A DNA stretch of 64,000 bases from assembly GCA_937139415.1 (NCBI GenBank), contig CAKZPS010000007.1, positions 1-64,000 of the forward strand. The letters are read 5' to 3'. Below the pieces are notes generated by a model, which saw only the letters and a list, made by a program, of their open reading frames with translations, made no database searches and was not told the origin of the DNA. A program made the position numbers and the translations under genes. This document shows positions 1 to 64,000 of this stretch, piece by piece; within the stretch, counting starts at the first letter, position 1, and each line of letters begins with the position of its first letter. The DNA comes from an uncultured bacterium. Its GTDB lineage: Bacteria; Atribacterota; Atribacteria; Atribacterales; Caldatribacteriaceae.

Positions 1-94
1 ATAGAAAGAACCATGCCTAACAAAACGAGAAAAGAAGGGGATCTTAAAAAACACTCCTACAATAAGTTGACACCATCTGAACTTATACATTTCC

Positions 95-123
95 TTGACA
101 GGGTTTACTCTTCTGATTATTAT
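95..123 (+). promoter_or_regulatory. sigma70 promoter of the ffh operon
   Basis: TTGACA at 95-100, a 17-nt spacer and TATTAT at 118-123 make a near-consensus vegetative promoter. It lies about 45 nt before the chosen ffh start, so the leader is short. A second TTGACA at 67-72 has no -10 at proper spacing. Nothing else is recognised in bases 1-94. Confidence 0.8.
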
Positions 124-167
124 CTATATGTCTTTTTCCGAAAAGAATGTGGGGAGAGAGTGAAGAA

Positions 168-1502
168 GTGTTTGAGCTTTTAACCGAAAAGTTTGCCAAT
201 ATTTTTAAGAAGTTACGCAGTAGAGGCAAGCTCTCTGAACAAGAGGTGGATGCGGTTCTTAAGGATTTGCGCATGGTCCTCTTGGAATCGGATGTCCATT
301 ATCGGGTGGCCAAGGACTTGGTTGCTCGGGTGAGAGAACGGGCGGTGGGGCGAGAGGTTCTTGAGAGTGTCACGCCTGGAGAGTTAATTATCAAAATCAT
401 GTGGGACGAAATACGGAAGATTTTAGGTGGGGAAACACAGGAGCTCAATGTCTCCTCCGCTTTGCCTTCCTTGGTGGTGTTGGTTGGTTTACAAGGGTCT
501 GGTAAAACCACTACCTGCGGCAAGTTAGGAGCATTTTTACGCGAGAGAGGATTTTTCCCTCTGTTGGTTTCGAGTGATACCCGTCGCCCTGCGGCTAAGG
601 AGCAGCTACGTGTTTTGGCAGAGAAGAGTCGTTTGGAGTTTTTTGACCCTCCTTCTGCTCGTACCCCCCTTGAAGTGGTTCGATTGTCTCGTTCCTACGC
701 ACGGGAGAAAGGTCTTGACGTGGTGGTCGTCGATACCGCGGGAAGATTGCACGTCGAGGAGGACCTCCTTCAGGAGTTGAAGGATTTGGTTACCCAGGAA
801 ACGCTCCAAGAGATTCTCTTGGTTTTAGACGCTACTACCGGTCAAGAGGCGGTAAAGGTTGCCCAGACTTTCCGGGAGTGGGTGAATCCTACTGGTTTGA
901 TCCTCACGAAAATCGATACTGACGCCCGTGGAGGAGCGGTGTTATCGATTGTGGCACAAACCGGATGGCCGGTAAAGCTGGTGGGCATGGGAGAAAAGGT
1001 CCACCAGATAGAGGTTTTCCACCCCGAGCGGATAGCCAGCCGCATCATGGGCTTAGGAGATACGATCAGTCTCATCGAGAAAATAGAGAGGACCATTTCT
1101 GAAGAAGAGAGGAAAAAGTTGGAGAAAAAAATTGAGAAAAATGATTTAGATTTGAGTGATTTTTTAGAAGAATTACGGCGAGTCAAGAATTTGGGGTCTC
1201 TCGAGGAAATTGCCCATATGCTTCCCGGAGGGGTGAGAAACCAATTCTTGCAGGTCGATGGAGAGAAGAGTATGAAGAGGGTTGAGGCAATTATTAACTC
1301 GATGACCCTCGAGGAACGTGCTCATCCTGCGATTATTAATGCCAGTCGGAAAAGGAGGATTGCCCAAGGGAGTGGAACAAGTGTACAAGAAGTGAATCGG
1401 TTATTGAAACAATTTGAAGATTTTCGTAAAATCTGGAAGCAAATGAAGAGAGGAAAAGGTTTTTCTCTCTTTGGGAAGAGACCTTTTGGATGGGGACTAT
1501 AA
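168..1502 (+). CDS. ffh: signal recognition particle protein Ffh
   Basis: Ffh is the GTPase of the signal recognition particle; with SRP RNA and FtsY it targets nascent membrane proteins to the translocon. An N-terminal helical N domain leads into the G domain with P-loop GLQGSGKTTT near residue 107, DTAGR near 188 and TKID near 247. The methionine-containing M domain follows, with MLPGG near 350 and the RNA-binding RKRRIAQGSG near 395. At 444 residues it is full length. I chose GTG 168 over ATG 147 because a GGGGAGAG ribosome site sits at 151-158 and the protein then begins MFELLTEKF, as the family usually does. It is the first gene of an operon with rpsP and RNA-processing genes, a common arrangement. 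Confidence 0.97.
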   Translation: MFELLTEKFANIFKKLRSRGKLSEQEVDAVLKDLRMVLLESDVHYRVAKDLVARVRERAVGREVLESVTPGELIIKIMWDEIRKILGGETQELNVSSALPSLVVLVGLQGSGKTTTCGKLGAFLRERGFFPLLVSSDTRRPAAKEQLRVLAEKSRLEFFDPPSARTPLEVVRLSRSYAREKGLDVVVVDTAGRLHVEEDLLQELKDLVTQETLQEILLVLDATTGQEAVKVAQTFREWVNPTGLILTKIDTDARGGAVLSIVAQTGWPVKLVGMGEKVHQIEVFHPERIASRIMGLGDTISLIEKIERTISEEERKKLEKKIEKNDLDLSDFLEELRRVKNLGSLEEIAHMLPGGVRNQFLQVDGEKSMKRVEAIINSMTLEERAHPAIINASRKRRIAQGSGTSVQEVNRLLKQFEDFRKIWKQMKRGKGFSLFGKRPFGWGL

Positions 1503-1526
1503 TACCATGAAAGGAGCGTTAAGCAC

Positions 1527-1787
1527 ATGGCGGTGAAGATCAGACTTACGAGAATTGGACGAACTCATCTTCCCCAATATCGGATTGTCGCGATTGAAGA
1601 TAAGGAAGCTCGAGATGGGAAGCCACTGGAAATATTGGGTAATTACTCTCCGGTGATGACTCCGGAAGTATGGGCATTGCGACAAGATCGCATTGAATAC
1701 TGGCTTTCTCAGGGAGCAGAGCTTTCCGATCGGGTACGTGTAGTGTTGAAACGGGTAAAGAAGATGGAAGGAGCTCATGCGCGGTGA
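1527..1787 (+). CDS. rpsP: 30S ribosomal protein S16
   Basis: S16 is a small-subunit ribosomal protein that binds 16S rRNA early in assembly. The N-terminus MAVKIRLTRIGRT and the conserved YRIVAIEDKEARDGK stretch are diagnostic. At 86 residues it has the usual length. A GAAAGGAGCG ribosome site lies before the ATG. Its stop overlaps the next gene's start by 4 nt (GTGA), implying translational coupling. The order ffh-rpsP-KH protein-rimM-trmD-rplS is widely conserved in bacteria. Confidence 0.97.
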   Translation: MAVKIRLTRIGRTHLPQYRIVAIEDKEARDGKPLEILGNYSPVMTPEVWALRQDRIEYWLSQGAELSDRVRVVLKRVKKMEGAHAR

Positions 1788-2014
1788 AGGAATTGGTAGA
1801 GTACATGGTTCGTTCCTTAGTTGATAAGCCTGAAGAGGTGAGGATATCGGAGGTAGAGAAGGAACAGTCGGTGATTTATGAAGTACGGGTTGCTCCAGAA
1901 GATATGGGGAAGATTATCGGGAGACAGGGACGAATCGCCAAAGCAATGAGAACCATTGTGAAGGCGGCGAGTGTGAAGAGTGGTAAGAAAGCAGTGGTGG
2001 AAATTTTAGAGTAG
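1784..2014 (+). CDS. khpA: KH-domain RNA-binding protein KhpA
   Basis: This 76-residue protein is almost entirely one type II KH domain. The GKIIGRQGRIAKAMR loop near residue 45 carries the GxxG RNA-contact motif. Homologues (KhpA/YlqC) bind many transcripts and, with KhpB/Jag, affect cell elongation in Gram-positive bacteria. The GTG start overlaps the rpsP stop by 4 nt and rimM begins 8 nt downstream, the standard neighbourhood for this family. Whether a KhpB partner exists cannot be seen here. Confidence 0.93.
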   Translation: MKELVEYMVRSLVDKPEEVRISEVEKEQSVIYEVRVAPEDMGKIIGRQGRIAKAMRTIVKAASVKSGKKAVVEILE

Positions 2015-2022
2015 TTCGGTGA

Positions 2023-2544
2023 ATGGATGATCGTTTACTCCGGCCGATCCTGGTAGGGAAGATTGTTGCGTCGTTTGGATTACAAGGTTGGGTGAAGGTT
2101 TTGTCTCTCTCCGCTCACCCGTGTCGATTTGCGGTAGGTACTTCGCTATGGGTAGGGATTCCAGATGGGGAATGGAAGAGAATTTGGATTGAAGAGGCCT
2201 CGGGGCAAGGAGAGATGCTATCGCTTCGCCTCCGAGGAGTTTCTTCCCGTGAAGAAGCAGCCAAATTACGCGGTTTGTTTTTGGCCGTGGATCAGAGTGA
2301 GGTAGAACCGCTTCCTGAAGGGAATTTTTACCATTTTGAGTTATTGGGTCTTGTGGTCAAGGAGAGAGGTGTTTCCAGGGGGGAGGTAGTGGCGGTTATT
2401 GAAGGCCCCGCTTATGATTATTTACTCATCCGCAACGAGGAGGAACGGGAATTTTTTCTCCCCTTTCTCACCGTTTACGTGAAACGGGTCGATGTCAAGG
2501 CGAAGTCTCTCGAAGTGGAATGCCCTGAGGGATTCTGGGAGTAA
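2023..2544 (+). CDS. rimM: ribosome maturation factor RimM
   Basis: RimM binds S19 and assists maturation of the 30S head. The N-terminal beta-barrel domain starts LVGKIVASFGLQGWVKV, and the C-terminal PRC-barrel region includes NFYHFELLGLVV near residue 103 and YDYLLIRN near 128. At 173 residues it is typical. The ATG follows khpA closely, and trmD starts 2 nt after the stop. RimM and TrmD genes are paired in most bacteria. Confidence 0.95.
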   Translation: MDDRLLRPILVGKIVASFGLQGWVKVLSLSAHPCRFAVGTSLWVGIPDGEWKRIWIEEASGQGEMLSLRLRGVSSREEAAKLRGLFLAVDQSEVEPLPEGNFYHFELLGLVVKERGVSRGEVVAVIEGPAYDYLLIRNEEEREFFLPFLTVYVKRVDVKAKSLEVECPEGFWE

Positions 2545-2546
2545 AC

Positions 2547-3266
2547 GTGCGTATTGACATTGTCACCCTTTTCCCCGAAGTGGTGGATGCTTATCTTCGT
2601 ACTTCCATCCTGAAGAGAGCACAGGAAAAAGGCAAGGTTCGTATTAAGGTTCACAATTTGCGTGCCTTTACTCTGGACCGTTACCACACGGTAGATGATT
2701 ACCCTTTTGGTGGTGGTCCGGGTATGGTATTGAAACCTGAACCGATTTTTAAAGCCGTTCGCTTCATTCGCGGGTATACCGAGAGTAATCCTCTCGTTCT
2801 TGTGACCAGTCCCAGAGGGGAACTCTTCACCCAAGCGAAAGCTTTCGCTTTAGCGAAGGAGAATCATCTCCTCATCATCTGTGGTCGGTATCAGGGAATT
2901 GACGAGCGGGTACTCACCTTGACTCAGGCCCAAGAAATATCCATAGGGGACTACGTACTTTCGGGGGGCGAATTGCCTGCTTTGGTCATCGTTGAAGCCG
3001 TGGTGCGACTCCTTCCGGGTGTGTTAGGAGACGAAGAGTCGCGGGAATTTGATTCCTTCACCCATGGTATTTTGGGACCACCTCTCTTTACTCGCCCTCG
3101 GGTGTTTCAAGGTATTGAGGTCCCTCCGGTCTTACTCTCTGGGGATCATGCGCGCATTGCGAAGTGGAGGAAGGAGCAATCCTTGGAAAAAACGCGGAAA
3201 ATGCGTCCTGATTTGTTGGAGAAAGAGAATCTTTCTTCTGGTGACGTTGCCAAAAAGGAAAAGTAA
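2547..3266 (+). CDS. trmD: tRNA (guanine-N1)-methyltransferase TrmD
   Basis: TrmD makes m1G37 next to the anticodon, preventing +1 frameshifts. It is a SPOUT enzyme with a trefoil-knot SAM site: GGGPGMV near residue 55, CGRYQGIDERV near 112 and SIGDYVLSGGELPALV near 133 are all present. The start is GTG (family N-terminus MRIDIVTLFPE), 2 nt after rimM. Length (239) is normal. The 3' end contains a promoter that appears to serve rplS. Confidence 0.96.
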   Translation: MRIDIVTLFPEVVDAYLRTSILKRAQEKGKVRIKVHNLRAFTLDRYHTVDDYPFGGGPGMVLKPEPIFKAVRFIRGYTESNPLVLVTSPRGELFTQAKAFALAKENHLLIICGRYQGIDERVLTLTQAQEISIGDYVLSGGELPALVIVEAVVRLLPGVLGDEESREFDSFTHGILGPPLFTRPRVFQGIEVPPVLLSGDHARIAKWRKEQSLEKTRKMRPDLLEKENLSSGDVAKKEK

Positions 3267-3275
3267 TGGTATAGT
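3247..3275 (+). promoter_or_regulatory. internal promoter before rplS
   Basis: TTGCCA at 3247-3252, a 17-nt spacer and TATAGT at 3270-3275, preceded by an extended -10 TGG. It overlaps the end of trmD and lies about 37 nt before the rplS ATG, so rplS, lepB and later genes can be transcribed independently of ffh. Confidence 0.65.
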
Positions 3276-3311
3276 ATTGCGAGATTTTCGGAGAAGCAGG
3301 AGGAGATTCCC

Positions 3312-3668
3312 ATGGATAAAGCAAGGGTATTGAGAAGCATAGAGGGAGCTTTTTTGCGCGAAGATCTCCCAGAAGTGGTGCCGGGAGACCTGGTGAGAGT
3401 GTATTTTAAAGTTATCGAAGGTGAAAAAGAGCGGGTACAGGTTTTTGAAGGGTTGGTCATCGCTGTCAAGAATTCGGGAGTGAATAAAAGTTTTACGGTG
3501 CGAAAAGTTTCTTTTGGCGTAGGTATAGAGAGGACTTTTCCCTTTCATTCCCCTCGCATTGAGAGAATAGAAATCTTACGGAGAGGCAAGGTCAGAAGGG
3601 CGAAACTCTACTACTTGAGGGAAAAGAGTGCCAAAGAGTCGCGCATTGAAGAAAAACGGGAAAGCTAA
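3312..3668 (+). CDS. rplS: 50S ribosomal protein L19
   Basis: L19 sits at the 30S-50S interface. The [20 protein letters not shown] region and [21 protein letters not shown] stretch are characteristic. At 118 residues it is typical. The ATG has a GGAGGAG ribosome site just upstream, with its own promoter inside trmD. The C-terminal tail is overlapped by 41 nt by lepB. Confidence 0.96.
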
Positions 3669-4188
3669 GAAAAAGGGCGCCTTGCGAGAGATTGTTGAGA
3701 CCGTCCTGTGGGCCTTGGTCATTGCTCTCCTCATCCGCTATTTCGTGGTGGAGGGGTATTACATACCGAGTTCTTCTATGGAACCGACTCTTGTCCCCGG
3801 GGAACGGGTCTTGGTAGCGAAGTTTTTCTACCGTTTCACCGACCCACAGCGGGGGGATATCATTGTCTTCCGCTACCCGATTGATAATCGGAGGAATTTG
3901 ATCAAGCGTTTAGTGGCCTTGCCTGGCGAAAAGGTGAAAATCGAAAACGGCTCGGTGTGGATTAACGGAGAGGCTCTCGATGGGGAAGATTTTCGTCGGA
4001 CCTATTACGATGTAGGGTATTATGGTCAGGGAGAGCACGTCGTTCCCGATGGGTATTATTTTGTTTTAGGCGATAACAGCGAGAACAGTGATGACAGCCG
4101 TTTTTGGGGGTACGTACCGCGAAAGAACATTTTGGGCAGGGCTTTCTTAGTATATTGGCCACCGCATCGCATCCGCATTTTGAAGTAA
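3628..4188 (+). CDS. lepB: signal peptidase I
   Basis: Signal peptidase I cleaves signal peptides of exported proteins at the outer face of the cytoplasmic membrane. One N-terminal membrane segment (about residues 20-40) is followed by the Ser box [12 protein letters not shown] (nucleophile near 51), the Lys box [13 protein letters not shown] (general base near 92) and the [14 protein letters not shown] box near 150. At 186 residues it is a compact bacterial form. GTG 3628 is supported by GAGGGAAAA just upstream, and gives a 41-nt overlap with rplS. rnhB begins 1 nt after the stop. Confidence 0.95.
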
Positions 4189-4189
4189 A

Positions 4190-4792
4190 ATGCTGGAAGA
4201 GGAACTCTGGGAGCAAGGCTACAAGAGGATTGGAGGCGTTGATGAAGCAGGGAGGGGTCCTCTGGCTGGACCTCTCGTCGCAAGCTGTGTGATTTTACCC
4301 CCCGGTTTTCATCTCCCCGGTTTGCGGGATGCTAAAAAGTTGTCCCCCCTGGAGAGGAGGAGAATTTTTGATCTCCTCTGTACCCATGCTTTAGCCATCG
4401 GTGTTGGCGTCCTCGGGGAACGCTGGATTGACGTTTTGGGCATCCAGAAAGCGAATCAATTCGTTTTTAAGGAGGCCATCCGTCGTGTTTTTTTGCGCCA
4501 GTCTCCGGATTTTCTCATTCTTGATTGGTGGAAAATTCCTTCTCTCACGGTCCCGTATCTTGCTTTAGCCCACGCCGAAGAACAGAGCATTTCCGTTGCT
4601 TCGGCATCCATTGTGGCCAAAGTGGTTCGGGATCAAATGATGGAGGAATTTTACCATCCCCTCTTTCCGCAGTACGGTTTCGTTCAGCACAAGGGATATG
4701 GGACGACTTTTCATCGCAAGCAAATTGAGAGGTGGGGATTGAGTTCCTGTCACAGAAGGTCCTTCTGTCAGCGCGGTGGAAAAGTTTTTTAA
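4190..4792 (+). CDS. rnhB: ribonuclease HII
   Basis: RNase HII removes ribonucleotides from DNA and RNA primers. The first catalytic Asp-Glu pair is in GGVDEAGRGPLAGP near residue 15. LRDAKKLSPLERRR near 45 and SVASASIVAKVVRDQ near 130 are typical substrate-binding elements. At 200 residues it is full length. The ATG lies 1 nt after lepB and the 3' end overlaps the next gene by 17 nt. The rplS-lepB-rnhB-yraN order is common. Confidence 0.95.
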   Translation: MLEEELWEQGYKRIGGVDEAGRGPLAGPLVASCVILPPGFHLPGLRDAKKLSPLERRRIFDLLCTHALAIGVGVLGERWIDVLGIQKANQFVFKEAIRRVFLRQSPDFLILDWWKIPSLTVPYLALAHAEEQSISVASASIVAKVVRDQMMEEFYHPLFPQYGFVQHKGYGTTFHRKQIERWGLSSCHRRSFCQRGGKVF

Positions 4793-5135
4793 GGGAAAAC
4801 GAGGCGAATGCACAGCTCGTCGGTTTGTCGAGAAGCGTCTCCGCATGCGAGTAGTGGAGACCAATTTCCGTTCGCCGTGGGGAGAAATCGACCTCATCGC
4901 TCGAGACGGAGAACATTGGGTTTTTATCGAGGTGAAGACTCGTGTCCATACCCTTCGTGGTTTACCGGAGGAGGCGGTAGACGAGAAAAAACAGGAACGC
5001 ATTCGTCGGGTGGCGGAGTGGTATTTGACCCACAAGGGGTACAATGTGCATCATCTCTTGGTTCGTTTTGACGTAGTGGCAGTGTACATGAGAGAAGGGA
5101 AGCCTGATATTATCCACTACCCCGGAGCTTTTTAG
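4776..5135 (+). CDS. yraN: YraN family endonuclease-like protein (UPF0102)
   Basis: A small member of the restriction-endonuclease-like fold, biochemical role not settled. The N-terminus KGKRGECTARRFVEKRL and the nuclease-like core (GEIDLIARDGEHWVFIEVKTR, about residues 35-56, with Glu-Asp...Glu-x-Lys) match the family. The GTG start overlaps rnhB by 17 nt. Position between rnhB and comM/dprA is typical, which fits a role in DNA processing, but that is inference. Confidence 0.9.
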   Translation: MEKFFKGKRGECTARRFVEKRLRMRVVETNFRSPWGEIDLIARDGEHWVFIEVKTRVHTLRGLPEEAVDEKKQERIRRVAEWYLTHKGYNVHHLLVRFDVVAVYMREGKPDIIHYPGAF

Positions 5136-5149
5136 AAAAGGGTGAAACG

Positions 5150-6688
5150 GTGTTAGCAAAGGTTTTGAGTGCTACCACGTGGGGAATAGAAGCGAGGATG
5201 GTGGAAGTCGAGGTTGATGTAGGAACCGGGCTACCCGCCTTCCAGATTGTCGGTCTCCCCGATGCCGCGGTGCAAGAATCGCGGGAACGGGTGCGAAGTG
5301 CCATTAAGAATAGCGGTTTTGCCTTCCCTGCCCAGCGGGTGACAGTGAATCTGGCTCCCGCTTTTTTGAAGAAGAGCGGAAGCGATTTCGATTTAGCCAT
5401 TGCTTTGGGAATTCTCCTTGCTACCGGGCAGGTGAAGCTTGCCTTTTCTTTTCTCCTGTCTTCTTTTGTGTTCATCGGTGAGCTCTCTCTTTCCGGTGAA
5501 GTGAAACCGGTACACGGTATTCTGCCCATTGCCCATTTTTTGTCCTCCCAAAAAGACCCCCACTCCCTCATTCTCTCTTGTGGGAATGCTCAGGAAGGAG
5601 CGCTGGTTGAAGGGGTAAAAGTTTTCGCTTTCCGCCACCTGCAGGAAATCGTTGATTTCTTAACTGGAAAGATCGGCCGTGAGCCTTTCTCCGTGGATCG
5701 GGACAAGCTCTTTACCTCATTTTCTGGTAGAGAAGACCTGGCCGAGGTGAAAGGGCAGAGGAAAGCCAAGCGAGCCTTAGAAATTGCCGCCTGTGGCGGA
5801 CACCATCTCTTATTCATCGGACCCCCCGGTTCGGGGAAAACCATGCTCGCCCATCGCATCCCCTCTCTCCTCCCTCCTCTCTCTTTGGACGAAGCGATTG
5901 AGGTCACCAAAATTCATAGTGTCGCTGGTTTTCTCTCCGAAGACCAACCGCTCATCACCGAACGTCCTTTCCGTGCTCCACACCATACCATTTCTGATGT
6001 GGCTTTAGTTGGTGGGGGTCAATGGCCTCGCCCCGGAGAGATCAGTTTGGCCCATCACGGGGTTCTCTTCTTAGACGAAGTGTTAGAATTCAGGCGAAAC
6101 GTTCTTGAAACCCTTCGCGAACCCTTGGAGAAGGGAAAGGTCACCGTATCGAGGGCCACCGCGATCGTGACCTATCCGGCCAAGTTTATCTTGGTTATTG
6201 CTTGCAATCCTTGCCCCTGTGGCTATTGGGGTGATCCCCAGCGGAGTTGTACCTGTTCTCCCCGCCAGATTCTTCAGTACCGGGGAAAACTCTCCGGGCC
6301 CCTCTTAGACCGCATTGATCTCCAGGTGGAAGTACCACGTCTTGAGGTGGCGGAGATGTCAGCGGAAAAAGAGGAAGAGAGTTCTCTCGAGGTACGCAAG
6401 AGAGTGGAACAGGTGCGCATGATTCAAAGAGAGCGTTTTTGCAAAGACCAGATCACTCTCAACGGGGAGATGCGGGCTTCTCATCTCCGCAAGTTCTGTC
6501 ACCTCGTTCCTGAAGCGAAGCACTTATTGGATCAGTCGGTAGAGAAACTTGCCCTGAGCATGCGGGCGTACCATCATATTCTCAAGGTTTCCCGGACCAT
6601 CGCCGACCTTGAGGGTGAGGAGAGGATTCAAGTCCATCACGTCGCCGAGGCCATTCAATACCGTTCCTTAGACCGGCGGTGGGAGTAG
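5150..6688 (+). CDS. comM: YifB/ComM family Mg-chelatase-like AAA+ ATPase
   Basis: ComM is a hexameric helicase promoting branch migration during integration of transformed DNA; many homologues are annotated Mg chelatase. An N-terminal domain (VEVDVGTGLPAFQIVGLPDAAV) is followed by Walker A GPPGSGKTM near residue 224, Walker B VLFLDEVLEF near 305 and a Cys cluster CNPCPCGYWG near 352. At 512 residues it is normal. The GTG start has an AAAAGGGTG site. dprA starts 2 nt after the stop, and comEC is 3.5 kb downstream, so this neighbourhood holds several natural-transformation genes. Confidence 0.94.
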   Translation: MLAKVLSATTWGIEARMVEVEVDVGTGLPAFQIVGLPDAAVQESRERVRSAIKNSGFAFPAQRVTVNLAPAFLKKSGSDFDLAIALGILLATGQVKLAFSFLLSSFVFIGELSLSGEVKPVHGILPIAHFLSSQKDPHSLILSCGNAQEGALVEGVKVFAFRHLQEIVDFLTGKIGREPFSVDRDKLFTSFSGREDLAEVKGQRKAKRALEIAACGGHHLLFIGPPGSGKTMLAHRIPSLLPPLSLDEAIEVTKIHSVAGFLSEDQPLITERPFRAPHHTISDVALVGGGQWPRPGEISLAHHGVLFLDEVLEFRRNVLETLREPLEKGKVTVSRATAIVTYPAKFILVIACNPCPCGYWGDPQRSCTCSPRQILQYRGKLSGPLLDRIDLQVEVPRLEVAEMSAEKEEESSLEVRKRVEQVRMIQRERFCKDQITLNGEMRASHLRKFCHLVPEAKHLLDQSVEKLALSMRAYHHILKVSRTIADLEGEERIQVHHVAEAIQYRSLDRRWE

Positions 6689-6689
6689 C

Positions 6690-7781
6690 GTGCTCCAGGA
6701 ACGATCATTTTGGATCGCCTTCAACCACGTGCGGGGAATTGGCCCAATTCGTTTCCAGAAGCTCCTTAAGCGATTCGGGTGTGCGGAAGAGGCATGGTAC
6801 GCCGGAGAAAGTGCACTCCGGGAAGTGGTGGGAGAGAGGGTCGCTACGCTTCTTATTGAATCTCGTCGAAAGATTAAACCGGAGCGGCTTGAGGAAACGA
6901 TTGAGCGGGCAAGGTTGCGTGTTTTGACTCTCCTCGACGATACCTATCCTCCACTCCTCCGAGAGATTACCGCTCCTCCCTTTCTCTTGTATCTCAAGGG
7001 GGATTTTGATTTCCTCCGTTCTCCGAGGTACTTAGCCATGGTGGGAACGCGTCGCCCTACTCCCTATGGGATCAAGGCTGCCCGTTATCTTGCTGGAGAC
7101 TTGAGCGAAGAATTCGTGATTGTGAGTGGGATGGCTTTGGGTATTGATGGCGAAGTGCACAAGGCAGTAGTAGAGAGAGGAGGAATAACCATAGGAGTCT
7201 TGGGCAATGGCTTACCAGATGTCTACCCGCGTAGCCATCGTCGTCTTGCCGAGGAGGTAGTGGCCAGAGGAGGAGCGTTACTCAGCGAGTACCCACCGTT
7301 CTCTCCGCCACTCCGAGAAAATTTCCCACCCCGCAATCGAATTATCAGTGGCTTGAGCCAGGGGGTGGTCGTGGTGGAAGCATCCTCTCGGAGTGGGGCG
7401 CTCATTACCGCCAATTTCGCCTTGGAAGAGGGGAGAGAAGTCATGGCTGTGCCCGGTTCTATCTTCTCCGCCCAGAGTGAGGGGACGAACCGTTTGATCG
7501 CTCAAGGGGCAAAACCGGTACAGAAGAAAAGTGACGTCTTAGAAGCTTTGGGGATGACAAGTGGAGAGAAACAAGAAGAGAGAGATGAACTCCAAAAGTC
7601 TCTCCCCTTGAATGAAGCGGAGAAGGAGCTCCTCTCCCTCCTTGACGAAGAGGGACGGTTCCAAGAAGAGCTTTTGGCTCTGACGGGTTGGGAAGAGAGG
7701 GATTTCTTCACTACCCTCTTTTCTCTCGAAATGAAGGGGCTTGTGCGGGGCACGTGGGGTGGAAAGGTGATCAGGCTCTGA
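6690..7781 (+). CDS. dprA: DNA-processing protein DprA
   Basis: DprA binds incoming single-stranded DNA and loads RecA during transformation. An N-terminal helix-hairpin-helix-like region (residues 1-60) leads to the Rossmann-like core, with MVGTRRPTPYGIKAAR near residue 117, GGALLSEYPP near 193 and NRIISGLSQGVVVVEA near 217. A C-terminal winged-helix segment (about 300-363) is present. Length 363 is typical. The GTG start is 2 nt after comM. Its 3' end is convergent with a small minus-strand gene. Confidence 0.95.
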   Translation: MLQERSFWIAFNHVRGIGPIRFQKLLKRFGCAEEAWYAGESALREVVGERVATLLIESRRKIKPERLEETIERARLRVLTLLDDTYPPLLREITAPPFLLYLKGDFDFLRSPRYLAMVGTRRPTPYGIKAARYLAGDLSEEFVIVSGMALGIDGEVHKAVVERGGITIGVLGNGLPDVYPRSHRRLAEEVVARGGALLSEYPPFSPPLRENFPPRNRIISGLSQGVVVVEASSRSGALITANFALEEGREVMAVPGSIFSAQSEGTNRLIAQGAKPVQKKSDVLEALGMTSGEKQEERDELQKSLPLNEAEKELLSLLDEEGRFQEELLALTGWEERDFFTTLFSLEMKGLVRGTWGGKVIRL

Positions 7782-7802
7782 AGGTGATGAGTTCCCTTTC
7801 TC

Positions 7803-7994
7803 TCATCCCGACTTCTTCAATTCCCGCAGCGCTTCCTCTTTGATTTCCTTCTTGATTTCTTCCACGATATCCCGAACCAGAGAAGTATAGATGGGATCAG
7901 GGTAGACGGCGACTCGATCGGGAGAGTCGGCCATTCCCTTGGTCCGCTCGATTTCGGCAAGTGTTCTTCTGATCCTATCGGCAAAGTCAGACAT
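7803..7994 (-). CDS. small hypothetical protein
   Basis: A 63-residue protein of unknown function. It is probably real: an AGGAGAT ribosome site lies 6 nt before the ATG, and TATAAT on the minus strand at 8028-8023 could be its -10. The sequence is charged and predicted helical, with an acidic/basic C-terminal half (DIVEEIKKEIKEEALRELKK) that could form a coiled coil. No catalytic motif is evident. It faces dprA tail to tail and backs onto the repeat block. Confidence 0.6.
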   Translation of the reverse strand: MSDFADRIRRTLAEIERTKGMADSPDRVAVYPDPIYTSLVRDIVEEIKKEIKEEALRELKKSG

Positions 7995-8039
7995 TTTCCC
8001 ATCTCCTATTGATCCTCTCTCTATTATATTGCGCTGAGA

Positions 8040-8875
8040 GAGGAATGTACCCTCTTCTTGGGATGTTCTTTCTCATCCCCTTCCTCATCTGAGAGAGTTT
8101 CTCTCTTTCTTGTTTTTTGAAACTCTCGCTTCCCTCGTCTTTGCAAGTCTCCATCAGGGGACGAAGCAAACTCCTCTTCTTATGCAGGAAGAGACTACCA
8201 CGGATTTCTTTCGGAAACTCCAGTCCTTTTCAAGACCTACGGCGCTAAAATGCGCGCTTCGCAGTGGCTTCTCTCTTCGTCTTTGCGAACCTCGTTTATC
8301 GCTTGGCGAAGCGATTTCATGAGACCGCAAGGGGTTCCGAAGGAGCCCCTCGCGGTGACGAGTAGAGAGTCATTCCGAGGGTTGTAGTTTCGTTTTCCGT
8401 GGGAATCAGGCTGAAAGCCGTCGCGAGAGTCTTTGTGAAAAGAGCCGTGGCAATCTATGGAAACCGCCGCGGCAGAAAATACGTATGCCTCGCGGTGACA
8501 AAAGGGGACCTTGGGGGTCCCCTTTTTATTTTGTCGTTGCGAGTTCCCGAAGGGAGCGAAGCAACCTCATCGTTTTTACAGGATGCAAAAATGCGAAACT
8601 GTCACGGCCCTCCTTGCGGAGGACCTCGCAGTAACTAAAGAACCGAACCATGAGACTGCCACGGAGGCAAAAAACGTACCTCCTCGCGGTGACACCTCTC
8701 TTCGTCATTACGGACCTCGGAGTTTCCATGGTGAAGCAATCTCGTAATTCCTTTACTCGGTTCAAGATCTACGGTGTGAAAATGTGTGCCTCGCGGTCAA
8801 AGAGAGACCGAGCCGAACGAAGTTCCCGGGGAAATCGTTGCAAAGCCCGAGAGTTTTTGTTATCTTTTTCCTATG
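8040..8875. repeat. block of degenerate interspersed repeats
   Basis: This roughly 900-base interval without a credible gene is built from imperfect copies of short elements. One half-element, CCTCGCGGTGAC or close variants, occurs at 8348-8359, 8488-8499, 8624-8635, 8682-8693 and 8789-8799. Inverted or partner pieces resembling GAAGCAATCTC, GACTGCCACGG and GTCATTACGGACCTCGG lie between them. Spacing is irregular (58-140 nt) and copies diverge, so this is not a CRISPR array. It resembles the dispersed GTCATTGCGAG/GAAGCAATCTC palindromic repeats of many bacterial genomes. A related piece lies at 13790-13940. Confidence 0.65.
8499..8528 (+). terminator. intrinsic terminator-like hairpin inside the repeat block
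   Basis: AAAAGGGGACC, a short loop and GGTCCCCTTTTT form a strong G+C stem followed by a T run (with A run on the other side, so it could act in both directions). No gene ends just upstream, so either it ends a transcript from within the repeat block or stops read-through toward the phosphofructokinase gene. Confidence 0.6.
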
Positions 8876-8904
8876 CCTATGTCAGCAAAAAGGGAGGCTC
8901 GAAG

Positions 8905-10203
8905 ATGAACGGGAAAAAACTGGCCATACTTGTAGGAGGCGGACCGGCTCCAGGGATTAACGGAGTGATCGGTTCGGTGACCATCGCTGCTCGTCGTGCT
9001 GGTGTTGAAGTGATAGGCATTTATGATGGATTCAAGTGGATCTCGAGCTCTGCGTTTCAACCCTCTACCCATACCTGTTTTTTAGATATCGATCGGGTTT
9101 CGCGAATTCACTTTGAAGGTGGTTCCATTCTCCGGACAGCAAGGGACAGCTTGGTAAAGAAGGGGCAAGTTGATACTGAGAAAGTGTCATGGGTAAAAAA
9201 GGTCATCAATGACCTCGATATCGGATACTTGGTAACCATCGGGGGAGATGACACTGCTTTCAGTGCCAGCATCGTTGCCCGAGAGATGCAGGGTGATTTG
9301 TGGGTGGCCCACGTTCCCAAAACCATTGATAACGATCTTCCTCTTCCCGGGGGAATGCCTACTTTCGGTTTTCAAACCGCCCGCGAGGTTGCTACAAAAA
9401 TCGTACACAGCCTTATGGAGGATTCAAAAACCACGGGGCGTTGGTATTTTGTGATTATGATGGGTCGTTCTGCGGGACACTTGGCTCTGGGAGTTGGAGA
9501 ATCGGCAGGAGCCACGCTGACCATCATTCCCGAAGAGTTCGGTGACGCCAAGATAAGAGTTGAGGATGTTTGCGATCTCATCGAATCGTCCATGATTAAG
9601 CGGAAGGTACTGGGACGTAACGACGGTATCGCCATCATTGCCGAAGGAGTTGCGCTGCGCTTTGGGGATGTTGAGGAAATTGAGCGTCTCCTGGGTAAAG
9701 CGGTGCCTCGCGACCCTCACGGGCATGTGCGGTTGGCCGAAGTCCCCTTGGGAGAGCTCCTCAAGAACGAAATTACCCGTCGTTTTGAGGCTCGGGGGAG
9801 CAAAATCACCATTGTGACCAAGGACGTAGGGTATGAATTACGATGTGCTCCTCCCATCGCTTTTGATATGGAATACACCCGAGAATTAGGATACGGGGCA
9901 GTGCGGTATCTCTTTGGTAAAGAGTGCTCCCCGGAAATGAAAAAACGTGGAGCATTAATAAGTATTCTCGAAGGAAAACTCAACCCCATCCCCTTTGACG
10001 AAATTATGGATCCGCAAACCGGCCGTACCAAGGTACGAACCGTCGATATTCACTCCTACCATTATCAGGTGGCACGTTCTTTCATGATTCGCTTGGAAAA
10101 GAAAGATTTAGAAGATCGCGATATGCTCAGAAAGCTCGCTCAGGCGGCGAATTTGACCGAGGAAGAATTTCTCACTCGCTTCCGAAATGTGGCGGAACGA
10201 TAG
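8905..10203 (+). CDS. pfp: pyrophosphate-dependent 6-phosphofructokinase
   Basis: Catalyses phosphorylation of fructose 6-phosphate, here predicted to use PPi reversibly. Residues that discriminate the donor are visible: GGDDT near residue 113 (ATP enzymes have GGDGS) and PKTIDND near 138 (ATP enzymes have GTIDND); the Asp and Lys are the established PPi signature. MGRSAGHLA near 189 is the substrate loop. At 432 residues it matches the longer PPi-type subgroup. An open frame extends upstream to 8650, but AGGGAGG at 8891-8897 and the family start MNGKKLAILVGGG fix ATG 8905. Confidence 0.93.
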   Translation: MNGKKLAILVGGGPAPGINGVIGSVTIAARRAGVEVIGIYDGFKWISSSAFQPSTHTCFLDIDRVSRIHFEGGSILRTARDSLVKKGQVDTEKVSWVKKVINDLDIGYLVTIGGDDTAFSASIVAREMQGDLWVAHVPKTIDNDLPLPGGMPTFGFQTAREVATKIVHSLMEDSKTTGRWYFVIMMGRSAGHLALGVGESAGATLTIIPEEFGDAKIRVEDVCDLIESSMIKRKVLGRNDGIAIIAEGVALRFGDVEEIERLLGKAVPRDPHGHVRLAEVPLGELLKNEITRRFEARGSKITIVTKDVGYELRCAPPIAFDMEYTRELGYGAVRYLFGKECSPEMKKRGALISILEGKLNPIPFDEIMDPQTGRTKVRTVDIHSYHYQVARSFMIRLEKKDLEDRDMLRKLAQAANLTEEEFLTRFRNVAER

Positions 10204-10208
10204 GAGTG

Positions 10209-10233
10209 GAGGGAAACCGTAATGGTTTCCCTC
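10209..10233 (+). terminator. perfect hairpin between pfp and comEC
   Basis: GAGGGAAACC (10209-10218), loop GTAAT, GGTTTCCCTC (10224-10233): a 10-bp perfect stem 5 nt after the pfp stop. There is no T tract, so it may protect the pfp 3' end or attenuate rather than fully terminate. It makes the upstream GTG 10206 an unlikely comEC start. Confidence 0.55.
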
Positions 10234-10241
10234 TGATCACC

Positions 10242-12518
10242 ATGTTTGCCTCCTCCATGCAGGATGTGAACATCACCTTTTGGCGGTATCCTCTGTGGTG
10301 GCTGAGTGTCGCCTTACTGGGAGGTTTTCTCATCGGCCACCATTTCCCTTTTCCTCTTTCGTGGTGGTGGATTACCCTCCTTCTCGCCCTCTGTGGTCAA
10401 GTGATCTTCTATCGGAGTGTCCATTTCGGGTGGTTTTTTCTCCTCTTCGGTGTTTTTGCCGGAACGGGTATTCACTTTTGGAGTTTCGATTATCCTATGG
10501 CCTGCTTGAGAGAATGGGAGAGGCGCATGGTCTCTGTGCAAGGCTGTGTGATCAAAAAGGGGGACAGCTATTTTTTGACTCGTTTGCGTGGATTTCCTAT
10601 CTACTCTCCTTCTCTCCTCCTTCGGGGAGAGGAGTGGGAACCTCTCCTCTACGAGCGGGTGGAGTTACAGGGAATTTTGCGTCCATTTCCCTCTTGTGTC
10701 AATCCAGGGGGGAGAGATTTGCGCCTCTTGTGGTGGAAGAAAAGGGTAATGGGATTTTTGGAAGTGAAGAGGAGAGACGTTCGGTCAGCATCCTCTCTAT
10801 GGTATGCCCTTCTTCGCGCGGTCCATGAAAAACGTGAAGCATTCTTAGCCACGTGGGAAGATGAGCTACGAGAACACTCTTTTCTCCTCAGGGCACTTCT
10901 TTTCGGCGATAAAAATGATCAGTTTCGCAGAGAGAGCACCCTCTTTGAGCGCATGGGAGTGTATCATCTCTTTTGCGTTTCCGGTTTCCATCTCGCTCTT
11001 TTGGGAGGTATGCTCTTTACCATTATCGAGCGATTTTTCTTTCTCAAACGTTTCGCTTGGTTAATATTACTCCTTTTTTCCTTTGGCTATCTCTTGTTCT
11101 GTGGTTTGGTTCCCTCGGCCGTGCGGGCTTGGATTATGCTTGGCGTATGGCTATGGAGGAAACATGTGGGACGGAATGTTGTCCCGGTAAGTGCTCTTTT
11201 GGTTGCCTTGCTCGCCATGTTTCTTGCTCAACCAGAGGTCGTCTTTGACGGTGGGGCGCAGCTTTCTTTTGCTTCAACCGCAGGGATTCTACTCTTATTC
11301 CCCCTGTGGGAGAGAGAAAGGAGAAAGGGTAGCGCTCTCCTCGTCCACACGAGGAGAGCGCTCTTTTTGGGTATAGCTGTATATACCTTCGCTTTCCCCT
11401 TTCTCTTAGGTAATCGTCTCTCTTTTTCCTCTCACTTTCTTTTAGGGAACGTCGTAGTCCTTCCCCTTGTGGAAGGAATACTCTTTTCTCTCTTCGGTGG
11501 TCTTCCGGTCATGTTTTTCCCCTGGGGGCGTTTCTTGTTCGCTTCGTGGTTACGGATGTCCTGCCGGGTTCTCTTAACCGTGATGCAATTTTTTTCTACG
11601 TCCTTGCCAGTTCTTTTCCTCGATTTTTCGAAGTTATCGGATTTTCGCCTCGGCGTGGTCATTTTTTCCGGTTTTGTGGTGGGTAGTTTTTTCATGGTCA
11701 TGAAAGACCGGAAAAAGACGATCCTTGTAGCTTTACTCGTGGGTGTCCTCCTTGTGGGGGGATTAGTGTTCGTTCCTCCCCGCGAAGCCTTTTGGATTTT
11801 CGATGTGGGACAAGGTTTAGCGTGTGCTCTCCTTGCCGGGGATACAGCCTGGTTTATCGATGTAGGTGGTACCATTCGGGGTTATGGCTTGGTTGGGAAG
11901 AGCATTTTACAGCCATTTTTGCTCCATAGGGGAATCCGAGAAGTGGAACGAATTTTCTTGACCCATTGGCATCAGGATCACGCTGGGGGGTTAGAGGCGT
12001 TCCGTGAACATCTTGCGCCCCGTACCATCTTTGCTCCACAAGCTATTTCCTCTGAAACCCGCATTCTTTTTATTCCCTTGGCTTCTTATGGGAAGTTCAC
12101 TATGACTCCGCATCTTACCGTGACCGCCTTTCCCATTTTCGGCTTTACCCCCAATGATGGGGCGGTGGTATATCTTATTGAGGGAGAGGGAATGAAAATT
12201 CTTGTCACCGGTGATATTGAAGAAGCGGGTATTGCCTCTCTCCTTGAATATGGACAGGCCATCCGGGCTGATGTGGTGGTTTTGCCTCATCACGGGAAGT
12301 ATTATTCACGCCTCAAGGATCTCTTTACGGTTACCGGATGCCATACGGTTGTGGTTTCTTGTGGAGAAAACCCATATGGTCATCCCGACAAGAGAACTTT
12401 GGCTTTGGCTCAAGCAATGGGTTTACGAACCTATGTGACTCAAGACCACGGAGCGGTGGAAATACCTTTGGGGAAAAAGATAAAGAAGGTGAAGGCTCTT
12501 GGGAAACGAAAATTTTAA
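10242..12518 (+). CDS. comEC: DNA internalisation protein ComEC/Rec2
   Basis: ComEC forms the inner-membrane channel for single-stranded DNA in natural transformation. The N-terminus has membrane segments and an OB-like domain; the central competence domain contains HLFCVSGFHLALLGG near residue 240 among many membrane helices. The C-terminal metallo-beta-lactamase-like domain has THWHQDHAGG near 574 and LPHHGKYYS near 680. At 758 residues from ATG 10242 it is full length. The open frame starts at GTG 10206 but that codon abuts a hairpin. Its last 20 nt overlap holA. Confidence 0.93.
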   Translation: MFASSMQDVNITFWRYPLWWLSVALLGGFLIGHHFPFPLSWWWITLLLALCGQVIFYRSVHFGWFFLLFGVFAGTGIHFWSFDYPMACLREWERRMVSVQGCVIKKGDSYFLTRLRGFPIYSPSLLLRGEEWEPLLYERVELQGILRPFPSCVNPGGRDLRLLWWKKRVMGFLEVKRRDVRSASSLWYALLRAVHEKREAFLATWEDELREHSFLLRALLFGDKNDQFRRESTLFERMGVYHLFCVSGFHLALLGGMLFTIIERFFFLKRFAWLILLLFSFGYLLFCGLVPSAVRAWIMLGVWLWRKHVGRNVVPVSALLVALLAMFLAQPEVVFDGGAQLSFASTAGILLLFPLWERERRKGSALLVHTRRALFLGIAVYTFAFPFLLGNRLSFSSHFLLGNVVVLPLVEGILFSLFGGLPVMFFPWGRFLFASWLRMSCRVLLTVMQFFSTSLPVLFLDFSKLSDFRLGVVIFSGFVVGSFFMVMKDRKKTILVALLVGVLLVGGLVFVPPREAFWIFDVGQGLACALLAGDTAWFIDVGGTIRGYGLVGKSILQPFLLHRGIREVERIFLTHWHQDHAGGLEAFREHLAPRTIFAPQAISSETRILFIPLASYGKFTMTPHLTVTAFPIFGFTPNDGAVVYLIEGEGMKILVTGDIEEAGIASLLEYGQAIRADVVVLPHHGKYYSRLKDLFTVTGCHTVVVSCGENPYGHPDKRTLALAQAMGLRTYVTQDHGAVEIPLGKKIKKVKALGKRKF

Positions 12519-13464
12519 AGAGGCATTGCAAAAGAAAAAGAACACCCATTTCTTTCTCTGTGAACTCAGGACGGGGCGAAAGATTTTCGAAGAATGGCAT
12601 CTCCCCGAAGTGGAAAAGCTATTGGGGGTTACAAGAACGATTCATATTGAGACGGAGGAAGAGTGGCAAGAGAGAGCTCCCTCCCTCACCCTTCCTTCTC
12701 TCTTTTCCGAGGCGAACCTCTTCTTGCTCTGGGGGGTGAAAGAGGTTACTGCTTGGCAGATTCAAGAGGAGTTTCGCGCTACTTTTCTCCCTTTTTACTT
12801 TTTCTTCTTCTCGGAAAAGGTGGACGAAAAGAAATGGAGAGACGTGCCGCGGATTATTGTTGATGTTGGGGTGAAGGAGTGGGAAAGGCTTTGTCGTTCC
12901 AAGGCACAAGAGTTTGGGATTTCCTTGAGCGGAGGAGCAGAAAAAAAGCTGGCCTCCTTTGTGCACAGTTACAATTTGAGTGAAGAGGACTTAGCGTATT
13001 TCTTCTCCTTGCATGCTGACAAGAAAAGGATAGGGGTAGAAGAAGTAGAACTTTTCTTTGAACGCAATGAACGGGTACTCCTCTTTCGTTTTTTGGACGC
13101 CGTTGGAGAAAAGGAGGTCAAGGGAGCCTTGCACTACCTCCATCTCCTTTTCCGTGTCGATTTCTCGCCCACCTGGCTTTTAGCCCAACTTGCTCGGCGC
13201 TTTCGTCTCGTCCTCCAGTGTCACGAAACCGGTGAGTATCTTTTTGACTTAGGGCAGGGGAAAAAACTCCATCCTTTCGAGGGGGAGAAAATATTACGGA
13301 TGAAGGAGAAGTACAGCCTGTCTGAAGTCTCTCAAGCGTTTCATCTTTTGCGAGCTGCAGACAGGCAAATGAAAACCGAAAGCGTTGTACCCCAAACACT
13401 CCTCGTCCAATTAGTGGTCGATCTCATGACGCCGTCTGAGAGGAAGCATGAAGCGCTTGATTGA
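12499..13464 (+). CDS. holA: DNA polymerase III delta subunit
   Basis: HolA opens the beta clamp within the clamp-loader complex. The protein is divergent, but overall layout fits: an N-terminal AAA-like part, a middle helical part with SGGAEKKLASFVHSYNLSEEDLAYF near residue 140, and a C-terminal collar domain ending SQAFHLLRAADRQMKTE. At 321 residues the length is typical. The TTG start overlaps comEC by 20 nt. comEC-holA-rpsT is a common gene order, supporting the call. The 3' end overlaps rpsT on the opposite strand by 41 bp. Confidence 0.85.
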   Translation: MGNENFKEALQKKKNTHFFLCELRTGRKIFEEWHLPEVEKLLGVTRTIHIETEEEWQERAPSLTLPSLFSEANLFLLWGVKEVTAWQIQEEFRATFLPFYFFFFSEKVDEKKWRDVPRIIVDVGVKEWERLCRSKAQEFGISLSGGAEKKLASFVHSYNLSEEDLAYFFSLHADKKRIGVEEVELFFERNERVLLFRFLDAVGEKEVKGALHYLHLLFRVDFSPTWLLAQLARRFRLVLQCHETGEYLFDLGQGKKLHPFEGEKILRMKEKYSLSEVSQAFHLLRAADRQMKTESVVPQTLLVQLVVDLMTPSERKHEALD

Positions 13465-13711
13465 GTCTCCGAGTCAAACGCGATTTGAATCGAGCAGCTT
13501 TATTTTTGTGGAAAACCCCCTTAGTAGCAGCCATGTCCACTCGCTTGTACACTTCACTCAGGAAGGCTTGTGCTTCCTCGACTTTTCCGTTGTTGAGATA
13601 GGTTAAAAACTTTTTAATATAAGTTTTCGTACCAGACTTGACACTTTTATTTCTCAGTCTTCTCTTCTCGCTTTTGCGCAGGTTTTTCCAAGCTGATTTA
13701 ATATTCGGCAT
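13424..13711 (-). CDS. rpsT: 30S ribosomal protein S20
   Basis: S20 is a helical primary 16S rRNA-binding protein. From ATG 13711 the protein begins MPNIKSAWKNLRKSEKRRLRN, the standard N-terminus, and is 95 residues; the longer open frame adds six residues not found in the family. GVFHKNKAARFKSRLTRRLNQ near residue 68 is the conserved C-terminal helix. Its last 41 bp overlap holA tail to tail, so the two mRNAs are antisense there. Confidence 0.95.
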   Translation of the reverse strand: MPNIKSAWKNLRKSEKRRLRNKSVKSGTKTYIKKFLTYLNNGKVEEAQAFLSEVYKRVDMAATKGVFHKNKAARFKSRLTRRLNQALHASSQTAS

Positions 13712-13753
13712 TATTCCACCCCTTAACACTCTTTGATTTTTCGAACGATGCTC

Positions 13754-13783
13754 ATTGTATCACGAAGCAAAGAAATTTGACAA
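13754..13783 (-). promoter_or_regulatory. promoter of rpsT
   Basis: Minus strand: TTGTCA at 13783-13778, an 18-nt spacer and TACAAT at 13759-13754, preceded by an extended -10 TGA. It lies about 42 nt before the rpsT start. Confidence 0.6.
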
Positions 13784-13789
13784 TAGGAG

Positions 13790-13945
13790 TTCTTCCTGGA
13801 TCGTGTTGGTCCATCATGGGGGTGTTCTCTTATCCCCTGAGAATCACGGAGCGTTGCGAACTTCATTTTTCTCACTTCGTGAAGTAACCTTGAGACTTTT
13901 ACAGGAATTTGGAAAAAAACCGAATTCCTTGCGGTGACAAGTTAA
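13790..13945. repeat. degenerate copy of the 8-kb repeat family
   Basis: Pieces such as GAATCACGGAGCGTTGCGAAC, GTGAAGTAACCTTGAGAC and CCTTGCGGTGACAAG reproduce, in order, motifs of the block at 8.0-8.9 kb. Copies are diverged. No open frame here looks like a gene; the rest of the interval to 14046 shows nothing else. Confidence 0.5.
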
Positions 13946-14046
13946 GCTCTGCGGTGCACGAATACGTCCTTTTCCACACGGTGAGAGTATTGCCAATCCT
14001 GAGAGAGCGTAGCATTTGGAGAGGTGAAAAAATTTTTTTGGAAGTG

Positions 14047-14074
14047 TTGACATCGGGTGGGGACAAGTTATAAT
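14047..14074 (+). promoter_or_regulatory. consensus promoter of an RNA gene or speD leader
   Basis: TTGACA at 14047-14052, a 16-nt spacer and TATAAT at 14069-14074: both hexamers are perfect. Transcription should start near 14081, about 270 nt before speD. Confidence 0.85.
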
Positions 14075-14080
14075 AACTGC

Positions 14081-14324
14081 GAATATGTAAGGGGGTGGAA
14101 GAGGGTCGTTGAGGACCTCAGTGAAATACTGAGCGTCGTGGTTTTCCCTCCAAAAACACCTTACAGGGAATGCCCTTTCCCTGAGGGAGTGCCTCTCATC
14201 TTGGGCCTTCGGTTATGCGGGGCCTGAAAGGGGGAGTGCTTATTACAGCATACATGAAGGAAGTTCTTTGGTCAATTGAATAATTGATGGTCACGGAAAC
14301 TTAGTTTCCGTGACCATCGTTTTT
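14081..14324 (+). ncRNA. structured non-coding RNA or leader upstream of speD
   Basis: A transcript from the consensus promoter would run about 205 nt before a perfect terminator at 14286-14324, with no good reading frame inside. Foldable elements are visible: TGTAAGG near 14086 with CCTTACA near 14158; CTCAGT-GAAAT-ACTGAG; CAGGGAA with TTCCCTG; CCCTTTC with GAAAGGG; and TCAATT-GAAT-AATTGA. TGTAA near the 5' end can also pair with TTACA near 14245, so two folds compete. It could be a stand-alone RNA (length fits a 6S-type RNA) or a riboswitch-like attenuator of speD. I recognise no conserved core of a known class. Confidence 0.6.
14286..14324 (+). terminator. strong intrinsic terminator before speD
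   Basis: A 15-bp perfect stem (14286-14300 with 14304-14318), three-base loop and T5 at 14320-14324. It lies between the RNA promoter and the speD ribosome site, so it either ends a separate RNA or must be bypassed to express speD. Confidence 0.9.
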
Positions 14325-14354
14325 ATGCTCAATCCGGAGAAGGGAGGGATACCT

Positions 14355-14804
14355 ATGGAGAAAATGGTAGAAGTTGGCGTTCATCTTGTTCTTGATGGGT
14401 ATACTCGAGATACCACTGTAATTGGAAACGTGGGTTACATTCGCGATTTCTTGGATGATTTTCCGGTACACATGGGAATGACCAAAGTAACTGCACCGTA
14501 TGTTTTCCAATACCAGGGTGGTTCACCTCAAGAGAGTGGTATCTCGGGAATCGTGATTATTGCCGAAAGTCACATCAGTATTCACACTTTTCCTGCTCAT
14601 GGGTACATTAGTGTGGATATTTTTTCCTGTAAGCCATTCGATGTTGACGAAGCCATTCGCAAACTGACCGAGTATTTTCATCTCGCTGATTTTCGACATC
14701 GGGTGTTCGATCGAGGAATCGAATACCCCAAAGAAATACCCCTGGCTATTCCTCTCGTCTTGGAGGAGCGTTTGGGAAACTTAGAGAAAATGGTGCATAC
14801 TTGA
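14355..14804 (+). CDS. speD: S-adenosylmethionine decarboxylase proenzyme
   Basis: SpeD makes decarboxylated SAM, the aminopropyl donor for spermidine and longer polyamines common in thermophiles. It is a class 1B pyruvoyl enzyme: the self-cleavage site is the Glu-Ser bond in AESHISIHTFPAHGY near residue 71, where Ser becomes the pyruvoyl group. FSCKPFDVDEAI follows near 96. At 149 residues it is slightly longer than the usual single-domain form. The frame is open from 14310 inside the terminator, but AGGGAGGG at 14341-14348 selects ATG 14355. No speE was found in this window. Confidence 0.95.
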   Translation: MEKMVEVGVHLVLDGYTRDTTVIGNVGYIRDFLDDFPVHMGMTKVTAPYVFQYQGGSPQESGISGIVIIAESHISIHTFPAHGYISVDIFSCKPFDVDEAIRKLTEYFHLADFRHRVFDRGIEYPKEIPLAIPLVLEERLGNLEKMVHT

Positions 14805-14820
14805 CTGACTCCATTTGGGT

Positions 14821-14858
14821 AAAGGGCGAGCGTCTCACAAGAGAGGCTTGCCCTTTTT
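14821..14858. terminator. bidirectional terminator between speD and the DksA-like gene
   Basis: AAAGGGC...AGCgTCTC, loop ACAA, GAGAgGCT...GCCCTTTTT. An A run on one side and a T run on the other allow it to end both convergent transcripts. Confidence 0.7.
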
Positions 14859-15201
14859 ATTTACCCTTCTCTTCCTCGATTTTTGCCTGACACTCCACGC
14901 AGTATGATGTGTAAGGTATGGTTTTGAGACGATTGAGAGGTATCTTCCTGCGACAAATCTCGCAAATGTCATAAATTCCCGCTTCCAAACGCTTGAGGGC
15001 TTTTTCTATCATTTCTAAGGTTTCTTTGAGAACCTTTTTCGAAGAAAGTTCCAACGCCATGTCTAAGGCAGCACTTCCTAATTCGGCTTCGTCCTTTGGT
15101 TCTGGTAGCGGATTGGCCGTTTTTTCCTCTAAGAGTTTTTGAGTTCGAGCGCGTAACTCAAGAAGCTGAGTCTGAAACTGGAGCTTTTCTTGTTCTTCCA
15201 T
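14857..15201 (-). CDS. TraR/DksA family zinc-finger protein
   Basis: A DksA/TraR-type C4 zinc-finger protein; relatives bind the RNA polymerase secondary channel and modulate transcription, sometimes with ppGpp. The N-terminal half is a long helix (EEQEKLQFQTQLLELRARTQ), and the C-terminus carries CEICRRKIPLNRLK with CVEC about 20 residues later, a complete Zn ligand set. ATG 15201 is preferred to ATG 15210 because AAGGG then has proper spacing. A TTTACA-16-TAAAAT promoter lies upstream. Such short relatives in Firmicutes (YocK/YteA-like) have unclear targets. Confidence 0.85.
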   Translation of the reverse strand: MEEQEKLQFQTQLLELRARTQKLLEEKTANPLPEPKDEAELGSAALDMALELSSKKVLKETLEMIEKALKRLEAGIYDICEICRRKIPLNRLKTIPYTSYCVECQAKIEEEKGK

Positions 15202-15222
15202 GGTCACCATCCCTTCGATATT

Positions 15223-15250
15223 ATTTTAAAATAAAGTTGGATATTGTAAA
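15223..15250 (-). promoter_or_regulatory. promoter of the DksA-like gene
   Basis: Minus strand: TTTACA at 15250-15245, 16-nt spacer, TAAAAT at 15228-15223, about 22 nt before the start codon. The leader would be very short. Confidence 0.45.
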
Positions 15251-15446
15251 ATGGAGCTAAAATTTTTCACGTGCGTGGAGCGTAATTCTCGTTTCCAGGG
15301 TTTTGAGGTTTTTTCAAGAGGAACTTTTGAGACTTCTGAGGCACTCACCTTTTTGCCATGATATGGGTGGCGAGATGGCATCACTCTCGTTTGAGCGTTA
15401 TAAGGGGTGTCGGGAAACGTGACCGTATTCGTGAGGGGATAACCGG

Positions 15447-16481
15447 ATGAACAAAAAGAATATCCTTGGCTTATTACCGCATGAATGGAAGGTCTGGCTT
15501 GAAGATCGAAATGAACCGGCCTATCGGGCAAAACAAATCGGTCGTTGGATTTATGGTGAGCGGGTATCATCGTTTCAAGAAATGACCGATCTTCCCCTTG
15601 TTTTACGAGAAGCTTTAGCAACGCATTTTGTTATCGGTGTGGGTCGGGTTGAGGAAAAACAGTGTTCTCAGGATGGAACAAAGAAATTCCTCCTCTCTTT
15701 TGGCAATGGTGGTGTGGAGGCAGTACTCATTCCTCATCGCACACATTGTACCTTGTGCGTTTCTTCGCAAATTGGTTGTCCTGTAGAGTGTCAATTTTGT
15801 ACCAGTGGGAGGGTGGGTTTTTTGCGGAACTTGGAGTTTCAAGAAATAATAGAAGAGATATGGTTAATTGAACGGGAGGAGAAACGGCGCATCAATAATA
15901 TCGTTTTTATGGGCATGGGAGAGCCGCTTTTGAATTATGATGAGCTTTCTTGTGCGCTTCGGGTGATTACTTCTCCGGATGGTCTCGGGATCGGTGCTCG
16001 TCATATTACTGTTTCTACGGTAGGAGTACCCGATAAGATTGTGCGCTTAGGGCGAGAATGGAAGGAGGTCAATTTGGCCCTCTCTCTCCATGCCCCGTAT
16101 GATGGGCTTCGTTCCCAATTGGTCCCTCTCAACAAGGTGTATCCTCTTTCGACCCTATTTCAAGCAGTACGAGAGTATATCGCTCTCACTCATCGACGGG
16201 TGACCGTGGCGTATACCCTCTGGAGTGGTATCAATGATGGGGTAAAAGAGGCTCGTGCCTTGGCCTGCCTCTTGAAGGGAATGTTAGTTCACGTCAATCT
16301 CATTCCCGGGAATGTGGTCGGTGATTCCTCTTTTCGCCCTTCTTCTCGGCAACAAATGGCGCGATTTGCTCAAGAGCTACGTGGACAGGGAGTTGAGGTT
16401 ACCGTTCGTAAGACCCGTGGACAAGACATTGAAGCGTCTTGTGGAGAGTTATATCGTATTTGGAAGGGAGGAGAAACATGA
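15447..16481 (+). CDS. rlmN: 23S rRNA (adenine-2-C2)-methyltransferase RlmN
   Basis: RlmN is a radical SAM enzyme methylating C2 of A2503 in 23S rRNA and A37 in tRNA. The iron-sulfur Cys are in CPVECQFC near residue 111; a conserved Cys precedes it in LCVSSQIG, and the second catalytic Cys is in QDIEASCGEL near the C-terminus. At 344 residues it is full length. GAGGGG precedes the ATG. A weak ATGGCA-18-TATAAG promoter at 15375-15404 may start this 9-kb operon. The stop overlaps the DAHP synthase start (ATGA). Confidence 0.95.
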   Translation: MNKKNILGLLPHEWKVWLEDRNEPAYRAKQIGRWIYGERVSSFQEMTDLPLVLREALATHFVIGVGRVEEKQCSQDGTKKFLLSFGNGGVEAVLIPHRTHCTLCVSSQIGCPVECQFCTSGRVGFLRNLEFQEIIEEIWLIEREEKRRINNIVFMGMGEPLLNYDELSCALRVITSPDGLGIGARHITVSTVGVPDKIVRLGREWKEVNLALSLHAPYDGLRSQLVPLNKVYPLSTLFQAVREYIALTHRRVTVAYTLWSGINDGVKEARALACLLKGMLVHVNLIPGNVVGDSSFRPSSRQQMARFAQELRGQGVEVTVRKTRGQDIEASCGELYRIWKGGET

Positions 16482-17494
16482 TTATCGTTTTGAAAAGTGG
16501 TGCGACTCCTCAGGAAGTAGAAGAAGTTGTGAGGAGATTGAAGCGCTTTGGATTTGGTGTACACATCTCTCAAGGAACCGAACGTACCGTAATCGGAGCG
16601 ATCGGAGATGAGCGGGGAGTCAACTTAGAAGAAAAAATCGGTGTTTTACCTTTTGTAGAAAGGGTAATTCCCATCCTCACCCCCTATAAGCTGACCAGTC
16701 GGGAATTTCGAGAACAAGATACGGTGGTGAGGGTTGGAGATGTGGAAATCGGTCCCGGTAGATTTGTGGTCATTGCCGGACCATGTGCGGTTGAATCGGA
16801 AGAGCAAGTTTTGGAGACCGCCTTTCAGGTGAAAGAAGCAGGGGGGAAGATTCTGCGGGGTGGTGCCTTCAAACCTCGCACCTCTCCTTATAGTTTCCAA
16901 GGGTTGGGAGAGGAGGGGTTAAGAATTTTGGCCAAGGCTCGCGAAGTGACTGGATTACCGATTGTGACCGAAGCATTGGGGATTGAAGAACTACCTTTGG
17001 TTGCCGAGTATGCCGATATGATTCAAATCGGTGCGCGGAACATGCAAAATTTTCGCCTCTTAGAGGCGGTAGGAAAATTACGCAAACCGGTGCTCCTCAA
17101 ACGAGGCATGATGAATACCATTGATGAAATGCTCATGTCCGCAGAATACATTCTCGCTCAGGGTAACTACCAGGTGGTTCTCTGTGAACGTGGCATCCGA
17201 ACCTTTGAGCCAGCGACACGCAATACCTTGGATTTGAGTTGCGTACCCTTGGTAAAGAGGAAGAGTCATCTCCCCATTTTTGTGGATCCCAGCCATGGTA
17301 CGGGGAGGAGTGACTTGGTTCATGCCATGAGTATAGCGTCGGTAGCGGTCGGCGCTGATGGACTTTTGGTGGAAGTGCATCCCAACCCTGTGGAAGCCCT
17401 TTCCGATGGTCCACAATCTATTACTCCCACGGCTTTTTCTCGACTCATTCAAGATTTGCGGCGCTTTGCTCCTCTTGTGGGAAAGGAGATATAG
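16478..17494 (+). CDS. aroF: 3-deoxy-7-phosphoheptulonate synthase (type I beta)
   Basis: Condenses PEP and erythrose 4-phosphate, the first step of the shikimate pathway. An N-terminal ferredoxin-like regulatory domain (about residues 1-70), as in the Thermotoga enzyme, precedes the barrel. Barrel motifs are VIAGPCAVES near 91, GGAFKPRTSPYSFQG near 118, IQIGARNMQNF near 173 and VDPSHGTGRSDL near 267. The N-terminal domain in relatives mediates feedback by Tyr/Phe. The ATG overlaps rlmN by 4 nt; a longer frame exists but has no ribosome site. tyrA begins 3 nt after the stop. Confidence 0.95.
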   Translation: MIIVLKSGATPQEVEEVVRRLKRFGFGVHISQGTERTVIGAIGDERGVNLEEKIGVLPFVERVIPILTPYKLTSREFREQDTVVRVGDVEIGPGRFVVIAGPCAVESEEQVLETAFQVKEAGGKILRGGAFKPRTSPYSFQGLGEEGLRILAKAREVTGLPIVTEALGIEELPLVAEYADMIQIGARNMQNFRLLEAVGKLRKPVLLKRGMMNTIDEMLMSAEYILAQGNYQVVLCERGIRTFEPATRNTLDLSCVPLVKRKSHLPIFVDPSHGTGRSDLVHAMSIASVAVGADGLLVEVHPNPVEALSDGPQSITPTAFSRLIQDLRRFAPLVGKEI

Positions 17495-17497
17495 AAT

Positions 17498-18010
17498 GTG
17501 GAGAAATTCACCATCGCCATTGTCGGATTAGGTTTGATCGGAGGTTCATTAGGCTTCGATTTATCACGGTGGTCAAAAAAGGCTGTAATCAGGGGATATG
17601 ATGTCAAAGAGGAAGCACTGTCGGTGGCCCGGAAGCGTGGAGCCATCGATCTCGCTTTGCCGCTTGAGGAGGCAGTGCGCGGAGCGGATCTCGTGTTCAT
17701 CGCTACTCCGGTGAGAGCCATTCCCCAGGTTTTCTCTCGATTGAGACCTTTCCTTTCCGGTGATAGTGTGGTCTTTGACTTAGGGAGTGTGAAGGAGTGG
17801 GTTTTTCGTGCTGTCAGTCGTGATACCCTTCCTTGGGAATACGTCGGTTTTCACCCTATGGGAGGAAAAGAAAAGGGAGGTATTGAGCGAGCGCAGCGAG
17901 GATTGTTTACCGGAGTCCCGATTTTGGTTTCTCCACCCCATTTGAGCGAAAGAGCGCGGAGTTTGGTAGGTGAAATTGCCGAGGTTTTAGGGGGGCAAGT
18001 TTTTTTTTGA
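17498..18010 (+). CDS. tyrA: prephenate dehydrogenase, N-terminal part (frameshifted)
   Basis: TyrA oxidatively decarboxylates prephenate to 4-hydroxyphenylpyruvate for tyrosine. This frame holds the NAD-binding Rossmann fold: VGLGLIGGSLGFDL near residue 8, FIATPVRAIPQV near 67, and GFHPMGGKEKGG near 117. It stops at TGA 18008-18010, directly after nine T residues (18000-18008). The rest of the protein continues in the -1 frame from 18007. Adding one T, or a -1 ribosomal slip on the T run, would give one protein of about 280 residues, the family's usual size. Confidence 0.88.
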   Translation: MEKFTIAIVGLGLIGGSLGFDLSRWSKKAVIRGYDVKEEALSVARKRGAIDLALPLEEAVRGADLVFIATPVRAIPQVFSRLRPFLSGDSVVFDLGSVKEWVFRAVSRDTLPWEYVGFHPMGGKEKGGIERAQRGLFTGVPILVSPPHLSERARSLVGEIAEVLGGQVFF

Positions 18011-18339
18011 CCTCTGGCGAACACGATGAAGTATGTGCAGTCGTAAGCCACCTCCCTCATCTTTTGGCCAATGTATACTTAGAAGCCTTTTTTGCGCAAC
18101 GCAAAGATCGCGCTTCCTTAGGAGGTTCTTCTTTTCGTGATTGGATGCGCATTGCGGGGTCCTGTCCGGAGGTGTGGATGGATATTTTTTGGACGAATCG
18201 CCACAATCTTATCCGGGGGATACACGAGTTACAGGATGTATTGGAAAAGATTACGCAATTTTTGGAGAACGGAGATGAGCAAGCGCTGTATGGTTTTCTC
18301 ACCAGGGTATCCCGATTGAAGGAGGATTTGCAGAAATGA
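18007..18339 (+). CDS. tyrA: prephenate dehydrogenase, C-terminal part (frameshifted)
   Basis: This is the helical C-terminal dimerisation and substrate domain of TyrA: EHDEVCAVVSHLPHLLANVY near its beginning matches the conserved H-x-x-x-x...SHLPH segment. TTG 18007 is the first possible start but has no ribosome site, so it is more likely expressed as a fusion by frameshifting or transcript slippage at the T9 run, or the break is a sequencing or real mutation. Its stop overlaps the aroC ATG by 4 nt, so the operon structure is intact. Confidence 0.85.
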   Translation: MTSGEHDEVCAVVSHLPHLLANVYLEAFFAQRKDRASLGGSSFRDWMRIAGSCPEVWMDIFWTNRHNLIRGIHELQDVLEKITQFLENGDEQALYGFLTRVSRLKEDLQK

Positions 18340-19511
18340 AACTTGAGTTCCGGACTGCCGGAGAGTCTCATGGACCGGGAATGATGGTAATCATCGATGG
18401 GCTCCCGGCCGGTTTAACCATTGATGTAGAATTCATTCACGAAGAGTTACGCCGGCGCCGAGGTGGGGTAGGGAGGAGTCCCCGCATGGAATGGGAGACA
18501 GACCAGGTGGAAATCATCGGGGGAGTGCGGTGGAAGAAAACCTTAGGGAGTCCGCTCGCTTTCTTCATTCCCAACCGCGACTACGAGAACTGGACCGCCC
18601 TCATGGATCCCCTGGGTGAGGTTCCTCCTCGGTATGAAGAGATTACCGTCCCTCGTCCGGGACATGCAGATCTCTCGGGTATGGTCAAGTATCGTTTTAC
18701 CGATATTCGTAATGTGATCGAACGGGCCAGTGCTCGGGAAACGGTGGCGCGGTGCGTAGCCGGGGCAGTGGCGAAACTGTTCCTCGCCCATTTCGGGGTG
18801 ACCGTGGGAGGATTTGTAGAGAGTATTGGTCCTGTGGTGATTGGGGGAGAAGAAGATTGGCACACCAAGATTATGCGGGCTCGTCGGTCACCGCTTGGGA
18901 TTTTTGACCCTGCTAAAGAAGAGGAGGTCATGGAAATAATCACCAAGGTGAGAGATGAGGGTGATACCTTGGGCGGACGATTTGTAGTCGCGGCTTTAGG
19001 GGTTGTCCCTGGTTTAGGAAGTTATGTCCGGCCAGAAACCCGCTTAGATGCCTCTTTGGGGTTCTACCTCCTCAGTATCCCCGGTATCAAAGGAGTGGAA
19101 ATCGGAGAAGGTTTCCGTTCCGCTTTCCTCCGGGGAAGTGAATTCCACGACGAAATTGTCTACGATCCTACCCGTGCTCCTTTCCCTTTCCTGCGCAGAA
19201 CCAATCGCGGTGGGGGGATAGAGGGGGGTATATCCAACGGAGAAACGGTATGGATTCGTTGTTCTATGAAACCCATTCCCACCCTGCGGCGAGGATTACA
19301 TACCGTCGATGTACGTTCTAAGGAAGTGGTGCAAGCCCGATATGAACGTTCCGACGTGTGTGCGGTGCCTCGAGCTTTGGTAGTTGGTGAAGCAATGGTG
19401 GCCTGGGTGTTGGCGTGTAGCTATCGTGAGAAATTCGGTGGTGATTCCTTGTCTGAGACGTTGGCAAGCTTTTCCGATTATCTTACCTATTTAGAGAATT
19501 GGAAGAAATGA
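18336..19511 (+). CDS. aroC: chorismate synthase
   Basis: Converts EPSP to chorismate using reduced FMN, the last common step to aromatic amino acids. GESHGPGMMVIIDGLPAG at residue 8, RPGHADLSGMVKY near 108, RNVIERASARETVARCVAGA near 125 and a C-terminal RSDVCAVPRALVVGEAM are family signatures. At 391 residues it is full length. The ATG overlaps the tyrA stop. The other shikimate genes (aroB, aroE, aroK, aroA) are not in this window. Confidence 0.96.
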   Translation: MKLEFRTAGESHGPGMMVIIDGLPAGLTIDVEFIHEELRRRRGGVGRSPRMEWETDQVEIIGGVRWKKTLGSPLAFFIPNRDYENWTALMDPLGEVPPRYEEITVPRPGHADLSGMVKYRFTDIRNVIERASARETVARCVAGAVAKLFLAHFGVTVGGFVESIGPVVIGGEEDWHTKIMRARRSPLGIFDPAKEEEVMEIITKVRDEGDTLGGRFVVAALGVVPGLGSYVRPETRLDASLGFYLLSIPGIKGVEIGEGFRSAFLRGSEFHDEIVYDPTRAPFPFLRRTNRGGGIEGGISNGETVWIRCSMKPIPTLRRGLHTVDVRSKEVVQARYERSDVCAVPRALVVGEAMVAWVLACSYREKFGGDSLSETLASFSDYLTYLENWKK

Positions 19512-19526
19512 GGCGAACAAATTCAC

Positions 19527-20642
19527 ATGAAAATACCACTCAGCGTACCTTGTCTTGGAGAGGTGGAGAAACAAGCAGTCCTTGAGGTTTTAGATTCGGG
19601 AATGTTGGCGCGGGGAAAGCAGGTAGAAGCTTTTGAGGAGGAGTTTGCTCATTACCTTGGTAGGAAAGAAGCAGTGGCTACGAATAGCGGCACTTCGGCT
19701 CTTTTTGTCGCTTTGAAAGCCTTGGGAGTCCAGGAAGGCGACAAAGTCATCACCACACCGTTTACTTTTGTTGCCACGGCGAGTAGTATCCTCCACTGTG
19801 GGGCACTTCCTGTTTTTTGTGATGTTGACGAGCGAACGTGCAATATCGATCCGGAAAAACTTGAGGCAACGCTGAAGAAAGAGAAGGGAGTCAAGGGGGT
19901 GATCATTGTTCACCTCTATGGAGTACCGTGTGCTATGGATGACATCCTGACCCTCAAGGAGAAGTACCGATTTTTCCTTTTAGAAGACTGTGCTCAAGCG
20001 CACGGTGCTTCGTATAAGGGGAAAAAAGTGGGAAGTTTCGGAGAGATGGGTGCTTTTAGTTTTTACCCGACCAAAAACATGACCACCGGCGAAGGCGGCA
20101 TGGTGGTGACTAATGATCGTGTCTTAGCGGAAAAGTGTCATATGCTCATCAGTCACGGGAGTAAAAGGCGCTATTACCATGAAATTTTGGGGTATAATTT
20201 TCGAATGACGGATATTGCGGCGGCCATCGGGCGGGTACAACTCAAGAAGTTAGATCAATTGAATGAACGGAGACGAAAACATGCCGATTTTTATAATCGG
20301 GTTCTCTCCCCGTTAGAGGATTTTCTTGTAACTCCTTGGGTACCCCAAGAAGCGGTTGCAGTATTTCACCAGTACACCTTAAAAATTTTGCGCTACCGAG
20401 ATGAATTACTTGCCTTTCTGCGTGAGCAGGGAATTGCCTGCGAGATCTACTATCCGGTTCCTCTCCACAAGCAGCCCTTTTTACAAGGCATGATGGACGA
20501 AGTTTCCTTGCCAGTTGCAGAATGCCTGGCAAATAGGGTATTATCAATACCGGTACATCCTCTCCTCCGGGAGGATGAACGACAAACGGTTGTGGATTCG
20601 ATTCGCAAGTTCTTTGACGAGGAGAGTCTCCGTTGTAGGTGA
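19527..20642 (+). CDS. DegT/DnrJ/EryC1 family sugar aminotransferase
   Basis: A PLP-dependent aminotransferase of the group that aminates keto sugars on nucleotides. The PLP motifs are visible: TNSGTSALFVALKALG near residue 50, EDCAQAHGASYKGKKVG near 155, and the Schiff-base Lys in SFYPTKNMTTGEGG near 185. Length (371) is normal. It lies between aroC and a Gfo/Idh/MocA dehydrogenase, a pairing seen in 3-amino sugar synthesis (dehydrogenase makes the 3-keto sugar, DegT protein aminates it). The exact substrate is not readable. Confidence 0.88.
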   Translation: MKIPLSVPCLGEVEKQAVLEVLDSGMLARGKQVEAFEEEFAHYLGRKEAVATNSGTSALFVALKALGVQEGDKVITTPFTFVATASSILHCGALPVFCDVDERTCNIDPEKLEATLKKEKGVKGVIIVHLYGVPCAMDDILTLKEKYRFFLLEDCAQAHGASYKGKKVGSFGEMGAFSFYPTKNMTTGEGGMVVTNDRVLAEKCHMLISHGSKRRYYHEILGYNFRMTDIAAAIGRVQLKKLDQLNERRRKHADFYNRVLSPLEDFLVTPWVPQEAVAVFHQYTLKILRYRDELLAFLREQGIACEIYYPVPLHKQPFLQGMMDEVSLPVAECLANRVLSIPVHPLLREDERQTVVDSIRKFFDEESLRCR

Positions 20643-20648
20643 GATAGG

Positions 20649-21602
20649 GTGAGTTTAGTTCGCGTTGGTGTGGTAGGAGTTGGTTACTTAGGACAACATC
20701 ACGCTCGTATTTATGCGGAAATTCCCGAAGTAGAGCTGGTCGGGGTAGTTGATATTAACCGCGAGAGAGCAAGAGAAATTGCAGAACGCTATAACACCAC
20801 TCCCTACTTTGATTATCGGGAGCTCTTTGGGAAAGTTGACGCAGTGAGTATTGTGGTTCCTACGGTATTACATCGGGCGATTGCCGGTCATTTCATTGAG
20901 GCTGGGGTCAATATCCTCATTGAGAAGCCGGTCACCACGAATCTCGAAGAAGCGAAAGAATTGATGGAAATGGCCAACCGTAAGCGGGTTATTCTCCAAG
21001 TTGGCCACATCGAGCGATTTAACTCGGCAGTAGTAGAGCTCTCTAAGATCGTTGACCGTCCTATCTTTATCGATTGTTGCCGTATGGGTCCTTATGTCAA
21101 TCGGAACAACGACGTAGGGGTGGTTTTGGACCTCATGATTCACGATATCGATGTGGTGATGAGTATCGTGAAGAACAAGGTGGTGAAAGTGAGTGCCTTT
21201 GGGTATCCGGTGTTTTCGCGCCAAGAGGATATCGCCAATACCCAGCTCCTCTTTGCCAACGGTTGTATCGCCAATCTTACGGCTAGTCGGGTAACCCGCA
21301 AAAAGATTCGCCGGATGGAGATCACCCAAATCGGTTCCTTCATCTCCATCGATTACTTAGAGCAAGAATTGGCGGTGTACAAAAAGACCTCTGCGGTGAC
21401 GCCGCAGGTCCTCATGGAAAAGCCGATCATTCAAAAAGGCGAACCTTTGCGATTAGAATTAGAACATTTTGTGCGCTGTGTCCGTAACGGAGAAAAGCCT
21501 CTTGTGGGATTAGAAGAAGGGAAGAATGCGTTAGAAATTGCGTTGATGATTCTTGAAGAAATGCGACGAAATCAAGGTGATCGTTTTGGAGAAAAGCTAT
21601 GA
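20649..21602 (+). CDS. Gfo/Idh/MocA family NAD(P)-dependent oxidoreductase
   Basis: An N-terminal Rossmann fold with VGVGYLGQHHARIYAEI near residue 9 is followed by the family motif IEKPVTTNLEEA near 96 and the GHIERFNSAV segment near 122. The C-terminal alpha/beta domain carries the DLMIHDIDVVMSI pattern near 162. At 317 residues it is typical. It probably oxidises a sugar (possibly a UDP-sugar at C3) ahead of the DegT aminotransferase upstream; this is inferred from gene pairing. The GTG start is 7 nt after the aminotransferase. Confidence 0.85.
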   Translation: MSLVRVGVVGVGYLGQHHARIYAEIPEVELVGVVDINRERAREIAERYNTTPYFDYRELFGKVDAVSIVVPTVLHRAIAGHFIEAGVNILIEKPVTTNLEEAKELMEMANRKRVILQVGHIERFNSAVVELSKIVDRPIFIDCCRMGPYVNRNNDVGVVLDLMIHDIDVVMSIVKNKVVKVSAFGYPVFSRQEDIANTQLLFANGCIANLTASRVTRKKIRRMEITQIGSFISIDYLEQELAVYKKTSAVTPQVLMEKPIIQKGEPLRLELEHFVRCVRNGEKPLVGLEEGKNALEIALMILEEMRRNQGDRFGEKL

Positions 21603-22980
21603 TGTCATCATCATTGGAGCCGGTCCCGCCGGTATCTTTACCGCTTTGGAATTGGCTGAATACAGCGACTTCCAGGTTTTAGTCATCGATCGGGGGAGGA
21701 ACATTGAGTATCGGCATTGTCCGGCGCGGGAGGATAACCGGATCTGCAAGAAGTGTTCTCCTTGCTCTCTTCTCTGTGGATGGGGTGGGGCAGGCGCGTT
21801 CAGTGACGGAAAGCTCACCCTCTCTCAGGAAGTGGGAGGACAGTTGGGGAGATACCTCCGCGAAGAAGAATTCGCTTCTCTTTTAGGGTATGTCGATTCG
21901 ATCTACGTTCGTTTCGGTGGAGAGACTTCGGTCTACGGTGAGGATGTCGAACGAGTTGAAGAATTGCGCAAAAAGGCGGAAATGGCCGAGCTCATCCTCG
22001 TGCCTTCTCGGGTAAGGCATTTGGGGACCGATCGCTGTCGGGATATTCTGCAAAACATGTTTGCATACTTACAGTCCAAGGTGGAAATCGCTACTTCTCT
22101 TGAAGCGAAAGAAATCCTCGTCGAGAATGGAAGAGCTCGGGGAATACGTTTATCCGACGGGAGCACCATTCGGAGCTCTTTCATGGTGGTCGCTCCGGGA
22201 AGAGTGGGTGCGGAGTGGTTGCGGAAGGAATGTCTGCGCTTAGGGTTACCGTTAGCGAAGAATCCGGTGGATTTGGGTGTACGAGTAGAAGTTCCTGCCT
22301 CGATCATGGAAGCTTTCACCAATGTTATGTACGAGCTCAAGCTTCTCTACTATTCGCATACCTTTGACGATCGGGTACGAACTTTCTGCATGTGTCCCCA
22401 TGGAGAGGTGGTAACGGAGTATAACGATGGGATTATTACCGTGAATGGGCATAGCTACGAGAACAAAGCTACCTCAAACACCAATTTTGCCATTTTGGTG
22501 AGTACCCATTTTACCGAACCGTTTAAAGAGCCCATTGCCTATGGACGATACGTTGCCCATCTTGCCAACATGCTGAGTGGTGGGGTTATCGTACAGCGTT
22601 TAAAAGACCTACAATTAGGTCGTCGTTCCACTCCTGAACGTATCGGTAAATCGGTGGTAAAGCCTACCCTCTCTGGTGCCAGTCCCGGCGACTTGAGTTT
22701 CGTCCTCCCCTATCGTTTTCTCCAGGATATTTTGGAAATGCTTACCGCCTTAGATCGCTTCATTCCGGGTATCAATTCGCCTCATACTCTCCTCTACGGA
22801 GTGGAGGTAAAATTCTACTCCTCACGGGTGCAACTTAAGGATAACCTGGAGAGCACCATCCAGAATCTTTTTCTGGCCGGTGATGGTGCGGGGATTACAC
22901 GGGGTTTGATTCAGGCTTCTCTATCGGGAGTGATTGTTGCTCGAAGTATCATGGAACGAGTGGGGAGTGTAAGAGTATGA
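21553..22980 (+). CDS. NAD(P)/FAD-dependent oxidoreductase (COG2509-like)
   Basis: An FAD enzyme of unknown substrate. The dinucleotide-binding DVIIIGAGPAGIFTALELAEY lies at the N-terminus. A Cys-rich segment, CPAREDNRICKKCSPCSLLCGWGGAGAF near residue 57, is typical of this uncharacterised group, and the C-terminal LFLAGDGAGITRGLIQASLSG closes the FAD fold. The start is unsure: TTG 21553 or GTG 21577, both inside the previous gene. Its 3' end overlaps surE by 4 nt. Its place between sugar genes and repair genes does not reveal a function. Confidence 0.8.
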   Translation: MKKCDEIKVIVLEKSYDVIIIGAGPAGIFTALELAEYSDFQVLVIDRGRNIEYRHCPAREDNRICKKCSPCSLLCGWGGAGAFSDGKLTLSQEVGGQLGRYLREEEFASLLGYVDSIYVRFGGETSVYGEDVERVEELRKKAEMAELILVPSRVRHLGTDRCRDILQNMFAYLQSKVEIATSLEAKEILVENGRARGIRLSDGSTIRSSFMVVAPGRVGAEWLRKECLRLGLPLAKNPVDLGVRVEVPASIMEAFTNVMYELKLLYYSHTFDDRVRTFCMCPHGEVVTEYNDGIITVNGHSYENKATSNTNFAILVSTHFTEPFKEPIAYGRYVAHLANMLSGGVIVQRLKDLQLGRRSTPERIGKSVVKPTLSGASPGDLSFVLPYRFLQDILEMLTALDRFIPGINSPHTLLYGVEVKFYSSRVQLKDNLESTIQNLFLAGDGAGITRGLIQASLSGVIVARSIMERVGSVRV

Positions 22981-23750
22981 AAAAAATTTTGATTACTAAC
23001 GATGATGGTTTTGATAGTCCAGGGATTCGTTCTTTGGTTTGTGCCTTTTCTCAGGTGGCGGAAGTGATTTTGGTGGCACCCATTGATGAAAAGAGCTGTT
23101 CCAGTCACAGTATCACTGCCCGTCGTCCTTTGGGAGTGAAAGAAGTAGAAATAGAGGGAATCAAAGGATATGCGGTTGAAGGGACTCCGGCCGATACCGT
23201 GATCTTGGGTTTGGACCTCTTTGAACACCTTCCGGTTGAGTTTGTGGTGTCCGGAATTAACCGTGGGCCGAATTTGGGTTTCGATGTCTTTTATTCGGGA
23301 ACGGTGGCGGCAGCCATGGAAGCGGCTATGTCTGGAGTTCCCTCCATGGCAGTTTCTCTGGTTTTGAACGGGTATGAAAACTACGACGTAGCGGCGAAGG
23401 TAGCGGTAGAAGTTTGGCGACTCTTTCGAGGTGTATTACAACGGGAGCGGAAAGTAGTACTCAACGTGAATGTCCCCGACGTCCGTAAGGAGAAGGATCT
23501 CGCCGGCTGGAGTATTACCGAGCTCGGTGATCGGTTCTATTTTACCCGGGTGAGAGAAATAGAACGGAATGGCGAGGGATGGCGGAGATTTGTGTTCGAA
23601 GAAGAAAAGCGTGATTTGGCACTCCTTGAGCAATCTGATTTCCAAGCGGTACGGAATGCTCGGGTCTCTATAACCCCTCTTCGTCCTAATTTGACCGATT
23701 ATTTCTTGCATAAAGAGTTAACGCATCTTCTCAAAGAGGAGCGGAGATGA
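22977..23750 (+). CDS. surE: 5'/3'-nucleotidase SurE
   Basis: SurE is a metal-dependent nucleoside monophosphate phosphatase tied to stationary-phase survival. The metal-binding ILITNDDGFDSPGI lies at the N-terminus, with SSHSITARRPL near residue 41 and VSGINRGPNLGFDVFYSGTVAAAMEA near 90. Length 257 is normal. The ATG overlaps the FAD protein stop by 4 nt, and acyP follows with another 4-nt overlap. SurE near pcm is a classic pairing. Confidence 0.95.
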   Translation: MKKILITNDDGFDSPGIRSLVCAFSQVAEVILVAPIDEKSCSSHSITARRPLGVKEVEIEGIKGYAVEGTPADTVILGLDLFEHLPVEFVVSGINRGPNLGFDVFYSGTVAAAMEAAMSGVPSMAVSLVLNGYENYDVAAKVAVEVWRLFRGVLQRERKVVLNVNVPDVRKEKDLAGWSITELGDRFYFTRVREIERNGEGWRRFVFEEEKRDLALLEQSDFQAVRNARVSITPLRPNLTDYFLHKELTHLLKEERR

Positions 23751-24028
23751 GTGAGTGGGTTCAAGGACGGCTGATCTTGCGAGGAAGAGTGCAAGGGGTG
23801 GGATATCGTTACTTCGTACTGCGCAAGGCGCAAGAGTTTGAAGTAACCGGTGTGGTTCGTAACCTCCCCTCGGGTGAGGTGGAAGTCGTTGCGGAGGGAA
23901 GACGAGAAGAAATTGAGCGTTTTTTTGAGGAAGTGAAACAAGGACCGGTGAGTGCTTACGTCAGCTCGGCGAAAGAGGAATGGTTTCCTTTTAGTGGATT
24001 GTATCATGATTTTAGGGTGGGATACTAA
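23747..24028 (+). CDS. acyP: acylphosphatase
   Basis: Hydrolyses acyl phosphates. The 93-residue protein has the catalytic loop GRVQGVGYRYFVLRKA near residue 11 (Arg that binds phosphate) and the catalytic Asn in VVRNLPSGEVEVVAEG near 40. It overlaps surE by 4 nt and the next gene begins directly after its stop. Confidence 0.94.
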   Translation: MSEWVQGRLILRGRVQGVGYRYFVLRKAQEFEVTGVVRNLPSGEVEVVAEGRREEIERFFEEVKQGPVSAYVSSAKEEWFPFSGLYHDFRVGY

Positions 24029-24667
24029 GTGTTAGGGGAGCGTGATTGGGAGATTGAGCGCCGAGAGATGGTGGAAAAACAGATCATCCGGCGCGGGATA
24101 AAAAACATTCGGGTCATCGAAGCATTCTTGAAAGTTCCTCGCCATCTCTTTGTCCCTCCCGAATATCAGAGTATGGCTTATAGTGATTCTCCTCTTCCCA
24201 TCGGCGAAGGGCAAACTATTTCGCAGCCGTATATCGTTGCTCTCATGCTGGAGCTTTTGGACGTTCAGTCGGAAGACCGAATTCTTGAGATCGGCACAGG
24301 ATCAGGATACCAAACGGCTCTCTTAGCCGAGTTGGGGAAAGAAGTGTATAGTATCGAACGCATTGCTCTGCTCTCGGAAATCGCTCAAGAGCGTCTCTGG
24401 GAGTTACAGTATGTTCACGTTTTGTGTGTGGTCGGTGACGGAAGTAAAGGACTTCCCCAGTTTGCTCCTTATGAAAAGATCATCGTAAGTGCTTGTTCTT
24501 CGAAAATTTACCCCTCTTGGGTGGAACAATTGGAAGAAGGAGGGATTATCGTCCTCCCCTTGGAAGAAAACATGGGGCAGAATTTGATACGCGGCACAAA
24601 GCATGAAGCACGACTCTCTCTTGAAAACTATGGAGGCTGTATTTTCGTTCCCCTCATCGAGGATTAG
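24029..24667 (+). CDS. pcm: protein-L-isoaspartate O-methyltransferase
   Basis: Pcm methylates isoaspartyl residues that arise as proteins age, starting their repair; this matters more at high temperature. PRHLFVPPEYQSMAYSDSPLPIGEGQTISQP (about residues 37-67, ending in the substrate loop) and the SAM site LEIGTGSGYQTALLAELG near 88 are diagnostic. Length is 212. The GTG start follows acyP without a gap. The final 14 bp overlap the symporter gene on the other strand. Confidence 0.94.
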   Translation: MLGERDWEIERREMVEKQIIRRGIKNIRVIEAFLKVPRHLFVPPEYQSMAYSDSPLPIGEGQTISQPYIVALMLELLDVQSEDRILEIGTGSGYQTALLAELGKEVYSIERIALLSEIAQERLWELQYVHVLCVVGDGSKGLPQFAPYEKIIVSACSSKIYPSWVEQLEEGGIIVLPLEENMGQNLIRGTKHEARLSLENYGGCIFVPLIED

Positions 24668-26120
24668 AGTTTTTCGGCTTTGAGAAAAGGAGCGTTAGAT
24701 ACTCCTGATGGAGGGTGGGGGGAAGAAGGAGAGCGAAGAAGACAAAGAGGAGAGTGGAGATGAGTAGAGTCACTACCCCCGGCCAAAGCCCCATCGGCTT
24801 ATAGTTGAAAAGCTGTAAGAAGAGAGAGGTCAGTGCTCCACCGATGATACTCGCCAGTGCCCCTTGGCTATTCCCTCGTTTCCAGAATACTGCTCCGATG
24901 AGCGAAGGAACGAGAGCGATGAGTCCTGCAGATGAAGCTACCGAAAGGAGAGCGATGAGGTTGAGCCTCTGCAGGGCGAAAACGAAAATGGCTACTCCTA
25001 AGAGAGGAATGAGAACAAGACGGGTGAGTCTCAGTTTGCGGGTTTCTTCGATGGTGGGAGGGAGGATATCCCGTGCGAACATTGCCGAGAGGGTAAGGAG
25101 AATGGAGTCGATGGTGGAAATGGCGGCGGAGAGGACACCTAAAGCGGTGAAGAGGACTACCCACGTGGGGAGAGGAAAGCGGACAAGGATCGTGGGAGTA
25201 GCAAGGTCAGGATTAGAGAGACCGGGTACAAGACAGAGTGCCGAGAACCCTAACATGATGGTGATGAACGTGTAGAGGAGACCGTAGAAGAGGAAGCCGG
25301 TGAGCGTCTTTCGCATTTCCTGAAGCGACTGGGGTACGAAGAGTCGTTGCACCACCTGGGGGTTGGAGATGCTGAAGAAAAACCAGGGCAGAGAGAGTCC
25401 CAAAAAGGTGTGAAAGCGGAAAAACCCCGTTCCTGGAACAGCGAGCCATTGGGGGTAGGTGACCTCTAGGGTCCGGAAGAGACCCCCCCATCCTCCCAAG
25501 AATCGATTGATCAGGATGAGGAGCAAAGTCACTGCGCTCACCATCATGATTCCCGCCTGCAAGCTATCGGTGACCGCCACGGAACGGAGTCCGGCGATTT
25601 CTACCCAGAGGAAACTCAAAATCACCGCGATGAGAAGTCCTGAGAAGTAGCCGATTTTCCCTTGTGAAAGGGTTTCAAGGAGGTATCCGATACCGGTTAA
25701 TTGCGCCGAGGAATAGGGAATGAGGAAGAAAAGGGCGCTCAGGGTGTAAGCTATTCCCACCCATCGGTTGCGGTAGCGGATAGTGAGAATTTCAGCGGGG
25801 CTCACGCAGTGGTAGTGTTTACTCAGGGTAAGAAGACGAGGACCGAGCAAGACCGCCCAGACGAGTCCGGAGAGATAGATGAGCTCAAAACCTAAGGCTC
25901 CTACGCCACCACGGTAGGTTAACCCTGCCAACCCGAGCATCATGAAAGCACTGTAAGTAGTAGCACCGTAGGAGAGGGAAGCGGTAAGCCAATGGAGCTT
26001 GCGATTGGCTAAAAAGTAGTCGGCCAGGCTATAACGGAGCCCCTTTTTGGAAAAGAAGGCAAAAGCGCTCCCCCACAGCGCGTAGATGAGGAGAACGACC
26101 GCGATGAGATTAACATTCAT
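24654..26120 (-). CDS. sodium:solute symporter family protein
   Basis: A 488-residue polytopic inner-membrane protein of the SSS family with about 13 predicted hydrophobic segments. Recognisable features are the N-terminal YFLANRKLHWLTASLSYGATTYSAFMMLG (helix 2 region) and the SAAISTIDSILLTLSAMFARDI segment near residue 318, which in this family contributes to the sodium site. The solute is not predictable. An 11-bp overlap joins it to a tiny upstream membrane gene. Its 3' end overlaps pcm by 14 bp. Confidence 0.88.
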   Translation of the reverse strand: MNVNLIAVVLLIYALWGSAFAFFSKKGLRYSLADYFLANRKLHWLTASLSYGATTYSAFMMLGLAGLTYRGGVGALGFELIYLSGLVWAVLLGPRLLTLSKHYHCVSPAEILTIRYRNRWVGIAYTLSALFFLIPYSSAQLTGIGYLLETLSQGKIGYFSGLLIAVILSFLWVEIAGLRSVAVTDSLQAGIMMVSAVTLLLILINRFLGGWGGLFRTLEVTYPQWLAVPGTGFFRFHTFLGLSLPWFFFSISNPQVVQRLFVPQSLQEMRKTLTGFLFYGLLYTFITIMLGFSALCLVPGLSNPDLATPTILVRFPLPTWVVLFTALGVLSAAISTIDSILLTLSAMFARDILPPTIEETRKLRLTRLVLIPLLGVAIFVFALQRLNLIALLSVASSAGLIALVPSLIGAVFWKRGNSQGALASIIGGALTSLFLQLFNYKPMGLWPGVVTLLISTLLFVFFALLLPPTLHQEYLTLLFSKPKNSNPR

Positions 26121-26277
26121 CGGACCATCTCCCCATCATACGGAGGAGAAGAAAGAGCGCTACACCCCCAAACGCCATCCAAAAGAAGAAACTCCCCCAC
26201 ATGCGGTAGATAGAGGAGAGGAGGGTAAAAGGAACGAGATAGGCAAGGAATACGAGTAGGAAATATGTGTAAAGCAA
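26110..26277 (-). CDS. small two-helix membrane protein coupled to the symporter
   Basis: A 55-residue frame starting TTG 26277, with a GGGAGGT ribosome site 7 nt upstream, and ending TAA 26110, overlapping the symporter ATG by 11 nt. The product (starts MLYTYFLLVFLAYLVPF, ends GRWSDEC) has two hydrophobic stretches of about 18 residues joined by a short RMWG turn. Small two-helix proteins of this type (for example DUF3311-like) often precede SSS symporter genes, so an accessory role is likely. Assignment rests on position, ribosome site and hydrophobicity. Confidence 0.7.
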   Translation of the reverse strand: MLYTYFLLVFLAYLVPFTLLSSIYRMWGSFFFWMAFGGVALFLLLRMMGRWSDEC

Positions 26278-26345
26278 CGACTTACCTCCCTTTTTCTTTT
26301 GTTACAATGTAGCAGAAAGCTCTATCCAAGTCAAAGGAGGTGGGT

Positions 26346-26870
26346 ATGGTGGAAGCATTATTGGTGATCGATATGTTGAACGATTTTGTCCATCCTGAAG
26401 GGGTACTCTTTGTCGGGAAGCAGGTTGAAGGGGTGATTCACTTCATCGGGGAGCTATTGGAGAGGAAACGCACTGCAGGAGTACCGATCTTCTACATCTG
26501 TGATGCTCATCGTCCCGACGATCGAGAGTTTGCTCTCTTCCCTCCCCACTGTGTGGAGGGCAGCTGGGGGAGCAAGGTGATCGCGGAACTCGCCCCTCAT
26601 AAGGAAGATATCATCATCTCGAAACGTCGCTTCAGTGCTTTCTTTGGCACTCCTTTGGACCTCTTTCTGCGGGAAATGGGCATTACTACCTTGGAACTCG
26701 TGGGAGTGTGTACCAACATTTGTGTTCTCTACACCTGTGCCTGTGCACGGATGAATAATTACCTGGTCAGAGTGTATCGGGAAGGAGTGACCTCTTTCGA
26801 TTTAGAGGCACATGCTTGGGCGCTTCGGGAAATGACGAACACCCTGCGCGCCGAGGTGATTGAAGAGTGA
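26346..26870 (+). CDS. isochorismatase/nicotinamidase-like cysteine hydrolase
   Basis: A 174-residue member of the isochorismatase-like fold. The catalytic triad is visible: Asp in LLVIDMLNDF near residue 9, Lys in IISKRRFSAF near 95, Cys in LVGVCTNICV near 123. YICDAHRPDDREF resembles the metal-binding stretch of nicotinamidases, so amide hydrolysis of nicotinamide or a similar compound is plausible. AAAGGAGG ends 5 nt before ATG 26346, rejecting GTG 26340. It overlaps the formiminotransferase gene by 4 nt. Confidence 0.85.
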   Translation: MVEALLVIDMLNDFVHPEGVLFVGKQVEGVIHFIGELLERKRTAGVPIFYICDAHRPDDREFALFPPHCVEGSWGSKVIAELAPHKEDIIISKRRFSAFFGTPLDLFLREMGITTLELVGVCTNICVLYTCACARMNNYLVRVYREGVTSFDLEAHAWALREMTNTLRAEVIEE

Positions 26871-27781
26871 AGGAGATCATTCAGAGTGCCATTAATATCA
26901 GTACTTCACATCCGGAGGTGGTGGAGAAGATCGTAGTCTCTCTCCGTTCCCTTCCGGGAGTTTTGCTCGCCGACACCTCAAGTGACGTAGATCACAATCG
27001 TACCGTGGTGACCCTCTTAGGGAACGGGGAGGGTTTAGAGAGAGCGGTCATAGAAATTTTCCGCGTCGCGGAGAGCGATATCGATATCTCCCAACATCGG
27101 GGGGAACATCCCCGTATTGGGGCGGTGGATGTGATTCCCTTTACTCCCTGGCAAGGTGTGGACATGGAGGGATGCAAAAAACTTGCCTGGCGGGTGGGAG
27201 AGAGGGTTGCCCAACTCTTCGAGGTGCCGGTCTACTTCTACGCCGAAGCAGCCCGGGTGCCGGCGCATCGTCACCTCTCTTTTTTACGCCGTGGGGGATA
27301 TGAACTCTTGCGCTATGAAATATGGAGAGTGCCGGAACGTCACCCCGACCTTGGTCCTGCCCGGGTTCACCCTACCTTGGGGGCGGTAGCTATTGGGGCC
27401 CGTCCTCCTCTCCTTGCCTTCAACGTGAATTTGGATACCCCTCACCTCCACGTTGCCCAGACCATTGCCAAAAAGCTCCAGGGAGAGGAAAGCGCCTTAC
27501 GTTACGTGCGGGCAATCGCCGTGTCTTTGAGGAGTCGAGGATACACTCAAGTCGCCATGAATATCCTCGACTTTCGTAAGAACAGTTTACTGCAAGTGTT
27601 TGAGTTTGTGAAATTAGAAGCGCAGCGTTTTGGGGTGAGAGTACGGGGGGCGGAGATCATCGGTCTTGTCCCGGTAGAGGCACTCCTTGAAGTAGTAGGG
27701 ATTTCCCTTGCCATTCCCCATTTCTCACCCAACCAGGTGTTGGAATATCACCTCGCTTGGGAAGGAGAAAAAATTTTTTGA
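26867..27781 (+). CDS. ftcD: glutamate formimidoyltransferase
   Basis: Transfers the formimino group between formiminoglutamate and tetrahydrofolate. HRTVVTLLG near residue 44, ISQHRGEHPRIGAVDVIPFTPW near 75 and the C-terminal domain (GAVAIGARPPLLAFNVNLDT near 174) are characteristic. At 304 residues it is the transferase domain alone, without cyclodeaminase. No other histidine-degradation gene is nearby. Lone formiminotransferases are known to substitute for 5-formyl-THF cycloligase, a plausible role here. GTG start, 4-nt overlap with the hydrolase. Confidence 0.9.
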   Translation: MKEIIQSAINISTSHPEVVEKIVVSLRSLPGVLLADTSSDVDHNRTVVTLLGNGEGLERAVIEIFRVAESDIDISQHRGEHPRIGAVDVIPFTPWQGVDMEGCKKLAWRVGERVAQLFEVPVYFYAEAARVPAHRHLSFLRRGGYELLRYEIWRVPERHPDLGPARVHPTLGAVAIGARPPLLAFNVNLDTPHLHVAQTIAKKLQGEESALRYVRAIAVSLRSRGYTQVAMNILDFRKNSLLQVFEFVKLEAQRFGVRVRGAEIIGLVPVEALLEVVGISLAIPHFSPNQVLEYHLAWEGEKIF

Positions 27782-27799
27782 CCCTTTTTGACTAAATAC

Positions 27800-27828
27800 T
27801 TGACAATTTGACTTTACCTGATTATAAT
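27800..27828 (+). promoter_or_regulatory. perfect sigma70 promoter of hsp20
   Basis: TTGACA at 27800-27805, 17-nt spacer, TATAAT at 27823-27828: a full consensus. No CIRCE-type inverted repeat is seen around it, so HrcA control is not supported. Confidence 0.85.
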
Positions 27829-27868
27829 GGAAGCGAAAAATAGAAAAGAGTGAAGGGAGGAACGAAAG

Positions 27869-28357
27869 ATGGCCAGAAGAGACGTTCCGGTACGGAGAGA
27901 AGAGCGGGCCATTAGCCCTATAAGGCGCCTTTGGGATCTCTTCGATTTGCGAAGCGACTTGGACGAACTCTTTGATGAGCTCATGGAGACTCCTTTCTTG
28001 ACTCGACCTTTATGGAGTAGCGGTTTTCCACCGGTAGATGTGGCTGAAACGGAGAACGAAGTGGTGGTAAAAGCCGAAATCCCAGGAATAGATCCGAAGA
28101 ACTTAGAAGTTCACGTCACCGATGAGAACGTAGATATCAAAGGTGAAGTAAAGGACGAATGGGAAGAAAAGGGAGTTGGTTACTGCCGTCGTGAACGCTA
28201 CGCGGGAGCCTTCTCGCGGAGCATCGCTTTGCCCGCTCGGGTGAAGCAGGAAGAGGTGAAGGCTCAGTACAAAGACGGTATTTTAACCATTACCCTGCCC
28301 AAAGTTGAGCCGAGCAAACCTAAAACCAAAAAGGTAGAGATTGAAGTAGCGCAATGA
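27869..28357 (+). CDS. hsp20: Hsp20/alpha-crystallin small heat shock protein
   Basis: An ATP-independent holdase chaperone. The alpha-crystallin domain runs from about residue 52 (PPVDVAETENEVVVKAEIPGI) to the conserved A-x-x-x-n-G-v-L motif AQYKDGILTITLPK near 132, followed by the short C-terminal tail. Length 162 is typical. It has its own consensus promoter and terminator, so it is a single-gene unit. The ribosome site is GGGAGGAACG. Confidence 0.95.
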   Translation: MARRDVPVRREERAISPIRRLWDLFDLRSDLDELFDELMETPFLTRPLWSSGFPPVDVAETENEVVVKAEIPGIDPKNLEVHVTDENVDIKGEVKDEWEEKGVGYCRRERYAGAFSRSIALPARVKQEEVKAQYKDGILTITLPKVEPSKPKTKKVEIEVAQ

Positions 28358-28390
28358 GAAAGCGCCGGGGTAACCCGGCGCTTTCTCATT
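28353..28390 (+). terminator. terminator of hsp20
   Basis: A 17-bp perfect G+C-rich stem with a four-base GTAA loop overlaps the hsp20 stop codon. The T tract is interrupted (CTTTCTCATT lies in the stem), but the hairpin is very stable. Confidence 0.75.
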
Positions 28391-28514
28391 GAGGGCCATT
28401 TCCTGAACGTTTTCCCTCCGAAAATGAATTAATGTAGTTTTCTTCCCCCTCTCTCGACATGGAAAGTCAAAAGAGGAAGCATCCATTTTTTCGCAAGACT
28501 TGAAAGAAAAAGAC

Positions 28515-28543
28515 TTGTCAAAAATGCCCGAAGTGGTTAAAAT
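28515..28543 (+). promoter_or_regulatory. promoter of the tRNA cluster
   Basis: TTGTCA at 28515-28520, 17-nt spacer, TAAAAT at 28538-28543, ending 15 nt before the first tRNA. Confidence 0.75.
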
Positions 28544-28558
28544 GGAAAATGCACATGC

Positions 28559-28637
28559 GGGGTCGTGGTGTAGCCTGGCCTAACACGTCAGCCTGTCACG
28601 TTGAAGACCGCGGGTTCAAATCCCGTCGACCCCGCCA
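28559..28637 (+). tRNA. tRNA-Asp (GTC)
   Basis: Acceptor GGGGTCG pairs with CGACCCC; the anticodon stem TCAGC/GTTGA carries loop CTGTCAC (anticodon GTC); the T arm has TTCAAAT. Discriminator is G and CCA is encoded at 28635-28637. Confidence 0.95.
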
Positions 28638-28643
28638 GTGGTT

Positions 28644-28719
28644 GCCGAGATAGCTCAGGAGGTAGAGCGAAGGACTGAAAATCCTTGCGTCCCCAGTTCG
28701 ACTCTGGGTCTCGGCACCA
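28644..28719 (+). tRNA. tRNA-Phe (GAA)
   Basis: Acceptor GCCGAGA/TCTCGGC, anticodon stem AAGGA/TCCTT with loop CTGAAAA (anticodon GAA), T loop TTCGACT, discriminator A, encoded CCA at 28717-28719. Confidence 0.96.
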
Positions 28720-28726
28720 TGCGCGA

Positions 28727-28801
28727 GCGGAAGTAGCTCAGGGGTAGAGCATCACCTTGCCAAGGTGGTGGCCGCGGGTTCAAATCCCGTCTTCCGCTCC
28801 A
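28727..28801 (+). tRNA. tRNA-Gly (GCC)
   Basis: Acceptor GCGGAAG/CTTCCGC, anticodon loop TTGCCAA (GCC), T loop TTCAAAT, discriminator T, encoded CCA ending at 28801. Confidence 0.96.
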
Positions 28802-28812
28802 GTAAAAAATCT

Positions 28813-28888
28813 GGCGGCATAGCCAAGCGGCAAAGGCAGAGGACTGCAAATCCTTCATTCCCCGGTTCAAGTCCGGGTGCCGCCTCCA
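28813..28888 (+). tRNA. tRNA-Cys (GCA)
   Basis: Acceptor GGCGGCA/TGCCGCC, anticodon loop CTGCAAA (GCA), T loop TTCAAGT, discriminator T as expected for Cys, encoded CCA at 28886-28888. Confidence 0.96.
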
Positions 28889-28904
28889 GGGTGGAAATGA
28901 GTGT

Positions 28905-28979
28905 GGGCGGCTAGTTCAGAGGGAGAACGCTTCCTTGACGCGGAAGAGGCCACTGGTTCAAGTCCAGTGTCGCCCACCA
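28905..28979 (+). tRNA. tRNA-Val (GAC)
   Basis: Acceptor GGGCGGC/GTCGCCC, anticodon stem CTTCC/GGAAG with loop TTGACGC (GAC), T loop TTCAAGT, discriminator A, encoded CCA at 28977-28979. Last of five tRNAs in the same transcript. Confidence 0.94.
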
Positions 28980-28993
28980 TTTGAGTGTGATCA

Positions 28994-29022
28994 GGCGCCA
29001 TCCTTAGGGAATGGCGCTTTTT
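28994..29022 (+). terminator. terminator after the tRNA cluster
   Basis: GGCGCCATCC, loop TTAG, then GGaATGGCGC followed by T5. It lies 33 nt before thrS, so thrS depends on read-through or an unseen promoter. Confidence 0.75.
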
Positions 29023-29054
29023 CTATTTGGTTTCTTTTTTGAGGAGGAAGAAAT

Positions 29055-30881
29055 ATGAGTAAGACCCAAAGAGCGATTGCTGCGGTGACCCAAGAAGGAC
29101 GGGTGGTAGATCTCAAGCTGGCAACTCAGAATGGAGAAGTGAAGGATTATCTCTATTTCGACGATAAGCGGGGGAGAGAAATTTACTGGCATAGCACCTC
29201 CCACATCATGGCGCAAGCGGTTAAACGCTTGTTCCCTCATGTTCGTTTGGCCATCGGTCCGGCCATTGAAGAAGGTTTTTACTACGATTTCGATCTCCCC
29301 GAGTCGATCCGGGAGGAAGATCTCCCCCGAATCGAGGAAGAGATGCGCCGCATCATCGCCGAAAATATCCCTTTTGAACGCTTAGAGGTGTCCCTCCAAG
29401 AGGCGGAGGAGATTTTCACCCATCGGGGAGAGACTTATAAACTCGAGATTCTCAAGGAGTTGAGCGATACCAAGGTCAGTCTCTATCGTCAAGGGGAGTT
29501 CATCGATCTCTGTCGAGGTCCGCATCTTCCCTCAACTGGGGAAGTGGTGGCCTTTAAGCTCTTGAGTGTTTCCGGGGCGTATTGGCGGGGAAAGCAGGGA
29601 AACCCCATGTTGCAGAGAATTTATGGAATCTCTTTCGATAGCGAGGAGAAACTCAAGGCGTACCTGGAGAGGTTAGAAGAAGCTAAAAGAAGAGACCATC
29701 GTAAATTGGGAAGAGATTTGGACCTTTTCAGCCTCCATGAAGAAGGGCCCGGTTTTCCCTTCTTCCACCCCAAGGGAATGGTGGTGATCAATACTCTCTT
29801 AGACCTATGGCGCCAGGAACACCTCCGCCGAGGGTACCAGGAGATTCGTACTCCCATCATCTTAGAGAAGAGCCTGTGGGAACGGTCCGGTCATTGGGAC
29901 CACTATCGCGAGAATATGTACTTCACCCAGATCGATGAACGGGAATTCGCCATCAAACCCATGAATTGCCCCGGGGGAATTCTCGTGTTTCAGAGTCGTT
30001 TGCGGAGCTATCGCGAGCTCCCTTTACGCATGGCCGAACTCGGTTTAGTCCATCGTCATGAATTGTCGGGGGTGTTGCACGGGCTGATGCGGGTACGCTG
30101 CTTTACCCAGGATGACGCCCATATCTACATGGAGCCCAAACATATTCGCGAGGAAATTATCGGGGTGATCGATCTCGCCACCTACTTTTACCAACTTTTC
30201 GCTTTTCGCTGCGAGGTGGAATTGAGTACCCGCCCGGAAAAATCCATCGGTTCAGACGAAATGTGGCATACCGCAACTTCCGCCTTACAAGAAGCCTTAG
30301 AAGAGTTACGCATCCCCTATACCGTGAACGAGGGCGAGGGTGCATTTTACGGTCCCAAAATCGATTTCCATCTCCGCGACTGCTTAGGTCGGAGATGGCA
30401 ATGTGGGACGATTCAACTCGATTTCGCCATGCCGGAGAAGTTTGACCTCTCCTATATCGGTGAGGATGGTGGAAAACATCGACCGGTTATGCTCCATCGT
30501 ACCATTTTGGGGAGTATCGAGCGTTTCCTCGGTATTTTGATTGAGCACTTCGCCGGAGCTTTCCCTCTGTGGTTGGCACCAGTGCAGGTGGTGATCCTGC
30601 CGGTAGCAGAAAGACACATGACCTACGCCCGGGAACTCCGCGACCTCTTGGGGAAAGAGGGGGTGCGGGTAGAATGTAACGAAGAGCAAGCGACCGTGGG
30701 GGCGAAAATCCGCAAGGCGGAACTTGAGAAAGTTCCCTATCTTCTCATCGTCGGGGATCGCGAGGTCGAGGCGAAAACAGTGAGTGTGCGTAAGAGGAAG
30801 AAGGGCGATTTAGGCACGTTTGAGCTCGCTTCATTTTTGGCCCTTCTCAAGCGGGAAATTGCCGAACGGGTGATCTTTTAA
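29055..30881 (+). CDS. thrS: threonyl-tRNA synthetase, short N-terminus
   Basis: Charges tRNA-Thr. The editing domain has HSTSHIMAQAVKRLFP near residue 47 (H-x-x-x-H) and the DLCRGPHLPSTG region near 155. The class II core has KPMNCPGGILVFQ near 301, RHELSGVLHGLMRVRCFTQDD near 336 and the anticodon-binding domain after about 500. At 608 residues it is some 30 short: only the last part of the TGS domain (AIAAVTQEGRVVDLKLA) remains. GAGGAGGAAG before ATG 29055 shows this is the real start. The methyltransferase GTG follows directly. Confidence 0.95.
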   Translation: MSKTQRAIAAVTQEGRVVDLKLATQNGEVKDYLYFDDKRGREIYWHSTSHIMAQAVKRLFPHVRLAIGPAIEEGFYYDFDLPESIREEDLPRIEEEMRRIIAENIPFERLEVSLQEAEEIFTHRGETYKLEILKELSDTKVSLYRQGEFIDLCRGPHLPSTGEVVAFKLLSVSGAYWRGKQGNPMLQRIYGISFDSEEKLKAYLERLEEAKRRDHRKLGRDLDLFSLHEEGPGFPFFHPKGMVVINTLLDLWRQEHLRRGYQEIRTPIILEKSLWERSGHWDHYRENMYFTQIDEREFAIKPMNCPGGILVFQSRLRSYRELPLRMAELGLVHRHELSGVLHGLMRVRCFTQDDAHIYMEPKHIREEIIGVIDLATYFYQLFAFRCEVELSTRPEKSIGSDEMWHTATSALQEALEELRIPYTVNEGEGAFYGPKIDFHLRDCLGRRWQCGTIQLDFAMPEKFDLSYIGEDGGKHRPVMLHRTILGSIERFLGILIEHFAGAFPLWLAPVQVVILPVAERHMTYARELRDLLGKEGVRVECNEEQATVGAKIRKAELEKVPYLLIVGDREVEAKTVSVRKRKKGDLGTFELASFLALLKREIAERVIF

Positions 30882-31769
30882 GTGGAATACGCAAAGATTC
30901 ATCGCCTCTTTTGGAATGCGAAGGCAAAAGACGAGATGCGCCGGGAACGGAACCTGGAGAAGCGCATTCATACCGATTTGGTGTGGAAGGAGATTGAGCC
31001 GTTTATCGCTCCCGGGATCTCCGTCCTCGATGCCGGAGGAGGGTTCGGACGTTACGCCGTACCCTTGGCAGAGAGAGGGTGCCGAGTGGTGTTACTCGAC
31101 TTGTCACCGGCCATGATCAAGCGAGCCAAGGAGTGGGCTTTGCGGGAAGGAGTTTCCTCAGCTATGGAGTTTGTGGTGGGGAAAGTCGAGGACCTCTCCG
31201 CTTTCTCTCACCGCGAATTTGACCTCGTCCTCTCCCTTGACGCACCCGTTTCTTATGCCTATCCAGAAGAGGGTAAGGCACTCCGGGAATTGGCGCGGGT
31301 CACCAGAAAGACCCTCATTTTTTCGGTGGTCAATCGTCTGGGGCAGTTACCGGTAGCGGTCCACATGGAACTCAAGTGGAGGAAGAAACTCCTCCTCGCC
31401 CGGAAATTTTGGCAAGAGGGGAATTGGGACCATCCTTCTCTCTGGGAAAGTATCGAGGAGAAAATCCCTTTCTTGGCCCGCTTTCTCTTCCCCCCTCTTC
31501 ACGCTTTCACTCCGCAGGAGATTGCCGATTTGGTGATTGCCAATGGTTTACGTCTCAAGAGAATGGCAGCGACCGGTACCCTTGCCCGTCTCCTCCCTCC
31601 CCGAACTCTGCGCAAAATTGTGCGTGATCCTGAGCTGTACCGAGAGTTTGTGCATCTCTCCCTCCTCTACGATGCCCAGATTGAAGTTTTAGGGGTGGGG
31701 TGTAAGGTGGCTTCAGGACTTTTAGTCGTTGCCGAAAAGGAGGATGCCCATGGAGTGGAGATGGTTTAA
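30882..31769 (+). CDS. class I SAM-dependent methyltransferase
   Basis: A 295-residue enzyme with SAM motif I VLDAGGGFGRYAVPLAERG near residue 48, an acidic residue after beta 2 (VVLLDLSPAMIKRA near 70) and motif IV FDLVLSLDAPVSYA near 110. The C-terminal half is not recognised; the substrate could be a small molecule, a quinone-like lipid or RNA. GTG start abuts the thrS stop; the 3' end overlaps prmA by 20 nt. Confidence 0.8.
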   Translation: MEYAKIHRLFWNAKAKDEMRRERNLEKRIHTDLVWKEIEPFIAPGISVLDAGGGFGRYAVPLAERGCRVVLLDLSPAMIKRAKEWALREGVSSAMEFVVGKVEDLSAFSHREFDLVLSLDAPVSYAYPEEGKALRELARVTRKTLIFSVVNRLGQLPVAVHMELKWRKKLLLARKFWQEGNWDHPSLWESIEEKIPFLARFLFPPLHAFTPQEIADLVIANGLRLKRMAATGTLARLLPPRTLRKIVRDPELYREFVHLSLLYDAQIEVLGVGCKVASGLLVVAEKEDAHGVEMV

Positions 31770-32553
31770 GGTGACCCTCCGGGTGAGGGAAGGAGCACAA
31801 GAAGCGCTGTGGCTGTGGCTTGCGGAGATGGGTACCCAAGGGGTGTGGGAGGTCGATAGAGAGACTCTGATCGCCTACTTTTCTGAGCCCCTCTCTTCGG
31901 TTCCTCAAGAATTTGCCGCTTCGTGGTGGCAAGAAGAGGAACGCAATGAGCCCTGGGAGACCAAGTGGAAGGAGAGTTTTACGCCTCTTCGCGTAGGTGA
32001 AAACGTAGTGGTCCGTCCTCCCTGGGAGGGGGAGAGTGGGGCTCCCCTCGAGATCGTGATTTACCCTGCCTATGCCTTTGGGACTGGGCAACACCCTACC
32101 ACCTATGGTTGTCTCCTCTTCCTGGACCGATACTTTCAAAGGGGATGGAGTCTCTTCGATGTGGGAACCGGGAGCGGGATTCTGGCGATTTTTGCAGTGA
32201 AAAAAGGAGCAGGAAGGGTGTGTGCCATAGACATCGATCCCTCAGCCATCGAAGAGGTCCATCGTAATATGTCCTTGAACGGGATCGAGAGCTCCTGGAT
32301 CGAATGTTTGGTGGGTGAAATTTCCACCGTCTCCGGTCCTTTCGATTGTGTGGTGGCCAATGTCGGTCCTGCGTTTCACCTGGAACACCTCGGGGGGATG
32401 AAAGCGCTCACCCGTGAAGGTGGCTTCGTTATTCTCTCCGGTTTCGAGGAAGCTGACTTTCCACCGATCAAGAAAAAGATGATGGAGATCGGGCTCATTT
32501 TGGTAGATTCGTATTCTCTCTCTTCGTGGATGACCGTAGTGTGTGAGGTGTGA
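31750..32553 (+). CDS. prmA: ribosomal protein L11 methyltransferase
   Basis: PrmA trimethylates L11. A small N-terminal substrate domain (MEWRWFKVTLRVREGAQEAL) is joined to a SAM domain with PAYAFGTGQHPTTYGCL near residue 102, LFDVGTGSGILAIFAVKKGA near 129 and FDCVVANVGPAFH near 197 (the usual catalytic loop is NI/NV-x). Length 267 is in the family range. The frame opens at 31729, but AAGGAGG at 31736-31742 supports ATG 31750. Confidence 0.9.
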   Translation: MEWRWFKVTLRVREGAQEALWLWLAEMGTQGVWEVDRETLIAYFSEPLSSVPQEFAASWWQEEERNEPWETKWKESFTPLRVGENVVVRPPWEGESGAPLEIVIYPAYAFGTGQHPTTYGCLLFLDRYFQRGWSLFDVGTGSGILAIFAVKKGAGRVCAIDIDPSAIEEVHRNMSLNGIESSWIECLVGEISTVSGPFDCVVANVGPAFHLEHLGGMKALTREGGFVILSGFEEADFPPIKKKMMEIGLILVDSYSLSSWMTVVCEV

Positions 32554-32556
32554 TTG

Positions 32557-32565
32557 TGTTATAGT
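32557..32565 (+). promoter_or_regulatory. extended -10 promoter candidate
   Basis: TGTTATAGT gives an extended -10 (TGnTATAGT) with no clear -35. It sits just after prmA and could start the two small genes downstream. Confidence 0.4.
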
Positions 32566-32610
32566 AGAAAGAGGGAACTTGGGTGTGGAGAGTGGCGAGG
32601 TGAGTTACGG

Positions 32611-33024
32611 TTGAGAGCTGCCTTTGTGTATACCAATAGAGATAAGGGTTTAGTGAAGATGACCCGTTTCATGGTGAGCCTCCTTGAGAAAGCCGGTTGG
32701 ACGGTAAAAGCCATTGAAGTGGAGAATATTACTTCTCCAGTGAACTTTCGTCCTTTCGATCTCGTGTTCGTTGGCTCTCATGTGGTGAGTAGTTGGGGAG
32801 GGAAGATTTCCGGTGAAGTCACCAATTTCCTCCAGGGAGTGAGTGGCATGGAGGGGAAACGTTCCATTGCCTATATTCGTCCGGCGCTTTTTGGAACGGA
32901 TAAGGCCTTGCGGCGATTGATGGCGCAAATGGAATCTTCTGGGGCTTTTGTGGTCGATTTCGAAGCGGTGAGTACCGAGAATGAGGCGAGGAAGCTCATC
33001 GATAGATATCTCGGAAAGGGGTGA
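32611..33024 (+). CDS. flavodoxin-like fold protein
   Basis: A 137-residue protein from TTG 32611 (GAGGTGAG just before it); the frame is open from 32554. The alternating strand/helix pattern and DLVFVGSHVVSSWGGKISGEVTNFL near residue 50 resemble flavodoxins and flavodoxin-domain reductases. The FMN phosphate loop normally S/T-x-T-G-x-T is here YTNRDKGLVK, so classic FMN binding is doubtful. Function unknown. Confidence 0.6.
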   Translation: MRAAFVYTNRDKGLVKMTRFMVSLLEKAGWTVKAIEVENITSPVNFRPFDLVFVGSHVVSSWGGKISGEVTNFLQGVSGMEGKRSIAYIRPALFGTDKALRRLMAQMESSGAFVVDFEAVSTENEARKLIDRYLGKG

Positions 33025-33236
33025 GGAGGATGGATCGAGAAAAAGAGCGGATGAGAGAGTTCTTCGAAGAGTTCTTTTTTGGACCGGCCGAACGAGTTTT
33101 TGGTCCCTTCTTAAACGAAGAAGCTCGACAGCATCTCTCCCAGGCTCGCTTAGAGGTCTTGAAGGCTATGCGTTCTTTCATTGACGCCGAAATCAACCGT
33201 TTGGAAGAGAAAAAAGCAAAGGGCTGTTCCTCATAG
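33021..33236 (+). CDS. small hypothetical charged helical protein
   Basis: 71 residues, no known family. It overlaps the preceding gene by 4 nt (GTGA), which suggests coupled translation; ATG 33030 is an alternative start. The sequence is rich in Arg, Glu, Lys and Phe (MREFFEEFFFGPAERVFGPF) with a helical C-terminal half QARLEVLKAMRSFIDAEINRLEEKK that may coil. It could be a regulatory partner of its neighbour; this is a guess. Confidence 0.6.
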   Translation: MRRMDREKERMREFFEEFFFGPAERVFGPFLNEEARQHLSQARLEVLKAMRSFIDAEINRLEEKKAKGCSS

Positions 33237-33516
33237 TCGCGCGGCAATACCCACAATTTTGAAATTGACTATTGGAATGAAGCATGAACGCGGAGTGCGA
33301 CTTTTTTCTCTGAGACCTTGAGGAAAAGGAACCACCTGGCAAGCCATGAAAGGCGTTTCTTGTTGAATATAGCTCCTCCTCATTGACCAATTCGGTAAGA
33401 TTTATGGCCGAAGAGGAGATGGGAGAGAGCTTGAGAATTCCGAGTGTTTGGCAGGCACCCTGAATGTTGGGTGTTCCATGCACACTCTAAAAAGATCGTT
33501 ACAGGAGTTATGGGCT

Positions 33517-33981
33517 ATGAGAAGAGGATTCTTAGTATTGTTCGTCTTAGTTCTATTGCTCCTTGCTGGTTGCGTGGTGAATGATGGAGATGCGCCTCCA
33601 CCTGCAGGCGGTATTCTCGATACCGAGACGATTACGAGAACCTGGTATGATGAGACCAGGTTTCGATCAAATTTTGAAATTGTCCTCCCTTACCAGGGGA
33701 GACCATGGAAAGCGGTTTGCGTGCGAGTTCAGAATATGTATAGTGAGTCAATTGGCTTATCGGCGACATATGAAGTGAGAACTTCATCAGGAAGGTTCCT
33801 TTTTAGTGCAGATAGGTCAGGGATTGTGATAACACTCCCTAACGAGGGGGATTTGACTTGTGGGAGCTATTATATCGATCCAAATCCACCTACTGGTGAT
33901 ATCATTGTGAGCGGACATATTGCCCCTGATCATTTATTCGATTTAGCAAAGGGAAAGGTAACCGTATCGGCTGATTATTGA
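33517..33981 (+). CDS. putative lipoprotein of unknown function
   Basis: A 154-residue protein with an N-terminal lipoprotein signal peptide: RR, a hydrophobic stretch FLVLFVLVLLLL and lipobox LAGC near residue 19, so it should be lipid-anchored outside the cytoplasmic membrane. The mature part is beta-rich with no recognised domain. CAGGAG lies 9 nt before ATG 33517; the frame is open from 33448 but without the signal peptide at its start. It opens the accessory region 33.2-37.3 kb. Confidence 0.65.
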   Translation: MRRGFLVLFVLVLLLLAGCVVNDGDAPPPAGGILDTETITRTWYDETRFRSNFEIVLPYQGRPWKAVCVRVQNMYSESIGLSATYEVRTSSGRFLFSADRSGIVITLPNEGDLTCGSYYIDPNPPTGDIIVSGHIAPDHLFDLAKGKVTVSADY

Positions 33982-34296
33982 TTCCGTTGACCCCATGGGC
34001 GTCTTTTCGGATGGGCACATTTATTATTGTGAAAAACGGTAACAAAATGTACTTTTAGACTGACGCTGGAAAATTTTGCATTACCAGGCATATTGGGGGA
34101 GAAAACACCTGTCAGCGGGCCGTGATTGGCAGGGTATGGGTCTATGATTTGTGGATACCGTGTATTGGTGGCCGCGGTACATTTTTTGAACATGAACCTC
34201 AAACCGAAGGGGGAATTATAAAGGTATAAAAAATATTCTCCTCAACACTCTTTGGTTTTTTGTGCTTCACCCGAACAAAATTTGAAAAGGAGAGTA
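33982..34296. other. intergenic region without recognisable genes
   Basis: This roughly 315-base interval is A+T-richer than flanking genes. It holds no frame with a convincing ribosome site, no tRNA and no clear hairpin terminator. It may contain remnants of decayed sequence next to the pseudogene. Confidence 0.5.
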
Positions 34297-35668
34297 ATGA
34301 TGAAAGTATTTTTGATTTCTGTTGTTTTAACCGTAATTTCGAGCATGGGGTTGCCTGTAGGTCAGGCAGCCGCTCAAGACCATGGAGGCAAAGGTATTAT
34401 GAGTTATTGGTACAACCGCAAGAGGTTTTCATTGGCGATCCGGTAAAGATAAAAGTCGAAGGTGGCACAGGGGGAGAGCTGGTGACCATATCTATCTCTG
34501 GCACAGACCAGTTTGGCAATATCTGGGAGTCTCGTGCCTCATACAGATTAGATAGTAGTGGCGCGATGGATACCGCATCGTCTCCTCCTCTACAGGGTAC
34601 TTATAGCGGCGTTGACCCTGCCGGACTGTTCTGGTCGATGAGATGTCAACCTCAAAGTGACATGGTATCCCCTTTTATCGTAATGCCGGAACTTGAAGTC
34701 TCTCTCATTCACAATGGTAAGGTGATTGAAACCAAAAAGATAGTGAGAGTTGCCTCGGTGGATATGGAAAGATACGAGTTCAAGATTCCTGTGATCGGAG
34801 TATTTTTGAAACCTAAGGAGCTCAATAAGCCTTCGCCTGCTCTCATCGTCCTTGACGGTTCAGAAGGCGGATACAAAGAAGGATGGGCTAAGATCATTGC
34901 TTCTCGAGTGAAGATGCCGACTCTGGCCATTGCCTTATTTCGGAATGGATGGATTGCCTCCCACTCTTGAGGAAGTGCCGCTTGAGATTATTGAGAATGC
35001 TATTCAATGGTTAAACGGGCGAGATGATGTAGTAAAAAACAGGATCGGCATTATCGGTGCCTCACGAAGTGGCGAATTAGCCATTCTGTCTGCTTCGATT
35101 TTTCCCCGGATTAAGGTGGTAGTGGGGTATACACCAAGTGGTGTTATCTGGGAAGGTATCGGGCAAGGGGGTAAGTCGGCATGGACGTATAGAGGGAAAC
35201 CATTCCCTTATCTCAGGTTTATAGCCGATGAGGATTTCAAAAAGCGCTTGAAAGAGGCGCAAGAGAAAAGTAGCCCCTTTTTCAATGCTCCGACCTTTCA
35301 ATACAGTATGCAATAACAAGAGTCCATAATTCAAGATGCGATTATCAAAGCAGAGAATTCTCAAGCATCATTTCTCCTCATCGGTAATCCCGATGACGGT
35401 GTATGGCCGTCATATGAATTGTCTCGGATTTTTGATTGATAGACTCAAGGCGCATAACTACGAGGAAAGATTTGAACTTTTGTCGTACAGAAACGGTGGA
35501 CATATGCTTATCCCCTATCCTTATTGTCCAACAACCATGCGGCAATTCTATTTGCCCACCGTAAAGGGGTGGGAAGGTCTCGGCGGTACCGAGGATGGTG
35601 CTGCCAAGGCAGCAGAGGATTCGTGGGACAAGGTAATCCAATTTTTACAGAGGGAATTGGCTCAATGA
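34297..35668 (+). pseudogene. decayed secreted acyl-CoA thioesterase/BAAT-like hydrolase
   Basis: Fragments in all three frames line up as one protein of about 455 residues: a signal peptide (MMKVFLISVVLTVISSM...AAAQ), an N-terminal thioester hydrolase/BAAT beta domain (PVKIKVEGGTGGELVTISI), then a C-terminal alpha/beta hydrolase with YFGMDGLPPTLEEVPLE, the nucleophile region GASRSGEL, the Asp region GNPDDGVWPS and the His in NGGHML. Lesions are a frameshift near 34395, another near 34940, an in-frame TAA at 35314-35316 and a third frameshift near 35433. Four independent breaks mean genuine decay. The surviving ribosome site AAAGGAGAG is intact. Confidence 0.85.
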
Positions 35669-36164
35669 AGAGGAGGACTTTTTCTATATAGGGAAAGATT
35701 TCTTGTTGGTAGCTTTGAAGCTTTGCATATTGGGGGAGGTTGAAGAAAGGAGACCTTCCCCACCCAAAAAGTGGGGGACGCTGAGAAGTACCGAGGTGCT
35801 CTCCTTCGCCATGGCCCTCTGCGTGATACCCTAAGCTCAGCTCAAGTGCAGAGATCCCCAAGCGTTCCATATACTCACTCTCGGGACATGAGTACCACAA
35901 GATACGTAAGACCGTCCTCTTCGGTGAGGAGAGAGGTGATCGTGGAAGCCCATGCCTATCTGGGGGGATCGGTGGCCCCTTGGTACGGAGAAGATCGGCA
36001 CGGAGTTGGTTGGACGGGGAAAGTCGAGGCGTATCTTTGAGAAAGCGAGCGAAACGGAAAATCACCGAAGGAATGCTCGAAAGTTTTTCGCAAACGGGGA
36101 AACCCCCTTGCGAAGGCTTGTTGGAGAGAGCATGGGCAGGAAATAACGGATAAACTGAAACGAC
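35669..36164. other. non-coding interval between pseudogene and tRNA-Val
   Basis: About 500 bases without a supportable gene. Short frames on both strands lack ribosome sites and family motifs. CCCCAC-CCAAAAA-GTGGGG near 35758 is a small perfect hairpin. This may be degraded coding sequence. Confidence 0.5.
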
Positions 36165-36239
36165 TGGTGCGCGGTGCTGGATTCGAACCAGCGACTTCCA
36201 CCGTGTGAGGATGGCACTCTTCCGCTGAGTTAACCGCGC
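36165..36239 (-). tRNA. tRNA-Val (CAC)
   Basis: Minus strand: acceptor GCGCGGT/ACCGCGC, anticodon stem CCATC/GGTGG with loop CTCACAC (anticodon CAC), T loop TTCGAAT, discriminator A, encoded CCA at 36167-36165. It stands alone with its own promoter. Confidence 0.95.
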
Positions 36240-36250
36240 ACTTTGATGCC

Positions 36251-36279
36251 ATTATAGCAAAAGGGTATCCTCTTTGCAA
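36251..36279 (-). promoter_or_regulatory. promoter of tRNA-Val
   Basis: Minus strand: TTGCAA at 36279-36274, 17-nt spacer, TATAAT at 36256-36251, ending 12 nt before the tRNA. Confidence 0.8.
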
Positions 36280-36421
36280 CCTGAACTTTTTTGGTGTGAT
36301 GCTATGGTATTTTCCTCTTTTACGTTCAGTCTTCCCTTCTCCCCTTTTTCATAGAGCGTTTTGCGAAGCGGGAGAGGAGAGCCCGCCGGAGGGGCAATTC
36401 GTCATCGAGAGCGCGATACCA

Positions 36422-37256
36422 TTATCGAGGAAGTTCCTTTTCCCCGGTGGTGTTAGAGGATTCCCCTTTGGCGAAAGCCACGATTTTTTGGGTAAGGCGA
36501 AAGGCAGGGAGGAAGAGAAGCCCATGTCCTGCGGGAAACCAGCGAATCTCCTTGGGGGGAAGGTGCCCTCTCATAGAGATCAAAGGTGCACGGTTGGGGA
36601 ACAATGTCATCACGGGTGGCATTGAGAAAGAGGAGGGGAGTGTGAGAAAGCTTTTCCACCGAGGAGAGGGGTTCAAAGGTGGTGAAATCCTTGAGGGCTT
36701 GGGGAATGGGGATTCGCTTTTTCATGAGATGGTAGCGGATTTCGACCAGGGAATCGAGCATGCTCTCGCGGACTAAGGTTTCCAGGTTCCCTCCGCCGAC
36801 CACAAAAATCGCCCTGCGGAAACGGGTGTATCGGGCGCACACGGTTACCCCCAGGATCGCACCGAGACTCACGCCGAGGAAAAAGAGGCACTCTCGGTCG
36901 ATTTCTTCCTCTTCCTCTAAGAAGTGGAGCGCACAGAGGGAATCTTCCACCGTTCTCTCGAAGGCCGACCAGTCCTCATCGAGGTCGCAAGAGAGAATAT
37001 CCCGTCCTTCTTTCCTCCGTTCCCCATGATACTCCATATCAATGGCCAGGGCAGCAAAGCCGTTTTTGGCCAATTCTTGGGCTAAAGGGAGCAGGTTCTC
37101 TTTACTCCCTCGGTAGTAGTGGAGGAAGAAAAAGGCCGGATACGGTGGGGAAAAACGGCGAGGTTTCAAGAATAAGGCGGGAAGAAAAGGGTGGAGGAGG
37201 AGGTGAGAGATGGTGTACTGTGAGTGTTCACGATACAGTGTCGATTGGAAAAGCAC
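36422..37256 (-). pseudogene. alpha/beta hydrolase broken at a G6 run
   Basis: An alpha/beta hydrolase of the dienelactone-hydrolase/acyl-esterase kind: oxyanion region LHYYRGSKENL near residue 50, DMEYHGERRKEG near 74 and nucleophile elbow GVSLGA near 128, with the acid in LNATRDDIVP near 211. The frame then runs into an unlike tail and stops at 36453. The expected end, PPKEIRWFPAGHGLLFLPAF with the catalytic His, is in another frame stopping at 36422. The switch point is the G6 at 36554-36559; one G fewer restores a protein of about 277 residues. GTG 37256 has GGGAGGAAAA upstream. Confidence 0.75.
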
Positions 37257-37300
37257 GTCGTTTTCCTCCCTTGCAAAGATAAATGAAATGAGGTTTTTTA

Positions 37301-37309
37301 TGATATAAT
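37301..37309 (+). promoter_or_regulatory. extended -10 promoter of the sugar ABC operon
   Basis: TGATATAAT, an extended -10 (TGnTATAAT), about 95 nt before the substrate-binding protein gene. No good -35 at 17 nt, as is usual for extended -10 promoters. No operator was recognised. Confidence 0.55.
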
Positions 37310-37403
37310 TTTTTCACTTAATTATACCGATTCGCCGGGGGAGGTGGAAGGAGAAAAAATTCTTTTTCAGTTTCACGCTATCATTTTTAAGGAGGTGTTG
37401 GTA

Positions 37404-38357
37404 ATGAAAAAATATTTCATCTTTGTTCTGGCAGGGTTACTTTTCTTAAGTGTCGTTAGTGGGGCGCAAGCAAAGTATCGTTTCACTTTCATCTCCCATG
37501 CGGGTGAGGAGAATCCTTTCTGGGCTGCAGTCTACCGTGGTGCACAGGATGCCTCGAAAATGTTAGGGGTTGATTTCATGTTCATTCGCCCCAAAGAGGA
37601 GGGGGATCTCCCCGCTCAACTCTCCCAGTTTAAGGCTACTTTGGCTCAAAAACCAGACGGGATCATCGCTACTATCCCCCATCCTGATATGTTTGATGAG
37701 GTGATCCAAGAAGCCATTGCCATGGGCATCCCGGTCATTTGCTCTAATACCGATGATCCAGAAGGGGCCAAGGGAAATGCTCGACTCTCTTACATCGGTC
37801 AGGATTTAGTGCAGGCAGGATATTTCTTAGCTCAAAAACTCACCGGAGGTTTGCCACGTGGAGAGAAATATCACTTTCTCATCAGCATAGGTGGACCCGG
37901 TTTAGTGTGGGCAGAACAGCGGGCCAAGGGTATTATCACCTACCTTGAGGAGGCAGGATACACCTACGAACGTCTCGATACCAGCATGAAGATGGATGTC
38001 GCCCAGTCTCGGATTCAAGCGTACCTCCAAGCCAATCCGCAAACGAAGGGTGTTATTGCCGTGGAATATAACCATGCTTCGGCAGCCAAGGCGGCAGAAA
38101 ATTTGGGCTACAAACCGGGAGATCTCCTCATCGGTGGATTTGACCTTGTGCCTGAGGTACTCGCCGGCATTAAGAATGGGTACATCAAGCTGACCATCGA
38201 TCAACAACCCTATCTCCAAGGGTTCTTACCCATTGTGCAATTGTACCTCATGAAGGAGTATGGTCTCGGTGCTTGGGATGTCAATACGGGGAACGCGGTC
38301 GTTGACGCCTCTAATGTTGATTTGGTCCTCGAGTTGTCGGGAAAACGTGTGAGGTGA
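37404..38357 (+). CDS. sugar ABC transporter substrate-binding protein
   Basis: A periplasmic-binding-protein-type (Peripla_BP_4, ribose/galactose class) receptor. A Sec signal peptide MKKYFIFVLAGLLFLSVVSGAQA precedes the mature domain starting YRFTFISHAGEENPFWAAVYRGAQDA. KPDGIIATIPHPD near residue 92 and VIAVEYNHASAAKAAENLG near 220 are characteristic. AAGGAGG before ATG 37404 rejects the earlier frame start. Length 317. The sugar cannot be read; no catabolic enzyme accompanies the operon. Confidence 0.92.
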   Translation: MKKYFIFVLAGLLFLSVVSGAQAKYRFTFISHAGEENPFWAAVYRGAQDASKMLGVDFMFIRPKEEGDLPAQLSQFKATLAQKPDGIIATIPHPDMFDEVIQEAIAMGIPVICSNTDDPEGAKGNARLSYIGQDLVQAGYFLAQKLTGGLPRGEKYHFLISIGGPGLVWAEQRAKGIITYLEEAGYTYERLDTSMKMDVAQSRIQAYLQANPQTKGVIAVEYNHASAAKAAENLGYKPGDLLIGGFDLVPEVLAGIKNGYIKLTIDQQPYLQGFLPIVQLYLMKEYGLGAWDVNTGNAVVDASNVDLVLELSGKRVR

Positions 38358-38367
38358 GTAGTGAATA

Positions 38368-38400
38368 CCGGTAGGGGATGGCATCGCCCTCTCCTACCGG
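38368..38400 (+). terminator. hairpin between binding protein and permease genes
   Basis: CCGGTAGG...CCTACCGG with further pairing inside gives a stable stem without a T tract. Such hairpins often stabilise the abundant binding-protein mRNA while reducing transcription of the permease. Confidence 0.55.
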
Positions 38401-38422
38401 ACTCCTTCGAAGGGGTGAAGGT

Positions 38423-39397
38423 ATGCACAGCGCTTCTTTCCTGAGTAGCTGGAAGAGAATCTTGTTACTCCGTGAGACGAGTAGTTTGGTCATGCTCTTT
38501 TTGGTGATTATCGTTTTCTTCTCCATTGCTCCCCTCTTCTTGAGTAAAGAAAATGTTGGGGTGATCCTGGAAATTATTCCCGAACTTGGTATTGTCGCTC
38601 TTGGCATCACCATGCTCATGATTGCCGGAGAATTCGATCTCTCTGTAGGCTCGGTATTTGCCTTTTGTCCCATTATGATGGCCCTCTTTATGACTTGGGG
38701 AATGCACCCGGTACTTGCGGTGGTCGCCGCGCTCTTTGTGGGTATCGCTTTGGGAGCCCTCAATGGCTTGGTTACGCTCGTTTTTGGTATTCCTTCCTTC
38801 ATCACCACCTTAGGGTCGATGCTCATCTGGCGGGGAGGAGTGCTCCTCATCACGGGCGGATGGCCTCCTCCTTTTCCTACGCAGATGTCTACCACAATTC
38901 TCGTAGGAAAGATCGGTATTTTACGGGCCTCTCTCTTCTGGTTTGTGGTGGTTACCTTTTTGCTCTGGTTCATTCTCGAGCGTACTGATTTCGGGAACTG
39001 GATGTTCGCTACCGGAGGGAACCAAGTAGCAGCTCGAGCCATGGGTATCGATGTGCGCAAGGTAAAGCTTGCCAATTTTATGCTCTGTGCTTTTTTAGCC
39101 GGTTTTGCAGGAATCATTCAATCCTTCCGTTTGCAGACCACCTTGCCCTCGATGGGTAACGGCTTAGAAATGGAAGCGATTGCTGCTACCGTTATTGGTG
39201 GGACTTCTCTGGGGGGTGGGGTGGGGACCCTCATCGGTACCGTAGTGGGATCCTTCCTCATCCGAATCATCGACAATGGTCTGATTATGGCTCGTGCTCC
39301 CAGCTATTGGTTTCGTGTGTTCATTGGGATTGCCACCATTTTGGCGGTTATTCTGAACACTTTTGTTCGAGAACGAGCCAAAAAGTTGAGGTGTTAG
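38423..39397 (+). CDS. sugar ABC transporter permease (BPD_transp_2)
   Basis: A 324-residue inner-membrane permease of the ribose/galactose type with about 8-10 hydrophobic segments. Family marks are MLMIAGEFDLSVGSVFAF near residue 67, GLVTLVFGIPSFITTLGSML near 120, and GGTSLGGGVGTLIGTVVGSFLIRIIDNGL near 258. ATG 38423 follows GAAGG. The ATPase gene starts 2 nt after its stop. Confidence 0.93.
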   Translation: MHSASFLSSWKRILLLRETSSLVMLFLVIIVFFSIAPLFLSKENVGVILEIIPELGIVALGITMLMIAGEFDLSVGSVFAFCPIMMALFMTWGMHPVLAVVAALFVGIALGALNGLVTLVFGIPSFITTLGSMLIWRGGVLLITGGWPPPFPTQMSTTILVGKIGILRASLFWFVVVTFLLWFILERTDFGNWMFATGGNQVAARAMGIDVRKVKLANFMLCAFLAGFAGIIQSFRLQTTLPSMGNGLEMEAIAATVIGGTSLGGGVGTLIGTVVGSFLIRIIDNGLIMARAPSYWFRVFIGIATILAVILNTFVRERAKKLRC

Positions 39398-39399
39398 CG

Positions 39400-40146
39400 A
39401 TGCATGACCATCGGTACCTTGTTGAGATGAGAAACATTCATAAATGGTTTTCCGGTGTATGCGCCCTCCGTGGGGTTGATTTTGCTGTAGGGTATGCAGA
39501 GATAGTGGGGTTAGTGGGTGACAATGGTGCAGGAAAGTCGACGTTGATCAAAATCCTCTCCGGTTTCTACCCCCCTGATGAGGGGAAAATTTTCTTCGAA
39601 GGGCAGGAGAGGCATTTTTCCTCTCCCCATGAGGCACGAGACCTCGGTATCGAAACTATTTACCAGGAAGCAGCAATGGTTCCCAAAATGAGTATTATGC
39701 GCAACATCTTCATGGGAAGAGAGCTCTCCCGTATGCGCTTGGGTTCTTTGGGATATCTCGACATCCCTCGTATGGAAGAAGAAGCCATGAAGGCTCTACA
39801 AGGGGTGGGCTTACACCTCCGTTCCCCGCATGCTTTGGTGGAGGAGCTCTCTGGTGGTCAGAGACAGGGAGTGGCCATCGCCCGGGCCATGTATTTTAAA
39901 TCCAAGTTGGTGATCCTCGATGAGCCGACCAATAACCTCTCGGTCAAGGAATCGGAGAAAGTTTTAGAGTTCATCTTGGAATTGAAACGGCAAGGGATTT
40001 CGAGCATCTTCATTTCCCACAACCTCTACCACGTGTATCCGGTAGCGGATCGGATTGTAGTGCTCAGTCACGGGGAGAAGATTGGTGATTTTCGTCGCGA
40101 GGAAACTTCTGTCGAGAAAATCACCAAACTCATGGTCCTCCCCTAA
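39400..40146 (+). CDS. sugar ABC transporter ATP-binding protein (single domain)
   Basis: The ATPase of the importer: Walker A GDNGAGKST near residue 40, signature LSGGQRQGV near 148, Walker B LVILDEPT near 168 and the switch His in FISHN near 205. At 248 residues it has one nucleotide-binding domain, unlike the double-domain RbsA/MglA; it resembles FrcA-type proteins, so it should work as a homodimer. A longer frame begins inside the permease gene and is rejected. The 3' end overlaps the flavodoxin gene by 4 bp tail to tail. Confidence 0.93.
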   Translation: MHDHRYLVEMRNIHKWFSGVCALRGVDFAVGYAEIVGLVGDNGAGKSTLIKILSGFYPPDEGKIFFEGQERHFSSPHEARDLGIETIYQEAAMVPKMSIMRNIFMGRELSRMRLGSLGYLDIPRMEEEAMKALQGVGLHLRSPHALVEELSGGQRQGVAIARAMYFKSKLVILDEPTNNLSVKESEKVLEFILELKRQGISSIFISHNLYHVYPVADRIVVLSHGEKIGDFRREETSVEKITKLMVLP

Positions 40147-40619
40147 GAGGGAAGTTCTTCTGCCCAGCGCTCCCCTTGGAGGCGGAGGAGAGGAGCCTTT
40201 TTGAAGACAGTCAAGGCGAAGATTTTTCGGGCGCCAATCCGGGCGCCTTGTTGTTGGAGCTCGTGTTCCAGGATCCGCATTGCTCTTTTTCCTCCCATAC
40301 CGAACTCGGTGACAAAGAGGTGTACGGTTTTACCGGAGAGAGAGGTATGCTTCACAAAGCTCACAAGGGGTGGAGTAATGCTAAAAGCCCATACCGGTCC
40401 TCCTAAGATGATCTCGGAGAAAGGAGAGAAATCGTTTACGGTGCAAGAAATAGCAGGGAGATCAGCCTCAGTGTATTTGGTTTTGAGAGGCCGCAACGAT
40501 TGATTTCGTGGTCGATCCACCTGAATCTCGGCAAGAGGGATTTTAAGCTTTTCTGCAATTCCCTGCGCTACACTTTTCGTTTTCCCGGTTTGAGAAAAAA
40601 AGACTACTATCTTACTCAT
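40143..40619 (-). CDS. flavodoxin family protein
   Basis: A 158-residue electron carrier or flavodoxin-domain protein. MSKIVVFFSQTGKTKSVAQGIAE at the N-terminus contains the FMN phosphate loop (S-x-T-G-x-T), and FSEIILGGPVWAFSITPPLVSFV near residue 67 matches the second FMN loop with a Trp. ATG 40619 is chosen because the family begins here; the frame extends to 40667. It follows an ACT-domain gene and may share its transcript. Confidence 0.86.
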   Translation of the reverse strand: MSKIVVFFSQTGKTKSVAQGIAEKLKIPLAEIQVDRPRNQSLRPLKTKYTEADLPAISCTVNDFSPFSEIILGGPVWAFSITPPLVSFVKHTSLSGKTVHLFVTEFGMGGKRAMRILEHELQQQGARIGARKIFALTVFKKAPLLRLQGERWAEELPS

Positions 40620-40641
40620 TTTTGTCCCCTCCCATTTTTTC

Positions 40642-41070
40642 TTATAAATGGTAGATTTCTTCGTCACTCAAGAGGCGAAAACCGTTACGCTCTAAAATAC
40701 TCTGCGCACGAGGTTGGCTCTCTACTTGGATGACTAAAACCGCCATTTCTCCACTTTTAATGACAAAGCCGTAGGCATCTTCGATGTTAACCCCATTTTC
40801 CGAAAGCACTTGGGCGACAGCGTGGAGACTCCCCGGGGCATCTTGCATCACTACGGCGATAACCTCTTGAAGGTAGGTGGGAATTCCCTGCGCACGTAAG
40901 AGTTCGTACGCTTGGTGAGGATGATTCACTAAAATTTTAATCACTCCGAATCCGTTGGCGCTCGAGATAGTGATGGCACGGATATTGATTCCCCCTTGTA
41001 AGAGGAGACGGGTGATTTTTTCGATTCTTCCCGGTTTATTTTCGGCAAACACCGAAATTTGATGGGCCAT
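40642..41070 (-). CDS. tandem ACT-domain protein
   Basis: A 142-residue protein of two ACT domains: QISVFAENKPGRIEKITRLLLQGGINIRAI (residues 4-33) and VIAVVMQDAPGSLHAVAQVLSENGVNIED (about 73-101). ACT pairs bind amino acids and regulate enzymes or transporters. It lies directly downstream of a phenylacetate-CoA ligase gene. ACT protein plus PaaK pairs are frequent near indolepyruvate:ferredoxin oxidoreductases in anaerobes, suggesting sensing of aromatic amino acids. ATG 41070 is preferred (AAAGGAGG upstream); the open frame goes further. Confidence 0.88.
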   Translation of the reverse strand: MAHQISVFAENKPGRIEKITRLLLQGGINIRAITISSANGFGVIKILVNHPHQAYELLRAQGIPTYLQEVIAVVMQDAPGSLHAVAQVLSENGVNIEDAYGFVIKSGEMAVLVIQVESQPRAQSILERNGFRLLSDEEIYHL

Positions 41071-41083
41071 ACTTTCCCTCCTT

Positions 41084-42382
41084 TCAGAATTTGCGTTGGT
41101 CAAGCACTCTCTGTGCTTTTCCCTCTTGAGTGGGAAGGGTTCCCGGTTCGACCAAGGAAACCTCAGGAGTAACGAGAATTTCGGAGCGGAGTTCACTCTG
41201 GATTCGTTCGCGTAATCGCTCCAATTTTTGCAAATCTCCCAAGAAAAGCTCCGATTTAATTTCTACTTCGACGCGCATCACATCACGATAATCTTCTCTC
41301 TCCAAGACGATGCGGTAGTTGGTACCTACTTCAGGTATTCCCATGAGCACCTTTTCCACCTGGATGGGGAAGATGTTCACTCCCCGCACGATGAACATAT
41401 CGTCGCTTCTCCCTTGGATGCGGGAAATGCGTCGGTGGGTCCGGCCGCAAGGACAGGGTTCATCGATGAAGGAAGCTAAGTCACGGGTGCGATAACGGAG
41501 GATGGGAGTAGCATCGCGGTAAATGGTGGTCAAAACGATTTCCCCCACTTCTCCGCTTGCACAGGGTTCCCCGGTTTGGGGATTGACGATTTCCAAGAGG
41601 TAATAATCCTCCCAGAGGTGCATACCGTTTTGATAGGGACACTCAAAAGCTACCCCCGGACCATTCATTTCCGAGAGGCCATAGGAATTATAGGCCTTGG
41701 CACCGTAGAGTTCTTCAATCCGTTGGCGGGTTTCTTCGCTGTGGGGTTCAGCACCGATGAGCATGATCCGCAGGTTCAGGTCTTTCTTGGGATCTAACCC
41801 CTCGCTCTTAATGAGATTGGCCAAGAGAAGGGCGTAGCTCGGTAAAATGTGGGCGGCCGTGGTCTTAAAGAATTGGAGGAACCAGATTTGTCGCTTACTG
41901 TTTCCTGCTCCGATGGGGATGGTGAGAGCTCCCAGCCTTTCGGCTCCGTAGTGCATACCCAGTCCTCCGGTGAAGAGTCCGTAACTCATCATGTTCTGGA
42001 AAACGTCGGTTTTCCGTACCCCGACCATGTAGAGACAGCGGGCCACCTGATTCGTCCAACGGTCTAAATCTTCGGCGCTGTGGTAGATCACGGTGGGGAC
42101 CCCTGTGGTTCCAGAAGAAGAATGGAGACGCACCACCTCTTCTAAGGGTACGGCCAAAAATTTAAACGGAAATCCTTGTCGAAGGTCCTCTTTGGTAGTA
42201 AAAGGAAGGTTTTGGAGGTCTTCTAAGGTTTGGATGGATTCCGGAGTGATATGGAGTTTGGCGAACTGTTTGCGGTAGAAAGGGGTTTTCGCCGCTTGAA
42301 GGATGGTTTTGTGCAAACGTTCCCTCTGGAGTTTGACGAGTTCCTCTCGAGGCATGATCTCAAGGTCTTTTTCCCAGTACAT
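41084..42382 (-). CDS. paaK: phenylacetate-CoA ligase
   Basis: Activates phenylacetate (or other aryl acetates) with ATP and CoA. The AMP-binding loop SSSGTTGVPTVIYHSAED near residue 92, YNSYGLSEMNGPGVAFEC near 238, and the C-terminal RSDDMFIVRGVNIFPIQVEKVL hinge region near 335 are typical. Length 432 is full. GGGAGGAGAAC precedes the ATG. In anaerobes that ferment aromatic amino acids this enzyme makes or uses aryl-CoA from keto-acid oxidoreductase products. Confidence 0.94.
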   Translation of the reverse strand: MYWEKDLEIMPREELVKLQRERLHKTILQAAKTPFYRKQFAKLHITPESIQTLEDLQNLPFTTKEDLRQGFPFKFLAVPLEEVVRLHSSSGTTGVPTVIYHSAEDLDRWTNQVARCLYMVGVRKTDVFQNMMSYGLFTGGLGMHYGAERLGALTIPIGAGNSKRQIWFLQFFKTTAAHILPSYALLLANLIKSEGLDPKKDLNLRIMLIGAEPHSEETRQRIEELYGAKAYNSYGLSEMNGPGVAFECPYQNGMHLWEDYYLLEIVNPQTGEPCASGEVGEIVLTTIYRDATPILRYRTRDLASFIDEPCPCGRTHRRISRIQGRSDDMFIVRGVNIFPIQVEKVLMGIPEVGTNYRIVLEREDYRDVMRVEVEIKSELFLGDLQKLERLRERIQSELRSEILVTPEVSLVEPGTLPTQEGKAQRVLDQRKF

Positions 42383-42494
42383 GTTCTCCTCCCTCGCGTG
42401 GGTGATGTACCTCTATTTTCTCACAATTTTTTCGCTTTTGCCAAGAAAAAAATGGTAGGGTTTTCTCGGCGAGAGGAGAGGAAAGACCAAAAAA

Positions 42495-42503
42495 TGGTAC
42501 AAT
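42495..42503 (+). promoter_or_regulatory. extended -10 promoter of the glycosyltransferase cluster
   Basis: TGGTACAAT, an extended -10 (TGnTACAAT), about 26 nt before the first glycosyltransferase start. Confidence 0.45.
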
Positions 42504-42528
42504 ACGGTAAAGGAGCGTGCAAGGGACG

Positions 42529-43767
42529 ATGGAGAAAGAAAACCTGGATCGTCGGGAGTTGTGGGTCCTTCTTGGAGTGGCATTTCTGATTCGTGTTTTC
42601 TTTGCCGCTTCAGTGTATGGATTTCCGCCGGATATTGCTTGTTTCGCCGGGTGGGCCGGGCAAGTTGCCCGGATGGGATTGGCTCGTTTCTACGAGGGCG
42701 AGATGTTCGTTGACTATCCCCCCGGTTACATCTATCCCCTTTTTGTGGTAGGAATGGTGCAAAAACTCATCAAGCTCCCTTTCGATTCTCTCTTTTTCCT
42801 GCCCATCTTGAAAATGCCGGCTGTTCTTGCCGATCTTGCCTTAGCGTTTTTCCTCTACCGGATAGGAAAATCGAAGGCCAATTCTGATGTGGCAGTGTTT
42901 GCATTTCATGCTTTACTCTTCAACCCCGCCATCATTCTCAACTCGGCGCTTTGGGGTCAGGTGGATTCTTTTTTCATGCTCCCCTTGGTGGTAGGAATTT
43001 TGTTCCTCACCGAAGGGGAGATTGTGTGGTCGTCTCTCTTCTTCGCCTTGGCCTTACTCATCAAGCCACAGGCGCTCATTTTTGCACCTCTTTGGCTTTT
43101 TGCTCTGGTTGAACGAAAGAGTATCCTTGTGACTGTAAAGAGCGTCCTCCTTGGCTTGGGGACGATGATTCTCCTCTCTCTCCCCTTTGCCTCAATTTCT
43201 CGCCTTTCTCGCATTATTGGTATTTATCGGGGAACCGTTGCTTCCTATCCCTACGCTACCCTCAACGCCTTCAATCTCTTTGCTCTGTGGGGAGGGAATT
43301 GGGTCCTTGACCGAGAGAGAATCTGGGGGCTCCCCTATTGGCAGTGGGGATACCTCGCCATCGGGGGTATTCTCGTTTTCTCGGGATTCCTCTTTTTCAC
43401 TTGGAAGGGAAAGGAGAGGTTTTTCGTCACCGCCCTCTTTCTCTCTTTTTCCGTATTTCTCTTCGCTCATCGCATGCACGAACGCTATCTCTTCCCAGCA
43501 CTCATTGTGGCCTTGTTCGCTTACCTGTGGCTTCCACGCCGAGAACTCTCCTTCCTCTTCACCGGCCTCAGCGCCACCTTTTTCCTGAATACCGGGCTCA
43601 TTCTCCTCTCTGCTTTTTATGGGATATACCAATTCCCTCGTTTTGATTGGCGCCTGCGGACTCTTGCCGTGGCCAACTGTGTCTTGTGGGGATTCATGAT
43701 GTGGTTTCTCTGGCGAGAGAGGAAATCGTTTCTTCTCCGAAAAAGGGAGGCAAGCCATGCGTCGTAG
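42529..43767 (+). CDS. polytopic membrane glycosyltransferase (GT-C type)
   Basis: A 412-residue protein with about 10 hydrophobic segments. GFPPDIACFAGWAGQVARMG near residue 30 has the acidic residue expected in the first outer loop of GT-C enzymes, and FVDYPPGYIYPLFVVG near 62 is typical of lipid-linked mannosyltransferase-like families. Such enzymes transfer a sugar from a polyprenyl phosphate sugar outside the membrane. Start is ATG 42529 or GTG 42517. Its end overlaps the next gene by 11 nt. Confidence 0.75.
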   Translation: MEKENLDRRELWVLLGVAFLIRVFFAASVYGFPPDIACFAGWAGQVARMGLARFYEGEMFVDYPPGYIYPLFVVGMVQKLIKLPFDSLFFLPILKMPAVLADLALAFFLYRIGKSKANSDVAVFAFHALLFNPAIILNSALWGQVDSFFMLPLVVGILFLTEGEIVWSSLFFALALLIKPQALIFAPLWLFALVERKSILVTVKSVLLGLGTMILLSLPFASISRLSRIIGIYRGTVASYPYATLNAFNLFALWGGNWVLDRERIWGLPYWQWGYLAIGGILVFSGFLFFTWKGKERFFVTALFLSFSVFLFAHRMHERYLFPALIVALFAYLWLPRRELSFLFTGLSATFFLNTGLILLSAFYGIYQFPRFDWRLRTLAVANCVLWGFMMWFLWRERKSFLLRKREASHAS

Positions 43768-45457
43768 CACCATTTCTCCTTGGGTGGGGGTCATTGCGCT
43801 TTTCGCCTTGAACTTGGGACTTTCTCTCTATAACTTGGGTTCACGTACCGCTCCACAAACTTTTTGGGAGCCTCGATATAAGGGAGAGGGAGTATTGGTT
43901 GACTTGGGTCGCGTTGAAGAGGTGGGCCGTATTTCCTTTTTCAACGGCGTAATCTGGGGAGGGACGTATCGGGTAGAATATTCTCAGGACGGGACAGAGT
44001 GGCAAGCCGGGCCTCTCCTCAAGCCCTCCTGGGTTTTTCACTGGGAGCATTGTGATGGTCCTTGGGAGGGGCGATTCTTTCGCATCGTTCTCGAATCCCC
44101 TCGAAGTATGTTGGGAGAGGTAGGATTCTTCCGCTCGGGAGAGAAAAGTCCCCTTCCCATTGCGGCAGTAGAGCTTGTTCCGAGCACTTCCCGGTCCTCG
44201 GTGGGGTGGGAGAACCTCTTCGATGAACAAGAAACGGTGCAATATGAGCATTCTTATCTCAACGGAACCTACTTTGACGAAATCTACCATGCCCGCACCG
44301 CTTATGAACACTTGTATCGGCTTGAGCCTTACGAGTGGACCCACCCTCCCTTGGGGAAAATCATCATCGCAGTTGGAATTGCCCTCTTTGGGATGAACCC
44401 TTGGGGTTTTCGCATCATGGGGGTACTCTTTGGGGCCTTACTCATCCCTCTCTTCTACCTTTTTGCTCGTTTACTCTTTCCCAAGGAAAAGTATGTTCTC
44501 TTTGTTACCTTTCTCTTTACCTTTGAATTCATGCGCTTCGTGCAAGCGCGTATTGCCACCATCGATACCTATGTGGTCTTTTTCGTGGTAGGAGGATATT
44601 ATTTCTTGGTGCGTTTTTTCTCCCCTCCTCAAGGAGCCGGTCGGCGCAATCTCTCTTTGCTCCTCTTTTCGGGAATTTTCTTCGGCTGCGGGGCGGCGAC
44701 CAAATGGACGGTGCTCTACGCAGGGCTAGGGATGTTCATCTTTTTCCTCTCCTCGGTCGCTCAGGAGTGGAGAACCGACGTTCATTTTCGCCCTTTCTTT
44801 TGGCGTACCCTTGTCCCCTGGTGTGTGGTGTTCTTCATCCTCGTCCCCGCAGGAATCTATGCCCTCTCCTATCTTCCCTATGTTCTCGTTCCGGAGCATG
44901 ATTATTCTGACCTCTTTCACTATCAGGGGCAGATGTATGGCTATCATAAGAACTTGAAGGCCACCCATCCTTTCGCTTCTCCCTGGTGGGAGTGGCCGGC
45001 GATTATTCGCCCCATCTGGTTGTACAAGGGGGAAGGGTTACCTCCAGGAAAGGTATCGAGTATTGTTTCTTTGGGTAATCCGGCCATTTGGTGGCTGGGA
45101 GCGATATTGCTCTTAGCGCTCGTCTTTTTTCCCGCCTTGCGAAAGGGCCCGGCTTTTCCGGTCATCCTGGCCGGTTTCTTCTCCCAATACCTCCCTTGGG
45201 TGTTGGTCCCCCGCATCACCTTCATTTACCATTATTACGGATGTGTCCCCTTCCTCATCTTGCTCATCGGGGTTTTCTTCCAAACCTTAGAAGAGGAGAA
45301 TCCTCATGCTTCAAGGTGGCTTTTCCTCTATGGGGTCTCGGCGGTGGTGCTCTTCCTTCTGTTCTATCCTATTCTCTCCGGGTTTGTGGTGAGCCAAAAC
45401 TATGTGGCCCGGTTTTTGCAGTGGTTACCGAGTTGGACCTTTTATTCGGGAGGCTAA
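43757..45457 (+). CDS. PMT-family mannosyltransferase with inserted discoidin-like domain
   Basis: A 566-residue GT39 enzyme, predicted to move mannose from polyprenyl phosphate to protein or glycan outside the membrane. After TM1 (residues 10-28) there is an insert of about 120 residues resembling an F5/8 type C (discoidin) domain: GVLVDLGRVEEVGRISFFNG, TYRVEYSQDGTEW and FFRIVLESPRSMLGEVGFF. The PMT catalytic loop follows, GTYFDEIYHARTAYEHL near 171 with the Asp-Glu pair, then WTHPPLGKIII near 194 and many helices. The insert lies in the loop that normally follows TM1 directly. A DPM1-like GT2 gene follows 4 nt downstream. Confidence 0.85.
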   Translation: MRRSTISPWVGVIALFALNLGLSLYNLGSRTAPQTFWEPRYKGEGVLVDLGRVEEVGRISFFNGVIWGGTYRVEYSQDGTEWQAGPLLKPSWVFHWEHCDGPWEGRFFRIVLESPRSMLGEVGFFRSGEKSPLPIAAVELVPSTSRSSVGWENLFDEQETVQYEHSYLNGTYFDEIYHARTAYEHLYRLEPYEWTHPPLGKIIIAVGIALFGMNPWGFRIMGVLFGALLIPLFYLFARLLFPKEKYVLFVTFLFTFEFMRFVQARIATIDTYVVFFVVGGYYFLVRFFSPPQGAGRRNLSLLLFSGIFFGCGAATKWTVLYAGLGMFIFFLSSVAQEWRTDVHFRPFFWRTLVPWCVVFFILVPAGIYALSYLPYVLVPEHDYSDLFHYQGQMYGYHKNLKATHPFASPWWEWPAIIRPIWLYKGEGLPPGKVSSIVSLGNPAIWWLGAILLLALVFFPALRKGPAFPVILAGFFSQYLPWVLVPRITFIYHYYGCVPFLILLIGVFFQTLEEENPHASRWLFLYGVSAVVLFLLFYPILSGFVVSQNYVARFLQWLPSWTFYSGG

Positions 45458-45461
45458 GGGT

Positions 45462-46418
45462 ATGGGTGAGGTACGCCTTTCAGTGGTTATTCCGGTGTTC
45501 AACGAAGAAGAGGTACTCCCTGAAACCTACCGGCGGCTCCGAGCGGTTATGCATGGTATACAAATTTCCTATGAATTGCTCTTCGTGAACGATGGGAGCA
45601 AGGATCGGAGCGCCCACCTTCTTGAAGAGTTGGCGCGAAGGGATCCTCACGTGAAGGTCCTCCATTTTTCACGCAATTTCGGACATCAAGCAGCCATCAC
45701 TGCCGGGATGGATTACGCACAAGGGGAGGCGGTGGTGGTCATCGATGCCGATCTCCAGGACCCTCCTGAGCTCATTCCGGAGATGCTCGCCAAGTGGCAA
45801 GAGGGTTATGAAGTGGTTTACGGAAAGCGCATGAAGCGCGAGGGAGAGACCTTATTCAAGCGTTTTACCGCTACTTTGTTCTACCGACTCTTGCGTGGGG
45901 TAACGACCATAGATATCCCTCTCGATACCGGGGATTTTCGTCTCCTGGATCGCAAAGTGGTTGAAGTCATGCGCCTCTTGCGGGAGAAAAACCGCTTCAT
46001 TCGCGGGTTGGTGAGTTGGGTGGGATTCCGTCAGACCGCCATAGAGTACGTGCGGGAGAGACGCTTTGCCGGAGAGACAAAGTATCCGTTGCGCAAAATG
46101 CTCCGTTTGGCGTGGGACGGCATTACGGCTTTTTCCGATAAACCGCTCAAGGTTGCAGCCTATCTCGGTTTTCTCTTGTCCCTGTGTAGTTTCGTGTACC
46201 TCCTCTTTGTGGTCATCGCCAAAATCTTAGGGAAGAGCACCGTTCCCGGATGGGCTTCGATTGTGGTGATTAACCTCTTTTTTAATGGGGTGATTCTCAT
46301 CATGCTTGGGGTGATGGGTGAGTATATCGGGCGTATTTACGATGAGGCGAAGAATCGTCCCCTCTACATCGTAGAAAAGAAGGTCGGTTTCGAATGCCGT
46401 GAGGAACATACTCCATAG
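45462..46418 (+). CDS. GT2 glycosyltransferase, dolichol/undecaprenyl-phosphate mannose synthase-like
   Basis: A 318-residue enzyme: the catalytic GT-A domain begins LSVVIPVFNEEEVLPETYRRL, with the DAD metal motif in VIDADLQDPPELIPEM near residue 94 and TGDFRLLDRKVVEVM near 160, followed by two C-terminal membrane helices (about 230-300). This layout (ArnC/GtrB/DPM1 type) charges polyprenyl phosphate with a hexose. It would make the donor for the two GT-C genes upstream. ATG 45462 is preferred; the frame starts earlier. Confidence 0.9.
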   Translation: MGEVRLSVVIPVFNEEEVLPETYRRLRAVMHGIQISYELLFVNDGSKDRSAHLLEELARRDPHVKVLHFSRNFGHQAAITAGMDYAQGEAVVVIDADLQDPPELIPEMLAKWQEGYEVVYGKRMKREGETLFKRFTATLFYRLLRGVTTIDIPLDTGDFRLLDRKVVEVMRLLREKNRFIRGLVSWVGFRQTAIEYVRERRFAGETKYPLRKMLRLAWDGITAFSDKPLKVAAYLGFLLSLCSFVYLLFVVIAKILGKSTVPGWASIVVINLFFNGVILIMLGVMGEYIGRIYDEAKNRPLYIVEKKVGFECREEHTP

Positions 46419-46815
46419 TATTTGCCGGGATGCAGAACGTTTGGGGAAGTTCACCGTGGTGGGTGTGGCCAATACCGCCATCGATTTCGGGGTGTTTATG
46501 CTCCTTCACGGGTATCTCCATCTCTTCTATGCCCTAGCCCAAGTGGTTTCCTATGCCTGTGGCATGACCAATAGTTATTTACTCAATAAATTTTGGACCT
46601 TTCAGAGCAAAAAGGCTATTCAACTTAAAGAAGTAGTTAAGTTTGTGGTGGTCAACCTCGTTTCTCTGGGAGTAGCCCTTCTTTTCCTCTACCTCCTCCG
46701 AGACGCGTGGGAGTGGGGGATAGCCGAGAGTAAGATCCTGGCCACCGGAGGATCGTTGATGGTGAACTTTGTGGGGAATAGGTGGTGGGTTTTTGGAGAA
46801 GAAATAAGAAATTGA
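46399..46815 (+). CDS. GtrA-like membrane protein
   Basis: A 138-residue protein with four predicted membrane helices. GKFTVVGVANTAIDFGVFMLLHG near residue 16 and YLLNKFWTFQSKK near 60 are GtrA family signatures. GtrA proteins are proposed to flip or handle the polyprenyl-phosphate sugar made by the GT2 partner, whose gene it overlaps by 20 nt. This completes a make-flip-transfer set. Confidence 0.9.
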   Translation: MRNILHSICRDAERLGKFTVVGVANTAIDFGVFMLLHGYLHLFYALAQVVSYACGMTNSYLLNKFWTFQSKKAIQLKEVVKFVVVNLVSLGVALLFLYLLRDAWEWGIAESKILATGGSLMVNFVGNRWWVFGEEIRN

Positions 46816-46831
46816 GAAGGAGGGAAAAGAT

Positions 46832-48106
46832 ATGGGAAGTTTAGCCATTCTCGGAGGACAACCACTCAATCGGGAACCGTTCCCGATGTGGCCCGCTTTT
46901 TCCGAAAAGACGAAACAGGTGGTCCTTGAGCCCTTGGAGACGGGACTGGTCAATTACTGGACGGGGAAGAAGGGAGTGGAATTTGAGGAAAAGTGGGCGA
47001 CATACTGCGGTTGTCGCTTCGGTATTTCTACCACGAACGGAACCTCAGCCCTACATACCGCTTTGGCTGCCTGTGATATCGGTCCGGGAGATGAAGTCAT
47101 CGTTCCTTCCTACTCTTTCATTGCTTCCGCCTTCTGTGTGTTACAGGCCGGTGCCATCCCCGTCTTTGCCGATGTGCGACGAGATACCCACACCTTAGAC
47201 CCCGAGGACGTGGAGCGGAAGATTACTCCAAAAACCCGTGCCATCCTTCCCGTCCATCTTTACGGCATTCCCTGTGATATGCAACTGTTAATGGAGATTG
47301 TCAAAAAGCATGGTCTTTGGGTCATTGAGGATTGCGCCCAAGCCCACGGGAGTGAATACCAAGGGAAGAAGGTAGGGAGTATCGGTGACGTGGGGTGCTT
47401 CAGTTTCTGTCAATCCAAGCATTTCACCACCGGAGGAGAAGGAGGGTGTGTGGTTACCAATCACGAGGAAATTGCTTGGAATGCCCGTTCTTTCCGGGAT
47501 CATGGGTATGATGTGCAGGAGCGTTTGCGGCTTTTAGAGCTCGAGAAACGGTTATTTTACATCCATGAGCGGGTGGGATTCAACTACCGCATGACTGAGA
47601 TCCAATCGATCATTGGTTTGTGTGAACTAGAGCGTTTCGATACCTGGAATAAACCACGTCGGGTAGCGATTGGAGAGAAACTCCTCGACGCTTTTTCCGG
47701 ACACGAGGCCATTGTCTACCTTCCGCCTCATCGCAAAGAGGGGAAGTGGATTTCCTTTTGGCTCTTCCCCATTGTTTTGAATGTCGATAAGCTCTCCTGT
47801 ACCATCCGGGAATTTTGGGAAGCGATCGAAGCGGAAGGAGTGCCAGTGGTACCAGTGCTCTGGCCGCAAATGTACCGAGAAAAGGCGTTCCGGGAGCACA
47901 ACGGTTTTGGGAGAACCAAATTTCCCTTCCGCTCGAGCGAGTATACCGATCCCCAGTCAGTGGCTTACGGAAAGGTGTTCTGTTCCCATGCCGCCTGGTT
48001 AGAAGAGCGCACTTTTTGTTTTCCCTGTCATCCGGTATACGAAGACGAGCACGTTGAACTCATGGTAAAGGCATTTGAGAAGGTGTACGCCTACTATCGA
48101 AGGTGA
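46832..48106 (+). CDS. DegT/DnrJ/EryC1 family aminotransferase
   Basis: A 424-residue PLP enzyme, longer than the DegT gene at 19.5 kb. TTNGTSALHTALAACDIG near residue 64, EDCAQAHGSEYQGKKVG near 165 and the Lys in SFCQSKHFTTGGEGG near 190 are the PLP elements. Being last in the glycosyltransferase cluster, it probably makes an amino sugar for the same surface glycan. GAAGGAGGG precedes the ATG. It is only a distant paralogue of the 19.5-kb gene. Confidence 0.88.
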   Translation: MGSLAILGGQPLNREPFPMWPAFSEKTKQVVLEPLETGLVNYWTGKKGVEFEEKWATYCGCRFGISTTNGTSALHTALAACDIGPGDEVIVPSYSFIASAFCVLQAGAIPVFADVRRDTHTLDPEDVERKITPKTRAILPVHLYGIPCDMQLLMEIVKKHGLWVIEDCAQAHGSEYQGKKVGSIGDVGCFSFCQSKHFTTGGEGGCVVTNHEEIAWNARSFRDHGYDVQERLRLLELEKRLFYIHERVGFNYRMTEIQSIIGLCELERFDTWNKPRRVAIGEKLLDAFSGHEAIVYLPPHRKEGKWISFWLFPIVLNVDKLSCTIREFWEAIEAEGVPVVPVLWPQMYREKAFREHNGFGRTKFPFRSSEYTDPQSVAYGKVFCSHAAWLEERTFCFPCHPVYEDEHVELMVKAFEKVYAYYRR

Positions 48107-48151
48107 CTATGGTTTTGAAGCAGTGAGGCTCACAGAGAAAGGGGTGTTTGA

Positions 48152-49588
48152 GTGCGAAGGACTAAAATCATCTGTACGCTCGGACCTCGTTCTTCTTCTC
48201 GGGAGGCCATTCGGGCCATGATCCAAGCGGGAATGAATGTCGCCCGTTTGAATTTTTCCCACGGAGATTATGATTTTCACCGCACGGTGGCAAGATTAGT
48301 GCGTGAGGAAGCGGAGGCCCTGGGTTATCCGGTAGCGTTACTGCAGGATTTACAGGGGGTCAAGATTCGCATCGGAGAGGTGCAAGGAGGAGAAGTGGAG
48401 TTGAGAGAAGGAAGTGTCGTGGAAGTGCGCCAGGGAGAGGGAGAAACCACTGCCTCTTGTGTGTACGTCCGCTACGAGGCTCTCCTTGAGGATATCGCCA
48501 AGGGTGAGGAAATTCTCCTCGATGACGGGAATATTCGCTTAGAGGTGGTGGAGGAAGGAGAAGATAAGCTCCTCGCCCGGGTTTGCGAGGGAGGTGTAGT
48601 GCGTTCTCGGAAAGGGGTGAATTTCCCCCAAACCAAGACCTCCATCCGGACCTTTACTCCCAAAGATCGCGAAGATGTGAAGGTGGGTATGGCCATCGGG
48701 GTGGATTACGTGGCGGTTTCCTTTGTGAAGGATGCAGAGGACCTCATGCGCATTCGCCGTTTTTTATCCCAGGAAGGACTCCCCTCATTCCCCCTCATTG
48801 CCAAAATCGAGAGGCGAGAAGCTCTGGGTCACATCGAAGAGATCTGCGAGGTCGCTGATGGGGTAATGGTGGCGCGGGGAGACTTGGGGGTAGAAACCCC
48901 CTTGGAAATGGTTCCCATTTACCAGAAGCAGGTGATGGATGCAGCGAATAAACGCGGCAAAATCGTGATCGTGGCCACGCAGATGCTCGAATCTATGCGG
49001 GAACACCCCCGACCCACTCGGGCGGAGGCTACCGATGTGGCCAATGCGGTTCTCGACGGAGCCGATGCCTTGATGCTCTCCGCCGAAACCGCCATGGGTC
49101 GGTATCCGGTGGAAGCTACGAAAACCATGCATGCTCTCATCTCGGCGGCTGAGAATCATCTCTTTTCGCGTATTCCGGTAATGTACGAGCGTAAGGGCAT
49201 CTTCCCGGAGGCGATTGTGTCGGGAGCAGTGCAGACAGCCCGGGATATTCAGGCGAAAGCCATTGTGGTTTTCACCCAGTCAGGTTTCTCCGCCCTACTC
49301 CTCTCCCAGCTTCGTCCGGCTATCCCGATCATCGCCATGACTCCCAACGGTGAGACTTACACGCGTTTAGCCCTGATCTGGGGGGTATATCCGCGCCTCC
49401 TCCCCCAAAGGGCGAGAATCGAGGATCCCGGGTGTCTCAAGGAGGCCGAAGAACTCCTCCTGCAAGAGCGGTGGGTGCGACATGGAGACGCGGTGGTCTT
49501 TGTAGCCAGCTCTCCCTTTTTGGGGAGCGGGAACGTTATTCGCCTCCATCGCATCGGAGACCCGTTGGGACGGTCCTTTTGCGCTTGA
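48152..49588 (+). CDS. pyk: pyruvate kinase
   Basis: Converts PEP and ADP to pyruvate and ATP. TKIICTLGPRSSS at the N-terminus, the barrel motif GMNVARLNFSHGDY near residue 27, PLIAKIERREALGHIEEI near 210 (catalytic Lys), and VMVARGDLGVETPLEMVP near 238 are conserved. The C-terminal effector domain is present; there is no extra PEP-utiliser domain. Length 478 is standard. The GTG start is 45 nt after the aminotransferase gene. With the PPi-phosphofructokinase it indicates a glycolytic route. Confidence 0.96.
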   Translation: MRRTKIICTLGPRSSSREAIRAMIQAGMNVARLNFSHGDYDFHRTVARLVREEAEALGYPVALLQDLQGVKIRIGEVQGGEVELREGSVVEVRQGEGETTASCVYVRYEALLEDIAKGEEILLDDGNIRLEVVEEGEDKLLARVCEGGVVRSRKGVNFPQTKTSIRTFTPKDREDVKVGMAIGVDYVAVSFVKDAEDLMRIRRFLSQEGLPSFPLIAKIERREALGHIEEICEVADGVMVARGDLGVETPLEMVPIYQKQVMDAANKRGKIVIVATQMLESMREHPRPTRAEATDVANAVLDGADALMLSAETAMGRYPVEATKTMHALISAAENHLFSRIPVMYERKGIFPEAIVSGAVQTARDIQAKAIVVFTQSGFSALLLSQLRPAIPIIAMTPNGETYTRLALIWGVYPRLLPQRARIEDPGCLKEAEELLLQERWVRHGDAVVFVASSPFLGSGNVIRLHRIGDPLGRSFCA

Positions 49589-49602
49589 GGTCAAGGTTTT
49601 GG

Positions 49603-49631
49603 TTGACAAAGCTCCTTTCTTGTGTTAATAA
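49603..49631 (+). promoter_or_regulatory. promoter of the lysine/diaminopimelate operon
   Basis: TTGACA at 49603-49608, 17-nt spacer, TAATAA at 49626-49631. Transcription would begin near 49638, leaving a leader too short for a riboswitch, so no lysine riboswitch controls this operon from here. Confidence 0.7.
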
Positions 49632-49663
49632 AACACAAAATCATGAGGAGAGAGGCAGAGGAA

Positions 49664-51001
49664 ATGTTGGGGAATAAGCGGGTGAATGGAAAGAATCACT
49701 TGGAAATCGCCGGAGTTGATGTGGTCGAAATAGCAGAGAAAATGGGGACACCGCTTTATGTCTTCGATGAAGAGTTGATCCGCTCTGCTATGCGGGAATA
49801 CCAAACCACCTTTGCGAGTCATTACCCCGATTTTGCTGTAGCCTACGCGGGAAAGGCTTTTCTTTGCTCGGCGATGTGCCAGCTCGTGAATGAAGAGGGT
49901 CTGTGGCTTGATGTCGTCTCAGGGGGCGAGTACTACGTGGTACGCATGAACGACTTCCCCGTGGAGCGAATTCTCTTCCACGGGAATAACAAAACCGAGG
50001 AAGAGAGGCGTTACGTGCTCAAGGAGGGAGTTGGTCGCTGGGTGGTGGATAGTGAAATAGAGTTGGAGTGGCTCGCCGAGGAGGCAAAAGAAGTGAAGAG
50101 AAAGGTGCCGGTTTTTTTCCGCCTCACGCCAGGCGTTGACCCTCACACCCATGTCTATATCACCACCGGTACCGTAGACAGTAAATTCGGTCTCCCCTTG
50201 ATCGAGGGAATCGCCGAACGGGCGATCAAGAGAGCCCTCGCTATTCCCCATCTTGAGGTCATGGGTGTGCACTGCCACATCGGATCGCAGATTGATACTC
50301 TGGAACCATTCCTCAAAGCGGCGGAAGTCATGCTCCATTTCATGTACGATTTCTCGAAAAAGTACGGGTACTTCCTGCAGGAGCTCGATTTAGGAGGAGG
50401 TTTGGGGGTTCCCTACCTCGATAGCGACCGGGACCGTTTCCCTTCCATATCAGCCTACGGGAGAGCCATCAGTGAGAAGGTCAAAGAGATTTGTACGGTG
50501 CTCTCCTATCCTTTACCGCGGCTTTTCGTTGAGCCGGGGAGATCGATCGTGAATTTAGCCGGGAGTACGCTCTACCAGATAGGGACGATCAAGGAAATAC
50601 CGGGAGTGAAGAAGTATGTCGCCGTTGATGGTGGGATGACCGATAACCCCCGTCACATCCTCTACGGAGCGAAATACCAAGCATGGGTTGGGAATCGGGT
50701 GCAAGGAGAGAATGTCGAGCGGGTGGCGGTAGTGGGAAAGTGTTGCGAGTCAGGCGATGTGTTGATTCCGGAAATTGATCTCCCTTCGCCCCGCCCCGGG
50801 GATATTTTAGTGGTGGAGGGGACCGGTGCCTATAACTACTCGATGGCTTCAAATTACAATATGATTCCTCGACCGGGAGTGGTGTTCTTGCGTGGGGGGA
50901 AGGCGGAACTCGTGGTTCGACCGGAAAGCTTCTATGACCTCATCCGCAAGGATTTGGTAACCCAGAGTGAAGGTGAAGAGGAGGGACCGATCCATGGATA
51001 G
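49664..51001 (+). CDS. lysA: diaminopimelate decarboxylase
   Basis: Decarboxylates meso-diaminopimelate to lysine. A PLP barrel enzyme: Schiff-base Lys in AVAYAGKAFLC near residue 60, VHCHIGSQI near 203, ELDLGGGLGVPY near 241, EPGRSIVNLAG near 290 and the Cys of GKCCESGD near 357. About 445 residues from ATG 49664; earlier ATGs fall within 5 nt of the predicted transcription start. It leads an operon holding all late lysine steps. Confidence 0.95.
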   Translation: MLGNKRVNGKNHLEIAGVDVVEIAEKMGTPLYVFDEELIRSAMREYQTTFASHYPDFAVAYAGKAFLCSAMCQLVNEEGLWLDVVSGGEYYVVRMNDFPVERILFHGNNKTEEERRYVLKEGVGRWVVDSEIELEWLAEEAKEVKRKVPVFFRLTPGVDPHTHVYITTGTVDSKFGLPLIEGIAERAIKRALAIPHLEVMGVHCHIGSQIDTLEPFLKAAEVMLHFMYDFSKKYGYFLQELDLGGGLGVPYLDSDRDRFPSISAYGRAISEKVKEICTVLSYPLPRLFVEPGRSIVNLAGSTLYQIGTIKEIPGVKKYVAVDGGMTDNPRHILYGAKYQAWVGNRVQGENVERVAVVGKCCESGDVLIPEIDLPSPRPGDILVVEGTGAYNYSMASNYNMIPRPGVVFLRGGKAELVVRPESFYDLIRKDLVTQSEGEEEGPIHG

Positions 51002-51788
51002 AATTCGGGTGCTCCTTGCCGGAGCGGCGGGAAAGATGGGACGGGAAGTCGTGAGAGCCCTGTCCCAAGAATCGGATCTTGTGCTCGTAGGAGCCTATGA
51101 TCTCTGTGAGGTGGGGAAGGATGCGGGTGTTCTTGCCGGTATCGGGGAAATGGGGGTGGTGGTGAGTGACGAGGTGCAAACGCTCATTGCCGAAACCATG
51201 CCCCAGATAGTGTGTGATTTCACCCATGCCGAGGCCTTGCGCAAAAATCTCCCTCTCTTTTTGGAAAAGAAATTACATCTTGTGATCGGAACCACAGGAT
51301 TGACGGCTGAGGAGATCGAGAGACTCAAAGAGGAATGTGAAGAGAGTAGGCTCGGGTGCATGGTGGCACCCAACTTTGCCTTGGGAGCGGTGCTCATGAT
51401 GCACTTTGCCCGTTTGGCAGCGCGCTATTTTAAGAATGTGGAGATTATTGAATACCATCATCCCCAGAAGAAAGACGCCCCTTCGGGTACGGCACTGAAA
51501 ACTGCTCAAGGAATTGAAAGAGAAGGTATTTTACTCGCTGACAAAGGGCAGGAACTCTATCCCGGGGCACGAGGGGCGCTCTACCATGGTTTGTGTATCC
51601 ATAGTGTTCGTCTCCCCGGGTTTGTGGCTCATCAGGAGGTTATTTTCGGCGGAGAGGGGCAAATTTTAACCATTCGTCACGATTCCTTGAGCCGTTCCTC
51701 CTTCATGCCGGGTTTAATCATGGCGCTCCGCAGAGTAGCCAGGGAACCCCGCTTCTACTATGGATTAGAATCGATACTCGACTTATAG
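50994..51788 (+). CDS. dapB: 4-hydroxy-tetrahydrodipicolinate reductase
   Basis: Reduces the dapA product to tetrahydrodipicolinate. The NAD(P)-binding LLAGAAGKMGREVVRAL is at residue 6, and the catalytic EYHHPQKKDAPSGTALKTAQ near 157 is diagnostic. GTTGLTAEEIE near 98 is typical. Length 264. ATG 50994 lies inside the lysA end (8-nt overlap) with GAAGAGGAGGG before it. Confidence 0.96.
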   Translation: MDRIRVLLAGAAGKMGREVVRALSQESDLVLVGAYDLCEVGKDAGVLAGIGEMGVVVSDEVQTLIAETMPQIVCDFTHAEALRKNLPLFLEKKLHLVIGTTGLTAEEIERLKEECEESRLGCMVAPNFALGAVLMMHFARLAARYFKNVEIIEYHHPQKKDAPSGTALKTAQGIEREGILLADKGQELYPGARGALYHGLCIHSVRLPGFVAHQEVIFGGEGQILTIRHDSLSRSSFMPGLIMALRRVAREPRFYYGLESILDL

Positions 51789-51800
51789 GGGAGAGCGAAA

Positions 51801-52649
51801 GTGCGTTTCACCAAGATGGAGGGTTTGGGGAACGATTTTATCGTGGTTACTGAGGAGGATCTTTCGCCCTATCTTGCCCATATCTCTTCTCTTGCGCGAA
51901 AATTGTGTGATCGCCATTTCGGTATTGGTGCTGATGGGATCGTGGTAGTCACCCCTTCAGAAAGGGCTGAAGTAGGCATGCGGATTTGGAATGCCGATGG
52001 CAGTGAAGCGGAAATGTGTGGAAACGGAATTCGCTGTCTGGCCAAATTCGTTTTCGAACGAGGTATGGTAAAGGGTGAGGAATTCACCGTAGAGACGAAA
52101 GCGGGCATCATGGTGCCGCGGGTGATCGTCGAAGCGGGGAGGGTGAGGGAAGTAGTGGTGAACATGGGAAAACCTCGTCTCGCCCCCCCAGAAATCCCGG
52201 TGCGGGTTACCGGCGATCGAGCCCTCCGTGTTCCCCTCGCACTTGGAGAGAGAATCATTTCTTTTACCGCGGTTTCTATGGGGAATCCTCATGCAGTTAT
52301 TTTTGAGATTCCCCCCGATTGGGTGGAGCTCGGCGAAGAGATCGAAAATCACCCTCTCTTTCCCGAGAGAGTGAACGTGGAATTTGTGAAGGTAGAGCAT
52401 CCTCGCCGGGCAGTGGTCAAGGCGTGGGAGAGGGGAGCAGGAGCAACGCTTGCCTGTGGTACCGGAGCGTGTGCGGTACTCGTGGCGGGGGTTTTGAACG
52501 GGGTTTTAGAACGGGAGGCGGAGATTTGCCTCCCCGGAGGAGTCTTACATATTCGTTGGTCTCCTGAGGGATATGTTATTATGCGAGGTGAGGTGAAAGA
52601 AATCTTCACCGGAGAGATACAGGACGAGGTGATGACACGGTGGATGTAG
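51801..52649 (+). CDS. dapF: diaminopimelate epimerase
   Basis: Interconverts LL- and meso-diaminopimelate using two Cys. Both are visible: Cys in EMCGNGIRCLAKF near residue 73 and Cys in TLACGTGACAVLVAG near 218. The N-terminus RFTKMEGLGNDFIVV is standard. Length 282. GTG start; 10-nt overlap with dapL, which makes its LL-substrate. Confidence 0.96.
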   Translation: MRFTKMEGLGNDFIVVTEEDLSPYLAHISSLARKLCDRHFGIGADGIVVVTPSERAEVGMRIWNADGSEAEMCGNGIRCLAKFVFERGMVKGEEFTVETKAGIMVPRVIVEAGRVREVVVNMGKPRLAPPEIPVRVTGDRALRVPLALGERIISFTAVSMGNPHAVIFEIPPDWVELGEEIENHPLFPERVNVEFVKVEHPRRAVVKAWERGAGATLACGTGACAVLVAGVLNGVLEREAEICLPGGVLHIRWSPEGYVIMRGEVKEIFTGEIQDEVMTRWM

Positions 52650-53803
52650 CCGAACGCATACGAAATTTACCACCTTATCTTTTTGCTGAGATCGAGAAAA
52701 AGATTGACCAAGCGAAGCGGGAAGGGAAAGACGTCATCGATTTAGGGATCGGGGACCCGGATCTCCCCACTCCGCAATTTATCGTGGATCGACTCCGTGA
52801 GGCGGCCGGAGCGGGGGAGAACCACCGTTATCCTTCTTACCGGGGCTTATCCGCTTTTCGTGAAGCGGTATCTCTATGGTATAAAAAGCGCTTTGGAGTT
52901 ACTCTCGATCCCGAGCGAGAAGTGGTTTCACTCATTGGTTCTAAGGAGGGTATTGCCCATTTTCCCTGGTGCATTCTCAATCCCGGGGATATCGCTTTGG
53001 CGAGCGATCCCGGTTATCCGGTGTATAAGATCGGGAGTATGCTTGCCGGGGGCATTCCTCTTCCCTTGCCTCTTTTACCGGAAAACGATTTCCTCCCCGC
53101 TCTCGATTACTATCCGGAGAGCATATGGAGGAAGGTGAAACTCGTTTTTGTTAACTACCCCAATAATCCTACCTCGCGTACTTCGCCCGTAGGATTTTTC
53201 CAAGAACTCGTCGCTCTTGCGCATCGTTTCGATTTCGTCATCGCTCATGATTTAGCCTATTCGGAGGTAAGTTTTGACGGATACCGGGCTCCATCCATTT
53301 TGGAAGTCGAGGGAGCAAAAGAGGTAGCGATCGAATTTCATTCCCTTTCCAAAACCTGTAACATGACCGGATGGCGGGTCGGCTTTGCCGTGGGTAATGC
53401 ACGGTGGGTGGAAGCCTTAGGACGGGTGAAGACCAACATTGATTCGGGAATCTTTAACGCCATTCAATGGGCAGGGGTGGAGGCGCTCAAGCGCAGTGAT
53501 GAGGTGTTGTCCTCCCTCATTCCCATCTACACCGAACGGCGGAATATCGTGGTGCGAGCGCTTCAGAAATTAGGTTTTGATCTCCCTTACCCTCGGGCTA
53601 CCTTTTACGTTTGGATTCCGGTTCCTCCTCGCTTTACGTCCATGAGTTTCGCCGAATTGATTTTAGAGGAAGCACAGGTGGTGGTAACGCCGGGAGTCGG
53701 ATTTGGTGAGTTTGGTGAGGGATTTGTACGTATTTCCATTACTACTCCGGCGGAACGCCTCGAAGAGGCAATGGTACGGATAGAGAAAGCTTTAGGTGGG
53801 TGA
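52640..53803 (+). CDS. dapL: LL-diaminopimelate aminotransferase
   Basis: Converts tetrahydrodipicolinate to LL-diaminopimelate in one step, bypassing DapD/DapC/DapE. A fold-type I aminotransferase: IDLGIGDPDLPTP near residue 34, YPSYRGLSAFREAV near 66, NYPNNPTSRT near 170 and the Schiff-base Lys in HSLSKTCNMTGWRVGFAVG near 236. Its place between dapF and lysC supports DapL over other class I aminotransferases. Length 387. No dapD, dapC or dapE was found in the window. Confidence 0.9.
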   Translation: MDVAERIRNLPPYLFAEIEKKIDQAKREGKDVIDLGIGDPDLPTPQFIVDRLREAAGAGENHRYPSYRGLSAFREAVSLWYKKRFGVTLDPEREVVSLIGSKEGIAHFPWCILNPGDIALASDPGYPVYKIGSMLAGGIPLPLPLLPENDFLPALDYYPESIWRKVKLVFVNYPNNPTSRTSPVGFFQELVALAHRFDFVIAHDLAYSEVSFDGYRAPSILEVEGAKEVAIEFHSLSKTCNMTGWRVGFAVGNARWVEALGRVKTNIDSGIFNAIQWAGVEALKRSDEVLSSLIPIYTERRNIVVRALQKLGFDLPYPRATFYVWIPVPPRFTSMSFAELILEEAQVVVTPGVGFGEFGEGFVRISITTPAERLEEAMVRIEKALGG

Positions 53804-53808
53804 CAGAG

Positions 53809-55035
53809 ATGAAGATCGTGGTCCAGAAGTTCGGTGGAACGTCGGTACATACCAGGGAATTGCGGGAGAAAGCAGCTTTGAAGGTAAAGGAGGCTTTTGA
53901 AGAGGGTTATGCTCCGGTCGTGGTGGTTTCGGCTATGGGGCGTAAAGGAGCCCCCTATGCTACCGATACCCTGATTGCTTTGGCCCGTGAAGAGTACGAG
54001 GAAGTGGACCTGCGGGATCTCGACTTACTCATGGCTTGCGGAGAAATTATTTCTACGGTGATCATGAGCCAGACTCTTCGGCGTAGGGGGATGAAGAGTG
54101 TGGCTTTAACCGGGGGACAAGCAGGAATCATTACCGACTCCGCCTTTGGTGACGCTTCCATTGTCCGGGTAGAGCCGGAGAGAATGAAGGAGTATCTGAA
54201 AGAAGGGTATGTGGTGGTAGTAGCAGGTTTTCAAGGGGTTACCGAACAAGGGGATGTGACCACTTTGGGTCGCGGGGGCAGTGATACCACCGCGGTGGTT
54301 TTGGGTATCGCCCTGGAGGCCGATTACGTGGATATCTTTACCGATGTTGAGGGGGTGATGACTGCCGATCCGCGCATCGTTCCCGAAGCCCAAATTTTGC
54401 GAGGCCTTACCTATACCGAGGCAGCAGAAATTGTCCAACAGGGAGCGAAAGTCCTCCACCACAAGGCGATGAACTTGGCTCGTGAGTATCGGGTTCCCCT
54501 GCGGGTGCGTAGCCTCAACGACCAAGGGAAGGGAACGCTCATCTGCGATATTAAGACCTTAACGCAAGAAGGCTTGCGGGTTCCCGCAGAGGAGAAGTCC
54601 GTTTATAGCATTGCTTACCGAAAAGCGCTCTCTCAAGTGCGGGTAAACTTTGCCGCCCAGCCGGAGAGGGAGTTGCGCATTTTCCAGTCTCTGGCGGAGA
54701 AAGGGATTAGCATTGACCTCGTCAATCTCTTCCCCGAAGAGACTGCCTTTGTGGTCGATGAGAAGTTCACCAAAACGGTCGAGAGTGTTCTCTGCAAGGA
54801 AGGATTCTCTCCCACCATTACCTCTCCCTGTGCCAAGATTTCTCTCGTGGGTTCGGGCATGGCCGACCGCCCTGGGGTTATGGCTCAAGTGGTTGAGGCG
54901 CTGAAGGAAGCCGAGATCGAAATCTTACAGACCAGCGATTCCCATGTCACTATTTCCTGCTTGGTGAGAGAGGAGAAGATGGAGGAGGCGATACGTGTCC
55001 TCCACCGGAAGTTTGAGTTGCAGAGCGTGTGTTAG
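53809..55035 (+). CDS. lysC: aspartate kinase
   Basis: Phosphorylates aspartate, committing it to lysine, threonine and methionine. KIVVQKFGGTSV at the N-terminus, TLGRGGSDTTAVVLG near residue 150 and FTDVEGVMTADPRIV near 175 form the kinase site. Two ACT domains follow (about 265-408; SLVGSGMADRPGVMAQVVEAL near 347), the usual feedback module. ATG 53809 gives the family N-terminus and AGGTGGG at 8 nt; GTG 53800 is an alternative with a 4-nt overlap. Confidence 0.94.
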   Translation: MKIVVQKFGGTSVHTRELREKAALKVKEAFEEGYAPVVVVSAMGRKGAPYATDTLIALAREEYEEVDLRDLDLLMACGEIISTVIMSQTLRRRGMKSVALTGGQAGIITDSAFGDASIVRVEPERMKEYLKEGYVVVVAGFQGVTEQGDVTTLGRGGSDTTAVVLGIALEADYVDIFTDVEGVMTADPRIVPEAQILRGLTYTEAAEIVQQGAKVLHHKAMNLAREYRVPLRVRSLNDQGKGTLICDIKTLTQEGLRVPAEEKSVYSIAYRKALSQVRVNFAAQPERELRIFQSLAEKGISIDLVNLFPEETAFVVDEKFTKTVESVLCKEGFSPTITSPCAKISLVGSGMADRPGVMAQVVEALKEAEIEILQTSDSHVTISCLVREEKMEEAIRVLHRKFELQSVC

Positions 55036-55045
55036 GAGGGAAACT

Positions 55046-55930
55046 ATGAGGGGTGATTTTGGTCCGGTTTTGACGGCGGTAGTGACACCTTTTGCAGAGG
55101 ATTTCACCGTCAATTATCCCGTTTTCCGTAAGTTGGTTCGCGAGTTGGTGGATCACGGTTCTTCTGGGGTAGTGGTGGCAGGAACCACCGGTGAAGCACC
55201 CACCCTCTCGCGAGAAGAGAAGCTCAAGCTATTTGATGTTGCCTTAGAGGAAATCGGTGATCGAGCGGTGGTGATCGCGGGAACCTGCGGATACGATACC
55301 AAATCATCGATCGCTCTCTCCAAGGAGGCAGAAAAACTTGGAGTGCATGGTATTCTCGCCGTAGCCCCGTACTATAACCGTCCGCCGCAAGAGGGTCTCT
55401 ACCATCACTTCAAGGCGATTGCCGAAGAGGTCGTACTTCCCATCATGCTCTACAACATTCCCTCCCGTACCGGGGTCAATATCGAACCGGAGACGGTGGC
55501 TCGATTGGCTGAGCTTCCCAATATTGGAGCGTTGAAAGAAGCTTCAGGGAGCCCCGACCAGATTGCGCGGGTGAAACTCCTGGTAGGAAATGATTTCGCC
55601 CTGTACAGTGGTGACGACAACATGACCTTGGTGGTGATCGCCTTAGGTGGTGTGGGGGTAGTGAGCGTTGCTTCCCATCTTGTGGGAGAACGCCTGCGAA
55701 CGATGATTCAGTACTTCAAAGAAGGAAAGGTGGAAGAATCCCTACGCATTCACTTACAGCTCTATCCTCTCTTTCGGGCGATCTTCCTCTCCACCAACCC
55801 CATTCCCATAAAGTCGGCGCTCAACCTCAAAGGATGGCAAGTAGGGGGACCCCGACCTCCTCTTTGCCCCTTAGAAAAAGAGAAGGAAGAAAAGCTTCGT
55901 CAGGTGCTTTCCGATCTTTCGCTCTTGTGA
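55046..55930 (+). CDS. dapA: 4-hydroxy-tetrahydrodipicolinate synthase
   Basis: Condenses pyruvate and aspartate semialdehyde. A class I aldolase barrel: VVAGTTGEAPTLSREEK near residue 40, Tyr in MLYNIPSRTG near 134 and the Schiff-base Lys in GALKEASGSPDQ near 163. Length 294. ATG 55046 follows AGGAGGG. Aspartate-semialdehyde dehydrogenase (asd) is the only step from aspartate not seen in this operon. Confidence 0.96.
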   Translation: MRGDFGPVLTAVVTPFAEDFTVNYPVFRKLVRELVDHGSSGVVVAGTTGEAPTLSREEKLKLFDVALEEIGDRAVVIAGTCGYDTKSSIALSKEAEKLGVHGILAVAPYYNRPPQEGLYHHFKAIAEEVVLPIMLYNIPSRTGVNIEPETVARLAELPNIGALKEASGSPDQIARVKLLVGNDFALYSGDDNMTLVVIALGGVGVVSVASHLVGERLRTMIQYFKEGKVEESLRIHLQLYPLFRAIFLSTNPIPIKSALNLKGWQVGGPRPPLCPLEKEKEEKLRQVLSDLSLL

Positions 55931-56029
55931 GTTTCTCCCCGCACGGTGCTTGGTCGGTGTGTGGTTGGGAAAAGTTTTCCCGGGGCTATACCTTGGAGGG
56001 GGAGGATTCCTTTAGAGAGGAGAGTGGAG

Positions 56030-56737
56030 ATGTTTTCTTGTGAAGAGAGGGAAAAAACGGTCGCGCATCTCCTTGAGACCTTAGAGAGATTACAAGATCC
56101 CCGCTACCGGGAGGGAATGGCACGTTTCGCCATTCCTCCCCATCGTGCTTACGGTGTGCCCATGCCCAAGTTACGCAAGATCGCGCGAGGGATGAGGAAG
56201 GACCATCAACTGGCCTTGCGTTTGTGGATGGTGAATACTCGGGAAACGCGCCTCCTTGCTTCACTTCTTGACCTTCCTCATGAGGTGACGGAAGAGCAAA
56301 TGGATTCTTGGAGTATGGATTTTGACAACTGGGAAATCTGCGACCAGGTTTGTCAGAATTTGTTCGTGCATACCCCCTGGGCAAAGAAGAAGAGTGAGGA
56401 GTGGACCTTCCGGGCGGAGGAATTCGTAAAACGCGCCGGTTTTGCTCTAATGGCTTATCTTGCAGTGAAGGATGGAGAGGCGAGCGACCAAGTTTTTGAA
56501 CGCTTTTTGTCCCTCATCGAGGAACACGCGCTTGATGAGCGGAAATACGTGCGCCAAGCAGTCAATTGGGCACTTTGCCAAATCGGGAAGCGGAATCGAT
56601 CCCTGCATCAAAAAGCCATTGCCGTGGCGCGGGGGATTCGTGAGCAAAATTCCCCCAGTACTCGCTTCGTTGCTGCCAGCGCTTTGCGAGAATTACAGAG
56701 TGAGGGGGTATTAAAGCGCTTGGAGAGAGAAGGGTGA
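56030..56737 (+). CDS. DNA alkylation repair protein (AlkD-like)
   Basis: A HEAT-repeat DNA glycosylase relative. GVPMPKLRKIARGMRKD near residue 43 and SMDFDNWEICDQVCQNLF near 97, holding the Asp typical of AlkC/AlkD enzymes, plus repeated helical pairs to the C-terminus support the call. AlkD removes 3-methyladenine/7-methylguanine. The start is ATG 56030 (AGAGGAGAG upstream); the frame opens earlier. Why it follows dapA is not evident; it seems a passenger at the operon end. Confidence 0.87.
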   Translation: MFSCEEREKTVAHLLETLERLQDPRYREGMARFAIPPHRAYGVPMPKLRKIARGMRKDHQLALRLWMVNTRETRLLASLLDLPHEVTEEQMDSWSMDFDNWEICDQVCQNLFVHTPWAKKKSEEWTFRAEEFVKRAGFALMAYLAVKDGEASDQVFERFLSLIEEHALDERKYVRQAVNWALCQIGKRNRSLHQKAIAVARGIREQNSPSTRFVAASALRELQSEGVLKRLEREG

Positions 56738-56834
56738 AAAAATCGTTTGGGTGAGGGAAATTTTTTTTGGGTAATGTGGGAATATTGGTAACGTTTTCCT
56801 CTTTATAGATTGAAAACTATTAGTGGAAAACGAC

Positions 56835-56863
56835 TTGCAGAGGAGGGAAGATTTCCTTATAAT
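56835..56863 (+). promoter_or_regulatory. promoter of the pyruvate carboxylase operon
   Basis: TTGCAG at 56835-56840, 17-nt spacer, perfect TATAAT at 56858-56863, about 38 nt before the start codon. Confidence 0.75.
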
Positions 56864-56901
56864 TTCCTCAATTGTTACCCTGAGGTGGGAGGGAAAAGCA
56901 A

Positions 56902-58641
56902 GTGGTACGAATTGTGGATACAACGCTCCGTGATGCTCATCAATCCTTGATTGCCACGCGAATGCGCACCGAAGACATGCTCCCGGTTTTGGAGGCTTTG
57001 GATTCGGTGGGGTTCTACTCCTTAGAGTGTTGGGGTGGAGCGACTTTTGACAGTGCCCTGCGTTACTTAGCAGAGGATCCCTGGGAGCGGCTTCGGAAAA
57101 TCAGGGAGCGGGTGGCCAAAACTCCCTTGCAGATGCTCTTGCGGGGACAAAATCTCTTGGGATACCGGCATTACGGTGACGATATCGTGAAGAAATTCGT
57201 TCCTCTGTGTGTCAAAAATGGTATTCGTATTATTCGTATCTTTGATGCGCTGAACGATATTCGCAATATGGAGCTGAGCATCAAGGTAGCTAAAGACGCC
57301 GGTGCCATCGTTCAGGGAGCTATTTCTTATACCGTAAGTCCGGTGCATACCATGGAGGCGTTTGTGGAGTTAGCTTCAAAGTTTAAAGATTTGGGCTGTG
57401 ATGTGATCTGTATCAAGGATATGTCGGGGATTATTTCTCCCCAGGCAGCGTACGACCTTGTGTCGGCGTTGAAGAGAGAGGTCGGCTTGCCGGTGGATCT
57501 CCATACCCACTCCACAAGTGGTATGGGCATGGTAAGTTACTACGCCGCGTGTCAGGCAGGTGTCGATATCATCGACTGTGCTTTTGCACCGTTTGCCGGA
57601 GGAACTTCTCAACCGCCCCTTGAGTCGATGGTTGCCTGTTTACGGGGTACTCCCTATGATACCGGTCTCGATTTGGAGAAGCTGGTCGAGATAGGAATGT
57701 ATTGGTTGCGGGTGCGAGAAAAGTATGAGGCCCTGTTTAGCCCGGTGGCCGAACGTTCTGACGTGAGTGTGATCCTCCATCAGATACCCGGAGGGATGAT
57801 TTCCAATCTCTACTCCCAACTCCGGGAGCAGAAAGCAGTCGATAAATACCGCGAGGTGCTCGAAGAAGTGCCCCGAGTACGGGAAGATTTGGGGTATCCT
57901 CCCCTCGTCACCCCTACGAGCCAAATCGTCGGTACCCAGGCGGTATTCAACGTTCTCTTGGGGGAACGATATAAAAAGGTCACCGAAGAAGTGAAGCGCT
58001 ACTGTCTCGGTTACTACGGAAAACCACCGGCGCCGATTAAAAAAGAAGTTTTGGAGAAGGTGATCGGTGAAGAAGATCCCATCGATTGTCGTCCTGCCGA
58101 CCTTATTGCGCCGGAATGGGATAAAGTGGTGAAAGAGGTAGAGGAATTGAAACTCCCCGTACAATCGGAGGAGGATATTTTAACCTATGCTCTGTATCCC
58201 CAGATTGCGGTGAAGTTCTTCCGGAAAGAGCTGACTTGTGAAGAGATTGCTCCTCCGAAGAGAGAAAAGAAGGAGAAAGAAAGTGTAGCTCCGGTTCTTA
58301 CCGAAATCCCGGGAGAATTCCTGGTTACCATCGATAACGAGGAATTCCGCGTGAAAGTGCGCCCGGTGTTTTCGGTTACTCCGTCATCGAAGGGGAAAGA
58401 GGTGCTCACCAAACCCAAGGAGATTCCCAAAGGGGCAATCCTTTCCCCCATGCAGGGGATGATCGTGAGTTTGAAGAAAGGGAAAGGCGATACCGTACGT
58501 AAGGGCGAAACGGTGGCTATCCTTGAGGCCATGAAGATGCAAACTGAAATTCATGCCGAGGTGGAAGGCGTGGTGAAAGAGGTTTACACTTACGAAACCG
58601 AGCTTGTCGATGCGGGCGACGTGATCATGGTGGTGGAGTGA
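56902..58641 (+). CDS. pycB: pyruvate carboxylase subunit B (carboxyltransferase/biotin carrier)
   Basis: Transfers CO2 from biotin to pyruvate to give oxaloacetate. The carboxyltransferase barrel starts RIVDTTLRDAHQSLIATRM, with metal/substrate residues in LHTHSTSGMG near residue 201 and DCAFAPFAGGTSQPP near 220. The C-terminal biotinyl domain carries AILEAMKMQTEIHAEVEG near 535. Length 579. The same architecture occurs in oxaloacetate decarboxylase alpha subunits, but the adjacent biotin carboxylase gene and absence of the membrane beta subunit favour pyruvate carboxylase. GTG start. Confidence 0.9.
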   Translation: MVRIVDTTLRDAHQSLIATRMRTEDMLPVLEALDSVGFYSLECWGGATFDSALRYLAEDPWERLRKIRERVAKTPLQMLLRGQNLLGYRHYGDDIVKKFVPLCVKNGIRIIRIFDALNDIRNMELSIKVAKDAGAIVQGAISYTVSPVHTMEAFVELASKFKDLGCDVICIKDMSGIISPQAAYDLVSALKREVGLPVDLHTHSTSGMGMVSYYAACQAGVDIIDCAFAPFAGGTSQPPLESMVACLRGTPYDTGLDLEKLVEIGMYWLRVREKYEALFSPVAERSDVSVILHQIPGGMISNLYSQLREQKAVDKYREVLEEVPRVREDLGYPPLVTPTSQIVGTQAVFNVLLGERYKKVTEEVKRYCLGYYGKPPAPIKKEVLEKVIGEEDPIDCRPADLIAPEWDKVVKEVEELKLPVQSEEDILTYALYPQIAVKFFRKELTCEEIAPPKREKKEKESVAPVLTEIPGEFLVTIDNEEFRVKVRPVFSVTPSSKGKEVLTKPKEIPKGAILSPMQGMIVSLKKGKGDTVRKGETVAILEAMKMQTEIHAEVEGVVKEVYTYETELVDAGDVIMVVE

Positions 58642-58645
58642 AGCC

Positions 58646-60133
58646 ATGTTTCGCAAAGTACTTGTGGCCAATCGATCGGAAATAGCGGTTCGGGTGATGC
58701 GAGCGTTGCGCGAGCTCGGTATTCGCTCGGTGGCGATTTACTCCGACGTCGATGCCCATGCCATCCACACCTACTACGCCGATGAAGCCTATCCCTTGGA
58801 AGGGAATAGCCCCAAGGATACCTACCTCAATATTAAGAAAATCATGGAAATTGCCCGTAAGGCTCAGGTTGATGCCATCCATCCGGGATACGGTTTTTTG
58901 GCGGAAAATCCTTCTTTCGCCTATGCCTGCGAGAAAGAAGGGATCGTCTTCGTCGGTCCTTCGAGTAGGGTTATCGAACTCATGGGAAATAAAATCGCCG
59001 CCCGTCAGGCGATGAAGAGAGCTGGGGTTCCTGTGGTTCCGGGAAGTGATGGGGAGATCACGGAACTCAACGAAGCACTCAAGATCGCCGAAGAGGTGGG
59101 GTATCCGGTGATCATCAAAGCCGCTTTCGGAGGCGGCGGTATCGGCATGCAAATTGTGCGGAATGCGCAAGAACTGGAGAAAGCCATGCGACAGGCTACC
59201 TCTGTGGCGCTCTCCGCTTTCGGAAATCCCAGCATTTTCATCGAGAAGTACGTGGCCAATCCCCGACACATCGAGTTTCAGATTATCGCCGACCGTTATG
59301 GGAACGTGATCCACTTGGGAGAGCGGGAATGCACTATCCAGCGTCGTCACCAAAAGATTCTCGAAGAATCCCCATCACCGGTGATGGACGAGAGTTTGCG
59401 AGAGAAAATCGGTGCAATCGCCGTACGTGCTGCTCAAGCGCTCGGGTACACCAACACCGGTACGGTGGAATTCATTTATAGCGACGGTCACTTTTACTTC
59501 ATCGAGATGAATACCCGCATTCAGGTCGAACACCCGGTTACCGAAATGGTCACCGGGATCGATATCGTGCGCGAGCAGATCTTGGTTGCCGCCGGAGAAC
59601 CGCTCTCCATCAAACAGGAAGAAGTAGTCATTCGTGGTCATGCCATTGAGTGTCGTATCAATGCCGAAGACCCCTTCAATAACTTCGCTCCCTCACCCGG
59701 AAAACTCTTGGGGTATCGTTCGCCGGGTGGTATTGGGGTGCGGGTTGATTCGGGAGTGTTCACCTCTTATACCATACCGCCATTTTACGATCCCATGATT
59801 TCTAAATTGGTAGTGTGGGGGAGAACTCGAGAGGAAGCAATCGAACGTATGCAACGTGCTCTCTATGAGTACATCATCGTGGGACCAAAAACGAACATTC
59901 CCTTTCTCAAGGCGGTGCTTGCCAACGAACGTTTCCGGAGTGGAAGCTTTACCACCCATTTTGTGAGTGAAGAGAGCTCCCTCATTCCCGAAGCGGCGCG
60001 CATTCTTGCTGAGGAACTTCCTCTGCAAGAGAGACTACAAAAGATTTTCCGGGTGGAATCAAAGGCGACTGCCGCCGCGGTGGCGGTGCAGAGTTTTCTC
60101 TACCACCACTACCCGGCGAAGAATGAAGAATGA
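58646..60133 (+). CDS. pycA: pyruvate carboxylase subunit A (biotin carboxylase)
   Basis: ATP-dependent carboxylation of biotin. The N-terminus FRKVLVANRSEIAVRVMRA, ATP-grasp glycine loop KAAFGGGGIGMQIVRN near residue 157, HIEFQIIADRYGNVIHLGERECTIQRRHQK (about 207-236), and EMNTRIQVEHPVTEMVTG near 286 are complete. Length 495, slightly longer than AccC. It could also serve an acetyl-CoA carboxylase, but pairing with pycB (4-nt gap) points to a two-subunit pyruvate carboxylase as in Aquifex and methanogens. It supplies oxaloacetate for aspartate. Confidence 0.9.
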   Translation: MFRKVLVANRSEIAVRVMRALRELGIRSVAIYSDVDAHAIHTYYADEAYPLEGNSPKDTYLNIKKIMEIARKAQVDAIHPGYGFLAENPSFAYACEKEGIVFVGPSSRVIELMGNKIAARQAMKRAGVPVVPGSDGEITELNEALKIAEEVGYPVIIKAAFGGGGIGMQIVRNAQELEKAMRQATSVALSAFGNPSIFIEKYVANPRHIEFQIIADRYGNVIHLGERECTIQRRHQKILEESPSPVMDESLREKIGAIAVRAAQALGYTNTGTVEFIYSDGHFYFIEMNTRIQVEHPVTEMVTGIDIVREQILVAAGEPLSIKQEEVVIRGHAIECRINAEDPFNNFAPSPGKLLGYRSPGGIGVRVDSGVFTSYTIPPFYDPMISKLVVWGRTREEAIERMQRALYEYIIVGPKTNIPFLKAVLANERFRSGSFTTHFVSEESSLIPEAARILAEELPLQERLQKIFRVESKATAAAVAVQSFLYHHYPAKNEE

Positions 60134-60136
60134 CTC

Positions 60137-60165
60137 TTGTCAAAGCGTTTTTTTTGCGATAGAGT
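60137..60165 (+). promoter_or_regulatory. promoter of the arginine operon
   Basis: TTGTCA at 60137-60142, 17-nt spacer, TAGAGT at 60160-60165. It would start a leader of about 285 nt ahead of argC. Confidence 0.5.
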
Positions 60166-60171
60166 AATAGA

Positions 60172-60400
60172 GATGTTCATAGAGAAAAGCGATGAGGGAG
60201 AGGCTGAGTGGAGTTTGGCTCAAGCGAGGAAGAGACGGTGCGAGTCTTCCGCCAACCCATGAAAGCGAGAGCTCCTGAGCAGGATCCGAAGAAAAGGGTA
60301 GCGCTCTAAGTAGGAGTACTCGGCTGGGCCGTTATCTAAAGGAGTGTAGCAGGGTGGCACCGTGCAACAGAGTTGCACCCCTGTTCGCTGTTTTTTTCAT
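60172..60400 (+). promoter_or_regulatory. T-box leader of the arginine operon
   Basis: The leader matches the T-box class that senses uncharged tRNA. The T-box sequence AGGGTGGCACCGTGC lies at 60351-60365. It forms the canonical antiterminator: AGGG (60351-60354) with CCCT (60379-60382), the 7-nt bulge TGGCACC, and helix GTGCAAC/GTTGCAC. Upstream, GGAAGA...TCTTCC caps a long Stem I, and AAGTAGGAGTACTCGGCTGGGCCGTTATC (60308-60336) resembles the central T-box region. The bulge variable base is C, predicting a tRNA with discriminator G. T7 follows at 60391-60397. I could not fix the specifier codon; arginine is expected from the downstream genes. Confidence 0.85.
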
Positions 60401-60408
60401 GGCTAAGT

Positions 60409-60437
60409 AAACCTCGTCATAGCGGCGAGGTTTTTTT
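60409..60437 (+). terminator. second intrinsic terminator in the arg leader
   Basis: AAACCTCG, nine-base loop, CGAGG and T7 (60431-60437). It is downstream of the T-box antiterminator and ends 20 nt before argC. It shares no obvious strand with the antiterminator, so it may be a separate control or the true termination point through longer pairing. Confidence 0.75.
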
Positions 60438-60457
60438 ATTTCTCTGAAGGGGTGAAA

Positions 60458-61489
60458 ATGGTGGTAAGAGTTGGCATTGTCGGAGCGACGGGATATACCG
60501 GCCTTGAGCTTTTCCGGATTCTCGAGAATCATCCTCAAGTAGAAGTTGTTTGGGCGACGAGTGAACGTTTCGCAGGAATGAGTTTTGCCGAATATTGTCC
60601 TGCTTGGCGAAATCGCTGTACCCTCCTCCTCCAAAAACAAGAACTCACCGAGGGGATTCAGGGAGTAGATGCCGTATTTTTGGCTCTTCCCCACGGTGTA
60701 GCTATGGAGTACGTTCCCGCTCTCATGGAAAAGACGCGGGTCATCGATTTGGGAGCGGATTTTCGTCTCAAGGAGGTAAGTGCCTACGAGAAGGCGTACC
60801 GTCTTCCCCACCGAGCGCAAGGTGTACTCGCCGAAGCGGTGTATGGACTCTCCGAGGTGTATCGCGGGGAAATCCGCAACGCCCGGCTTGTCGCCAATCC
60901 CGGTTGTTATCCCACTTCGGTGCTCCTCCCCCTCTACCCCTTGGTACGGGCGGGAGTGAATGTGACCTCTCTTATCGTAGATAGTAAATCGGGAGTTTCC
61001 GGCGCGGGTAAGAAAGCCACTGAAGATATTCATTTCTGTGAGGTGGATGAGAATTTTAAGGCTTATAAAGTCGGAGAGCACCGTCACCAACCGGAGATGG
61101 AGGAGAAGCTGAGAGTGTGGGGGAGCGAGGCGGAACTCGTTTTCGTACCCCATCTCCTTCCCCTCAAGCGGGGCATTTTGAGCACCATGTACCTCGATCT
61201 CGCCCGGGACTGGGAGGAAAAAGCCCTGTGGTTGTTGTGGGAAGAAGCTTTTTCCGGGGAGCCGTGGGTGAGAGTCTTGCCGCCGGGACATTTCCCCGAG
61301 CTCAAGTGGGTGGTGGGGTCGAATTTCATCGATATAGGCCTCAAAAGAGTGGGACAAGGTAAAGTGGTGATTGTCTCTGCCATCGATAATTTGACCAAAG
61401 GAGCCTCCGGTCAGGCGGTGCAGAATCTCAACATCATGTTCGGTATCGACGAGCGGCAAGGATTGCCTCAGGGGGTGTTCTATCCGTGA
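60458..61489 (+). CDS. argC: N-acetyl-gamma-glutamyl-phosphate reductase
   Basis: Third step of arginine synthesis. The N-terminal NADP fold VRVGIVGATGYTGLELFRIL, FLALPHGVAMEYVP near residue 73, the active-site Cys in VANPGCYPTSVLLPL near 146 and the conserved HRHQPEM near 207 are present. Length 343. GAAGGGG lies 5 nt before ATG 60458; GTG 60452 is less likely. It is the first gene behind the T-box. Confidence 0.95.
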   Translation: MVVRVGIVGATGYTGLELFRILENHPQVEVVWATSERFAGMSFAEYCPAWRNRCTLLLQKQELTEGIQGVDAVFLALPHGVAMEYVPALMEKTRVIDLGADFRLKEVSAYEKAYRLPHRAQGVLAEAVYGLSEVYRGEIRNARLVANPGCYPTSVLLPLYPLVRAGVNVTSLIVDSKSGVSGAGKKATEDIHFCEVDENFKAYKVGEHRHQPEMEEKLRVWGSEAELVFVPHLLPLKRGILSTMYLDLARDWEEKALWLLWEEAFSGEPWVRVLPPGHFPELKWVVGSNFIDIGLKRVGQGKVVIVSAIDNLTKGASGQAVQNLNIMFGIDERQGLPQGVFYP

Positions 61490-61503
61490 AGAAGGGGTGG
61501 ACC

Positions 61504-62727
61504 ATGGAAAAACAATCGTTTGTTCCCATAGAGGGTGGATTGGATGTCGTTTCCGGTTTTCGGTCTCTCGGTACATGCTGTGGGATCAAGAGAGAACGGA
61601 ACGATTTGGCGGTGATTTTTTCCGAAGTCCCCGCAGTGGCTGCTGGGGTTTTCACCCAGAATGTGGTAAAGGCGGCACCGGTACTGGTAACAAGACATCA
61701 TCTTGCCGAAATGGGGAAAACCCAGCTTATTGTGGTGAATAGCGGGGTTGCCAATGCCTGTACCGGAGAGCGAGGGTATCGGGACGCCTTGGAGGTGGCA
61801 CATCTTGCCGCCTCCTATTTCCATGTGCCCGATTCCCGGCTCGTGGCGGTGGCTTCAACCGGGGTGATTGGGGAATTTTTGCCCTTGGAGAAGATCGAAC
61901 AAGGTTTAAGAACCTTAAGCGAGCTTCTCCCGCACCAAGCCTCAAGTCGTGAGGCGGCTTTAGCCATTATGACTACTGACACCTTTCCCAAAGAGAGAGC
62001 GGTACGCTTTTTCTCGCAAGGGTACACCATGCATATCGCCGGTATCGCCAAAGGGGCGGGCATGATCCGGCCGAAATTGGCTACCATGCTCGCTTTTCTT
62101 TTGACCGATGCCATGGTGGAGAGGGAGAGCTTGAATAAAGTTCTTCGTCAAGCGGCCGAAGAGAGTTTTAACCGGGTCACCGTAGATGGGGATACGAGCA
62201 CGAACGACATGCTCCTCCTCTTAGCCAATGGGAGAAGCGGGGGACCGCTCCTTCGAGAGGGAGAAACAGGGTTTGCTCCCTTTCGTGAAGCTCTCTTCTT
62301 TGTATGTCAGGAACTGGCCAAAGACTTGGCACGGGATGGAGAAGGAGCGACTAAATTCGTGGAAATAACCGTGTGTGGGGCGCGGAACGACGAGGAGGCA
62401 AAACAATGCGCTTTTACCGTGGCCGAGTCTCCTCTCGTGAAAACGGCTTTCTTCGGAGAGGACCCCAATTGGGGGCGGATTATGGCCGCTTTGGGACGGA
62501 GTGGGGCCAATCTATCGCCAGAGAAAATCGCTATCACCATGAACGGAGTAAAATTCGCCGAGCAGGGGATGAAAGTGCCAGGGGTGGACCGGAACGTCCT
62601 CCAAAAAGCCATGCAAGAGAAGGAGTTACACGTGGTCATCGATCTCGGTTTAGGGGAGGGAAAATGCACCGTGTGGACCTGTGACCTTTCCTTGGACTAC
62701 GTGAAGATTAACAGTCACTATAGTTGA
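61504..62727 (+). CDS. argJ: bifunctional ornithine acetyltransferase/N-acetylglutamate synthase
   Basis: ArgJ recycles the acetyl group from acetylornithine to glutamate, making the pathway cyclic. It self-cleaves before a Thr: GMIRPKLATMLAFLLTD near residue 184 holds the site (Ala-Thr-Met-Leu). NRVTVDGDTSTNDMLLLLANG near 221 and FGEDPNWGRIMAALGRSG near 318 are family motifs. Length 407 from ATG 61504 (GAAGAAGGGG upstream). Presence of ArgJ with argB and argD implies no need for ArgE. Confidence 0.95.
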   Translation: MEKQSFVPIEGGLDVVSGFRSLGTCCGIKRERNDLAVIFSEVPAVAAGVFTQNVVKAAPVLVTRHHLAEMGKTQLIVVNSGVANACTGERGYRDALEVAHLAASYFHVPDSRLVAVASTGVIGEFLPLEKIEQGLRTLSELLPHQASSREAALAIMTTDTFPKERAVRFFSQGYTMHIAGIAKGAGMIRPKLATMLAFLLTDAMVERESLNKVLRQAAEESFNRVTVDGDTSTNDMLLLLANGRSGGPLLREGETGFAPFREALFFVCQELAKDLARDGEGATKFVEITVCGARNDEEAKQCAFTVAESPLVKTAFFGEDPNWGRIMAALGRSGANLSPEKIAITMNGVKFAEQGMKVPGVDRNVLQKAMQEKELHVVIDLGLGEGKCTVWTCDLSLDYVKINSHYS

Positions 62728-62739
62728 GGGGGCTTGGCG

Positions 62740-63552
62740 ATGAAAGTGGTCATCAAGGTGAGCGGAAAAATCCTCCATCCTGAGGAAGAGGTTTTCCCTC
62801 AAGTGGTGGCTCGTCTCTTGGCTCAAGGGATACGTCTTGTCATCGTCCACGGTGGTGGTCCGCAGCTCACCCAATACTTAGAAGAATTGGGGAGGACGGT
62901 GCAGTTTGTGGAGGGTTTACGGGTTACTACTCCTCAGGATATGGATGTGGTCGAAATGGTGTTGAGTGGGTTGTTGAATAAGATGGTAGTGGGGATGCTT
63001 GTAAAAAACGGAGTACCGGCCTGCGGGATAAGCGGAAGAGATGGTTCCCTCGTTGAGGCCGAGCCGTGTGTGGTAGAGAGAGCGGGGAAGAGGATTGATC
63101 TCGGCAGGGTAGGAGAGGTGAAGCGGGTGAAGGCGCAACTCATCGAGACCCTGTGGGAAGGCGGTTTTGTCCCTGTGGTTTCCCCGGTCTCGGGAGACGG
63201 AGCAGGAGGAGCGCTCAACGTGAATGCCGATTGGGTGGCGGCAAAAATCGCCCAAGCTTTGGGCGCCGATAAATTCGTTTTCTTCTCCGACGTTCCCGGA
63301 GTCCTGCGGAATCCTGAAGATCGCAACTCCCTCATTGACCATCTCTCCTTGAGCGAGGTGGAGCGTCTCCTCGAAGAGGGGGTGGTTAGCGGGGGAATGA
63401 TTCCCAAGCTCAAGATGCTCGAAGAGGTTATCCGTGGCGGAGTGAAAGAGGTGTTCATCGGTGAGGGAACGGAGATGATTCACCTCCCACAATTCGTTGC
63501 CGGAGGTTCTATGCGAGGGACGCGTATTGTTCCGGAGGAGGATAATCGATGA
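62740..63552 (+). CDS. argB: acetylglutamate kinase
   Basis: Phosphorylates N-acetylglutamate. VVIKVSGKIL at the N-terminus binds ATP phosphates; VIVHGGGPQLTQYLEELG near residue 34 and NVNADWVAAKIAQALGADKFVFFSDVPGVL near 164-193 are conserved. SGGMIPKLKMLEEVIRGGV near 217 is the C-terminal loop. Length 270 is slightly short; an N-terminal arginine-binding helix is not seen, which suggests it may not be arginine-inhibited. Its stop overlaps argD by 4 nt. Confidence 0.94.
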   Translation: MKVVIKVSGKILHPEEEVFPQVVARLLAQGIRLVIVHGGGPQLTQYLEELGRTVQFVEGLRVTTPQDMDVVEMVLSGLLNKMVVGMLVKNGVPACGISGRDGSLVEAEPCVVERAGKRIDLGRVGEVKRVKAQLIETLWEGGFVPVVSPVSGDGAGGALNVNADWVAAKIAQALGADKFVFFSDVPGVLRNPEDRNSLIDHLSLSEVERLLEEGVVSGGMIPKLKMLEEVIRGGVKEVFIGEGTEMIHLPQFVAGGSMRGTRIVPEEDNR

Positions 63553-64000
63553 ATTCACAGGCAATCATGACCAAAGAAGCTCAATACTTCATGGGAGCCT
63601 ACAATCGTTTCCCGGTGGTTTTTACCCGGGGAGAAGGAGTGTACCTCTTCAGTGTAGAAGGAGAGCGCTATCTCGATCTTTTGGCCGGTATCTCGGTGAA
63701 TATTTTGGGGTATTCTTTTTCCCCCCTAAAAGAGGCCATCAAGCAGGAAGTTGACCGTCTCCTCCATACCTCCAATCTCTACTATAACCTGCCTCAGGTG
63801 GAACTTGCCGAGCGGTTGGTGCACCGGTCGGGGTTCTCGCGGGTTTTCTTCGTGAATAGCGGCGCGGAGGCAAATGAAGTAGCGCTCAAAATGGCCCGCT
63901 TCTACGGGAAGAAGAAGCACCACCATCGCTATGGATTCATTTCCTTTTCTTCCTCGTTCCACGGACGGACTCTCCTCACCTTGGGATTGACGGGGCAAGA
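63549..64000 (+). CDS. argD: acetylornithine aminotransferase (cut by window end)
   Basis: The first 150 codons of a class III aminotransferase. YNRFPVVFTRGEGVYLFSVEG near residue 20, YLDLLAGISVNILGYS near 44, NLYYNLPQVELAERL near 78, FFVNSGAEANEVALKMAR near 102 and SSSFHGRTLLTLGLTG at the end are ArgD signatures. The PLP Lys lies beyond the window. The ATG overlaps argB by 4 nt. Given the context it makes acetylornithine; ArgD enzymes can also act on diaminopimelate intermediates. Confidence 0.93.
   Translation, partial: MNSQAIMTKEAQYFMGAYNRFPVVFTRGEGVYLFSVEGERYLDLLAGISVNILGYSFSPLKEAIKQEVDRLLHTSNLYYNLPQVELAERLVHRSGFSRVFFVNSGAEANEVALKMARFYGKKKHHHRYGFISFSSSFHGRTLLTLGLTGQ

Follow-up and report, generated by a model that had tools for sequence, protein, structure and literature searches.

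The window, by which we mean the whole 64,000-nucleotide stretch analyzed here, contains a speD gene preceded on the same strand by a promoter, the core of a structured leader RNA, a short open reading frame (leader ORF), and an intrinsic terminator, T1 (Table 1). The consensus promoter and the perfect 15-bp terminator described by the first-pass annotation were both found as claimed, the hairpin being followed by TTTTT. The same signals recurred in relatives: in 19 of 19 loci, TTGAC(A) together with TATAAT or TATACT lies 16 to 24 nt 5' of the conserved core, and a T1 hairpin with a T-run was detected by script in 18 of them and by eye in the remaining one (L026). In the window, T1 is separated from the ATG of speD by about 30 to 36 nt, and no sigma-70–like promoter was found on the + strand between the leader promoter and speD. 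Because the gap is short and devoid of a promoter, speD most likely depends on read-through of T1. Thus, the RNA is most likely a cis-acting leader of speD. Inspection by eye also showed a second terminator-like hairpin, often TCTATCC...GGATAGA, between T1 and speD at six loci (L010, L012, L015, L017, L023, and L026); it is absent from the window.

Table 1. Features of the speD leader region in the window.
Feature	Position	Strand	Details
Leader promoter, TTGACA-N16-TATAAT	14047..14074	+	12/12 consensus match
Structured core of leader RNA (model R1)	14086..14242	+	R1 96.3 bits in window
P1, enclosing P2	14093-14096 with 14158-14161	+	RNAalifold; 100% of cells paired, one-sided changes only
P2	GAGGG 14101-14105 with CCCTC 14146-14150	+	95% of cells paired, G-C to A-U double change
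P2a, variable hairpin inside P2	14117-14122/14128-14133	+	Pairing kept, sequence differs between genera
P3	AGGGAA 14165-14170 with TTCCCT 14177-14182	+	93% of cells paired, double changes at two pairs
P4, alternative hairpin TGAGGG[AGTGC]CTCTCA	14182..14198	+	-6.3 kcal/mol in window; mutually exclusive with P5
P5	14187-14197 with 14230-14241	+	RNAalifold, pair counts, window MFE; buries leader SD
P5a, hairpin carried by P5	14201-14211/14218-14227	+	Pairing kept despite differing sequences
SD-like GGGGGAG of leader ORF, on P5 3' strand	14230..14236	+	GGGAG or GGAGG there in 19/19 loci
Leader ORF (putative)	14242..14283	+	AUU 14242 or in-frame ATG 14254 (MKEVLWSIE); stop TAA 14281-14283
Intrinsic terminator T1	14285..14324	+	Terminator-like stem 14285-14319, perfect 15-bp hairpin 14286-14318, T-run 14320-14324
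speD, S-adenosylmethionine decarboxylase-type	14355..14804	+	PF02675 91 bits; TIGR03330 74.7 bits, just below the cut-off of 75.65

We then asked how widely the RNA is distributed. A blastn search with a 206-base query returned matches in two close relatives only; inspection of the speD loci of relatives revealed the same element in every locus for which upstream sequence was available. A covariance model, R1, was built from an alignment of 17 loci and recovered exactly 17 genomes, with 83 to 144 bits and one copy each, among 50 genomes of the phylum; these genomes are the model's own training set, so that its absence elsewhere is the sole independent part of this result. In all 17, the RNA lies directly upstream of speD on the same strand. 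A reduced, diverged form missed by R1 is present 5' of speD in two genomes of family f4 (L023 and L024), and another genome, G005, has its speD at the end of a contig. The RNA was also absent, as judged by R1, from five genomes of the order that lack a close speD. Its range in the genomes searched comprises four families of one order of Atribacterota, that of the window. The RNA was found at none of 72 SpeD loci from other phyla, and a search of 386 genomes with R1 gave nothing comparable apart from one match of 24.6 bits. This lone match (G286:C75:69909-69979) is in a genome of another phylum and, given the 386 genomes searched, may be due to chance. We also considered a second copy in G002 (C31, 25.6 bits), located before a gene for a solute-binding protein, and rejected it, as relatives showed no conservation there except for the end of the preceding gene.

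The leader gave a better fold than every one of 200 dinucleotide-shuffled sequences (z = -4.3), a score to which T1 contributes. Its conservation before speD in relatives shows that the region is not a product of chance. The first-pass annotation had offered two readings, a leader controlling SAM decarboxylase and a stand-alone RNA of a size fitting 6S RNA. Synteny, geometry, and covariation all speak for the former. As to the latter, the 6S RNA of the genome was found elsewhere (G000:C30:69852-70009, 65.1 bits), while RF00013 found nothing in the segment 13880-14400 with the threshold relaxed to E ≤ 10. The Rfam scan suggested by the annotation yielded no match at the gathering threshold and nothing credible at E ≤ 10; folP and sau-19 (E = 0.05) overlapped the terminator with scores far under their gathering cut-offs and were dismissed. 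The stand-alone or 6S reading thus fails, because there is no Rfam match and 6S sits elsewhere in the genome; with size as its only point in favor, we give a 6S or other housekeeping RNA next to no credence. A small RNA of another kind, with its own terminator and merely adjoining speD, would be consistent with the dedicated promoter and with the strong terminators, which are tandem in several genera. It is, however, very improbable: throughout four families speD invariably follows on the same strand, the upstream neighbor is rpsT in only part of the genomes, and the window lacks the space for a promoter of speD's own.

The alignment of homologous loci, a check suggested by the annotation, revealed covarying helices. 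For P1, P2, P3, and P5, 93 to 100% of cells are paired per helix, the common pairing of P1 being GGGU/ACCY; changes on both sides were found in 14 cells as compared to 5.5 in shuffles, and sliding the helix partners abolished pairing. Pairing reached 95% in P2a and 100% in P5a, versus 49 and 57%, respectively, with swapped partners; as both stems were picked by folding, these figures are optimistic. The stretches GGAA and AGUG of the core are unpaired and invariant. Both copies of GGGAGTGC noted earlier are present (14185-14192 and 14232-14239). The alternative pairings proposed for TGTAA do exist in the window sequence; they are not conserved, however, and relatives carry CGTAA or TGCCA instead.

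A different alternative is P4, in which the 5' strand of P5 pairs upstream instead, leaving the SD of the leader ORF free. P4 is strong in the window and in genera g4, g5, g7, g8, and g10, and weak in g2, g3, g6, and g9. Its covariation is partial (four sequences carry a double change from G-C to U-A), and in folds of the fragment P5 was favored in the window and P4 in G008. Thus, for a mutually exclusive alternative of the riboswitch type, pairing support is good for P5 and partial for P4.

The first-pass annotation had seen no gene in the region and held that a conserved ORF there would speak against the RNA. The structured RNA was confirmed by covariation; nevertheless, a conserved short ORF had been overlooked, and it forms part of the leader instead of replacing it. 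In most loci, an ATG, GTG, or TTG at a fixed distance 3' of GGGGAG opens 13 to 18 codons. The start position is occupied by AUU in the window and at L008 and L009 (the window's genus, g1, and g2), as compared to ATG, GTG, or TTG in relatives; read from AUU, the window ORF has 13 codons and stops 2 nt before T1. All eight genera with a canonical start place the stop codon between -7 and +11 nt relative to T1, for which the product of null probabilities is about 1e-6, with an offset window chosen post hoc.

The encoded peptide is conserved in five genera from four families and ends with LRI, often FWxLRI: MKRVIGLRFWFLRI in g4, MERIIKAGFWVLRI in g5, MKKFIVFGFWCLRM in g6, MKRLRQAIKLVLRI in g7, and MRKIISLFMILRIE in G023 of g8. 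In-frame BLOSUM scores between g4, g5, and g6 were 35 to 43, versus -17 to 14 out of frame. Differences between codons were most frequent at position 3 (153/246) and least frequent at position 2 (95/246), and the conserved arginine is encoded in four ways (AGG, AGA, CGC, and CGG). Elsewhere the peptide is less uniform: the two members of g2 differ by a frameshift, and g3 encodes an unrelated peptide. In two of the three g8 genomes (L019 and L020), the conserved ILRIE ending follows an A run and is out of frame with the ATG by +1, reflecting either frameshifting or decay. The window's genus offers the weaker case, and translation of its ORF is putative. Together, these loci show what a leader-peptide attenuator calls for, namely, a conserved short ORF preceded by an SD between promoter and terminator, with a stop placed to affect T1, the evidence being weak in the window's genus.

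How might these parts work together? The conserved RNA, its helices, the ORF, its geometry, and the exclusive linkage to speD are directly supported. Switching, blockage of T1 by a ribosome, a ligand, and the sense in which speD is controlled are our inferences. We propose, with a probability of about 0.62, that the RNA, the leader ORF, and T1 constitute a cis-acting transcription attenuator of speD in which translation of the leader is antiterminating. The strong promoter would drive a leader with a folded core of ~150 nt, in which P5 would bury, and P4 expose, the ribosome-binding site of the leader ORF. With the site exposed, ribosomes would translate the 13- to 18-codon ORF up to the stop beside the 5' arm of T1; a ribosome there would keep T1 unformed, and the polymerase would read through into speD. 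With the site buried, T1 would form and transcription would end. The conserved C-terminal FWxLRI of several genera suggests that the nascent chain may also stall the ribosome at the stop, possibly in a small molecule–dependent manner. The tandem second terminators of several genera, seen by eye, fall outside the attenuator model, and we count them against it. Also counted against it are the weakness of P4 in g2, g3, g6, and g9 and the irregular leader ORFs of g1, g2, g3, and two g8 genomes.

We found no conserved RNA antiterminator for the T1 arm, whose pairing partners vary between species. With no consistent RNA antiterminator found, T1 would most plausibly be blocked by a ribosome that has reached the leader stop. 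The same observation bears on a metabolite riboswitch (for SAM, decarboxylated SAM, or a polyamine) that would refold the RNA to control T1 directly, with the ORF a bystander or a relic, in the window's genus if not elsewhere. The high conservation of the core with its invariant unpaired stretches, a gene context resembling that of the spermidine riboswitch (PMC10853860), and the weak leader ORF of g1 and g2 are in line with it; the lack of a conserved partner for the T1 arm and the conservation of ORF and peptide in other genera make it unlikely. The T1 stem itself keeps (A/G)GTCA(C/T/G)/TGACY arms in nearly all loci while its tip varies, as might be expected if a regulatory protein bound these RGTCA/TGACY arms, or the core, and promoted antitermination or blocked leader translation. 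This we regard as improbable, as there is no candidate protein, linked regulator genes not having been systematically sought. Within the attenuator model, metabolites of the polyamine pathway would be the first candidate signals, by analogy to speF/orf34 (PMC6386406) and spermidine riboswitches (PMC10853860). A more elaborate arrangement is a tentative proposal: a new class of riboswitch for such a metabolite would gate translation of the leader peptide, the peptide would itself arrest its ribosome at the stop codon, and this ribosome would antiterminate T1, so that two sensors would act in series.

The conserved RNA, the tiny ORF, and the terminator before speD look like an undescribed switch, which, if true, would let the cell decide whether the SpeD enzyme gets made. 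To our knowledge, the control of SAM decarboxylase is poorly known in most bacteria. Plants and animals control the enzyme through a small upstream ORF (uORF). For plants, PMC3426882 reports on polyamine-responsive uORFs. A bacterial speD leader in which a structured RNA is coupled to a conserved short peptide would amount to an independent answer to this problem and would provide a compact, testable system from a largely uncultured phylum.

TnaC is longer than the 13- to 18-codon Atribacterota peptides. Arrest peptides of its type (PMC8429421) are likewise leader peptides with conserved residues and regulation at their end; the Atribacterota peptide is unrelated in sequence and shorter, and arrest is only hypothesized here. 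Closer in gene function is enterobacterial speF/orf34 (speFL; PMC6386406), in which a short leader ORF also precedes a polyamine-synthesis gene and translation to its stop prevents premature termination, as we propose here. That system, however, relies on Rho-dependent termination and controls ornithine decarboxylase, whereas the Atribacterota leader combines an intrinsic terminator and a different peptide with a large structured RNA, located upstream, that contains the leader SD. We rejected homology to speFL, which requires a 34-codon peptide and speF, as opposed to 13 to 18 codons of other sequence before speD. The spermidine riboswitch, a SAM-I variant (PMC10853860), shares a transcribed leader, an intrinsic terminator, and polyamine genes including speD. 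In contrast to the Atribacterota leader, where none is conserved, its platform uses an RNA antiterminator. The RNAs also differ in structure: SAM-I/spermidine riboswitch and other SAM classes gave no match at the gathering threshold or at E ≤ 10, a search that a strongly diverged variant could escape. In Mycobacterium tuberculosis ppe2 (PMC11260477), a B12 riboswitch governs a short uORF that must be translated for the downstream gene to be expressed, which resembles our proposal; it operates by translational termination-reinitiation, whereas the Atribacterota ORF ends at an intrinsic terminator and its leader has no match to a B12 aptamer.

Last, we evaluated the speD product. Ser72, His77, Cys92, and Pro80 are invariant in 12 aligned homologs, and the protein is, by its sequence, AdoMetDC-like with an intact catalytic triad. 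According to PMC10407285, a proline marks true AdoMetDC. A neofunctionalized decarboxylase was rejected on account of the Ser/His/Cys and this proline, although the correspondence with the proline of PMC10407285 is tentative and leaves some chance of an ornithine decarboxylase type. The genome encodes a second SpeD homolog directly before speE (L169 3584-3964, G000:C35; HTWPEYGYAALDILVGS), which lacks the Cys of the catalytic triad, and genomes of the window's order commonly carry SpeD of two types. Elsewhere in the window, five tRNA genes are clustered at 28559-28976.
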